From Minisyncoccota bacterium (GTDB taxonomy: Bacteria > Verrucomicrobiota > Verrucomicrobiia > Methylacidiphilales > Verrucolacustridaceae): 41,510 nt of DNA. The position numbers and the translations under genes were made by a program. Under the pieces are notes generated by a model. It was not told the origin of the DNA, did no database searches, and saw only the letters and a list, made by a program, of their open reading frames with translations. Shown piece by piece: positions 1 to 41,510 of the stretch (within the stretch, counting starts at the first letter, position 1; each line of letters opens with the position of its first letter). The stretch is taken from NCBI GenBank assembly GCA_030054195.1, contig JASGCJ010000011.1, forward strand, positions 1-41,510. The letters are read 5' to 3'.

Positions 1-755
1 CCGTGGCCTGGAAGAAGAAGGGTCTCTGGTGGCAGGGTAAGAACACCTGCCCGAATTGCCTCGAGGGCAGGCTTATACCGGGATCGGATGCCGCCAATGG
101 ATCCTGCAAAAATGACATCTCCAACAACTGCGATTGGGGTTTCCACTCCCTTAATTTCGTAGACTGTCCCGCCTGTTGAGTGACCCGGAACTGTGTGAGC
201 CACGATGGTGAGGGAGCCGATCTTTATCTTTTTGGAATTATCGACGGACTTACATCCCTGGACGGGTTCAGATTCAGGAGCGAATGCCTCGGCTTTGGTT
301 TTCTCAAGGATCCGGTCGAGTTCGAGAATGTGGTCCCCATGGGAGTGAGTAAGAAATATGTGGGTGAGTGTGAGCTTATGGCGTTGAAGAGCCGCAAAGA
401 GGGGATCTGCATTTGTGCCGGCGTCGAAGGCAACTGCTTTTAGGGTTTTGGGGTCCCATACGAGATAGTGATTTACCGTCATATCGTCGAAAGGAGTAGT
501 GAACAGAAGAACGTGCGGAGGCAAAGCGGCGGCGGGAGCAAACCAGCTTCCATTGGCAAGATCTGCAACGGCTTGAGGCCGAAGATTCAAAGTTCTGGCA
601 ATTTTCTCAATCGCCGTAGGTTCCCGTTTTCCTGCGCGAAGATTGTTGAGATCGGGCACGGATATTTCGGAAAGTTTAATGAGGTCACGATCGGTGATGC
701 CCAGGGCTTTCTGAGCTTTGAGAAGGACGTCGAGATGTGTGTCTTCGAGGTTCAT
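1..755 (-). CDS. HTH-fused metallo-beta-lactamase-fold hydrolase (3' end cut by window)
   Basis: The frame opens with ATG at 755 and runs off the left edge after 251 codons. Residues about 8-70 look like a small helix-turn-helix of the XRE kind (an acidic/hydrophobic helix pattern, then RAGKREPT and a second helix pair). From about residue 80 the chain is a metallo-beta-lactamase fold: the zinc motif THSHGDH lies at 136-142, followed by H192 in GHSTGG, D213 in GDVIFAG and H251 in PGHG. This ligand set is typical of glyoxalase II-like hydrolases, which usually hydrolyse thioesters; the true substrate is unknown. The start overlaps the upstream DUF1802 stop as ATGA, so the two are probably translationally coupled. 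The HTH part is unusual for this family and might make the protein a regulator or simply be a structural cap. The fold is clear; function is inference. Confidence 0.8.
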   Translation of the reverse strand, partial: MNLEDTHLDVLLKAQKALGITDRDLIKLSEISVPDLNNLRAGKREPTAIEKIARTLNLRPQAVADLANGSWFAPAAALPPHVLLFTTPFDDMTVNHYLVWDPKTLKAVAFDAGTNADPLFAALQRHKLTLTHIFLTHSHGDHILELDRILEKTKAEAFAPESEPVQGCKSVDNSKKIKIGSLTIVAHTVPGHSTGGTVYEIKGVETPIAVVGDVIFAGSIGGIRSRYKPALEAIRAGVLTLPPETLLLPGH

Positions 756-1249
756 GAAAGAAGAAGAGCTGTTTGGCGTGTTTGTTCGGTTTCAGGAACG
801 ACAGACTCTCGAACCGAAGTGGGAGGGGGAGGGAGATCAAACCAAGACCGGCACCCTCTTAGCTCTGCGGAGGAGGGCAACGGCCAAATGGGTTGAAGGA
901 GAAATGGGCGAACAAGTGCGAAGTGGAGGAGCTTCTGATCTCGTGAATCGAAGTGTTCCCGAATGGTCTTGGGATTGTAGGCGGTGAAAGGGAGAAGCTT
1001 TTCGATTTGAGACCAGTCAAGCAGGTCGCCGGATCGCAGAACATCCACGCGGACGGAGATCTCAAAATCGGCTGTAGGGCCTTTTGCATCCTTTTCGTGG
1101 TAGTGGGTGGGAAGCAGGTAAAAGGATTTGGTTCCAAACCCGCTTTCTGAAGTGGTCTCACGAATCCCTGCTTTTCGAAGGAGAACCGATTGCTGGCCTG
1201 TCGCGATGGCCTGACAAACGGATGCGAGTTCTTTAAATCCTTGGATCAT
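752..1249 (-). CDS. DUF1802 family protein
   Basis: A 165-residue protein. The N-terminal LRKAGI stretch, the LLPTHYH segment and the late GCRSWFDLP motif match my memory of the DUF1802 family, whose function is not known. There is no signal peptide or membrane segment. Its ATG (1249) overlaps the pgsA stop and its stop overlaps the start of the HTH-hydrolase gene, both as ATGA, so it is the middle gene of a three-gene coupled unit. The C-terminal 25 residues after GCRSW are low in hydrophobicity and probably variable. No catalytic residues can be assigned. Confidence 0.75.
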   Translation of the reverse strand: MIQGFKELASVCQAIATGQQSVLLRKAGIRETTSESGFGTKSFYLLPTHYHEKDAKGPTADFEISVRVDVLRSGDLLDWSQIEKLLPFTAYNPKTIREHFDSRDQKLLHFALVRPFLLQPIWPLPSSAELRGCRSWFDLPPPPTSVRESVVPETEQTRQTALLLS

Positions 1250-1818
1250 GGGCGTCGCACGTGGGAAACGATGAGGGGATAGTTTTTGGCAAGGTAGTAG
1301 AGGCCTGAGACTGCCGTGATGAGAGCAGTCACGATAACAGCAACATCCAGAAGGGTGCGGCCTGCGGGCAGTGATGGGTCAATCGCGAGGAGAAGCAGAG
1401 CCAGAATTGCGGTAACCATCTGAGTAACTGTTTTGTGCTTTCCCACTTTTTCCGCGGCAAGGACGATGCCCTTTTGGCCGGCGACAAGGCGTATCCCTGT
1501 GATTAGAAATTCTCGGGCTACGACAAGAGAGACAAACCAGACGGGAAGAAGACCCGCACCGAGAAGGCCGATAAAGGCGACGGCAACGAGGAGTTTGTCG
1601 GCAAGAGGGTCGAAGAGACGTCCAAAGTCCGATTCGATTTTCCAGCGCCGTGCGAGGTGGCCGTCCAGCCAATCGGTCAATGCGGCGGCTACAAAGAGAG
1701 TAAGGGCAAGCCATGCAGTCCAAAGAGGGACAGGGGGGTGAGCACACGCTTGAAGAAGGATGAGTAGGATAAAGGCCGTCACGACGCGTGCCATTGTGAG
1801 CCAGTCGGGAAGAGTCAT
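1246..1818 (-). CDS. pgsA: CDP-diacylglycerol--glycerol-3-phosphate 3-phosphatidyltransferase
   Basis: PgsA makes phosphatidylglycerol phosphate from CDP-diacylglycerol and glycerol-3-phosphate, the committed step to phosphatidylglycerol and cardiolipin in the inner membrane. The 190-residue product has the complete CDP-alcohol phosphotransferase signature DG-x2-AR-x8-G-x3-D-x3-D, starting at DGHLAR (about residue 52) and ending in DPLAD. About five hydrophobic segments fit the usual membrane topology, and the length is typical. The ATG at 1818 has no strong Shine-Dalgarno sequence; a tandem 10-base repeat sits 13-34 bases upstream. The gene lies downstream of rimO after a 117-base gap, matching the rimO-pgsA order known from several phyla. 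Other CDP-alcohol phosphotransferases (for example phosphatidylserine synthase) are possible but less likely given context. Confidence 0.93.
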   Translation of the reverse strand: MTLPDWLTMARVVTAFILLILLQACAHPPVPLWTAWLALTLFVAAALTDWLDGHLARRWKIESDFGRLFDPLADKLLVAVAFIGLLGAGLLPVWFVSLVVAREFLITGIRLVAGQKGIVLAAEKVGKHKTVTQMVTAILALLLLAIDPSLPAGRTLLDVAVIVTALITAVSGLYYLAKNYPLIVSHVRRP

Positions 1819-1935
1819 CCCGATTAGAATAGGTTGAAGACGAGGTTGAAGAAACGGTGAATTTTAGGGTTCGGGGGGCTAGAAAAAAGATGTGTAAATA
1901 GGGTTAAGAAAGGAGTTTTGAGTTCGAGGCAAAAG
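1819..1935. other. rimO-pgsA intergenic spacer
   Basis: A 117-base spacer between the rimO stop and the pgsA start. It contains a tandem direct repeat close to pgsA. I found no hairpin followed by a T run and no convincing -35/-10 pair, so pgsA may be read through from rimO or use a promoter I cannot recognise. Confidence 0.5.
1831..1852. repeat. Tandem direct repeat upstream of pgsA
   Basis: AGGTTGAAGA occurs at 1831-1840 and again at 1843-1852, a 12-base period. On the pgsA strand this reads TCTTCAACCT twice, ending 13 bases before the start codon. Same-face spacing would suit a helical repeat operator, but this is inference; the two copies may be chance. Confidence 0.5.
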
Positions 1936-3297
1936 TTAGGCGATTAGATCGTAGATTTTGTGACCCGTGATGGTGACTTCGGCAAACTCACCTGGGGTAA
2001 GTGGTTTTTGGAGTAGGACTTTGCCGTCGACGTCGGGGGCGTCAGCTTCCGTTCGCGCAACGTTTGGTGTGTCGACCAAGACGCGCACTTTTTTTCCTAC
2101 GAAGGAAGCAGCACGTTCGGACGCGACCTTCTGCTGAGCTGCCATGGCTTTTCGATAGCGTGCCTTTTTGACTGAAGCGGAGATCTGACCCTCCATTTTT
2201 GCCGCGCGACTTCCTGATTCTTGGGAGTAGGTGAAGACGCCCATTCGATCGAACTTTGCGCTTTGAATGAAGCCAAGGAGAGTGTCGAACTGTGCATCCG
2301 TCTCTCCTGGAAAACCCACGATAAAAGTTGTGCGAATGGCTAGGCCGGGGATCCCTTCACGGAGGCGGGTGACAAGGTCGCGAATATGGGCTTCGGAAGT
2401 TTCCCTGCGCATATCTTTGAGCATGCCCTCTTGGATGTGTTGAAGAGGCATGTCGACGTAACGAGCCACTTTAGGAAGCCGTGCAATGGCGGTGATAAGT
2501 TCATCCGACCAGTGAGCAGGGTGGGTGTAGAGGAGACGAATCCAGAAGTCGCCTTTGATGGAGGATAGGGCTTCGAGGAGGTCGATCAGGCTCTCTCCAC
2601 GAGAAGCGGTGACTTGAGCGCGGGGACCGCGACCTTCGGTCCAGCGATCCATTCCGAAGTAGGTGGTATCCTGAGAAATGAGCAGAAGCTCTTTGACTCC
2701 CTCCGAAACAAGTTGTTCGGCTTCACGACGAATCGATTCGATTGTCCGACTCCGATGTTTTCCGCGCATTTGAGGAATGACGCAAAAGGAGCAGGGATGG
2801 TTACAGCCCTCGGCGATCTTCACGTAGGCGAAATGTTTTGGGGTCAGACGCCAGCGGGGAGTGTTGAAGTCGGGGATGTAGACGGGAAGATGGTCGGGCA
2901 CGAGATCTTCAGGTGCAGCGCCGGCGGGGCGGGACAACACACGGCGCACGATGGGGGCAACCTCCTCCAACTGGTCGAGGCCAATGAAGGCGTCGACTTC
3001 CTTAAGTTCGCCTGTGAGTTCAGAGGAAAAACGTTGTGACATGCAGCCGGCGACGATGAGGCGTTGATCGGCGTGGCGTCGGTGAAGACCACGATCGCGG
3101 TGGGCTTCGAGAACCGCGGTTATGCTCTCGGTTTTTGCGGAGTCGATAAAGGAGCAGGTGTTTACGATGAGGACATCGGCTTCGGCCGAGTCGGCGGTGA
3201 GATCCATCCCGGCCGAGCGGAGGTGGCCGAGCATGATTTCGGAGTCGACAAGATTTTTGGCGCAACCCAACGAGATGAGACCGACTTTGGTGGCCAT
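1936..3297 (-). CDS. rimO: Ribosomal protein S12 methylthiotransferase RimO
   Basis: RimO is a radical-SAM enzyme that adds a methylthio group to an aspartate of ribosomal protein S12. The 453-residue protein has the three N-terminal cluster cysteines C12 (SLGCAKN), C48 (NTCSF) and C85 (AGCMSQ) and the radical-SAM CxxxCxxC at C165, C169 and C172. A C-terminal TRAM domain follows (about 385-453). The length is normal for RimO, and SLGCAKNLVDSE is the RimO rather than MiaB form. The start ATG at 3297 is 30 bases after the rodZ-like gene, so the two are probably cotranscribed with ftsK. Nothing looks damaged. Confidence 0.96.
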   Translation of the reverse strand: MATKVGLISLGCAKNLVDSEIMLGHLRSAGMDLTADSAEADVLIVNTCSFIDSAKTESITAVLEAHRDRGLHRRHADQRLIVAGCMSQRFSSELTGELKEVDAFIGLDQLEEVAPIVRRVLSRPAGAAPEDLVPDHLPVYIPDFNTPRWRLTPKHFAYVKIAEGCNHPCSFCVIPQMRGKHRSRTIESIRREAEQLVSEGVKELLLISQDTTYFGMDRWTEGRGPRAQVTASRGESLIDLLEALSSIKGDFWIRLLYTHPAHWSDELITAIARLPKVARYVDMPLQHIQEGMLKDMRRETSEAHIRDLVTRLREGIPGLAIRTTFIVGFPGETDAQFDTLLGFIQSAKFDRMGVFTYSQESGSRAAKMEGQISASVKKARYRKAMAAQQKVASERAASFVGKKVRVLVDTPNVARTEADAPDVDGKVLLQKPLTPGEFAEVTITGHKIYDLIA

Positions 3298-3327
3298 AAG
3301 GAGGCAGTCAGGCGCGGGGACAGCGCG

Positions 3328-4221
3328 TTAGCGACCGGCGGGGAGACGGAAGGTTTGCGGGCCGGGCTTTTCGTACGGGCCGAAGTTAGAGTCGTTGAAG
3401 ATAATTTCCGCATCCGAGGCTTCCCGAGTGGTTACGATAAAAGCTTCGCCGGACCATGCGGGATCATCTTTGGCAGGCACGATATCATCCTCGTCGATGG
3501 TATCCTCGAAAAGCTGGACCTCTTTGCCGTCTTGAATGGCAACGATGCGGACCCAAGTGTCTTTCTTCGCCTTAATGCGAAGTTGCTGAGGGGTGGACGA
3601 TTTGACGGCGGGAGCGTTGTCGGATGTTTGAACCATGGGGAGAGAGGAGACGGGTAGGGCCTGCTTTGCGGATGCTGTGCTTGCGTCGGCTGGAACTGCC
3701 GTTGCTTGGCTTGCTGTGTTGGAGGATTCTTTATCCACAGCACCGATGGGGGCAAGTGTGGACGGGTCTTTAGGAGATTTCACAGGCCAAACCCGGTAGA
3801 GCTGAATTCCAATGACGGAGACGACAAAAACACCCACGAGGCCGAGAACACCCATGCCAATTCCTCGGGTCGTTAAAATGGGTTCAGAGGCGCGGGTGGG
3901 AAGGGCTTCTAGCATTTCGGGACGGATATCCAGAATGGAGTCGTCCGCATCGTGCTGAGGCTGAAACTCACGAAGGATTTTTTTGGGATCGAGACCGAGT
4001 TCACGGGCGTAGATGCGGAGAAATCCACGGGCGTAGGCGATGCTTGGAAATTTGTCATAGTCGCCAGCCTCAAGGCGCCGGATGACGTTTAAGTGAAGGC
4101 GAGTGCGAGCCGAGGCTTCCTCGATAGTCCAACCTAGGCGAAGACGGGCTACTCCCAGTTGGGAGGCAACGGGGTCGGTGGTTTCCGCAACCTCAGCTGT
4201 AGCAGACGTATTTTTCTTCAT
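3328..4221 (-). CDS. rodZ: RodZ-like cytoskeletal membrane protein (HTH-TM-DUF4115)
   Basis: RodZ links MreB filaments to the elongation machinery in the inner membrane. This 297-residue protein has the RodZ order: a cytoplasmic HTH domain (about 19-90, with TIEEASARTRLHLNVIRRLE), a single membrane segment near 121-143, a Thr/Ser/Ala-rich periplasmic linker (about 150-205) and a C-terminal DUF4115-like beta domain (about 210-297, beginning LRIKAKKDTWVRI). Its ATG overlaps the ftsK stop as ATGA. The separate mreBCD-mrdA-rodA operon at 15714-21462 supplies its expected partners. The domain architecture is convincing; the symbol is assigned by architecture, since sequence identity in this family is low. 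Confidence 0.88.
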   Translation of the reverse strand: MKKNTSATAEVAETTDPVASQLGVARLRLGWTIEEASARTRLHLNVIRRLEAGDYDKFPSIAYARGFLRIYARELGLDPKKILREFQPQHDADDSILDIRPEMLEALPTRASEPILTTRGIGMGVLGLVGVFVVSVIGIQLYRVWPVKSPKDPSTLAPIGAVDKESSNTASQATAVPADASTASAKQALPVSSLPMVQTSDNAPAVKSSTPQQLRIKAKKDTWVRIVAIQDGKEVQLFEDTIDEDDIVPAKDDPAWSGEAFIVTTREASDAEIIFNDSNFGPYEKPGPQTFRLPAGR

Positions 4222-6743
4222 AATTGGACGTTATCGAGATCGACCAAGATCTCCCGATCTTTGGCTCCATCGCGAGGTCCAATAATACCGCGGGTTTCGA
4301 ATTGATCAATCACCCATGCAGCCCTTCCGTAGCCAAGTCCTAACTTCCTCTGCAGCAACGATGTAGAGGCTCGCTTTTCTATTTTTACGACTTCCAGAGC
4401 GCTGTGGAGGAGGTCCTCGTCTTTTTCGGAGAGATCGGAATCCCCTGATGAAGGTTTTGTAAGTTTGGCGTGAATTTCCTGCTCGTAGAAGGGTTTGGCT
4501 TGGGCGGCGATGAAGTCGATCACGCGCGAGACTTCCTCATCTGAGACGAATGCCCCTTGAGCTCGGATCAACTTGCTGGCGCCGGGGCGAAGATAGAGGA
4601 GGTCTCCTTTGCCGAGCAGGTTTTCGGCGCCCGATTCGTCGAGTATGACGCGGGAATCAACTCCCGAGGGAACTTGAAAAGCGATTCGGGCAGGAACGTT
4701 GGTTTTGATCACCCCGGTAATGACGGCGGCGCGAGGAGTTTGAGTCGCGATGACGAGGTGGATCCCCGCGGCACGAGCTTTAGCGGAGAGGAGAGCGATG
4801 GCGTTCTCAACTTCGGCGGGAGCGACCTGCATGAGGTTGGCGAGCTCATCGATGATCACGACGATGTAGGGGAGGCGATCAGGAAGAGGTTCTTCGGATG
4901 AGATGGGAGGGGGAGGAGCGGGGTCTCCGTTTTCCATCTGGGGAGCGAGGTCGAGTTCCTCGACCCGATGGGGCACTCGGACGCGGGTATTAAACGTGGC
5001 GATATTGCGAACGCCTGCCTTGGCCATGTACCGGTACCGTTTTTCCATTTCAACAGTGACCCATCGGAGCGCGAGAAGAACTTTTTTCGGCTCTGTGACA
5101 ACGGGAACCACGAGGTGGGGAAGGCGATTGTAGACTTGGAGTTCGACGACCTTGGGGTCGATCAAAATAAGACGGAGATCGTCTGGGCTGAAACGATAGA
5201 GAAGGCTCAGGAGGAGAGTATTAATACAGACCGATTTGCCAGAGCCGGTCGTGCCCGCAATGAGGGCATGGGGTAGATCGGCCAGATCGTCGATCAGAGT
5301 GGCGCCATACACGTCCTTACCTAAGGAGATGGGAAGGTGGGCAGAGGAGGTGTTCCACTCAGGGCATTCAATCAGGTCGCGGAGGAGAACTTTGACTTTG
5401 GAGGGGTTAGCGACCTCGATGGCGACGGTGTCACGTCCAGGAACTGGGGCGAGGATGTTAATTCGTTCTGCTTTCATGGTGCGGGCAAGATCGCGCTCAA
5501 GATTACAGATGCGTTCCACCCGGATTCCGGGGGCTGGATAGAGTTCGTAGCGGGTGATGGTGGCCCCGCGGGTGATGTCGCCAGGACTTACCTCGATATC
5601 GAAGTGGGAAAGAGTCTCAATGATGCGTTGCTGGTTGGCCTTGAGTTCGTCTTCCGAGAAGGTAGGGCGAACATCCTTCTCTGATTTTTGGAGAAGATCG
5701 ATTGGGGGAAGTTTGTAGGTGTCGTAGGTTGGGCGGGTGGAGGCGGGGATCGGAGTTGGGGTGGGCTTGGGGGCGGGTTTGGGCTTCGGGGTTGGCTCAG
5801 TGGAGGGGAGAGGATTGACGGGAGTACCGAGCTCTTTGATTGTGGAGCTGGAGGAATCTGGTTTGGCAGGTTTCTCCGATTTGGCTTTGGCGGGTGTCGG
5901 TAGGGAGGAGGAAAGAGGGGTGACGGTGGTATCGAGGATTTTCGGGGTGGGCCGGTTAGGTGCGGGGGTGGGAGTTGGGGTGGTGGGGCTGGAGGATGTT
6001 TGGACGGCGGCTTTTTCTTTGGCCAAGCGCCGGCGGAGTCGCTTTTGCTCAATCTCGAGTTTTTTCTGTTCGAGCTCAATTCGCTCCGAGGGCTGAGCCT
6101 TGCGGATTCGGTAGTCGAGATAGTGGTCGACCAAGGCGCGGCCAGCCTCCCCGAAGGCGCGGGCAAGTTCAGCGGGGCGAAATTCAAAAAGAAGGACGAG
6201 TACGACGAGGTACGAGAGGCCGAAGACAAGGACAGCGCCTACTTGGCCTAGGATCGGAGCAAGGAATTTGTCATTCAGGAAGTAGCCGATGTAGCCCCCG
6301 GGCATCTTTCCTGCTGGGGAGGGCGCGACCTCGAGCCCACGAGCACCTGAAAAGAGAGGGTTGGCGAGGGAGGGGCCGAAGGCTGGGGCGGCGAGTTGAA
6401 GCAGGCTGGCACCTGTAACGAGAAGAATGCCGAGGAGGATAAATTTTTGGGAGTAGCGCACCTCTTTGGCGAAGAAGAGGAGGAGACCGCCGGCGATAAA
6501 GACAACGGGAAAAAGGTAGGAGCCCAGCCCGAAGAGTAGAAAGAGGATACCGCCGAGGTAGGCGCCGGCTGGGCCGACGAGGTTGGCTTTTGGGTTTTGA
6601 GGAGGTTGGGAGTAGAAAGATAGGTCGCGAGGATCGAATGAGAAGAGAGCGAGAAGAAGGAGAATGCCGGTGCCGAGAATGGCCAAGGCGATGACCTCTT
6701 GGCCTAGCGTGGGACCGGTGCGTGTAGGTTTAAGTTTGGCCAT
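4218..6743 (-). CDS. ftsK: DNA translocase FtsK
   Basis: FtsK pumps DNA at the division septum and activates dimer resolution. The 841-residue protein has about four membrane segments (roughly 16-36, 60-92, 101-120, 160-187), a Pro/Thr/Lys-rich linker (about 250-340), the motor with Walker A GTTGSGKS near 497-504 and Walker B IDELANLM, and a C-terminal winged-helix gamma domain (about 770-835) that reads KOPS-type sequences. A short Pro-rich insertion (DPAPPPPISSEEPLP) sits just before Walker B. The linker is short compared with E. coli FtsK and more like SpoIIIE. The ATG at 6743 lacks a clear Shine-Dalgarno sequence. Only 19 bases separate it from the divergent lipoprotein start, so its promoter must overlap that gene. 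Confidence 0.96.
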   Translation of the reverse strand: MAKLKPTRTGPTLGQEVIALAILGTGILLLLALFSFDPRDLSFYSQPPQNPKANLVGPAGAYLGGILFLLFGLGSYLFPVVFIAGGLLLFFAKEVRYSQKFILLGILLVTGASLLQLAAPAFGPSLANPLFSGARGLEVAPSPAGKMPGGYIGYFLNDKFLAPILGQVGAVLVFGLSYLVVLVLLFEFRPAELARAFGEAGRALVDHYLDYRIRKAQPSERIELEQKKLEIEQKRLRRRLAKEKAAVQTSSSPTTPTPTPAPNRPTPKILDTTVTPLSSSLPTPAKAKSEKPAKPDSSSSTIKELGTPVNPLPSTEPTPKPKPAPKPTPTPIPASTRPTYDTYKLPPIDLLQKSEKDVRPTFSEDELKANQQRIIETLSHFDIEVSPGDITRGATITRYELYPAPGIRVERICNLERDLARTMKAERINILAPVPGRDTVAIEVANPSKVKVLLRDLIECPEWNTSSAHLPISLGKDVYGATLIDDLADLPHALIAGTTGSGKSVCINTLLLSLLYRFSPDDLRLILIDPKVVELQVYNRLPHLVVPVVTEPKKVLLALRWVTVEMEKRYRYMAKAGVRNIATFNTRVRVPHRVEELDLAPQMENGDPAPPPPISSEEPLPDRLPYIVVIIDELANLMQVAPAEVENAIALLSAKARAAGIHLVIATQTPRAAVITGVIKTNVPARIAFQVPSGVDSRVILDESGAENLLGKGDLLYLRPGASKLIRAQGAFVSDEEVSRVIDFIAAQAKPFYEQEIHAKLTKPSSGDSDLSEKDEDLLHSALEVVKIEKRASTSLLQRKLGLGYGRAAWVIDQFETRGIIGPRDGAKDREILVDLDNVQL

Positions 6744-6751
6744 AAGGGGCG

Positions 6752-6757
6752 AAGGAG
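6752..6757 (+). promoter_or_regulatory. Shine-Dalgarno AAGGAG deciding a TTG start
   Basis: AAGGAG lies five bases before TTG 6763. The nearest ATG (6775) has only a weak purine run right next to it. This favours TTG 6763 as the start of the lipoprotein gene. Confidence 0.65.
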
Positions 6758-6762
6758 TCTAA

Positions 6763-7206
6763 TTGAGCGTAAGGATGGGCTTTCTCAAGGTAAGATTAAG
6801 ATTTTTTTGCTTAGGTGCGTGGGTACTCGCGGGGGTGGGGTGTGGGGTGGATCCGCGGGGTCAGTTTGAGGGGGAGGTAAGAGGGATGATTGAGGTGGCG
6901 AGGGAGGGAAAATATGGGGAGTTAGAAGAGGTGATGTCGGAGGGGTTGAAAGGGAAGGTTCGTGCTGAGGGATGGGAACCCAAGGCGGGTTTGGCTTACG
7001 TGGCGCGGCGGGACCGGGAAGAGCGGGCGACTTATTTTTTGCGGGATGTGCCTAAATTTGAAGGAAGTTACGCCGAGGCGGAGATTGGAAGGGTGACTGG
7101 GGAGAGGGAGAACAGGATGGTTATCCCGTTCGTGCGCGAAGAGGGAAAGTGGAGGGTGGGAGCGGCCTACAAGGATGGGAGATCCTGGGAGGCGGATGAT
7201 TTTTAA
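6763..7206 (+). CDS. Small lipoprotein of unknown function
   Basis: A 147-residue protein that I cannot place in a named family. The N-terminus carries basic residues, a hydrophobic stretch and a lipobox ending LAGVGC, so it should be exported, cleaved before Cys 27 or so and lipid-anchored. The mature part is highly charged, rich in Glu, Arg and Gly, and predicted to be a small alpha/beta domain; the last part (VIPFVREEGKWRVGAAY) resembles the final strands of NTF2/DUF4878-like lipoproteins, but this is only a guess. TTG 6763 is preferred because of AAGGAG five bases upstream; ATG 6775 is the alternative and also keeps the signal peptide. It precedes manA by 39 bases on the same strand, with no evident functional link. 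Confidence 0.75.
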   Translation: MSVRMGFLKVRLRFFCLGAWVLAGVGCGVDPRGQFEGEVRGMIEVAREGKYGELEEVMSEGLKGKVRAEGWEPKAGLAYVARRDREERATYFLRDVPKFEGSYAEAEIGRVTGERENRMVIPFVREEGKWRVGAAYKDGRSWEADDF

Positions 7207-7245
7207 TTTTTGATGTTAGATTTTCAATGCGAGTTATAGTTCGGG

Positions 7246-8178
7246 ATGGCGATCTGGAAATTTGAGCCCATAGCCCAAGAGAGAATCTGGGGAGGGCGCA
7301 ATCTGGAGAGGTTTGGGAGAGTTTTGCCCGAGGGCAGGAAAATTGGAGAGACGTGGGAGTTAGTGGATCGAGCGGAAGCGCAGTCGCGGATTGAGGGCGT
7401 GGGGCAGACTTTGGGATCTTTGTGGTCGGGAAAGGAGCGGAAAAAGATATTTGGAACTCGATCGCCCGAAACGGAGCACTTTCCGATTTTGATAAAACTT
7501 TTGGATGCGGAGGAAAAACTGTCGCTTCAGGTTCACCCTCCTGCGGGAAAGGCAAAGGCTTTAGGGGGCGAACCGAAGACGGAGATGTGGTTCTTTTTAG
7601 AGACGAAGCCGGAGGCGGAGATTTATGTGGGCTTCAAGAGAGGGGTGGGGAGGGTAGAGTTTGAGAAAGCGTTAAAGGAGGGGAAGGTAGCCGACTGTTT
7701 TTATCGGCAAAAAACGGAGCCCGGGGAGGCTATGTTTTTACCGTCTGGCAGAGTGCATGCGATTGGGGCAGGAAACGTGATTTTGGAGATTCAGCAGAAT
7801 TCGGATACGACGTATCGGGTGGATGATTGGGGGCGAAAAGATGAGCAGGGGAAATCGCGGGCGTTGCATGTAAGAGAGGCGCTGGAGTCGATTCAGTGGA
7901 GTGATGTGGAGCCGGCGTTCGTTCAGCCGAGGGGCGAGAGATTGTTGGTGTGTGATTTTTTTAAAGTGACGCGCTGGTGGCTTGCGCGGGAGGAGGTAAG
8001 GGAAATTGTTCCTGATCGGGGCACATTTCGGTTTCTCTTTGTGGCGGACGGCAAGATTCAGACCGAGGGAGGGGAGGAGTGGGGAAAGGGTGCGGCGCGT
8101 TTTGTGACTGCGGATGAGGATTCCGTAATCCTGCGGGGCGTGGAGGAGAGCACCGTGGTACAGGTGGAGTTTGTTTAA
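7246..8178 (+). CDS. manA: Mannose-6-phosphate isomerase, class I
   Basis: This zinc enzyme interconverts fructose-6-phosphate and mannose-6-phosphate, feeding GDP-mannose and cell-surface glycan synthesis. The 310-residue protein shows the type I signatures: the N-terminal KIWGG-like segment (ERIWGGRNL), QVHPP (zinc ligands Gln and His, about residue 95), the Glu of KTEMW, and the third His in GRVHAIGAG, followed by the conserved ILEIQQNSDTTYRVDDWGR. It is the short bacterial form without the long C-terminal region of eukaryotic enzymes. It ends only 10 bases before the convergent trhO, leaving no room for a terminator. Confidence 0.94.
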   Translation: MAIWKFEPIAQERIWGGRNLERFGRVLPEGRKIGETWELVDRAEAQSRIEGVGQTLGSLWSGKERKKIFGTRSPETEHFPILIKLLDAEEKLSLQVHPPAGKAKALGGEPKTEMWFFLETKPEAEIYVGFKRGVGRVEFEKALKEGKVADCFYRQKTEPGEAMFLPSGRVHAIGAGNVILEIQQNSDTTYRVDDWGRKDEQGKSRALHVREALESIQWSDVEPAFVQPRGERLLVCDFFKVTRWWLAREEVREIVPDRGTFRFLFVADGKIQTEGGEEWGKGAARFVTADEDSVILRGVEESTVVQVEFV

Positions 8179-8188
8179 GGCAGAGGGG

Positions 8189-9061
8189 CTACAGAAGATT
8201 TTCCTGCGGGGTTGGCTTTGTGTTGCCGCGTCCGAGGGGTTTTCCGTGAAAGCAGTGGTGGCAGGACTTTTCGTACACATAGTGGGGGTGGGTAAGATCA
8301 GAGGCGAGGAGGGGCATTTCACAGTTGTAGCAGAGAACCGAGTCGGTCTCTTGGAGGTGGCGATCGACCCCAACTCGCTCATCGAACACAAAGCATTCGC
8401 CTTGGAAATGATCGCCCCCTGTTTCCTCGAAATACTTTAGAATGCCTCCATCTAGCTGAAGAATATTTTTGAATCCCTGCATCTGCATGTAGGGGCCAGC
8501 CTTTTCACAGCGAATTCCTCCTGTGCAAAACATCACGAGGGGTTGATTTTTGAGGGCGGGATCGATTTTTTGGGCGGCTTGAGGAAAGTCGCGAAAGTTC
8601 GAGATCTGGGGGTTGAGGGCGCCTTGGAATGTTCCCATGCGAATTTCGTACTCGTTGCGGACATCGAGAAGAGTGAGGGGGCGTTTTTCGTCCAGCCACT
8701 GTTTGAGTTGCGTGGAAGAAATCTTTGGGGATGGGTAGTGAGCGGGGTCGACGCCCGGAACCCCAAAGCTAACGATTTCTTTTTTAATTTTGACGAGCAT
8801 GCGTTGGAAGGGTTGGGCCGAGCCGGGACTCTCTTTGGGGCGAATCTGCGAAAGGCCTGGTGTGGAGCGGAGGAGTTGAAGGATGGGATCGAGTTGGGAG
8901 CGAGCTCCTGAGAGGAAAAAATTAATGCCTTCGTGAGCAAGAAGGATGGTGCCTTTGACTCCGAGTTCGAGGCATTTGGATTTAAGAACGGATTTTAAAT
9001 CCTCCAACTGGTTGAGCGGGGTGAAGTGGTAGCAGGAGAGGTTGATGATTTTCCGATCCAC
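8189..9061 (-). CDS. trhO: tRNA uridine(34) hydroxylase TrhO (rhodanese family, UPF0176)
   Basis: TrhO hydroxylates the wobble uridine of some tRNAs, the first step to 5-(carboxy)methoxyuridine. The product has the N-terminal acylphosphatase-like domain (INLSCYHFTPL to HEGINFFLSG), a rhodanese domain with the active loop FCTGGIRCEKAG, and a C-terminal cysteine pair region (CYNC and CHHC). GTG 9061 is chosen because homologues begin just before the INLSCY strand. A longer frame from TTG 9139 would add 26 residues and overlap the methyltransferase stop by 35 bases; neither start has a good Shine-Dalgarno sequence. It sits directly downstream of an RNA-methyltransferase gene, forming a small RNA-modification cluster. 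Confidence 0.92.
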   Translation of the reverse strand: MDRKIINLSCYHFTPLNQLEDLKSVLKSKCLELGVKGTILLAHEGINFFLSGARSQLDPILQLLRSTPGLSQIRPKESPGSAQPFQRMLVKIKKEIVSFGVPGVDPAHYPSPKISSTQLKQWLDEKRPLTLLDVRNEYEIRMGTFQGALNPQISNFRDFPQAAQKIDPALKNQPLVMFCTGGIRCEKAGPYMQMQGFKNILQLDGGILKYFEETGGDHFQGECFVFDERVGVDRHLQETDSVLCYNCEMPLLASDLTHPHYVYEKSCHHCFHGKPLGRGNTKPTPQENLL

Positions 9062-9104
9062 GAGGAAATCTTCGCAGGAAGAGAAATAGGGTGGCAAGGG
9101 CGGG

Positions 9105-10643
9105 CTAACGTTTGCGGAGCAGTTCGAGCCTGCAGGCAAAGCCGCCGAGGTCGACGGTTTGTTGGAATTCGATACGAAGAGAGGAGGCGGGAGGTTTGAT
9201 TTTTAGGGGGTTGATCCATACCATTCTGCCACCGGGGCGGAGCGCGACGGAAGCTACGGTGAAGAGCTCTTCCAAAAGACCCCTGAGGTTGGGAATGGGG
9301 ACACGTTTTCCAAGCGGGGGATTGGTGATGAGAAGAGAGATGCTGGCTGGGCCGTAGTTGGGGATCTTTTCAAAATCGCGAAAGTCGCGAAGAACAAAAT
9401 CGGCTGAAACGCCAGGGAAGCGGGCGGCCTGCCAGTTGGCGCGGGCAGCTTGAATGGCGTCTGGAGAGAGGTCGGTTCCGAGAATTCGACGAACTCCGGT
9501 CAATCGAACTCGTTCAATGAGTTCGAGGGCGGAGCCGCAGAAGGGGTCCCAGACAGTTTCGTCGGGAAAAGGGCCGGCGAGGCGGGCCATCGCGGCGGCG
9601 AGGGGAGGGTGGGAGGCGGCGGGAACATCCTGTTGTCGGTAGGGGAATCGGGGATCGGGGGAGAGGCGGGGACGGAGTTCGACAAAATCGCCTATCGGGG
9701 TGGGGTGGATTTCGATTGCCCAGGGGGCTTCGCGGGAGTCGTTGAGAAGATCGGGGCAAAGGGAGTACACGCGTTGGGCGATTTGGCGGACAGCCGAGCG
9801 CTGGTGGCCTTTTCCCATCCACTCGAATCGGTAGCGGATGGGGCCATCGGTAAAGGTTTGAAGGAGGGAACGGCTGAGGGGGGAAGCAATCAGAGTCGCA
9901 AGGGGTTCCACCACGGAGGGAGATTTTTGTAGAGTTCCCAGAAGGAAGGATGCGGTTGAGAAACAGCGAAGAGAGAAAAGATCGTCCAGACGAAAGGGAG
10001 CCGTAGGGGCCAAGGTGAGAAGCCCTGGACGAATCTCCACAATCCGAAATGGGGTTTTCGAATCTTTGACTTCTTGCGAAAGAATGGGTTCGAGGCCAGT
10101 TCGGCAACGGAGGTGGATACGGAGCTGGGAAACGTCGGAAAATGGAATCGAGAATCGAATGGAGGAGGGTTTTTGTTGGCGAGCGAGGTTGGCTTTCGCT
10201 CTCTGTTCATTGAGAAGAGGCAGGGAGATGCCTTGTTGGCGGATAAGATCAAGAGTGGCGGAGCCGCCGATTTTCTCGAGGGCTTTCCCAAGAAACTTCT
10301 TCTCACGATCTGCGGAGGTTTTGGAAAGGAGGGAGAGCAACTGGCGTTCTTCGGTGCGACCCGCTCCGATTTTGGGAAGGGCGGTCATGGCGTAGCGCCG
10401 AATCTTTTCGGCAGGATCGGCCAGGAGAGAGAGAAGCCATTGTCGGACGGGTTCTTTGAGAGAAGGCTGAGATGCCTCGGTAAATCCAGCGCCGATAGCA
10501 CGGATAAGAGCGACGGTCCGGAGCTTTTCGTCCGGAGAGGCCGAGTTGAAGCGGGGGACTTCCTGTTCCCAAAGGCGGAGCCAAGGGATGGCGCGGAGTT
10601 CCCGATACAGATCTTTCACGGGATGAGCGGACTTCTTGGGCAT
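9105..10643 (-). CDS. HEAT-repeat / THUMP-like RNA methyltransferase fusion
   Basis: A 512-residue protein. Residues about 1-150 are alpha-helical repeats of the HEAT type (for example DPAEKIRRYAMTALPKIG). A middle part (about 170-330) starts with CRTGLEPILSQEV, resembling the THUMP/ferredoxin-like region of RlmL and TrmN/Trm14 enzymes. The C-terminal part (about 345-512) is a Rossmann methyltransferase with SAM motif DPFCGSALELIE, the acidic loop GTDLSPDAI and the catalytic-type motif NPPLGKR, as in N2-guanine methylases of the UPF0020 family. The probable target is tRNA or rRNA guanine, but which one is not visible. The HEAT extension is unusual. It is adjacent to trhO, another RNA-modification gene, and divergent from cinA-recA. 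Confidence 0.82.
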   Translation of the reverse strand: MPKKSAHPVKDLYRELRAIPWLRLWEQEVPRFNSASPDEKLRTVALIRAIGAGFTEASQPSLKEPVRQWLLSLLADPAEKIRRYAMTALPKIGAGRTEERQLLSLLSKTSADREKKFLGKALEKIGGSATLDLIRQQGISLPLLNEQRAKANLARQQKPSSIRFSIPFSDVSQLRIHLRCRTGLEPILSQEVKDSKTPFRIVEIRPGLLTLAPTAPFRLDDLFSLRCFSTASFLLGTLQKSPSVVEPLATLIASPLSRSLLQTFTDGPIRYRFEWMGKGHQRSAVRQIAQRVYSLCPDLLNDSREAPWAIEIHPTPIGDFVELRPRLSPDPRFPYRQQDVPAASHPPLAAAMARLAGPFPDETVWDPFCGSALELIERVRLTGVRRILGTDLSPDAIQAARANWQAARFPGVSADFVLRDFRDFEKIPNYGPASISLLITNPPLGKRVPIPNLRGLLEELFTVASVALRPGGRMVWINPLKIKPPASSLRIEFQQTVDLGGFACRLELLRKR

Positions 10644-10856
10644 AAAGGAGCATCGGTTTGGAGGGGGAGAAACTCAAGCCCCGCCTAGGAAAGGACATGA
10701 GAAGAAGTGGGTTTTAAAATATATAAAAAAGTAGTGATCCTAGGACAGCCAATGTCCTTTCTAGGGGTTCAAGATTCTCGCATGACAAAACAAGGTGGCT
10801 ATCGGATCTGTCTCCGCGGGGCGGGAGGTCGGGCTTGGCAGGGCCAAAAAACGAGT
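10644..10856. promoter_or_regulatory. Divergent control region between the methyltransferase and cinA-recA
   Basis: The longest non-coding stretch of the window, 213 bases. It contains an AT-rich core at about 10711-10731 with TATATAAAAAA-like sequence usable as -10 elements on either strand, and a set of inverted repeats at 10684-10765. I see no clear TTGACA-type -35 box and no TGTTC-N4-GAACA LexA-type site. Open frames here lack coding character; CinA homologues start at about 10857. Confidence 0.5.
10684..10765. repeat. Inverted-repeat set with two competing left arms
   Basis: CCTAGGAAAGGACAT (10684-10698) pairs with ATGTCCTTTCTAGG (10752-10765) with one unpaired base. A second left arm, CCTAGGACA (10739-10747), can pair with the same right arm, forming a short hairpin with a five-base loop and a two-base bulge. 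The AT-rich block lies between the two left arms. Confidence 0.7.
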
Positions 10857-12107
10857 ATGCTAGGCAGGGTGAAGATTGAATTGATCACAACGGGCTCGGA
10901 GCTTCTTTTGGGGCAGGTGCTGAATTCTCATCCCGGATACTTGTCGGGACGGTTGGCGGAGTTGGGGTTGATGTTGTCGAGACAGACGGCGGTACCGGAT
11001 GGAAAGGACGCAATCGCGGCTGTGCTGAAGGAGGCGTGGGGGCGGAGTGATTTGGTGATTGTGACAGGGGGATTGGGGCCGACTTCGGACGATGTGACAC
11101 GGGAGGCTGTGGCGGCTGTATTCAAAAAGGAAATGGTGTTTCATCCGGAGATTTTGGAAAAGATTTTGGGATATTTTGCAGCACGGGATTTAAAAGCCCC
11201 TGAGATGGTTAAGGTTCAGGCAATGGTGCCTAAGGGAATGGAGGTTTTGCCGAACGAGAGGGGGACAGCACCCGGGCTGATGTGGGAGGAAGGGGGAAAG
11301 ATGTTGGTGATACTGCCAGGGCCTCCGCGGGAGTTAGGGGCGATGTTTGAGGCAAGGGTAGAGCCGAAATTGCGGGGTTGGGCCAAGCCTGGGGTTAGGA
11401 CGAGAGTTGTGCGGGTCTTCGGGATTGGGGAGTCAGCGGTCCAAGAGAAGTGCGAGGAGGCGTTGAGAGGGATTGGGATAGAGGAAATAGGGTATTGCGC
11501 GCGACCGGGTGAGGTGGACGTGAGATTGCGGGGTGTGGAGGAGAAGGTTTTGCAGGCGGGTGTGGATAAGTTGAGAGAGTGCTTGGGGGTGGCGGTATAT
11601 GGGGAGGGGGTGGAGACGATGGAGGAGGTGGTGGTGGGGTTGGCTCGGGCGGGAAAGATAAAGTTGGCTACGGCTGAGTCGTGTACGGGGGGATTGGTGG
11701 CGAGCCGAATCACGGATGTGGCAGGGGCATCGGAGATTTTTGTTGGAGGTTGGGTGACGTATTTGAATGAGGCAAAAGCGAGAGAGTTGGGGGTAAAGAG
11801 GGAGAGTTTGGAGAAATATGGGGCGGTGAGTGGGGTAGTGGCGGGGGAGATGGCGGTAGGGGCGAGAGAAAAATCAGGGGCGGACTGGGCGGTGGCGGTG
11901 ACGGGGATTGCTGGACCTGGGGGTGGGAGTGCGGGAAAACCGGTGGGGCTTGTCTATCTTGGAATCGCGGGGGCTGGAGGGGTGGAAACTATTGAGAAGA
12001 AGTTGGTTCCAGAGAGGAAGACATTTAAGGCGATGGCTTCCCAGGCAGCCCTCAATCTGCTTAGAGTAAAACTTTTAGCGAACCCTTTTCACAAAACGGA
12101 GGTTTAA
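10857..12107 (+). CDS. cinA: CinA family protein (competence/damage-inducible, nicotinamide-nucleotide amidase)
   Basis: The 416-residue product has the two CinA domains: an N-terminal MoaB/MogA-like domain (about 1-170, with TTGSELLLGQ, VPD and the GGLGPTSDD loop) and a C-terminal PncC-type amidase domain (about 260-410, with ESCTGG carrying the probable nucleophilic Ser, and VTGIAGPGGG). Such proteins deamidate nicotinamide mononucleotide and, in the long form, can hydrolyse ADP-ribose. ATG 10857 is chosen because family members start just before KIELITTGSELLLG; GTG 10869 is an alternative. Six bases separate it from recA, reproducing the classic cinA-recA operon. Confidence 0.93.
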   Translation: MLGRVKIELITTGSELLLGQVLNSHPGYLSGRLAELGLMLSRQTAVPDGKDAIAAVLKEAWGRSDLVIVTGGLGPTSDDVTREAVAAVFKKEMVFHPEILEKILGYFAARDLKAPEMVKVQAMVPKGMEVLPNERGTAPGLMWEEGGKMLVILPGPPRELGAMFEARVEPKLRGWAKPGVRTRVVRVFGIGESAVQEKCEEALRGIGIEEIGYCARPGEVDVRLRGVEEKVLQAGVDKLRECLGVAVYGEGVETMEEVVVGLARAGKIKLATAESCTGGLVASRITDVAGASEIFVGGWVTYLNEAKARELGVKRESLEKYGAVSGVVAGEMAVGAREKSGADWAVAVTGIAGPGGGSAGKPVGLVYLGIAGAGGVETIEKKLVPERKTFKAMASQAALNLLRVKLLANPFHKTEV

Positions 12108-12113
12108 TCCATT

Positions 12114-13247
12114 ATGGCAATCAAAACATCAGCAACCGACAAAAGCGAAAGAAACGAAACCCAAGCTCACAAAGACAGCGCGAAAGCCTCGGAGCGGCGA
12201 AATCTCGATTTAGCTCTGCAGTCGATCGTCAAAACGTATGGGGAGAACGCGATCATGCGGCTGGGGGACGCGGCGGCGAAGTTGAAGATCGATGTCGTAC
12301 CAACGGGATGTTTCGCAATTGATCAGGCTTTGGGGGCGGGGGGATTTCCGAGAGGGCGGATCATCGAGATCTTCGGGCCTGAATCATCGGGAAAGACAAC
12401 CCTCACATTGACAGCGATTGCGAATGCACAGAAACAGGGTGGAACGGCGGCCTTTATTGATGTGGAGCATGCGTTGGATCCTGCCTACGCACGTAAGTTA
12501 GGCGTGAATATGGATGAGCTACTGGTTTCTCAACCCGATTCAGGAGAGGAGGCGCTGAACATCGCCGAGACTTTAATTCGGTCCAATGCGCTGGATGTGG
12601 TGGTGTTGGACAGCGTGGCGGCGCTCGTGACCAAACATGAGTTGGAGGGGCAGATTGGGGATGTGACGGTGGGTGCCCAGGCAAGATTGATGAGTGCAGC
12701 GATGCGAAAGTTGACGGCACTGATTAGTCGTGCCCGAACGGTGGCGATCTTCACCAACCAGATCCGCGAAAAGATTGGGGTGATGTTTGGGAGTCCGGAG
12801 ACAACTCCGGGAGGCCGAGCCCTCAAATTTTACTCGAGCGTGCGAGTGGATATTCGGCGCGTTACGGCAATTAAGCTTCCGGATGGGACGGTGGTAGGGA
12901 ATCGTACCCGAGTCAAGATTGTGAAGAACAAGGTGGCGCCGCCCTTTGCCGAAGCGGAGTTTGATATCATGTATAATGAGGGCATTTCTCGAACGGGATC
13001 GCTGATTGATGCAGCGATTGAGCATAATGCAGTTGAAAAGAAGGGTGCTTGGATTGCGTTTGAGGGCAAGCAGTTGGCCCAAGGACGAGATGCAGCAAAA
13101 GAGGAGCTTCGAAAAGATCCTGCGCTCTACGCTCGTGTCGAAAAGGCCTTAAAAGCAAGGCTTGCTGGTGAAGGGAAGGAGCCTGACAAGAAAGAGTCGG
13201 AAAAAAGCAAAGAGCCCATGGTTGTGGTAGGAGGGAAGGAAAAGTAG
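12114..13247 (+). CDS. recA: Recombinase RecA
   Basis: RecA coats single-stranded DNA, drives strand exchange and triggers SOS self-cleavage. The 377-residue protein has Walker [10 protein letters not shown] (about residues 82-90), the MAW-like EALNIAE region, the L1/L2 segments and the conserved ATPase core through [14 protein letters not shown]. It carries an unusually long, charged N-terminal extension of about 30 residues before NLDLALQ and a Lys/Glu-rich C-terminal tail. GGAGG at 12098-12102 sits 11 bases before ATG 12114. Cotranscription with cinA is likely. Confidence 0.98.
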
Positions 13248-13307
13248 AGGAGGGCGAGCGGGCGGTTTTTAGTTCTAGAAGACACGACTAGGTGCTAGAG
13301 CAAGAAG
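13248..13307. other. Short spacer with palindromic CTAG motifs after recA
   Basis: The 60-base spacer holds the perfect 8-base palindrome TTCTAGAA (13272-13279) and two more CTAG words spaced by GTG. No T-tract hairpin is present, so the membrane-protein gene is probably transcribed with recA. Confidence 0.4.
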
Positions 13308-14096
13308 ATGAGTGAGGCAGGAGACCGAGGCTTTTTGTTCCGAACCTCGGGGTTGGCGCTTCTCATCTTGGCAGTTTGGCAACTGGGAGAGGCCGGGGGA
13401 GTTTTAGCCGCTAAAGGACAGCTGTTGGCAAATCGGGAGGCGATGGTGAAATTGGCGCCCCTTTTTTTGCTGGGCCTTTTTTTTCTACGGGGGCCGCTTC
13501 CTATGAGGCGAAGCGTGGCGCGGGTCGCTGGCTTTCAATTTCTGAATCTTGGATTTTTGGTGGCGGCAGCGATTTATGGGTTGGCGGCAGTGCCTCTAGG
13601 GGTGGAGTTTCCTGTCGAAGGACAGGGGGAGGGTATGGGTGAGACCAGCTGGGCATTGCGGGATCGTTTGCAAGATGTGGAAGGAAAAATGGCGCAGTTA
13701 GATCGTGACTCTGTCCAAGCTGGGGAACTTTCTGAAGGAGCTACGGATTCGAGACGGCGGGACGTGGAAAACAAAAAACAGGAAAGATTGCGCCAAATGG
13801 AAGAGTGGCGGGTGGAGCGGGGAAAATTGATGGCGGAGTTAGATCGCCGAGTGAAAGTTGTGGAGGAGCAAAAGGGAAAAGAGAGAAGTGTGATGGCGGA
13901 GCGGTTGAGTCGGGCTCAACGGGGTTCGGGGGGAGTGGCGGTTCTTTTTGTTTTTCTAGGACTGCATGGACTGTTTGTTGGATTCATCGGGCGAGGCGGG
14001 CCTTCGACAGGCGGATTCCCCGTGGTTTCGAATAGCGTTGGGAAAGTGGAAAATTCGGTTCCCGGGGCACTTCGGCCGAAGCGAAGTGTTACGTAA
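13308..14096 (+). CDS. Membrane protein of unknown function with central coiled coil
   Basis: A 262-residue protein I do not recognise with confidence. It has hydrophobic segments at about 12-30, 44-61 and 72-95, a long highly charged region at about 105-200 (rich in Glu, Arg, Lys, with heptad-like hydrophobics) expected to form a coiled coil, and a last membrane segment at about 207-225. The layout resembles cyanobacterial HpsJ-type proteins (membrane segments, coiled coil, membrane segment), but this is a weak resemblance. It lies 60 bases behind recA on the same strand. Its 3' end carries two palindromes and stops 5 bases before the convergent aroD stop. Confidence 0.7.
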   Translation: MSEAGDRGFLFRTSGLALLILAVWQLGEAGGVLAAKGQLLANREAMVKLAPLFLLGLFFLRGPLPMRRSVARVAGFQFLNLGFLVAAAIYGLAAVPLGVEFPVEGQGEGMGETSWALRDRLQDVEGKMAQLDRDSVQAGELSEGATDSRRRDVENKKQERLRQMEEWRVERGKLMAELDRRVKVVEEQKGKERSVMAERLSRAQRGSGGVAVLFVFLGLHGLFVGFIGRGGPSTGGFPVVSNSVGKVENSVPGALRPKRSVT

Positions 14097-14098
14097 CA
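14068..14098. repeat. Two adjacent palindromes at the convergent junction with aroD
   Basis: CACTTCG (14068-14074) and CGAAGTG (14082-14088) form a perfect 7-base stem with a 7-base loop; inside it TTCGGCCGAA is itself a palindrome. It runs into the perfect 12-base palindrome TGTTACGTAACA (14087-14098), which contains the stop codon of the membrane-protein gene. There is no U tract, so it is not a standard intrinsic terminator, but it may slow polymerase from either side. Confidence 0.65.
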
Positions 14099-14101
14099 GG
14101 C

Positions 14102-14866
14102 CTATACCCCTTTTGGGGAAAAGGTGGGCTTCAGTTGTGCGAAAGTGAAAGAAGTATCATGGCTGGGCTGGCCTGGGGCCGTGGGTTCGTCCAGATGAAC
14201 ATAGAGTAAGCGAGATCCAAGTGCGGGCAGGGAGAGGCGCGAGGCGGTCGCGAGGGGCCCCGTACCCAAGATGGCAAGCCGCATATGAGAGTGAGTCAAG
14301 AGGGGTTCCGCTAAGGCCCGCACATCGCGACGGCGGCGTGCCAATCCAACGATTTTATAAACGCTGGCACGGGTTTTTCGGAATTGAGTCAGAAGACGGC
14401 GCAAGCGAAGGGGGGTTAGTTTTCTCCTAAGCGAATGAGAGGAGAGAACTAGATCCCGTTTTGTTTTGCGAACCATCCGCAAAACACGTCCTAGGCGAGG
14501 GAGATTTGTCAGTTCCAAGTCGACCGCATCGACAAAGGGAATGAATTTAAGGAAGAAAAGAACACGTTGGCGGGAGCGCCAGTTGAAATTACCCCCCTCA
14601 TCCCTTGTGCGAAGGGTAAGCAAAGCGGGAATGGTGCGTTTCGCGAGGGCGTCTTGAATCTTATCAGGGGAAACCCCTTTGGAGAGAAGTAGGTCTAGGC
14701 GAATTTCAACAATATCAACGCCTGCAGGTGCATCGAGTAAGTAAGCAAGACCTGAACTTGTAGAGATCGTGCCAACCGTGAGAGGCGCACTTTTCCACGA
14801 GATCGGCTTCTTGGCGGGGGGCCGGATATCAGTCGTGATATCCGAGGCTGTGGGTGTCATTGGCAT
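14102..14866 (-). CDS. aroD: Type I 3-dehydroquinate dehydratase
   Basis: This enzyme dehydrates 3-dehydroquinate to 3-dehydroshikimate through a Schiff base in the shikimate pathway. The 254-residue protein has the type I barrel landmarks: EIRLD at 54-58, TLRT with R86 and E90 in the EGG loop, the catalytic H144 in SSHS, the Schiff-base lysine K171 in YKIVG, R210 in the late SR motif and Q233 in APGQPS. The chain is Arg/Leu-rich and somewhat divergent, with about 25 extra N-terminal residues. The start is ATG 14866 (ATG 14860 is possible). No other aro gene is near. A TTGACA-type promoter candidate lies about 95 bases upstream. Confidence 0.88.
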   Translation of the reverse strand: MPMTPTASDITTDIRPPAKKPISWKSAPLTVGTISTSSGLAYLLDAPAGVDIVEIRLDLLLSKGVSPDKIQDALAKRTIPALLTLRTRDEGGNFNWRSRQRVLFFLKFIPFVDAVDLELTNLPRLGRVLRMVRKTKRDLVLSSHSLRRKLTPLRLRRLLTQFRKTRASVYKIVGLARRRRDVRALAEPLLTHSHMRLAILGTGPLATASRLSLPALGSRLLYVHLDEPTAPGQPSHDTSFTFAQLKPTFSPKGV

Positions 14867-14959
14867 ATAAAAACTGTTTATTAACCTTTAACTAGTGCAA
14901 TGGATTCCATTATTGAGTTGCAAGTGAATTGCTAGCAATACTTTGTAAGGCATGTCCTA

Positions 14960-14987
14960 AAAGTAACATATATTTAAAAGTTGTCAA
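14960..14987 (-). promoter_or_regulatory. Candidate sigma-70 promoter for aroD
   Basis: On the minus strand TTGACA (14987-14982) is followed after 16 bases by TACTTT (14965-14960). The surrounding 14867-15017 stretch is AT-rich, unlike its neighbours, which fits a promoter and upstream element. The 94-base distance to the start leaves room for a 5' leader. Confidence 0.45.
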
Positions 14988-15017
14988 ATTTAAAAATTAA
15001 AATTTAGGGAAGTGTAT

Positions 15018-15602
15018 CTAAAGGTTTTGGAGGAGAAGACGTAAGCGATCGGTAAGAGCGGCTGTTTGCAGAAGGGTTTGGCGGATTTTAGGGTCGCGAA
15101 GAAAGCAACCTGCGATGAGATCGACGAAGGCGTGGTGGTCTTCTAGATGACGGATAAACTTTTTTACATCTTCGAGAGGAGGACCCATAGGATTTTCAAT
15201 TTTTTCAACTTTTTCGAGGATTTTTGCAACGAGGGCCTCCCGGGTAACAAGGTTGGCGGGTGTATTTGGCTCTGGATCCTCGAGGGGTTCTGGGGAGGCA
15301 ATGAGGTAAGGATTCGTTTGAATTAGATGATCGACGCGAACTCGAGCCAGACCTTGTAAGACAAGGTTTGAGGTGCCGTCGGGTTGTTGAACGCAGGAGC
15401 GAATCACGCCGAGGCCTGCAACGCGGGGAGCAGGTGTGGAGGAAATCGCTTCATTTGTCACAGCGAACATACGGGAACCTTCAAGGGCTTGGTGAAGCAT
15501 GGTCCGGTATCGTAGTTCAAATATGTGGAGGGGAAGGAGGTGGTGTGGAAAGAACACGGTTTGGGGTAAAACCATAACACCGACCTGTTCGGGCAAGTTC
15601 AT
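15018..15602 (-). CDS. Stand-alone LON substrate-binding domain protein
   Basis: The 194-residue protein matches the N-terminal LON domain (PF02190): LPQTVFFPHHLLPLHIFELRYRTML near the start, followed by the beta-rich core (VAGLGVIRSC, LVLQGLARVRV) and a helical C-terminal part. It has no AAA+ ATPase and no protease domain. Proteins of this type probably bind unfolded or specific protein substrates; their role is poorly known. It is divergent from mreB, with 111 bases between starts, and 151 bases upstream of aroD on the same strand. Confidence 0.88.
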   Translation of the reverse strand: MNLPEQVGVMVLPQTVFFPHHLLPLHIFELRYRTMLHQALEGSRMFAVTNEAISSTPAPRVAGLGVIRSCVQQPDGTSNLVLQGLARVRVDHLIQTNPYLIASPEPLEDPEPNTPANLVTREALVAKILEKVEKIENPMGPPLEDVKKFIRHLEDHHAFVDLIAGCFLRDPKIRQTLLQTAALTDRLRLLLQNL

Positions 15603-15633
15603 GTAGTCATTATTACACTGAGTGGAGCAAAAT

Positions 15634-15658
15634 GGTAGGGGGAGGGGGTAAAATGGGG
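15634..15658 (+). other. G-run tract upstream of mreB
   Basis: Runs GG, GGGGG, GGGGG and GGGG are separated by 2, 1 and 6 bases on the plus strand. Three runs have four or more G, so a two- or three-layer quadruplex is conceivable in DNA near the divergent LON/mreB starts. This is only a sequence pattern. Confidence 0.35.
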
Positions 15659-15669
15659 TCTTTTGGAGA

Positions 15670-15698
15670 TTGACGAAAAGGGGAACAAAGAGGAAAGT
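15670..15698 (+). promoter_or_regulatory. Weak candidate promoter for mreB
   Basis: TTGACG (15670-15675) is followed after 17 bases by GAAAGT (15693-15698). The -10 element is poor. If real, transcription would begin near 15705, just before ATG 15714, and would exclude a longer reading frame beginning at TTG 15663. Confidence 0.3.
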
Positions 15699-15713
15699 AG
15701 TTTTTACTTGTTT

Positions 15714-16754
15714 ATGTTGAGTAAGCTTTTCCCTTTTCTAGAGAACGACATGGGTGTGGACCTTGGCACGGCCAACACACTGGTTTACGTGCGTGGTAAG
15801 GGGGTGGTCTTGCGTGAGCCATCGGTTGTGGCGATGGATCAAGCCTCGAGGCGTGTTTTGGCGGTGGGTGACGAGGCGAAGCGTATGTTGGGCAGAACCC
15901 CAGGCTCTATTATTGCGGTTCGTCCATTGAAAGATGGTGTTATCAGTGATTTCGAGGTTACAGAGGCAATGTTGAAGTGCTTTATTGAAAAGGCCTCCAA
16001 GTCGCAAAATCGCTGGAGACCTAGACCCCGACTTGTGATTGCAGTCCCCTCAGGAATTACGGAAGTGGAGCGTCGGGCTGTGTGTGAATCAGCAGCTCAC
16101 GCGGGTGCAAGAAGCGTGCGATTGATCGAGGAGCCTTTGGCTGCAGCGATTGGGGTGGGTCTTCCTGTACAGGACGCTTCGGGAAATATGATTATTGATA
16201 TAGGGGGTGGAACCACCGAGATGGCGATCATTTCTTTGGGGGGAATTGTTTTTAGTCGCAGCGTGAGAGTCGCAGGAGACGAGTTGGATGAGGCAATTAT
16301 GAATTACCTCAAGAGAGCCTATAATTTGATGATCGGGGAAAGAACTGCTGAGGATATCAAGGTGAAGATCGGTTCTGTGTATCCCATGGAAAAAGAGATT
16401 TCGATGGAGGTGCGAGGGCGGGATTTAGTGGCAGGTCTTCCTAAAACCCTAACGATTACTTCACAAGAGGTTCGGGAGGCTCTGCTTGAGCCCGTACAGA
16501 TCATTCTGGAGAGCGTGAGGTTGACCTTAGAGAGATGTCCTCCTGAGCTGTCGAGCGACCTGGTGGAGCGAGGAGTTGTGCTGGCCGGAGGCGGAGCGTT
16601 GCTGAGAGGATTTGATCGGCTTTTGACTGAGGAAACGGGGCTGCCCATCCATGTGGCAGAGGACCCGCTGAGCGCAGTTGTGGAGGGCACAGGAAAGGTG
16701 CTCGATGAACTGGAGTTTTTAACGAAACTAACGACTTCGGATGGACGCGGGTAA
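15714..16754 (+). CDS. mreB: Rod shape-determining actin homologue MreB
   Basis: MreB polymerises under the inner membrane and directs lateral wall synthesis. The 346-residue protein shows the actin-type nucleotide motifs: phosphate-1 [11 protein letters not shown] (about 14-24), phosphate-2 [10 protein letters not shown] (about 160) and the adenosine motif GGGALLRGF, plus [12 protein letters not shown] 15714 gives the usual [19 protein letters not shown] start with an amphipathic hydrophobic N-terminus. A frame from TTG 15663 adds 17 atypical residues. It heads the rod-shape operon that continues without a clear break to 27500. Confidence 0.97.
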
Positions 16755-16791
16755 CCGCTTCTTGAAGAAATTGTTTCGCAAAAAATAAAAA

Positions 16792-17634
16792 ATGTCGCGG
16801 AAGTGGGTTTGGATCGGGGGAGGCCTCGCCGTTTTGGCGGGGGGTGCGGTTATCTTTTTCGCGCCTGTGACTTCCCGTAACACGGAGAAAGTAACGATCG
16901 AAACGATCTCGCCCCTGGCGAGGACGTGGAGCGAGTTCAAAATTCGCATCGAAGATTTTAGGCAAAGCCTTCGACGGGCAGATGCGCTGGACGAAGAAAA
17001 TCGCAATCTACGAGCTGAGAACGTTCGCTTACAAACCGAAATTCGCCAGGTGGATTATCTAAGGACGGAGAACGATCGGTTCCGGGAAATGTTGGCCTTC
17101 CGCGACAAGCAGTCGTATCGGTTGTTAGCCTGCCGCGTCGTAGAGCGGGATTCATCGAATTGGTGGAATTCGGTACTGGTAGATCGTGGATGGAATGACG
17201 ACCCCAACTTAGCTCAGGACCAACCTGTGGTGACGCCTCGTGGGGTGATTGGAAAAACAGGAACCGTGGGAAGAACCACGACACGCGTGATGTTGATTTC
17301 CGATGAGAACTGCAAGGTGAGTGTTTTGACGGAAAGCACAAAAGCACAAGGAATTCTTCTTGGGAATACGCCACTGAATGGGGGAACGCCTGTCTGTAAA
17401 ATGACATTCGTCACCCGAGAATCCAAATTTGAGATTGGGGAAAGAGTTTTAACAACAGGTTTGGGAGGAACCTTTCCTCCGAATCTTTTGGTTGGAACGG
17501 TGAGTGAGGCGCCTCCGCTAACGGCTGAAAAAAACTCCGGTTTATATCGGGAGGGAAGTGTGACCCCTGCGGCGGATTTAAATGATTTGAGGGAGATGTT
17601 TATTTTGACAGGTGGAGCGCCTGCCAAGAAATGA
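16792..17634 (+). CDS. mreC: Rod shape-determining protein MreC
   Basis: MreC is the periplasmic scaffold of the elongasome that activates PBP2. The 280-residue protein has an N-terminal membrane segment (about 8-25), a coiled coil with LDEENRNLRAENVRLQTEIRQ (about 62-100) and the double beta-barrel domain with VVTPRGVIGKTGTVG and VMLISDENCKVSVL. The length is normal. It begins 37 bases after mreB in an A-rich spacer with no strong Shine-Dalgarno sequence. Its stop overlaps the mreD start as ATGA. Confidence 0.95.
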   Translation: MSRKWVWIGGGLAVLAGGAVIFFAPVTSRNTEKVTIETISPLARTWSEFKIRIEDFRQSLRRADALDEENRNLRAENVRLQTEIRQVDYLRTENDRFREMLAFRDKQSYRLLACRVVERDSSNWWNSVLVDRGWNDDPNLAQDQPVVTPRGVIGKTGTVGRTTTRVMLISDENCKVSVLTESTKAQGILLGNTPLNGGTPVCKMTFVTRESKFEIGERVLTTGLGGTFPPNLLVGTVSEAPPLTAEKNSGLYREGSVTPAADLNDLREMFILTGGAPAKK

Positions 17635-18143
17635 ACACTCTTTTTGGAAGATTGATTGGGCTGGCCTTCGGGGTATGGCTCATTCGAGCTGCAGGACCTG
17701 ATTGGCATGGGGTGGGAGCGCTTGGAACGAACCTTCTTGCGGCCGTGGTCGTGCAGGCTGGGCTGCTTCTTTCGGTTCCTGCGCTGTGTGTCTGGGTTTT
17801 TACGGTGGGGTTGTTTTGGGACTTTGCGACGTTTTCCCCCTTGGGGCATCACGCGTTGGTGATGGGCGTGACGGCAACCTTGGTTCGTACACAGAGGGGT
17901 TGGTGGGTGGGGGCCTCGTGGGGGGAGCAAGCCGTCGGTGCGATTTTGGCTGGAGTAGGTTTTTTTGCGTGGGACCGATTTTTGCACTGTTGGGAATTTC
18001 GCGAATGGGCTTGGCCTTTCTCCCTTAGCGTGGCCTTGGTGCTTGCTGGAATCCTCAACGGGCTTGTTTCCGTGCCTCTTGGGCTTTGGCTCAACTCACG
18101 CGCAGAAAAGGTGCGAGTGCGCGTCGCGGGAAGGAGGCGGTGA
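17631..18143 (+). CDS. mreD: Rod shape-determining protein MreD
   Basis: A 170-residue integral membrane protein with about five hydrophobic segments, as expected for MreD, the membrane partner of MreC. Sequence signals in this family are weak; the call rests on topology, size and the position between mreC and mrdA. The start overlaps mreC (ATGA) and the stop overlaps the PBP2 start (TGATG), so it is translationally coupled on both sides. Confidence 0.85.
   Translation: MNTLFGRLIGLAFGVWLIRAAGPDWHGVGALGTNLLAAVVVQAGLLLSVPALCVWVFTVGLFWDFATFSPLGHHALVMGVTATLVRTQRGWWVGASWGEQAVGAILAGVGFFAWDRFLHCWEFREWAWPFSLSVALVLAGILNGLVSVPLGLWLNSRAEKVRVRVAGRRR
18132..18137 (+). promoter_or_regulatory. Shine-Dalgarno AGGAGG deciding the mrdA start
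   Basis: A perfect AGGAGG lies five bases before ATG 18143, inside the mreD 3' end. This decides against the in-frame TTG 18086, which would overlap mreD by 58 bases. Confidence 0.8.
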
Positions 18144-20332
18144 TGCTTTTGGCGCGACCTCAAGCAAACGTACCCAAACGGATGGGGGCGGCGATGGTTG
18201 TTGTTGCCTTGGCGGCGCTTATTCTTCTACAGAGGCTTTTTGTCGTCCAAGTGGTGGAGGGACAAAAACATGCCCAGACGCTGATTCAGCAAACCACCAT
18301 TCCGATTTTGTTATCCCCACCCCGAGGATTGGTGCTGGACCGGAACGGGTTGCCCCTGGCTGAAAATCGTGCGCGATATGATGTGGATTTATATGTCAGG
18401 GAGTTAACAGGAAATTATGCAAGAGCGCATCGGGGCAGGTTGCCCATGACATCGGTCGAGGTGGGGGTGGGAGAAAAGAGAAGAAAACAGAAGCAAGTGG
18501 ACATTGCGAAAATCGTGGATGAGACCTCTACGGAGCCGTTAAGAAGTTTGGGCATTGTGCCTAACTATGAGGTGGATGAGCTCAGAAAACATAATCAGCA
18601 AAGGCCCAATACGCCGTTTCAGTTGGCCACTCAGATCGATTTTGCGACGTTGTCACGAATGGCGGAAAGAGATCCTCGAATTCCCGGGGTGCAAGAAGCG
18701 GCCCGGCCCGTCCGCTGGTACCCATACGGGGCTCTGGCCTCCCATATCATGGGGTTTGTCGGAGCTCCTGAGGAACAAACCTTGGAGACCTTTCAGCCTG
18801 AGGTAATTGGCAAGGAAGGCATCGAAAAAGGTTTCGAGGCGGATCTGGAGGGTGTTCCTGGCGGAAAGATCCTGAAGAAAAATAATTTAGGGTTTATTAT
18901 GGAAGAGCAGGGATATCAGGCTCCTGTTCCGGGTCACAATGTGTATCTGACCCTAGATGCTAGGGTGCAGACGATTGTGGAGGAGGTAATGAGGCGTGTG
19001 GGTCGAGGTGCGTGTGTCGTGATGGATCCAAACACGGGCGATATTTTGGCGATGTGTTCCGTGCCGAATTTCGACCCCAACAGCTTTGTGCCAGGGGGGA
19101 CGGGCAAATCTACAGATTGGAAACAGTTGATGACGGCAGAGACGAAGCCGATGTTGAATCGGGCGTTAGGAGCCTATGCGCCTGGATCTACTTTCAAGAC
19201 CTTGACGGCACTGGCGGCTCTGGAGAATCCTGCGGCGAAGTTTACCCCGCAAACAATCATTCATAGCCCCGGATCGATTGAGATGGCCGGGAGGACATGG
19301 CATGACTGGAATCCAGATGGGCAGGGGAGCATTGCCTTGAAGCGTGGGTTGGCAATGTCGTGCAACACGTTCTTTTATCAGTTGGGCGTGCGAACGGGGA
19401 TTGAGTCCATGAGTGAGATGGGAAGGCGAATTGGGTTTGGGCAAAAACTTCTCCTGCGTTCGGATGGGGAATCGGTGTTGGCGGGAGAGGATCCTGGAAC
19501 GATGCCAGGGCGGGAGTGGATGGAGAATCGAATGGCTCAAAGAAAAAAATCGTACAAAACGAAAATCGAGACTTGGGTGGCGGAGGGAAAGAAAACGCCG
19601 CGTCCCGCTCCTCCAGCTGTAGAGCGTTGGAGTGATGGACATACGGCCAACACTTCGATTGGGCAGGGATATGTGCGGGTGACTCCATTGCAAATGGCCG
19701 TGATGCTCTCTGCGGTTGCAAACGGAGGCACGGTTTATCAACCACGGTTGGTTCAAGGAGTGGGTAGAACGACGGAAAAGGGAACGAAGGCGACGAAGGA
19801 GTATCCTGTAGCTGTGAAGAGGGGTGATCTGGGCGTGAAAGCTGAAAATCTGGCTGCGGTGAAAGAGGGGTTGCGTGCGGTGGTAACAGAGGGAACGGGA
19901 AAAAATGCAGCCGTGAAAGACATCGAGGTGGCGGGAAAGACGGGCTCGGCGCAATTCGTGACAACGATTGGAGGAAGTACGGTGAAGGACACCCGAACTT
20001 GGTTCACCGGCTTTGCGCCGGTAAAAGATCCTAAGTATGTGGTTATCGTTATTGTCGAAGGTGGAGTTTCCGGGGGTTCGACTTGTGCCCCGTTGGCGTC
20101 CGAAATACTTTTTAAACTTTTTGAAATGGAAAAGGGAGTGCCTCCTCAGTTGGTGTACCAAGCTCCTGTGACAGGTCACTTTCACGGGGTAACGGCATCG
20201 GACGGATCTTATACTCCGGGCGGAGGGCCGCAGGCTGATGGGGATGGCGATAACGGGGGAATCGGAGGATTCTTTAACTGGTTGGACGAGGGGTTTGGCG
20301 GTGGAGCAAGCAGGGGATTACGACGCCGATGA
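18143..20332 (+). CDS. mrdA: Penicillin-binding protein 2 (peptidoglycan D,D-transpeptidase)
   Basis: PBP2 crosslinks new peptidoglycan during elongation, working with RodA. The 729-residue protein has a short cytoplasmic tail, a membrane anchor (about 15-35), the dimerisation domain (PPRGLVLDRNGLPLAENR) and a transpeptidase domain with the active-site STFK, the SCN motif in SCNTFFYQLG and KTGSAQ. Compared with E. coli PBP2 there are two Lys-rich insertions: one near residues 85-130 of the N-terminal part, and one of about 33 residues between the TMPGREW segment and the SIGQGYVRVTPLQM segment. A Gly-rich C-terminal tail follows. The start is fixed by AGGAGG. The stop overlaps rodA as ATGA. 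Confidence 0.96.
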   Translation: MLLARPQANVPKRMGAAMVVVALAALILLQRLFVVQVVEGQKHAQTLIQQTTIPILLSPPRGLVLDRNGLPLAENRARYDVDLYVRELTGNYARAHRGRLPMTSVEVGVGEKRRKQKQVDIAKIVDETSTEPLRSLGIVPNYEVDELRKHNQQRPNTPFQLATQIDFATLSRMAERDPRIPGVQEAARPVRWYPYGALASHIMGFVGAPEEQTLETFQPEVIGKEGIEKGFEADLEGVPGGKILKKNNLGFIMEEQGYQAPVPGHNVYLTLDARVQTIVEEVMRRVGRGACVVMDPNTGDILAMCSVPNFDPNSFVPGGTGKSTDWKQLMTAETKPMLNRALGAYAPGSTFKTLTALAALENPAAKFTPQTIIHSPGSIEMAGRTWHDWNPDGQGSIALKRGLAMSCNTFFYQLGVRTGIESMSEMGRRIGFGQKLLLRSDGESVLAGEDPGTMPGREWMENRMAQRKKSYKTKIETWVAEGKKTPRPAPPAVERWSDGHTANTSIGQGYVRVTPLQMAVMLSAVANGGTVYQPRLVQGVGRTTEKGTKATKEYPVAVKRGDLGVKAENLAAVKEGLRAVVTEGTGKNAAVKDIEVAGKTGSAQFVTTIGGSTVKDTRTWFTGFAPVKDPKYVVIVIVEGGVSGGSTCAPLASEILFKLFEMEKGVPPQLVYQAPVTGHFHGVTASDGSYTPGGGPQADGDGDNGGIGGFFNWLDEGFGGGASRGLRRR

Positions 20333-21462
20333 AAGCCAAAAGAGCTTGGAGGGGGATGCACTGGCCCAGTCTATTTCTGATGCTGGGGCTCTGCATGTTT
20401 GGCGTGATGGTCATTTATAGCGCCACGCACACGAGTGAAGCGGCCGACTTGCGCAATGCGGCCATCCAGCAAGCGGCATGGGTTGGGTTAGGGCTCATCT
20501 GCTTTTTCGTTTTTGCCATGGCGGATTATCATCGGTGGGTAGATCAGGGATGGTTCTGGTTTGGAGGCGGGTTACTGTTGCTTTTGCTTGTGCTGGTTTT
20601 TGGGAGGGAAGTGAATGGAGCGAAAAGCTGGATCCGGGTTGGGCCTGTTGGATTCCAACCTGCCGAAGTGATGAAACTGGCGTTTTTAGCTGGGGCCTGT
20701 GCTCTGATGGTGAGCATGAGGGAGCGAATTGAGAAATTTAGCACTGTTTTAGCCTTGGTGGGATTGGCGCTTATTCCGGTTTTTCTCATTTTGAGGCAAC
20801 CGGATTTGGGATCGGCTGCTGTTTTTTTGCCGATGTGTTTTGGGTTGCTCTTTGTGGGAGGAACACGATTGCGGTATCTCTTGGTGCCAGCGGGGTTGGG
20901 CTTGGCAGCGGCGTGTGCGATCTATTTTTATGTGGGGCACCTCAATAAGGAGCTGCCTTTTCTTAAGACGTATCAAAACAACCGAATCCGAACATTTTTC
21001 GACCCGAATTTGGATCCCCTAGGCGCAGGCTGGACGATACGGCAATCTATCATCGCGATTGGTTCAGGGGGTTTGACGGGGAAGGGATATTTGCATGGAG
21101 ATCAAAACCTGTATGGATTTTTGCCCAAGAATATCGCGTATAATGACTTTATCTTTTCCGTTTTAGGTGAGGAGTGGGGCTTTATGGGGGGTGCGGCTCT
21201 CATTTTGGGTCAGGCGGGTCTGCTTTTGTGCGTTGCTTGGATCGGATGGAGGGCGCCTGATTTTACGGGAAGGCTGCTGGCTGGGGGAGTTCTGGGAATG
21301 CTTTTCACACATTTTTTCATCAACGTGGGAATGACAATCAAGGTGGTACCCATCACCGGCATTCCCCTGCCCTTTGTCAGTTACGGAGGAACCTTCCTGG
21401 CCGTTTGTATGGCCGCGATGGGGTTGGTGCAAAGTGTATGGCGACAACGGCACTTGGGCTGA
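20329..21462 (+). CDS. rodA: Rod-shape peptidoglycan glycosyltransferase RodA
   Basis: RodA polymerises lipid II into glycan strands in complex with PBP2. The 377-residue SEDS protein has about ten membrane segments and the family landmarks: the RQPDLGSA loop (the conserved Asp region), the extracellular GKGYLHGDQN...LPKNIAYNDFIFSVLGEEWGF segment and the final GIPLPFVSYGG. The length is normal. It is coupled to mrdA by ATGA. Confidence 0.96.
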   Translation: MKAKRAWRGMHWPSLFLMLGLCMFGVMVIYSATHTSEAADLRNAAIQQAAWVGLGLICFFVFAMADYHRWVDQGWFWFGGGLLLLLLVLVFGREVNGAKSWIRVGPVGFQPAEVMKLAFLAGACALMVSMRERIEKFSTVLALVGLALIPVFLILRQPDLGSAAVFLPMCFGLLFVGGTRLRYLLVPAGLGLAAACAIYFYVGHLNKELPFLKTYQNNRIRTFFDPNLDPLGAGWTIRQSIIAIGSGGLTGKGYLHGDQNLYGFLPKNIAYNDFIFSVLGEEWGFMGGAALILGQAGLLLCVAWIGWRAPDFTGRLLAGGVLGMLFTHFFINVGMTIKVVPITGIPLPFVSYGGTFLAVCMAAMGLVQSVWRQRHLG

Positions 21463-21496
21463 GCTCAAGACCTATGTCGCAAGAAAGGTAAATCAT

Positions 21497-23068
21497 ATGA
21501 TATTGGAAACGATCAAACGAATCTTGGGAATGAAAAAAAGGGAGGAGCGGCGTAGTCTGCTCCTTTCCGTTGAACCTCTCGAAAAGCGGGTGGCTTTGCT
21601 GGAGGGAGGGGTGGTGGAGGAGTTCTCGATTGAGCGGGATGGAGACCGAAGCATCTCAGGAAGCATTTATAAGGCGCGAGTCCACAATGTGGAGCCGTCT
21701 TTAAAGGCTCTCTTTGTCGATATCGGTTTAGAAAAAAATGGCTTTCTGCACTTCTGGGACGCAGTGCCGGCGGCTATGGATGAGCAGATCGAGGCGGTGG
21801 AACGAAAGGGTGGGCGTGGTCGGCAACCACGAATTACAAGCAACGATATTCCGCGTTTGTATCCTCCGGGTGCGGAGGTGATTGTTCAGGTCAATAAAGG
21901 ACCGATTGGGACAAAGGGGGCGCGGGTAACCACGAACCTAAGCCTGCCTGGTCGCTACCTCGTTTTAATGCCGTTTGGTGAAATGAGTGGAGTATCTAGA
22001 AAAATTGAAGATCCAGAGGAGCGGAAGCGGTTGAGGAAAATCCTGCAGGAACTGGATGTGCCTGAAGGAATGGGGGTGATTTTGCGAACCAATGGAGAAG
22101 GACTTCAGGCCCGGTATTTTGTCCGGGATTTAGCTCTCCTGCTGGAGCAGTGGCGCAAGGTAGAGGAGGGAATGAAGACAAAAACGGCTCCTGCCGTACT
22201 CTTGGAGGAACCCGATCTGGTTGAGAGATCTGTGCGGGATTTCCTGACGGAGGAGGTAGATGAGGTTTTGGTGGACAACGAGGACGCCGAGAAGCGGGTC
22301 AAGGATCTGGTGGGAGCCATATCGAAGAGATCTTTGCGCAAGGTGAAGAGGCATCTTGCTGCGGAACCTCTTTTCGAGGCTTTTGGTGTAAATCGGCAAA
22401 TCGAGAGCGCCCTGCGAAGACAAGTTTGGCTGAAATCGGGTGCCTCACTGGTCATTGATGAAACAGAGGCTTTGGTCTCGATCGATGTGAATACGGGAAA
22501 GTCGCGCGGAGGAAAGGATCACGACGACACGATCCGTCGAACGAATTTGGAAGCAGCGGAGGAGATCGCGAGACAACTACGACTTCGAAATCTCGGTGGA
22601 ATTATCGTGATCGACTTTATCGACATGCGAGCCCGTCGGGATCAGATGGCTGTCTACGAGAAGTTTAAGGATTGTTTGCGGAGAGATCGTGCCAGGACTC
22701 ACACCTTGCCGATCTCCCCTTTGGGGCTGCTTGAGATGACGCGGCAACGGGTTCAGGAAAGCATTCGAAAAGCGGTTTATATGGAGTGCCCGGCATGCAG
22801 AGGCAAAGGCATGGTGAAGTCCTTTGAAACGATGAGCGTTGAGATTCAGCGCGAGATCAGTCGAGTGTTACGGACACACCCGAACGTTCATGAGATCAAA
22901 GTCTTGGTGCATCCTGGAGTGTTGCATCGGTTACGGACGGAGGATGATGAGCTTTTGATGCAACTTCAGCGCCGGTGCTCGGGAGCGTTTAGCTTTAAGA
23001 CGGATCCAACTGCTAATGTCGAGGACTTCAAAATTCTCGATTCGGCTACGGATCAACCTCTGGAATAA
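21497..23068 (+). CDS. rng: Ribonuclease G/E family endoribonuclease
   Basis: RNase G/E cuts AU-rich single-stranded RNA and matures rRNA. The 523-residue protein has an embedded S1 domain (about 40-130, with GSIYKARVHNVEPSLKALFVDIG), the catalytic DNase-I-like region with SIDVNTGKSRGG and FIDMRA (metal-binding Asp residues), and the zinc-link motif CPACRGKG (about 433-440). There is no long C-terminal degradosome scaffold, so it is closer to RNase G than E. coli RNase E. ATG 21497 has AAAGGT eight bases upstream; an upstream frame from 21374 overlaps rodA and lacks family character. It follows rodA as rng follows the mre genes in E. coli. Confidence 0.93.
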   Translation: MILETIKRILGMKKREERRSLLLSVEPLEKRVALLEGGVVEEFSIERDGDRSISGSIYKARVHNVEPSLKALFVDIGLEKNGFLHFWDAVPAAMDEQIEAVERKGGRGRQPRITSNDIPRLYPPGAEVIVQVNKGPIGTKGARVTTNLSLPGRYLVLMPFGEMSGVSRKIEDPEERKRLRKILQELDVPEGMGVILRTNGEGLQARYFVRDLALLLEQWRKVEEGMKTKTAPAVLLEEPDLVERSVRDFLTEEVDEVLVDNEDAEKRVKDLVGAISKRSLRKVKRHLAAEPLFEAFGVNRQIESALRRQVWLKSGASLVIDETEALVSIDVNTGKSRGGKDHDDTIRRTNLEAAEEIARQLRLRNLGGIIVIDFIDMRARRDQMAVYEKFKDCLRRDRARTHTLPISPLGLLEMTRQRVQESIRKAVYMECPACRGKGMVKSFETMSVEIQREISRVLRTHPNVHEIKVLVHPGVLHRLRTEDDELLMQLQRRCSGAFSFKTDPTANVEDFKILDSATDQPLE

Positions 23069-25830
23069 TGGAGGATCTGGCTTCTCGGTCCTTGGAGGGC
23101 AAACCCCCAAATATCGGTGGGGACGAGGATAAGGTTCCAGCCCGTATCCGTGCCGCTTTGGAGGGGATTCAAGAAGATAAGCCAGAGGAGTTAAGGAAGG
23201 CGGTACGGGAACTTCTTGATAAGGAGTCTGCTCATTGGATGGAGCAGGTGCGAGGAGGTGGAAACGGGTTGAGCGTCGCGCATCAACGATCCAACTTTTT
23301 TTCCATCCTTCTTTGTGAGTTGTGGAAGCGGGCGGGCGGAGCCAAGGCAGGCGAAACGCTTGTGATGGGGGCAGTGGGTGGATTTGGGCGGGGGGAAATG
23401 AGCCCAGCCAGTGATTTGGACCTAGTATTTATTCGAGATGGGTCGCAAGCGGAGGTGGCAGAGGAGGTGGTGAAAAAAGTCCTTTATGTGCTGTGGGATT
23501 TGGGATGCAAAGTGGGGCACGCCTGTAGAACCATTTCGGAGAGTATCGAGCGTTCGGAATCGGAGCCCATGATCAAGACGGCACTTTTGGATGCTCGTTA
23601 TTTAGCAGGCTCCACTCTGCTTTGGGAAAAGTTTCAATCGGAATACAAAAAAAGAAGTTTGGAGCGTGAGGTAGAAAGGTATCTCTCGTGGCGGTTGGAA
23701 AATCAGCAGTCACGTCACAGCAAAGAAGGAGGGACCGTTTTTGTCCAAGAGCCGAACTTAAAGTCTGGGGTGGGAGGGCTAAGAGATTTTCATAATTTAC
23801 GTTGGGTAGGCAAGGTATGTGGAGAGGGTGAAAGCCTGGACAAGCTGGTCCAAAGAGGTTGGCTGGGGGAAGAGGAGGCGCGACAAGTGAATCACGCCTT
23901 TGCATTTCTTATGATGGTTCGTGAGTGGCTTCACCATGGGCAGGGTGGCCCGGGGGATGTTCTCACGTTACGAAGACAGGGTGAGTTGGCCGAGGCGATG
24001 GGGTATCCTCAGCCGAATATATTACGCAAGAGCGAAGCCTTGATGCGTGAAGTCTATGGGCAGATGCGGATCCTGCATTTGCTGTGCAATTCGACAGCGA
24101 CTCGACTTTGCCAGCAGCGCCTAGGCAAACCACGCGGGTTTTGGGGTTTTTTTGGTGGATGGAAGGGGGCACGGCGTGCGACGGACGGATTTGTCTTGGT
24201 TGGGGCTGAGTTGGAGGCCGAACATCCGAGAATCTTTATTGAAGAACCAGCGCGATTCATCCGGATGTTTCGAATTATGCAGGATCAAGGATCAGTCCCC
24301 GGGGCAGAGTTAAAGGCACTGGTTCGGGCTAATTATGGGCTCCTTACAGATGACTGGGTGAAGCAAAAAGAAACTCAAGAGACGTTCCTGCACATTCTGA
24401 GACAGAAAGGCAAAGTGGGGCGCATTTTGCGGTTGATGCATGAGAGTGAAATCTTAGGGCGTATTCTGCCTGAATTTGCTCCTTTGACCTGCTTGGTTCA
24501 GCACGAATTCTTTCACCGGTACACAGCAGATGAGCACACTCTGGGGTGTTTGGATCAGTTGGATGCAATGGTGGGGTCGAAGGAGCCCGATTTACGAAAA
24601 TACGCTGAGTTGTATGCGAAAGTGGAGGTTCCTGAAATCTTGGCTTTGGCCGTTCTCCTGCACGATACGGGAAAAGCTGAGTTAACGAGACACCATGAGG
24701 AGGTGGGTGCCGCAAACGCGGCAATAGTTGCGAAAAGGTTCGGTTTTTGGGGTAGAGAGCTTCGGCAAATGACCTTTTTGGTGGATCATCACATGACGCT
24801 GGGAGTGTTTGCTCGCAAGAATCTTGAGGAGCCTGAAACGATCCGTGAATTAGCCAGAATTGTTGAAGATCAGGAGAGGCTCGATTTGCTCATGCTAATC
24901 TCTGCCGCCGATGTCCGTGCCGTGGCAGGAAAAAACAACTGGTCCAGTTGGCGGGAGTTGCTGGTGTGGGATCTTTACCAGAAAACGAAAAATATGCTGA
25001 CTGGAGAGGAGGAATTCTTGCGTGGTGAGGAGAGGAAGCAGGCGGAGCGCAGGCAGGAGGTTCGGGAAGTATTGGCGCGGGAATTTACGGAGGATGAGGC
25101 GAGTGAGCATTTAGAAAGAATGGGTAAAGAGTATTTGCGAGTTTGTCCGGCTGAACTTGTCGGAAGGCATCTTGAAGCGGTGCATGAGTTTCTTGAAAAG
25201 AGGGTATCAGGTGCGGATGCACTGGTGCCCTTGGTAAAGTGGCTAGATCAACCGGAGGAAGGGCATACTGAGGTGATTGTGGTGACTTGGAATCGAGAGA
25301 GGCTTTTTAGCAAAATTGCGGGTAGTTTTGCCGTGGCGGGGCTCAATATTCTCAGTGCGAGTATTTTTACGCGTACGGACGACGTGGTGGTTGACACATT
25401 TCGCGTGTGCAACGAGAGGATGGAGGTCGTGACGCATCCAGTGGATCGTGCAGCTTTTGAAAAAACATTAACGGAGGCTTTAGGGGAAACAGAGGACCAT
25501 TTGATGGAGCGAATTGCGGAGGTGGGGCCGACCCTTTGGCAGAAGTCGGTTGGAGAGGCGGAATTTCCTGCCAGTTTGCGGGTTGATCAAGCCAGTGAGC
25601 CAGGTCGGACCTTGCTGCATGTGGAAGCTCCAGATCGAGTTGGGCTCTTACACTCGCTAACGAGAGTCATTGCAGATGAAGGAATGCAGATTTCTGGTGC
25701 GCGAATCACGACAGAGAAGGGTGCGGCTTTGGATACTTTTGTGATTGAGGATAGGACTGGAGGGGCAATCACGGCGGAAGATCTGCTGGGTCGGCTTGTG
25801 CAAAGCCTTAAAAAGGTAGTTAGCCCGTGA
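23068..25830 (+). CDS. glnD: Bifunctional [protein-PII] uridylyltransferase/uridylyl-removing enzyme
   Basis: GlnD senses glutamine and adds or removes UMP on PII proteins, the top of the nitrogen control cascade. The 920-residue protein shows the nucleotidyltransferase motif GGFGRGE...SDLDLVF (about 104-120), a GlnD-type helical region, an HD domain with LLHDTGK (about 530) and DHHMTLG, and two C-terminal ACT domains (about 732-800 and 848-918). All four parts appear intact. Its ATG overlaps the rng stop as TAATG and its stop overlaps the histidine kinase start as ATGA. No glnB/glnK or amtB gene is in the window. Confidence 0.95.
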   Translation: MEDLASRSLEGKPPNIGGDEDKVPARIRAALEGIQEDKPEELRKAVRELLDKESAHWMEQVRGGGNGLSVAHQRSNFFSILLCELWKRAGGAKAGETLVMGAVGGFGRGEMSPASDLDLVFIRDGSQAEVAEEVVKKVLYVLWDLGCKVGHACRTISESIERSESEPMIKTALLDARYLAGSTLLWEKFQSEYKKRSLEREVERYLSWRLENQQSRHSKEGGTVFVQEPNLKSGVGGLRDFHNLRWVGKVCGEGESLDKLVQRGWLGEEEARQVNHAFAFLMMVREWLHHGQGGPGDVLTLRRQGELAEAMGYPQPNILRKSEALMREVYGQMRILHLLCNSTATRLCQQRLGKPRGFWGFFGGWKGARRATDGFVLVGAELEAEHPRIFIEEPARFIRMFRIMQDQGSVPGAELKALVRANYGLLTDDWVKQKETQETFLHILRQKGKVGRILRLMHESEILGRILPEFAPLTCLVQHEFFHRYTADEHTLGCLDQLDAMVGSKEPDLRKYAELYAKVEVPEILALAVLLHDTGKAELTRHHEEVGAANAAIVAKRFGFWGRELRQMTFLVDHHMTLGVFARKNLEEPETIRELARIVEDQERLDLLMLISAADVRAVAGKNNWSSWRELLVWDLYQKTKNMLTGEEEFLRGEERKQAERRQEVREVLAREFTEDEASEHLERMGKEYLRVCPAELVGRHLEAVHEFLEKRVSGADALVPLVKWLDQPEEGHTEVIVVTWNRERLFSKIAGSFAVAGLNILSASIFTRTDDVVVDTFRVCNERMEVVTHPVDRAAFEKTLTEALGETEDHLMERIAEVGPTLWQKSVGEAEFPASLRVDQASEPGRTLLHVEAPDRVGLLHSLTRVIADEGMQISGARITTEKGAALDTFVIEDRTGGAITAEDLLGRLVQSLKKVVSP

Positions 25831-27500
25831 AGCCGCAACGGAATGCTTTGGGTGTTATCCCGAGCGACCTTGCGGCACCACAACGATTCGCGCGTAAATT
25901 TTTACAAGTGGTACTGAAGCGCTTTGGGGTTGAGCGAGCTGCGCTCTATCTTTTTAATCCAAACCTCGGTGATTTGGAAATCGATGAGGCTGTAGGCGTG
26001 GCGGCGAAGTGGAAAGAGAGGAGAGTCGCTTTAGGGCAGGGTGTGGTTGGCTGGGTAGGAAGCCGGGGTGAGGCGGCACGTGCTGATCTTCGAAAAACGG
26101 CTGGTGGGTTGGGGCGGGAGGGAAGCGAGATGGCGGCACCTTTGAGCGAAGGGGAAAGTTTAGTAGGGGTGATTGTAGTTGGGACGAAGAAAAAGAATTA
26201 TTTTAAAGAGGGTCAGGAGCAGGAGTTAGCCGATCTGGCGAAGGAGGCGATGGGTTGGTTGGCTTTGGCCTGGAAGGTGGCTGGGGCGCAGGAGGAGGGG
26301 GAACGTTCGGCGGCACTGGCGGGTGTGGGTGCGGCCATTGGGGCGGAGGAGACCTCTTCCGCTATTCTGGCAAAGGTGACCCGGGAGGCAGCGAGATTGT
26401 GTGGTGCGAATTTAGCCTCTCTCTTTCTGTTAGATGCAAAAAGTGAGACGTTGCGGTTAGAGGTTTCTGAGGGGGCTTCGAAACGCTACCAAGCGCAGCC
26501 TGTCATCCATATGTCGGAGACGGCACTGGGATATGTTGTGAGAAGGCAAAAGCCGTGGTCGGTATCTCATATTTCACAAAGCCCGCAAGATCCTCACACA
26601 GAATTGATTCAAAAAGAAGGGATTCACTCCTTTCTTGCGGTTCCCCTTGCTGAAAAAAAGGGGGCATTAGGAATTTTATGTGTAGGGACGCGGAGAGTGC
26701 ACCGATTTTCAGATTCGGAAACGAGACTTTTCCAGGGGCTAGCAGGACTTGCTGCGGCTGCGCTTCAGAGAACGAAGTTAGCTGTGCAGTTGGGGCAAAC
26801 GGAACTGGAGCTTCGGCAGCGGGAGAGGCTTTCGTCGCTGGGAATGTTGGCGGCTGAGGTGGCCCATGAGGTGCGTAATCCCCTCGCGGTGATTCGCATG
26901 CTTTGGCATACGGCAATTCGTGGATTATGCCCGACCGAGGAGCAGGGACGGGACTTGCAACTCATTGAAACCAAGTTGGGACAAATGAATGGAATCTTAG
27001 ATCGCGTATTAAATTTAGCCCGATCGGCAGATCCTTTCATGGGGGAAGTGGACGCAAAAGACGTCATGGAGGAGGTAGCGCTGCTAGTAAGGATCAAGCT
27101 TTCTGCATCGAAGATTCGGCTTAGCCTGAATTTTCAAAAAGGAGGGCCGATTCGAATTCGGGGGGATCGTTCCCAGTTGGAGCAGGCTGTCCTCAACCTC
27201 GTTTTGAATGCTCAGGAATCGATGACAGAAGGTGGACAGTTACAGTTGGGTGCGGTCAGGAAAGGGGAGGAGGTTGTTTTTGTTGTGGAGGATTCGGGAA
27301 AAGGGATGAAAAAAGAGGTGGCGGACCGTTTGTTTGAGCCCTTTTTATCGGGTCGGCCAGAGGGAACTGGATTAGGAATGGCTTTAGTACGCAGGACAGT
27401 CGAGGCACATGGGGGGAGGCTGCGAATCAAATCAAAGCCGGGGAAAGGAACGAAGGTGGAGATGTGGTTGCCCGCGTGGGCGGATTCGAAGGCTAGTTAA
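25827..27500 (+). CDS. Cytoplasmic GAF-domain sensor histidine kinase
   Basis: A 557-residue kinase without membrane segments. A first GAF-like domain (about 20-145) and a clear second GAF domain (about 165-320) are followed by a HisKA dimerisation helix with the phospho-acceptor His in AAEVAHEVRNPL (about 345) and an HATPase domain with the N box LNLVLNAQES (about 455), DSGKGM and GTGLGMALV. The HisKA type resembles NtrB/AtoS-like kinases, which pair with sigma-54 activators; no response regulator is nearby. It is coupled to glnD by ATGA, which suggests, but does not prove, a nitrogen or metabolite signal. Its 3' end overlaps the convergent TPR gene by 8 bases. Confidence 0.9.
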   Translation: MKPQRNALGVIPSDLAAPQRFARKFLQVVLKRFGVERAALYLFNPNLGDLEIDEAVGVAAKWKERRVALGQGVVGWVGSRGEAARADLRKTAGGLGREGSEMAAPLSEGESLVGVIVVGTKKKNYFKEGQEQELADLAKEAMGWLALAWKVAGAQEEGERSAALAGVGAAIGAEETSSAILAKVTREAARLCGANLASLFLLDAKSETLRLEVSEGASKRYQAQPVIHMSETALGYVVRRQKPWSVSHISQSPQDPHTELIQKEGIHSFLAVPLAEKKGALGILCVGTRRVHRFSDSETRLFQGLAGLAAAALQRTKLAVQLGQTELELRQRERLSSLGMLAAEVAHEVRNPLAVIRMLWHTAIRGLCPTEEQGRDLQLIETKLGQMNGILDRVLNLARSADPFMGEVDAKDVMEEVALLVRIKLSASKIRLSLNFQKGGPIRIRGDRSQLEQAVLNLVLNAQESMTEGGQLQLGAVRKGEEVVFVVEDSGKGMKKEVADRLFEPFLSGRPEGTGLGMALVRRTVEAHGGRLRIKSKPGKGTKVEMWLPAWADSKAS

Positions 27501-29241
27501 TCAGTTTTTCGAGCTCAGGATCTTTGGGAACGCCAAGTTCGAGCGCCCGTCCATAGTGGCGTTTTGCTAGCTCTTTTGCTGGAGGAGTCTGCGTAGCGTA
27601 GATCACAGCCAAGTTGAAGTGCGCGTCTCCATATCCTTCGTCGAGTTCGATGGCTTTGCGGCACTCCTGTTCGGCAGCTTCCTGAAGGCCTTTGCGAGAA
27701 GAGGAAATGCCTAGGTAGTTGCGAGTTTTGGCGTCGGCAGGGTCGAGGGCAACGGCTCGACTGAGGATTTGGATCGCATCGTCATACTTCTCTTGTTGGA
27801 CAAGGGCGATGCCCAAAACGGAGTGCGAAAAGGCGTCGTTGGGTGCCACACGAATGGCTTCGCGCAGGGCCTTTTCGGCTTCGGGATACTTTTGCTGTTG
27901 GAAGCGAACGACACCCAAATTGGAGAGCGCGTAAATGGACTGGGGGTACTTCGCGAGGATTTTTTCGTAGGCTGCGGCGGACTCATCAAATTTTTTCTCG
28001 TTATACAAAGAGGTGGCCTGAGCTGCGGTATCCTTAAACTCATCCGGGATGCGTGGTTTTTCTGAATAGGATTCGGGACCGGCAGGCTTTTCTGTTTTAC
28101 TGGAGAGAGTTGGAGTCGGTGCAGCAGCAGCGGCTGGTTCTGGAGCCACTAGAGTGGGCGCAGAGAACTTAAGCATTCCCTGCTCTTCATCTGTCAAAGA
28201 CAGAAGTGGTGAGCTAAGGACTTCCATCTGGGTTTTCAGGGCATCGGTCGAGACGGCAAGATTTTTGAACTCATCCAAAACGAGACGACGGGCAGCCTCC
28301 CTTCGGGCTTGCTCCTTTAGCTGGCGATCCAAGATGGAGCGAAGCATGGTATTTTCTTTGGACAAAGTGCTGTCGGATTTCCCGCCGGTTCCGGCTTGTT
28401 GCAGTTGAGTTGTAAGGGAGGCGATCTTTGTTTTGTACTCTTCGTTGGCTCGTGCGAGTTCAGCCGATTTATTATTGGCTTCAGCCAACTTCTTTTCCAG
28501 CTGGTCCACTTGGCCGCGGAGAGAGGTCATCTCACCCGCAATTTCGCCACCTGCGGCTTTCTTGAGGCTTTCCTCGGCCGAGCTCAACTTTCCGCGAAGG
28601 GAAGCATTCTCCTCTTGAAGTTTTGCCACATCCGCGTCAGGAGCAGGGGACGCAGAGAGCTTTTGCTGAAGTTGTTTTTTATCGGCTACAGCGGCATCGA
28701 GGTCACTTTTGGCTTGGCGCAACTCCGTTCGAGCTGATTCGAGTTCGCCCGAAAGCGCGATAACTTTTTGGCGGAGAGCAGAGGGGTCGTCCGCAACCGC
28801 GGGGGAGGCCGCAGGTGCAGGAGCCGCAGGGATTTCAGCCTTAGGCTCAGAGGGGGTGGGTTTTTCAGCGGATGCGGGCTTCTCGGTGGTAGTCGGGGCG
28901 GGAGTGAGAGTCGCGGGTGCAGGAGCAGGCTTGGGGGCAGGGGAGGTGTCTTTTGCGGATTTTAGAGATTCTAATTTTTCGTTTAGATATTTGATCCGAT
29001 ATTTGACGATGGTGGGTTCCCATTCAGGATTTTCATTTTTGAGTTTTTCAAGGCGCTGGATTGCCGTTTCGTATTTTTCCCGCCCTTGGGAGTTCTGACC
29101 CCCTTGGGTAAGTTTGTCCCCCTCTTGAATCATGACGTAAATCTGGAGGTAATCGTCTTGGGGAGAGGCAGCTGAATGGAGATGGGTAGAAGTAGCCCAC
29201 GCAAGGCAACCGATAAGGGCGATCCAACGTAAGAAGTTCAT
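27493..29241 (-). CDS. Exported coiled-coil and TPR protein
   Basis: A 582-residue protein with a signal peptide (about 1-26, ending near HSAAS), a charged helix region, a Pro/Ala/Thr/Lys-rich linker (about 98-150), a long coiled coil (about 155-320, Leu/Lys/Glu heptads), a second Pro/Ala-rich linker and C-terminal TPR repeats (about 400-575, with NLGVVRFQQQKYPEAEKALREAI and similar units). It should be periplasmic or outer-membrane associated and act as a protein-protein scaffold. The coiled coil plus TPR order recalls CpoB/YbgF but the protein is much longer. No named family is recognised. It is divergent from the HNH gene. Confidence 0.82.
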   Translation of the reverse strand: MNFLRWIALIGCLAWATSTHLHSAASPQDDYLQIYVMIQEGDKLTQGGQNSQGREKYETAIQRLEKLKNENPEWEPTIVKYRIKYLNEKLESLKSAKDTSPAPKPAPAPATLTPAPTTTEKPASAEKPTPSEPKAEIPAAPAPAASPAVADDPSALRQKVIALSGELESARTELRQAKSDLDAAVADKKQLQQKLSASPAPDADVAKLQEENASLRGKLSSAEESLKKAAGGEIAGEMTSLRGQVDQLEKKLAEANNKSAELARANEEYKTKIASLTTQLQQAGTGGKSDSTLSKENTMLRSILDRQLKEQARREAARRLVLDEFKNLAVSTDALKTQMEVLSSPLLSLTDEEQGMLKFSAPTLVAPEPAAAAAPTPTLSSKTEKPAGPESYSEKPRIPDEFKDTAAQATSLYNEKKFDESAAAYEKILAKYPQSIYALSNLGVVRFQQQKYPEAEKALREAIRVAPNDAFSHSVLGIALVQQEKYDDAIQILSRAVALDPADAKTRNYLGISSSRKGLQEAAEQECRKAIELDEGYGDAHFNLAVIYATQTPPAKELAKRHYGRALELGVPKDPELEKLIN

Positions 29242-29277
29242 GGAAAGGGAAGTGAATTAGGCGATGAAATTGGATTT

Positions 29278-29299
29278 GGGGCAAGAGAAAATCAGCCCC
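29278..29299. repeat. Short hairpin in the TPR/HNH divergent region
   Basis: GGGGC (29278-29282) and GCCCC (29295-29299) form a 5-base stem with a 12-base loop, immediately before a TTGACG box. It could be an operator half-pair or chance. Confidence 0.35.
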
Positions 29300-29300
29300 G

Positions 29301-29329
29301 TTGACGATAACTTTTCTCCGTCTAAAGAT
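29301..29329 (+). promoter_or_regulatory. Candidate promoter for the HNH gene
   Basis: TTGACG (29301-29306), a 17-base spacer and AAAGAT (29324-29329). The start ATG at 29337 is only seven bases beyond the -10 element, so the transcript would be leaderless or nearly so. The -35 is good and the -10 is weak. Confidence 0.35.
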
Positions 29330-29336
29330 AGAGGGT

Positions 29337-29951
29337 ATGGATTTGGCCACACCTCAGGGGGTTTTAGTCCTTAACCGCTTTTGGCAAGCAGTGCACATCT
29401 GCTCCGTCCGGCGGGCCTTTAGTCTCCTGTATATGGGGCATGCCCAAGTGGTAGAGGGGAATGGTGCAGGGGATGATTTTCGGACCTTCGATTTCCATCG
29501 GTGGCAGGAGCTCAGCCAGGACTATGAGGGTGAGGATGCAGTTCGCACCATCAGCTTCCGAATCCGTATTCCACGGGTTATTGTATTGATGCTTTTTGAC
29601 CGGATTCCGAAAAAAGAGGTTAAACTGACTCGGCAAAACATCTTCGAAAGGGACTCCTATACCTGCCAGTACTGCGGGGAGTTGAAGGATCGGCGGGATC
29701 TGAATCTGGATCACGTTATCCCGCGGGATCATGGGGGTACGACCACATGGGAAAATGTGGTTTGCTCTTGTATCCCGTGCAACACGCGTAAGGGAAATCG
29801 AAGGCCTCCCGAAGCCTCCATGAAGCTGATTCGTAAGCCGAAGAGACCCAAGTTGCGCACCTTCCTGAACGTTCAGATTTCACGAAACGGTCCTGAGACT
29901 TGGCGGCACTTTCTGGATTTGGCGTATTGGAATGTGGAGCTGAGCGACTGA
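29337..29951 (+). CDS. HNH endonuclease-domain protein
   Basis: A 204-residue protein. The N-terminal half (VLVLNRFWQAVHICSVRRAFSLLY) is the domain commonly found before HNH modules in this family. The nuclease module has zinc cysteines C110 and C113, the catalytic DH pair D125-H126, N140 and the second pair C145 and C148, so it should be active on DNA. Its biological role is unknown; such genes are common in chromosomes of many phyla and are not necessarily restriction enzymes. ATG 29337 fits family starts; a frame from TTG 29301 would begin within the promoter candidate. No methylase or other restriction gene is adjacent. Confidence 0.88.
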   Translation: MDLATPQGVLVLNRFWQAVHICSVRRAFSLLYMGHAQVVEGNGAGDDFRTFDFHRWQELSQDYEGEDAVRTISFRIRIPRVIVLMLFDRIPKKEVKLTRQNIFERDSYTCQYCGELKDRRDLNLDHVIPRDHGGTTTWENVVCSCIPCNTRKGNRRPPEASMKLIRKPKRPKLRTFLNVQISRNGPETWRHFLDLAYWNVELSD

Positions 29952-29977
29952 ACAGGCAGGGCAACTCCCCTTGGCCG

Positions 29978-31120
29978 ATGGGGAAAGAGACGGGATTGGA
30001 TCGCAATCGGCTTTTCCCTGTAACGAAAGAGGGAATTTTTCTAGCCCATGCGGCTGTAGCTCCCATCAGTGGCCCTGCTCAGGACGCCATAGCAAACTGG
30101 TCGGAGGCGGCAGTGCAAGGCCGTCAAGAGGGGGAAGAGGTATGGCGGAGGGTAAAAAAAACACGTGAGGTAGCATCCCTTTTTCTAGGTTGCGATTGGG
30201 ACGAGGTTTCTCTGTTGGGGCCCACTGCGTTGGGATTGGGACTGGTAGCCCTAGGGTTGGATTGGAAGGAGGGAGATGAGGTGATTTACGATCCCTTGGA
30301 TTATCCTGCCAATGTTTATCCGTGGAGGGATCTTGCGAAACGAGGAGTTCGTGCGGTTCCGATTGTGAGGCAACCTGGGCAGGAGATTCGGTGGTCCACA
30401 ATTTTACCGATCATAACAAAAAAAACGAAACTGGTGACACTCGCCACTGCACACTATTTGAGTGGATGTATGCCAGAGTTGGCGGTGATCGGGCCCGAAC
30501 TCAAGGCACGAAAGATCCTCCTTTGCTTGGATGGAATTCAGACTTTGGGAGTTGTGCCGACGGATTGGGCTGAGGCGGATTTTTTGGCGGCGGATGCTCA
30601 CAAGTGGATGCTGGGGCCTGTGGGAGCGGGTGTTTTGATGGTGCGCCGAAGGGTATGGGAGCGGATGTGGCCCCCTTTGCTGGGTTCGTGGAACGTCCAC
30701 AGCCCAGATTTCTTGGCTCAACCCAAGATAGTGATGGAGGAGGGGGGAAGAAGATATGAACCAGGCAGCTTAAATCTTCCTGGAATTGAAGGGATGAGGG
30801 CCTCGTTGGAACTGCTGGAGGGGTTGGGGCGTAAAAAAACAGCGGAGTACGTTTTGGGTCTGGCAGGGCAAATTCGGGAAGGAGCGCAGCGGGCTGGATT
30901 TACGATTTATGGGGAGGGAGAGAATCCGCGACCGATCACCAGCCTATGGGAACCGAAAGGTGGGTGGGGGGAGGCGGCTCAAAGGTTGGAGAAGGCTAAA
31001 ATCCGTGTCTCTTGGAGAAAGGAGCACGGGGGCAAGATGCTTCTTCGGGTTTCTCCTCATGTCTCAAACGTTGCAGATGAAGTGGATGAATTCCTAAAAG
31101 TTTTGGGAAGAGCGGGTTGA
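29978..31120 (+). CDS. Aminotransferase class V family PLP enzyme
   Basis: A 380-residue fold-type I PLP enzyme. Visible landmarks are the TALGLGLVALG cofactor loop, D184 in LCLDGIQTLG that holds the pyridine nitrogen, and the Schiff-base lysine K209 in ADAHKWMLGPVG. This pattern groups it with cysteine desulfurase/isopenicillin-N epimerase-like proteins. It lacks an obvious catalytic cysteine loop like that of NifS/IscS near its C-terminus, so desulfurase activity is doubtful. The substrate is unknown. ATG 29978 is 27 bases after the HNH stop; a longer frame from TTG 29900 overlaps the HNH gene and looks non-coding at its start. Confidence 0.85.
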   Translation: MGKETGLDRNRLFPVTKEGIFLAHAAVAPISGPAQDAIANWSEAAVQGRQEGEEVWRRVKKTREVASLFLGCDWDEVSLLGPTALGLGLVALGLDWKEGDEVIYDPLDYPANVYPWRDLAKRGVRAVPIVRQPGQEIRWSTILPIITKKTKLVTLATAHYLSGCMPELAVIGPELKARKILLCLDGIQTLGVVPTDWAEADFLAADAHKWMLGPVGAGVLMVRRRVWERMWPPLLGSWNVHSPDFLAQPKIVMEEGGRRYEPGSLNLPGIEGMRASLELLEGLGRKKTAEYVLGLAGQIREGAQRAGFTIYGEGENPRPITSLWEPKGGWGEAAQRLEKAKIRVSWRKEHGGKMLLRVSPHVSNVADEVDEFLKVLGRAG

Positions 31121-31145
31121 CTCCGATGGGATTCCTCGGCACGAT
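31117..31145 (+). promoter_or_regulatory. Weak candidate promoter for rpmH
   Basis: TTGACT (31117-31122), 17 bases, then CACGAT (31140-31145), overlapping the aminotransferase stop codon. The expected promoter of the ribosomal-protein operon should lie here, as only 48 bases separate the genes, but the -10 is poor. Confidence 0.3.
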
Positions 31146-31168
31146 TTAACCCTTATTCATCTTTTGCA

Positions 31169-31342
31169 ATGAAACCCACGTATAACCCCTCCAAGCGCAC
31201 CCGCAAACGCCAGTTTGGCTTTCGGGCGCGTATGAAAACTAAGGGAGGGCGAGCCTTGATCGCGCGTCGCAGGGCGCGGGGTCGTCGTCGCCTTCTGCCC
31301 AAAGGTGTGGAGCGCCACTACGCCCGCCACACCGGGGCGTGA
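31169..31342 (+). CDS. rpmH: 50S ribosomal protein L34
   Basis: A 57-residue, strongly basic protein beginning [20 protein letters not shown] and containing [19 protein letters not shown], the universal L34 pattern. L34 is usually 44-50 residues; here the C-terminus has about ten extra residues ([14 protein letters not shown]). That extension lies where the frame overlaps the upstream end of rnpA by 38 bases in another frame. It opens the conserved rpmH-rnpA-yidD-yidC-jag block. Confidence 0.96.
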
Positions 31343-31694
31343 TCGGCGCCTGCCTCGGGCGCGCATTCTTCGTCGCCGGCCGGAGTTTCTGGCCATTCGC
31401 CGTGAAGGAGGCATTGAAAGTGGAACGCAGCTTAAGCTCAACTGGCGAAAAGGACCGCGTGGGGATCGTCGCATGGCCATCGTGGTGCCCAAGGTTTGTG
31501 GGAACGCGGTCGTGAGAAATCGTATCAAACGATGGGTGCGTGAGGGCTGGAGGAATTTTCAGTCGGATCTAGCTCCTGGATTGGATTCGGTTTGGATCGC
31601 ACGACCCTCGGCGGGAAAAGCGGGAAGTGAAAAGCTACAAAAAGAGATGATTCGGTTGTATCAGAAGTCGGGGCTGTGGGTAGGGGCACTATGA
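31305..31694 (+). CDS. rnpA: Ribonuclease P protein component
   Basis: RnpA is the protein cofactor of RNase P, which trims tRNA 5' leaders. The protein has the RNA-binding signature [18 protein letters not shown] and the preceding RMAIVVPKV strand. The only canonical start codon before the conserved [13 protein letters not shown] segment is GTG 31305, inside rpmH, giving 129 residues and a 38-base out-of-frame overlap. AAAGG lies almost directly against this GTG, too close for normal spacing, so reinitiation or coupling with rpmH translation is likely. Non-canonical starts at CTG 31350 or ATT 31365 are the alternatives. The stop overlaps yidD as ATGA. Confidence 0.92.
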
Positions 31695-31927
31695 AACAGT
31701 TTTTCCTTTTTCTCATTCGGATTCAGCGAGCTATGGCTCCTTTTTGGAGAAGTCTTTTGGGGAGCGCAGGGCCTTGTTGTCGTTTTCATCCGACTTGCTC
31801 GGCGTATGCGGAGGAGGCAATTGAGAGGTACGGGGTGGTTCAGGGCGTAAGGTTGGCCTTCGCTCGGGTTATACGCTGTCATCCGTGGGGTCGGTCGGGT
31901 TGGGATCCGGTGAAGGAGAGCGCATGA
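31691..31927 (+). CDS. yidD: Membrane protein insertion efficiency factor YidD
   Basis: A 78-residue protein with the YidD core CCRFHPTCSAYAEEAIERYG and the final RVIRCHPWGRSGWDPV. YidD aids YidC-dependent membrane insertion. ATG 31691 overlaps the rnpA stop as ATGA and fits homologue starts. Its stop overlaps the yidC start as ATGA. Confidence 0.94.
   Translation: MKQFFLFLIRIQRAMAPFWRSLLGSAGPCCRFHPTCSAYAEEAIERYGVVQGVRLAFARVIRCHPWGRSGWDPVKESA
31913..31918 (+). promoter_or_regulatory. Shine-Dalgarno AAGGAG deciding the yidC start
   Basis: AAGGAG lies five bases before ATG 31924, supporting this start over the in-frame upstream codon at 31885 inside yidD. Confidence 0.75.
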
Positions 31928-33708
31928 AAAAGGGTGGAATGGATCGAAAGTCTTGGATTGCGGCGGGAGCCTGTTTTTTACTACTCCTTCTCTACCCGAA
32001 AATTGTGGCGCACTTCTACCCGCCTGCTCCTCAAAAGAAACTCAGTTCGGGGGAAACAAATGCTGTCACGCGGCCTGAGAAATCAGTCCCTACTCCCGAT
32101 CCGATTCTAACCCCCAAAGAAACATTAGCGCCTGGATCTGTGACACGAACCGGGGCAGAGCAAACGGCGATTTTAGAAAATAAGACCCTTCGATTGGTTT
32201 TGACCACATGGGGTGGAGGTATCCGTGAGATGGTGTTGCTTGAGCACGCGGCGGAGGGGGAGGAGAAGGTAAGGCTAAACCTAGGATCTCCGGATGCGGT
32301 TTTTGAATTACGAGGGTGGACGCCTCCAGGAGAAGGGTTGGCATGGAGTCTGGAAAAAGCGGATCCGAGCGAGGTTGTTTTTACGGCTCCTGCGCAGGTG
32401 GGGGGCGAAGTATTCATTCGGAGAACTTTTCGGTTGTCGGGGGAGTACGATGTAAGTTTTACACAAGAGGTGGAAAATCGTGGGGGCGTGCCTGTCGCTT
32501 TACCCGCGTATGCCTTGTCCGCAGGGGTGGGGGCGCCTGTTCATTTGCGAGCCGAGGAAGAGGCGTATGTAGGAACGGGTTGGTTCACAACGGACGGCAC
32601 CTACACGGCGCATAAATTACCTGAGTTCATCGATTCACGATTCATGTTTCTCTTTCCGCAAAAGGGCAAGGAGTTGGTGACAAGTCGAGAGGATCGATCG
32701 GTCAAATGGGTGGCCGCCAAAAGCCAGTTCTTTGCCGTGGTGTTGACGGCTCAAGATTCCCCTGCCGTTGGAGCTGAGGCTCGTAAGGTCGAATTAAGCG
32801 GGCAGAAAATGCGGGATGGAGGAGGAGCGGTAGGCGCGATCGAGACGTGGATCAAGTTGTCTGGGTTTGATCTTGCGGCGGGGGGTAAAAATGTTCGGCG
32901 ATTTGGTTTGTATGCAGGGCCGAAGGAGGATTGGCGACTTCGGCGGTTGGCCCAGGGAGAAGACGAGGTGATGGAGTTTGGCTGGATGGGAATTGTGAGT
33001 CGGCCTCTCCTTGTTGTCATGAACACCATTGAGAAGGGTGTGGGAAGTTACGGTTGGTCGATTGTGATTCTGACGATTTTACTAAAGGCCATTCTTTGGG
33101 TGCCTCAAGCGAAGGCGAACCAAAGCATGAAAAAAATGCAGATTTTGGCCCCGAAATTGAAGGAGATTCAGGAAAAATATAAAGAGGAGCCGACCAAGCT
33201 GAACGGTGAGATGATGAAACTCTATCGGGACTATGGGGTGAATCCGTTGGGAGGATGCCTTCCGATGCTGATTCAGATGCCCGTATTTTTAGGGTTCTAC
33301 TACATGCTGTTAAGCTCTGTGGAGCTGCGGGGGCAAGCCTTCCTTTGGATTCATGACTTATCCCGCCCAGACACGATCGGCTATTTGCCGGGATTAGGGA
33401 TTCCAATCAACCCGATGCCTTTGATTATGACGGCCGCGATGGTTTGGAGCATGCATCTCACTCCTCAACCGCAGGGGGTAGATAATCCTGGGGCCAAGAT
33501 GATGAAGTTGATGCCCGTGATTATGTTAGTGTTTTGCTATAATTTCAGTTCGGCACTATCATTGTATTGGACCGTGCAAAACTTCCTATCCATTGGTCAG
33601 CTGATGTACAACCTTCGCCAACCCATGCCCAAGTTGGAGAAAGCCGCAAAGCCTGTGGATTTGGTTAAGAGAGGTCGTTGGAAGGGTGGAATGTGGGGGA
33701 GAAAATGA
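31924..33708 (+). CDS. yidC: Membrane protein insertase YidC
   Basis: YidC inserts and folds inner-membrane proteins, alone or with Sec. The 594-residue protein is the long Gram-negative type: an N-terminal membrane segment (about 9-27), a Pro/Thr-rich linker, a large periplasmic beta domain (about 75-350) and a C-terminal five-helix core (about 360-570) with the cytoplasmic coiled-coil loop NQSMKKMQILAPKLKEIQEK and the GGCLPMLIQMPVFLGFYYML helix. The tail is basic. It is coupled to yidD and to the jag gene by ATGA overlaps. Confidence 0.97.
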   Translation: MKKGGMDRKSWIAAGACFLLLLLYPKIVAHFYPPAPQKKLSSGETNAVTRPEKSVPTPDPILTPKETLAPGSVTRTGAEQTAILENKTLRLVLTTWGGGIREMVLLEHAAEGEEKVRLNLGSPDAVFELRGWTPPGEGLAWSLEKADPSEVVFTAPAQVGGEVFIRRTFRLSGEYDVSFTQEVENRGGVPVALPAYALSAGVGAPVHLRAEEEAYVGTGWFTTDGTYTAHKLPEFIDSRFMFLFPQKGKELVTSREDRSVKWVAAKSQFFAVVLTAQDSPAVGAEARKVELSGQKMRDGGGAVGAIETWIKLSGFDLAAGGKNVRRFGLYAGPKEDWRLRRLAQGEDEVMEFGWMGIVSRPLLVVMNTIEKGVGSYGWSIVILTILLKAILWVPQAKANQSMKKMQILAPKLKEIQEKYKEEPTKLNGEMMKLYRDYGVNPLGGCLPMLIQMPVFLGFYYMLLSSVELRGQAFLWIHDLSRPDTIGYLPGLGIPINPMPLIMTAAMVWSMHLTPQPQGVDNPGAKMMKLMPVIMLVFCYNFSSALSLYWTVQNFLSIGQLMYNLRQPMPKLEKAAKPVDLVKRGRWKGGMWGRK

Positions 33709-34178
33709 GCGCCGCAACTGCACCTCAAGGTGCACGGGAATTACTGGAAAATATGCTTGGGCACTTGGGCTTTGCGTTCACGCTCGAGGAGGAGAAGCGG
33801 GGTGATGACAACGTGTTGCATGTGAGGATGCAAAATCCTGCGCGATTGATCGGAAGGGATGGGGAGACGGTGGATGATTTGCAGTTTTTATTGAATCGAA
33901 TGTTGGCCCGGGGAGAGGAGCCCGCACCGCGGGTGATTGTCGATGTGGAGAACTTCAGAAAAGAGCAGGAGGCGGGCTTGTTGGCGGAAATACGGGAGAT
34001 GGTAGAGAGGGTGCGGACCTCGGGAGAGACAGTTGAGTTGCCTCCGATGAATGCGTACGAACGCAGGATCATCCATCAAGCTTTCCGGGATGACCCGCAG
34101 GTGGAGACGGTGAGTCCGGAGAGCCCATCCCGTTTGAAGCGGATTCGGGTTCGACCGAGACGACCGGCGAAAGCCTGA
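33705..34178 (+). CDS. jag: KH-R3H RNA-binding protein (Jag/KhpB-like)
   Basis: A 157-residue cytoplasmic protein with a KH domain (about 45-85, LIGRDGETVDDLQFLLNRML) and a C-terminal R3H domain (about 85-150, with the R-x3-H signature in YERRIIHQAF). It lacks the longer N-terminal Jag domain of Firmicutes. Jag/KhpB proteins bind RNA and affect cell elongation. The position directly after yidC, with ATGA overlap, is the conserved one. ATG 33705 is preferred over the in-frame codon at 33678. Confidence 0.92.
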   Translation: MSAATAPQGARELLENMLGHLGFAFTLEEEKRGDDNVLHVRMQNPARLIGRDGETVDDLQFLLNRMLARGEEPAPRVIVDVENFRKEQEAGLLAEIREMVERVRTSGETVELPPMNAYERRIIHQAFRDDPQVETVSPESPSRLKRIRVRPRRPAKA

Positions 34179-34186
34179 GCAACAAG

Positions 34187-36229
34187 ATGCACGCTGGGCA
34201 GGAGGAGAAATCCCTGCCTTGGGAATCTTGGGCAAGTCGGGGGTTAGCCGTGTTGGCATGGGTATTTCTTTTGGCGTTGGTGACGGCGAGTGGATTGTAT
34301 TTGGGGGGGGCTCGGAGAGCATTTGCGGGGCCGGCTTTTCTGATTTCAGCAGGGTTGTGGGTTTGCCTGGCTCTTCGTGCCGTCGAGGGATGGCAAAGTG
34401 GAAGAAGGGTGATCGGTTGGATGGACGTTCCTATCTTTCTTTTCTTAGCCTACGCGGGATGGGCGACCTTGAGGGCTCCGTGCGAATATTTCGCCCGTGT
34501 GGAGTGGTTATGGGCGTCGATGTATGGCGCGGTATTTTTATCCGTTCGACATCAGTTGGGAGGGCGTAAAATCGTTCCCTGGATCTTGGGATGGTTTCTA
34601 GCGGTGGCTTCGATCACAGAGGTGTATGGTTTTTTACACTTTCGGGTGGGGGTCTATCCGATTGGTCCTGTGCCGATTTTGGGTTGGGAAATGGTGCCGC
34701 GACCCGATTATGAGGCGAGAATGTCAGGGACCTTTGGGTGTCCGAATCACTTTGGAAATTACCTAGTCCAAGCGACTTTGGCGGCATTCACCCTGATGGC
34801 TTGGCCTGGTTGTCCTTGGCCGGCGCGTTTGTTGGCAGGTTGGAGTGCTTTGGCGAGTTCGGTGGGGGTGGCGTTTTCGATTTCGCGTGGAAGTTTTTTG
34901 GCATGGATGGCGGGAAGCGGGCTATGGCTCATGCGCTGGTTGCGTCGGGGGCCTTTGAACTGGGCAGGTAGAATTGTGATCTTATTGGTGGTAGGCGGGG
35001 GTTTGGTGGGGGGGATAGGACTAGCACGAAGTGATGAGAAGATCATGGAGCGGTGGGAAAATATGATGGGAAAGAAAGGGGAGGGTTGGGCGCGATTACG
35101 AAGTGGGGATGGAGATTTCCGAATCGAGCTAGCACTAAACGGAATTGAGATTTGGAAACAGTCGCCATGGCTTGGGCATGGTCCGGGAAGCTTTGATCTT
35201 GAGCATCTGCGATGGCCAGCCTGGGACAAGGGAACGCGAGCCGTGTTTACACACAACGACTACGTAAATACGCTGTGTGATTATGGGGCAGTAGGATTCT
35301 TTTTTGTAGCGCTCTTCTGGATTTATCTAGGCATTTTCCTTTGGCATCGCAGCAGGAGTCGAGAGAGGGATACTCCAGCGGATCTTTGTACCGGCCTAGG
35401 ATGGTCTCTGGGTGCAGCGATGTTAACTCACGCGTTTGTGGATTTTAATTATCACATTCCAGCGACAGCGATTTCTTCCTTCCTGCTGCTTGGAATTGGA
35501 ACCACGACAGTTTGGCGAGAGCGAGGGATGCTACATGCAAAATTGTTGAATAGTGTCCTGGCTGCTTTGGCGCTGGCTCTTGCAGGGGTAAGCGCAGTCT
35601 ACGGCTGGAAGACTTGGGCAGGTTGGAGAGCCGTTCCAGAGAAGGCCGTGGAGGCTGCCAAACTTTCGGATGAGGAACTTAAAAAAGCGGGGCAAGAGGG
35701 GGAGCGGTGGGATCCGCGATCTCCTGTTTTTGCAGAAACCATGGGCGACGCCTATCGCCTTAAGCTCATTGAGGTTTATTTTAAGCCACCTGCTCCTAGC
35801 CCAACTGCGGTGGCGGAGCGTAAGGAGAAGTTGGATCGCTATTCTGAGGCGGCAATTCTTTGGTATCGAAGAGCGGAAGAGCAAAGCCCCAAGGATGATG
35901 TTTACTATGTGAGACGCGCCAGCGTTCTGGATCTACAGGGAAGATTTTCTGAAGCGGAAGTCCTCTATCAGCTAGGAATTCAGAATCGGCCTAACGGAAA
36001 GTTTTTTCACGTAAGCTACGGCAATCATCTTTGGCGAAGAGGGAACCTACTGGCTGCGCAAGAGCAGTTTGAAAAGGCGATTTCAGTGCCTGGGATGGTT
36101 CGTCCTGGAGATGGGGCGGAAAAAGATGCGACGGCTGAGGCGAAGGAGATGTTGGCTCGGGTAAAAGAGCTGATTGCGAAAGGGGGAGGAACTCGGCAGG
36201 TTAAGAGGTTCAACCCAAGGGAGGATTAG
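34187..36229 (+). CDS. O-antigen ligase/polymerase-like membrane protein with C-terminal TPRs
   Basis: A 680-residue protein with about 10-12 membrane segments in the first 460 residues and the Wzy_C-type periplasmic region: FGCPNHFGNYLVQA and WLGHGPGSFDLEHLRWP with the conserved His residues, and HNDYVNTLCDYGAVGF. Residues about 480-670 are soluble and helical with TPR-like units (for example WYRRAEEQSPKDDVYYVRRASVLDLQGRFSEAEVLYQLGIQ, given here in part). Enzymes of this family join or polymerise surface glycans in the periplasm. The substrate is unknown and no other glycan genes are adjacent. It starts 8 bases after jag. Confidence 0.85.
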   Translation: MHAGQEEKSLPWESWASRGLAVLAWVFLLALVTASGLYLGGARRAFAGPAFLISAGLWVCLALRAVEGWQSGRRVIGWMDVPIFLFLAYAGWATLRAPCEYFARVEWLWASMYGAVFLSVRHQLGGRKIVPWILGWFLAVASITEVYGFLHFRVGVYPIGPVPILGWEMVPRPDYEARMSGTFGCPNHFGNYLVQATLAAFTLMAWPGCPWPARLLAGWSALASSVGVAFSISRGSFLAWMAGSGLWLMRWLRRGPLNWAGRIVILLVVGGGLVGGIGLARSDEKIMERWENMMGKKGEGWARLRSGDGDFRIELALNGIEIWKQSPWLGHGPGSFDLEHLRWPAWDKGTRAVFTHNDYVNTLCDYGAVGFFFVALFWIYLGIFLWHRSRSRERDTPADLCTGLGWSLGAAMLTHAFVDFNYHIPATAISSFLLLGIGTTTVWRERGMLHAKLLNSVLAALALALAGVSAVYGWKTWAGWRAVPEKAVEAAKLSDEELKKAGQEGERWDPRSPVFAETMGDAYRLKLIEVYFKPPAPSPTAVAERKEKLDRYSEAAILWYRRAEEQSPKDDVYYVRRASVLDLQGRFSEAEVLYQLGIQNRPNGKFFHVSYGNHLWRRGNLLAAQEQFEKAISVPGMVRPGDGAEKDATAEAKEMLARVKELIAKGGGTRQVKRFNPRED

Positions 36230-36230
36230 T

Positions 36231-36656
36231 ATGAAACAGCATGAAATGACATTGATTCTAGTGAAACCCGACGCGGTAGCTGAAGGGCTAACGGGAGAGG
36301 TTTTGCATCGTTTGGAGAAGGCTGGATTAAAAATCATCAATTGTAGAATGTTGCGTTTGAACGGGCCTTTATTGAAAGAGCACTATGCTCATTTGGCGCA
36401 GCTCCCTTTCTTTCCTGAGATCGAGCAGTTTATGTCCTCAGGTCCTGTGGTTGCCGTCGCCTTGGCTGGTGAGAATGCGATTGCGAAAGTGCGAGATCTT
36501 TTAGGGCCAACGGACAGCACCAAGGCGCCTAAGGGAACGATCCGCGGGGATTTAGGAAAAGATAAGATGCATAATGTGTTGCATGCTTCTGACTCGGCCG
36601 AGACAGCGCAGGCGGAGTTGCGTAGGTTCTTTGGGTCTACCGATCCTAAAGTTTAG
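36231..36656 (+). CDS. ndk: Nucleoside diphosphate kinase
   Basis: Ndk transfers phosphate from ATP to other nucleoside diphosphates through a phospho-histidine. The 141-residue protein has the VKPDAV motif, GPTDSTKAPKGTIRG and the active-site His in NVLHASDS (family consensus N-x2-HGSDS, here Ala instead of Gly). GGAGG at 36220-36224 is six bases before ATG 36231, one base after the ligase stop. A longer frame from 36174 overlaps the ligase and lacks family character. Confidence 0.97.
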   Translation: MKQHEMTLILVKPDAVAEGLTGEVLHRLEKAGLKIINCRMLRLNGPLLKEHYAHLAQLPFFPEIEQFMSSGPVVAVALAGENAIAKVRDLLGPTDSTKAPKGTIRGDLGKDKMHNVLHASDSAETAQAELRRFFGSTDPKV

Positions 36657-36678
36657 CCGAATCGAAGCGGGCGCGGAT

Positions 36679-37800
36679 TTATTTCGCAGGCAAAAGTTGG
36701 ATCTTTTCCAAGTTCGATGTGCCTGCGCCAATGAGGGCGGCCCCTTCGAGGTGAGGTACTTTGCCAATTTTTGGAATAGGAGGAATTCCCACCCCGGGGT
36801 CGAGCCGTTTCTTTTCAAAACGAGCAAGGGCTAAAACATCCATGGCAACAGGATCGGTCGATGCGAGAAGAAGGCCGGGAGTATAGGAGTAGTTGGCATC
36901 AAACTCTTTGCCTCCCGCGAATTTCACAATGAGCCCGTCGGAAATATGGAGAACGGTTTTAGGTTTGAGAAGGGGATCGGACATGAGGATATCTCCCACG
37001 GTGGTGTCTTGGTCGGCATTGGGCTTTAGAAGGCGGCGAGAATTGTCCACGCTGCCCAGTGCGAGGGAGATGCAGCAGCCGTAGATTCCCACGTCGGGAT
37101 CACTGGTCATCGAGCCTATATTCACCACTTTGACCTGTTTCGGGGTGATGAGCTTTGTGAAGTAGGACCAGTACGGAATTTTATCGGAGTTGGAGCCTGA
37201 ACCACCAGAGCTGAGGGGCAAACCGTCCATTAAGGAGGGTTGAAATTTCAGGTCGCCATAAATGAGTTGTCCCATGGTGGGGTTAAAGTACGGCGTACAG
37301 TCGGGATCAAAACCGAGCCCTGGAATATCGGAAGCTGCGGAGGCGATGATTGCGCGAACTTGAACTTTATTGGGCTCTTGGCGGATGGGATATCCGGACT
37401 TGGTCATATCGACTTCGCGTTTGTCCCAGAGGGTAATTTGGTCGGGTTTGACGCCAGCAGCGATCAGACTCGCGGCGACGGCATCAGCCACCTCCCTGCG
37501 TGTTCCAGTTCTTGGGTCGCCTCGTGCCGTAACTTTGACAGCCACGATATCGTCGGGGCTAATTCCTAGCGCTTGCCAAGCCTCGGAAGGGGTTGATTTT
37601 TCAGTCAGGGTGGTGAGGAGGGCCGAGATGGCGGTTTTGATGCGGTCGGGTTTGGGATCGAAATTCGTAAGGAGCGAGGGATCTTCGATCATAGCGACTC
37701 GAGATTGGGTGGACGGAGTTTGGGCAAATAGGCATGGGGAAAGAATGAGCACGGAGAGAAGTGCGGAGAGAAGGGAGGGATAGTTGAAAGTTGAGTTCAC
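36679..37800 (-). CDS. Exported DUF362 family protein
   Basis: A 373-residue protein with a signal peptide (about 1-27, ending LFAQ). The mature part matches the DUF362 (COG2006) pattern as I recall it: VAVKVTARG near the first core strand, a middle VKVVNIGSMTSDPDVG and the late LLLASTDPVAMDVLALA. Many relatives carry ferredoxin-like iron-sulfur sites; I see no CxxCxxC here. Function is unknown. It is convergent with ndk (22-base gap) and divergent from dnaG. Confidence 0.72.
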   Translation of the reverse strand: MNSTFNYPSLLSALLSVLILSPCLFAQTPSTQSRVAMIEDPSLLTNFDPKPDRIKTAISALLTTLTEKSTPSEAWQALGISPDDIVAVKVTARGDPRTGTRREVADAVAASLIAAGVKPDQITLWDKREVDMTKSGYPIRQEPNKVQVRAIIASAASDIPGLGFDPDCTPYFNPTMGQLIYGDLKFQPSLMDGLPLSSGGSGSNSDKIPYWSYFTKLITPKQVKVVNIGSMTSDPDVGIYGCCISLALGSVDNSRRLLKPNADQDTTVGDILMSDPLLKPKTVLHISDGLIVKFAGGKEFDANYSYTPGLLLASTDPVAMDVLALARFEKKRLDPGVGIPPIPKIGKVPHLEGAALIGAGTSNLEKIQLLPAK

Positions 37801-37889
37801 GAAGTTATTAAGATGCAGGAAAGGGGGGCGTTCAGCAACTGGGGGGTAAAGGCTTGCGGGCTGGCGGGAGGAGGAGAGAACGGAGATCT
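37801..37889. promoter_or_regulatory. Divergent spacer between the DUF362 gene and dnaG
   Basis: An 89-base region with two six-G runs on the plus strand (near 37822 and 37842) and GGAG (37882-37885) four bases before the dnaG ATG 37890. No convincing -35/-10 pair is visible in either direction, but promoters for both genes must lie here or in the flanking codons. Confidence 0.4.
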
Positions 37890-39746
37890 ATGGGGTTTTC
37901 TGCAGAAACGATTGAGAAGGTAAGGCGGGCAAGTGATCTGGTGGAGGTGGCTGGGGCCGTGGTGCAGCTCAAGCGGGTGGGATCGAACTTTCGGGGGTTG
38001 AGTCCTTTTAAGAAAGAGAAAACTCCTTCTTTTTACGTGCATCCGGACAAGCAGTTTTTCAAGTGTTTTAGCACGGGGACGGGCGGAGATGTGTTCCGTT
38101 TTCTCATGATGACGGAGGGGTTGGATTTTCCCGCGGCGGTTCGTCGTTTGGCGGAGCGGGCGGGGGTGCATTTAGAGGAGGAGGCCGGGGGCGGGGGAGG
38201 AGGAGATGGGGGGAGCGGTGCGGAGCGGGAGCGACTGCGACAAATTCATGCGGCGTTGGCCCTTCACTGGCGAGATTTGTTGGCAAAAGATCCGTGTGCG
38301 GAGAGTGCACGGGCCTATTTAAAAGAGAGGGAGATACCTTTGGAGTGGATCGCGAGGTTTGGGCTGGGATATGCACCTGCGGCATGGACTGCGACCTTGG
38401 ATTGGGGAAAGAAAAACGGGTTTACGGAGGAGGAGATGATTGCGTCCGGGGTGGCTTTGCGGGCTCAGTCGGGTCGAGTGTACGACCGATTTCGGAATCG
38501 ATTGATGTTTCCCATCGTAGACGAGGGGGGGCGTGTGATTGCATTCAGCGGGAGGGTTTTAGCAGGCGCGGCGCCAGAGGAGCCCAAATATGTAAATTCG
38601 CCTGAGACGGTGATTTTCAAAAAGGGTCGTGTTCTGTTTGGATTTGATCGAGCGCGAAGGGCAATGGCTGAGGAGGGAAGAGCCATTGTTTGTGAGGGGC
38701 AGTTGGATGTGTTGCGGGCTCAGGCAGCGGGCTTTCTCCAGGCGGTTGCTCCGCTGGGCACGGGCTTTACCGAGGAGCATGCGAAATTGATCGGCCGTTT
38801 TGCCAAGGAGATTGTGATCTGTCTGGATGCAGATGTCGCGGGGGATCGGGCCGCAGGGAGGTTGGGAGGGATTTTGGTGGAGGGTGGACAAGGCTGGGGC
38901 GGATTGGCCAAGGCGGAGCTGGGAGTCAAAGTGGTGAGGTTGCCGGCGGGGGATGATCCCGACTCCTTGATTCGAAGGGGAGGGGCAGAGGCCTTTCGGG
39001 AGAAACTCGACGCAGCGGTTGATTTTTTAGATTTTTATGTGGATTGGCAGAGTCAGCAGGAGGGAGCGACGCCTGCGGGTAGAAGGAGAGTGGTGGAGGC
39101 GGTGGCGAAACTTTTGAGCATGGTCGACAGCGCGGTGAGTCGTGCGGGGTTGGTGGCACGAGCGGCTTCTCGTTTAGGGTTGGGGGAAAGTCTGGTGATG
39201 GACGAGGTCGAGAAGTCGCGAAGCGCAACAGCCAAGATTGTGGCGCGTAGCGAGCGACAAGATCCACCAGGGATTCAGGTTGCAAAACCGCTTGAGGTTC
39301 ATCCAGTAATTCGGGAGCTGTTTTTGCTGGTTTTAGGGCAACCGTCAAAATTTCCAGAAGTGGAGCGCCGAGTGGATGAGCTGTGGTTAAAAAATCTGGG
39401 TGGTGAGGAGTTGTATATGAAGATTCGAGAATTGTATCGGAACGATATGTGGACGGGCTTAGGGGATCTCTTGCCTCAACTTGTTGCCGACGAGCAGGAT
39501 TTTCTCACAGGTTTAGAAGCGGGCGTATGGGAGCGTTCGTTGGAGGAGGATTGGGACAAGGCGCTGGAGGGGCTGGGAAATCGACTTGAAGGGGATTATT
39601 TGAGAAGAGAGGCGGAGAGGTTGTCGGCCAAGTTAAGGGCCCTTCCCGCGGGGGATGCCAGCGCGGTGGAAGTACTTCGCCAGCAGGGAGAACTGCTTAA
39701 GAGAAGGGCGCGTTTGACAGCAGGGCCAGCCAAAGCTAATGCTTAA
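37890..39746 (+). CDS. dnaG: DNA primase DnaG (atypical CHC2 domain)
   Basis: DnaG makes RNA primers at the replication fork. The 618-residue protein has the N-terminal CHC2-like domain (about 1-95), the TOPRIM core (about 255-345, with VCEGQLDV and the DAD metal site in CLDADVAGDRA) and a helical C-terminal helicase-binding region. In the CHC2 domain the usual zinc ligands are largely missing: S38-P-F-K41 replaces CPFH, and C59-F-S-T62 replaces CFGC, so only one of four ligands (C59) remains. The surrounding KEKTPSF and FLM motifs are intact, so the domain is folded in a conserved way. ATG 37890 has GGAG four bases upstream. A Gly-rich loop follows at about 105-116. Confidence 0.95.
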   Translation: MGFSAETIEKVRRASDLVEVAGAVVQLKRVGSNFRGLSPFKKEKTPSFYVHPDKQFFKCFSTGTGGDVFRFLMMTEGLDFPAAVRRLAERAGVHLEEEAGGGGGGDGGSGAERERLRQIHAALALHWRDLLAKDPCAESARAYLKEREIPLEWIARFGLGYAPAAWTATLDWGKKNGFTEEEMIASGVALRAQSGRVYDRFRNRLMFPIVDEGGRVIAFSGRVLAGAAPEEPKYVNSPETVIFKKGRVLFGFDRARRAMAEEGRAIVCEGQLDVLRAQAAGFLQAVAPLGTGFTEEHAKLIGRFAKEIVICLDADVAGDRAAGRLGGILVEGGQGWGGLAKAELGVKVVRLPAGDDPDSLIRRGGAEAFREKLDAAVDFLDFYVDWQSQQEGATPAGRRRVVEAVAKLLSMVDSAVSRAGLVARAASRLGLGESLVMDEVEKSRSATAKIVARSERQDPPGIQVAKPLEVHPVIRELFLLVLGQPSKFPEVERRVDELWLKNLGGEELYMKIRELYRNDMWTGLGDLLPQLVADEQDFLTGLEAGVWERSLEEDWDKALEGLGNRLEGDYLRREAERLSAKLRALPAGDASAVEVLRQQGELLKRRARLTAGPAKANA

Positions 39747-39792
39747 TGTTTACCCTCACACCTAAACCAGAGCAAAATCCCATCCAAAACGA

Positions 39793-41510
<1,718 letters not shown>

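Follow-up and report, generated by a model that had tools for sequence, protein, structure and literature searches.

The closest described counterpart of the system considered here is DriD of Caulobacter crescentus, which is reported to be a WYL activator switched on by single-stranded DNA (ssDNA), with the consensus operator ATACGAC-N7-GTCGTAT (PMC12340889). According to the same account, the sites bound by DriD overlap the -35 position and keep a constant distance to a weak -10 element; they are listed for didA, bapE, recJ, dnaG and driD, and the one at driD acts on the divergent operon instead of driD itself (PMC12340889). In mycobacteria, PafBC is described as a heterodimer of which only PafB contacts promoter DNA, near -24 (PMC11804915, PMC12340889). 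Regulation of recA by WYL activators is already known for PafBC (PMC11804915), and recA is also mentioned for DriD (PMC12340889, PMC11804915).

How the SOS response is lost or replaced in bacteria is not settled. The locus analyzed here bears on this question, as a conserved palindrome upstream of cinA and recA suggests, from its sequence and surroundings, that recA may be induced independently of the classical LexA/SOS repressor. The window is a contig of 41,510 nucleotides (C71) from an assembly of 1.87 Mb in 100 contigs that is 87% complete. The palindrome is located between a divergent methyltransferase-like gene on the minus strand and cinA-recA on the plus strand. The features of this region, and the regulator gene discussed below, are as follows.

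9105 to 10643, minus strand: methyltransferase-like gene; its NCBIfam methyltransferase matches are all below cut-off
10684 to 10698, no strand assigned: first arm, CCTAGGAAAGGACAT; a lone AGGACA half-site, not conserved
10711 to 10738, plus strand: AT-rich sequence immediately in front of the operator; may be UP-element-like
10741 to 10759, no strand assigned: putative operator, TAGGACAGCCAATGTCCTT; TAGGAC-N7-GTCCTA with one mismatch, GAC at 10744 to 10746 and GTC at 10754 to 10756
10752 to 10765, no strand assigned: right arm; the conserved operator takes in its ATGTCC part only
10770 to 10775, plus strand: -10-like element CAAGAT, exactly 10 bp past the operator
10782 to 12107, plus strand: cinA, 441 aa; PF02464, PF00994 and PF18146, with NF001813 above cut-off; likeliest start ATG at 10782
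12114 to 13247, plus strand: recA, beginning 6 nt past the cinA stop; presumably co-transcribed with cinA
G000:C67:4734-5729, elsewhere in the same genome (G000): WYL regulator gene, 332 aa, with WYL and WCX domains

The first-pass annotation had described two left arms competing for one right arm, and all three arms are present at the positions it gave: CCTAGGAAAGGACAT at 10684-10698, CCTAGGACA at 10739-10747 and ATGTCCTTTCTAGG at 10752-10765. The first arm and the right arm can form 14 pairs with one bulged base, a match reached by none of 300 dinucleotide shuffles of 10644-10781 and thus not expected by chance in this sequence. Conservation singles out a different element. In an alignment of four close relatives, the first arm is recognizable in two (G017 and G013) and degenerate in the other two (G006 and G014), while the right-arm extension TTTCTAGG is kept in none of the four. 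The proximal dyad, TAGGAC-N7-GTCC, precedes cinA in all 15 genus genomes with a readable upstream region, and 13 of the 19 columns of the site are invariant among these promoters. The cinA upstream set had a match in 18 of the 21 genus genomes, 16 of them with the cinA 5' end and two as weak matches only; the sixteenth, from G020, has Ns in the upstream region. Genus members share ancestry, such that counts across the genus are not independent. What has been conserved is one palindrome of 19 bp at 10741-10759, GAC-N7-GTC with outer TAG/CTA arms, and the competition between two left arms is a feature of the window sequence alone. Sequence comparison supports the proposal that the cinA-recA promoter has a palindromic site for a protein; the proposed double operator is not supported, its first arm being an unconserved, lone half-site. 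Outside the genus, the site is absent from all six cinA upstream regions examined from other families of the order, and the link to recA is therefore a genus-level one.

On the minus strand, between 10644 and 10680, AGCATC and ACTCAA blocks 17 bp apart are conserved by eye in the aligned relatives. Read in the direction of the methyltransferase-like gene, these blocks look like its own conserved promoter, resembling TTGAGT-N17-GATGCT and located outside the palindrome, and we do not think that it is under the control of the palindrome. The earlier suggestion of a repressor acting on both divergent genes is thus not favored; the position of the site in front of a conserved -10 would suit an activator of cinA.

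The spacer of 22 nt between the site and the ATG has only two invariant positions in the 15 cinA promoters, an A in column 12 and a T in column 16. In each of the 15 genomes the site is followed by N10 and then by a hexamer NANNNT, whose second-base A and sixth-base T are the two key positions of the bacterial -10 element. A TG two bases ahead of the -10, as in extended -10 promoters, is found in 10 of the 15, the window's promoter not being among them. The fixed N10 and this TG were first noticed by eye and counted afterwards. A/T-rich stretches upstream of the cinA site are also seen by eye in the relatives.

All 15 genomes have an ATG 22 nt past the site, and in 14 of them it shares the reading frame of cinA; the one exception, G004 (L290), may reflect an assembly error or a real change. 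Since the frame is open from ATG 10782 and an ATG stands at the same distance from the site in relatives, cinA most likely starts there and not at GTG 10872. The resulting N-terminal extension of CinA, about 30 residues in the window (10782-10871) and 20-79 in relatives, is in frame and poorly conserved. The simplest reading of this layout is that the transcript would start at or near ATG 10782, with the palindrome centred at -32.

A genus-wide pattern search identified a second conserved place for the palindrome, the start of a gene for a regulator with HTH, WYL and WCX domains. The copy in the window's genome is at C67:4716-4734, where the site ends on the A of the regulator's ATG. Thus, the check proposed in the first-pass annotation, for conservation in relatives and further copies in the genome, found the cinA site kept across the genus and a second conserved copy in the same genome. 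The WYL gene was detected in 15 of the 21 genus genomes, with the palindrome overlapping its start codon in all of these except G007. It was not found in five of the 15 genomes that carry the cinA site (G001, G003, G004, G014 and G017; 71-90% complete), which we attribute to assembly gaps.

The site is nearly confined to a few promoters. Across the 21 genus genomes, most of them incomplete, exact TAGGAC-N7-GTCCTA occurs 16 times: at 14 WYL start codons, at two cinA promoters (G015 and G019), and nowhere else. Allowing one mismatch adds 20 places, of which 10 are cinA promoters and 10 are others. The reversed pattern gave 137 forward places against the 36 real ones, and is therefore not a matched background. 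The shorter dyad GGACA-N5-TGTCC, with one mismatch allowed, is not distinctive (34 places versus 37 for the reversed control). An interspersed repeat was considered and rejected, as the window's own genome contains, within one mismatch, the WYL and cinA sites and two places inside ORFs. The recurring TAGGACACCTCGTGTCC and singleton sites that lie inside ORFs are chance-like. The recurring TAGGACGAGTCTTGTCC site falls within an ORF at both L348 and L349.

The 332-aa regulator matches WYL (PF13280, 69.5 bits) and WCX (PF25583, 64.7 bits) above cut-off and HTH_11 just below it (24.3 bits; cut-off 25). A model of a relative that is 98% identical (L196) has a mean pLDDT of 72.6 and a pTM of 0.41, and its domain arrangement is not reliable; at this low confidence it places a three-helix HTH and a pair of strands at the N-terminus. 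Foldseek ranked DriD chains best (E 2e-18), followed by PafBC (1.8e-15), CapW and BrxR, with low TM-scores of about 0.3. VIA-align with the same poor model did not separate the candidates (Z of 13.8 for DriD, 13.0 for BrxR, 12.9 for CapW and 12.8 for PafBC; rmsd 10-16).

To relate the site to the WYL family beyond the genus, we took 80 WYL regulator loci from named genomes and scanned a region of about 150 bp in front of each gene. A palindrome was counted if it had the register and spacing of the genus site and paired at five or more of the six arm positions, and all 64 inner triplets were scored. GAC-N7-GTC was found upstream of 34 of the 80, compared with three for the next triplet and a median of zero. 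By spacer length, 34 palindromes have seven bases between GAC and GTC, one has three, and none has 4-6 or 8-12. Control windows inside the WYL gene gave 0 of 80. The genus loci among the 80 overlap the start-codon set described above, so that the independent part comprises the other 66, of which 21 carry the site. The triplet and spacer counts were made knowing the DriD consensus, the GAC-N7-GTC core of the genus having been found beforehand. The GAC-N7-GTC code thus travels with this WYL family. Within about 150 bp, the remaining 46 homologues have no such palindrome with at least five pairs; some of them may be paralogues or have misjudged starts.

In a set of 15 WYL homologues from outside the genus, seven have the palindrome nearby and eight do not. 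The overlap with the start codon seen in the genus recurs at five of the seven (G021, G030, G039, G048 and G091). The site of G021, from another family, is TAGGACATTGGCTGTCCTA; read on the opposite strand, its core is identical to that in the window, GGACAGCCAATGTCC. The window's genome also has a second, more distant WYL gene (C87, 35% identity), and the first 300 bp of its locus (L195) contain no GAC-N7-GTC.

The promoter layout at cinA extends to genes that diverge from the WYL genes, where A and T occupy the same -10 columns in 19 of 21 promoters (G030 and G082 do not fit). Among the named WYL loci, the columns fit 21 of 32 testable sites, comprising 13 of 13 in the genus and eight of 19 outside it; since only eight of 19 fit there, the layout is not general outside the genus. 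The divergent neighbour in the genus encodes a Zn-ribbon-like protein of 64 aa with CxxC pairs (in L196 from about 5937 to about 5740, minus strand). Its start, ATGGAAAC, does not vary among the 14 genus loci, and the operator-N10-NANNNT layout is present in its promoter. The regulator gene stands alone among the ORFs of L091.

Six near-matches lie outside credible ORFs (G001:C18, G015:C94, G020:C73, G007:C125, G001:C89 and G008:C307; the surroundings of G020:C73 are partly Ns). All six have the -10 A and T exactly 10 bp past the site on one strand, versus none of five near-matches inside ORFs. The chance expectation is 4.8% per strand, and the G015 and G020 sites precede the same gene, leaving five independent cases; L348 and L349 were left out of these counts. 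At the G020 and G015 sites (L346 and L347), TAGGTCAGTTTTTGTCCTA is followed by N10, GATGAT and the ATG of a short frame beginning MPKNKKSTKRK, which is a candidate target.

The site at one of these five genes, TGGGACAGAATTTGTCCCA, is present in five LexA-bearing genomes (G001, G002, G003, G010 and G012), followed in all five by N10, TAGGGT (TAAGGT in G012) and an ATG at 21 nt. In G001 the gene behind it encodes 925 aa with a PD-(D/E)XK nuclease domain (PF12705, 84.5 bits), and a gene for a UvrD-type helicase (PF00580, 109.5 bits) comes next. We take this nuclease-helicase pair to resemble AddB-AddA, the pair that processes double-strand-break ends. The pattern searches run did not detect a site of this kind in the window's genome. 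The site is also absent from all six umuD promoters examined. Upstream of umuD in the window's genome (L070) there is a TAGACTTAGGAGTCTA palindrome, which was not seen by eye in five aligned relatives.

A related motif behaves differently in G075, a genome of the same class and another family (e.g. L324-L343), where TAGGACA-N5-TGTCCTA is scattered genome-wide. A sample of 400 kb contains 19 places that match 13 or all 14 bases, nine of them exact, against none for the reversed control. ORFs of at least 100 aa contain 17 of the 19, and the pattern listing has 31 rows. This is not a promoter regulon; the motif perhaps serves chromosome organization or another kind of genome-wide binding.

The site at cinA-recA is conserved, is nearly restricted to a few promoters, has a DriD-like geometry and stands at a fixed spacing from a -10-like element. 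We consider it probable, at roughly three chances in four, that the palindrome is the operator of a DriD-type WYL activator encoded elsewhere in the genome, which would drive cinA-recA without LexA. The regulator encoded at G000:C67:4734-5729, whose own start codon overlaps a site of the same kind, would bind the palindrome. At cinA-recA the palindrome occupies the place of a -35 element, and a weak -10 follows it after 10 bp. If the regulator works as DriD does, ssDNA produced by damage would bind the WYL domains, and a WYL dimer on the site would anchor RNA polymerase, such that cinA-recA would be induced without LexA. The analogy is strong in anatomy; as for function, we infer binding by the WYL protein, its dimeric state, the ssDNA signal, activation and the start at the ATG from the resemblance.

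The same WYL regulator could instead be a repressor whose dimer covers the promoter until it is released by ssDNA or another ligand, which we regard as unlikely. WYL repressors of defence systems are reported to work by release on ligand. The site over the start codon of the WYL gene would suit autorepression, and the AT-rich DNA upstream of the cinA site could hold another promoter, with a start inside the palindrome. However, the fixed 10 bp to a conserved -10-like motif, repeated at several genes, is the layout of DriD activator sites, and it is mainly for this agreement that activation is preferred over repression.

It is improbable that the palindrome is the operator of another palindrome-binding regulator, one that also controls the WYL gene. 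Such a regulator would account for the cinA-site genomes in which the WYL gene was not found, and the pairing of the WYL protein with the site is itself deduced from sequence. The half-sites and spacing, however, equal those of DriD, and GAC-N7-GTC accompanies the WYL gene at the 34 of 80 loci noted above, including the 21 of 66 outside the genus.

An unusual LexA operator has to be considered, as recA is a classical LexA target and LexA motifs are reported to differ widely among bacterial groups (PMC8565304). The 21 genus genomes were searched with PF01726 and PF00717. A LexA-type protein was found in nine (G001, G002, G003, G007, G010, G012, G015, G018 and G020), that of G010 passing the NCBIfam LexA cut-off. 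None was found in the other 12, which include the window's genome and its five closest relatives by RecA (G006, G013, G014, G016 and G017). These six genomes are 78-96% complete, and the probability that independent gaps alone removed the gene from all of them is about 6 in a million. Six of the 12 LexA-less genomes have a UmuD-sized S24 protein only. S24 proteins over the PF00717 cut-off number at most one per genus genome (14 of the 21 have one; L300-L312 and L070), either LexA-sized or UmuD-sized and never both.

The LexA start codon is overlapped by its own palindrome, TATACA-N2-TGTGTAATG, in eight of eight loci examined (L305-L312), the ninth, in G007, being outside the count. This is presumed to be the LexA auto-operator. 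The 15 cinA promoters match it poorly (at best 9-11 of 16), and the cinA palindrome is therefore apparently not one that LexA reads. The LexA motif of Verrucomicrobia is reportedly TGTTC-N4-GAACA; the auto-palindrome of the genus is unlike it, and the best matches to it at cinA promoters are 10-12 of 14. The WYL site is present at cinA both in genomes with LexA and in those where LexA was not found, including the window's subclade. With a different palindrome at LexA itself, a LexA operator at cinA is very improbable, and the first-pass remark that this is not a LexA-type site is borne out.

An RNA element with competing hairpins in the cinA leader, acting as an attenuator or switch as the first-pass annotation also suggested, is hardly credible despite the 14-pair match, because the long pairing is not conserved, a WYL gene carries the same core in the opposite orientation, no Rfam family was found in 9900-11600, and the transcript would start downstream of the palindrome if the -10 at 10770-10775 is used.

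Six LexA-bearing members of the genus (G001, G002, G003, G010, G012 and G015) already have the WYL site at cinA-recA and no LexA-like site there, which argues that any change of regulator preceded the loss of LexA. We tentatively propose, with chances a little short of even, that a DriD-like, ssDNA-sensing WYL activator took recA over from LexA in this genus, together with the double-strand-break nuclease-helicase operon in part of it, before LexA was lost, and that the intermediate and the end state are both present today. If this is true, the genus holds a case of SOS replacement by a non-homologous regulator. The predicted circuit is small, consisting of the WYL gene and its divergent neighbour, cinA-recA and, in five relatives, the nuclease-helicase operon, and it can be read from sequence in LexA-bearing and LexA-less members of one genus. 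No description of it was found among titles and abstract openings of the open papers searched. New aspects are the phylum, the LexA-less setting and an intermediate state that can be read within a single genus. The analysis also provides an operator code for uncharacterized verrucomicrobial WYL regulators, GAC-N7-GTC with 10 bp to the -10, which agrees with the DriD structures.

Compared with known systems, the circuit shares with LexA/SOS its presumed purpose, damage-induced recA, whereas the protein family and the motif are different and the sign of control is probably opposite. BrxR and CapW, described as WYL repressors of phage defence, are likewise WYL-domain regulators; the site position here fits an activator, however, and no defence genes were seen beside the WYL gene in L091. 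PafBC, also made up of WYL proteins, is reported to be activated by ssDNA and to activate the recA promoter, but it is described as a heterodimer, in contrast to the single gene and palindrome found here. DriD differs, as far as its published description goes, in its outer arms (ATAC/GTAT rather than TAG/CTA), in that the site here overlaps the start codon of the regulator itself, and in its targets, the conserved one here being cinA-recA, with the nuclease-helicase operon in five relatives; furthermore, Caulobacter has LexA, which was undetected in the window's subclade. The two systems agree in the domain order HTH, WYL, WCX (PMC12340889, PMC4211646), in the identical inner half-sites and spacing of GAC-N7-GTC, in a site placed between the gene of the regulator and its divergent neighbour, and in the overlap of the site with the -35 position at a constant distance from a weak -10, which in this genus is 10 bp.
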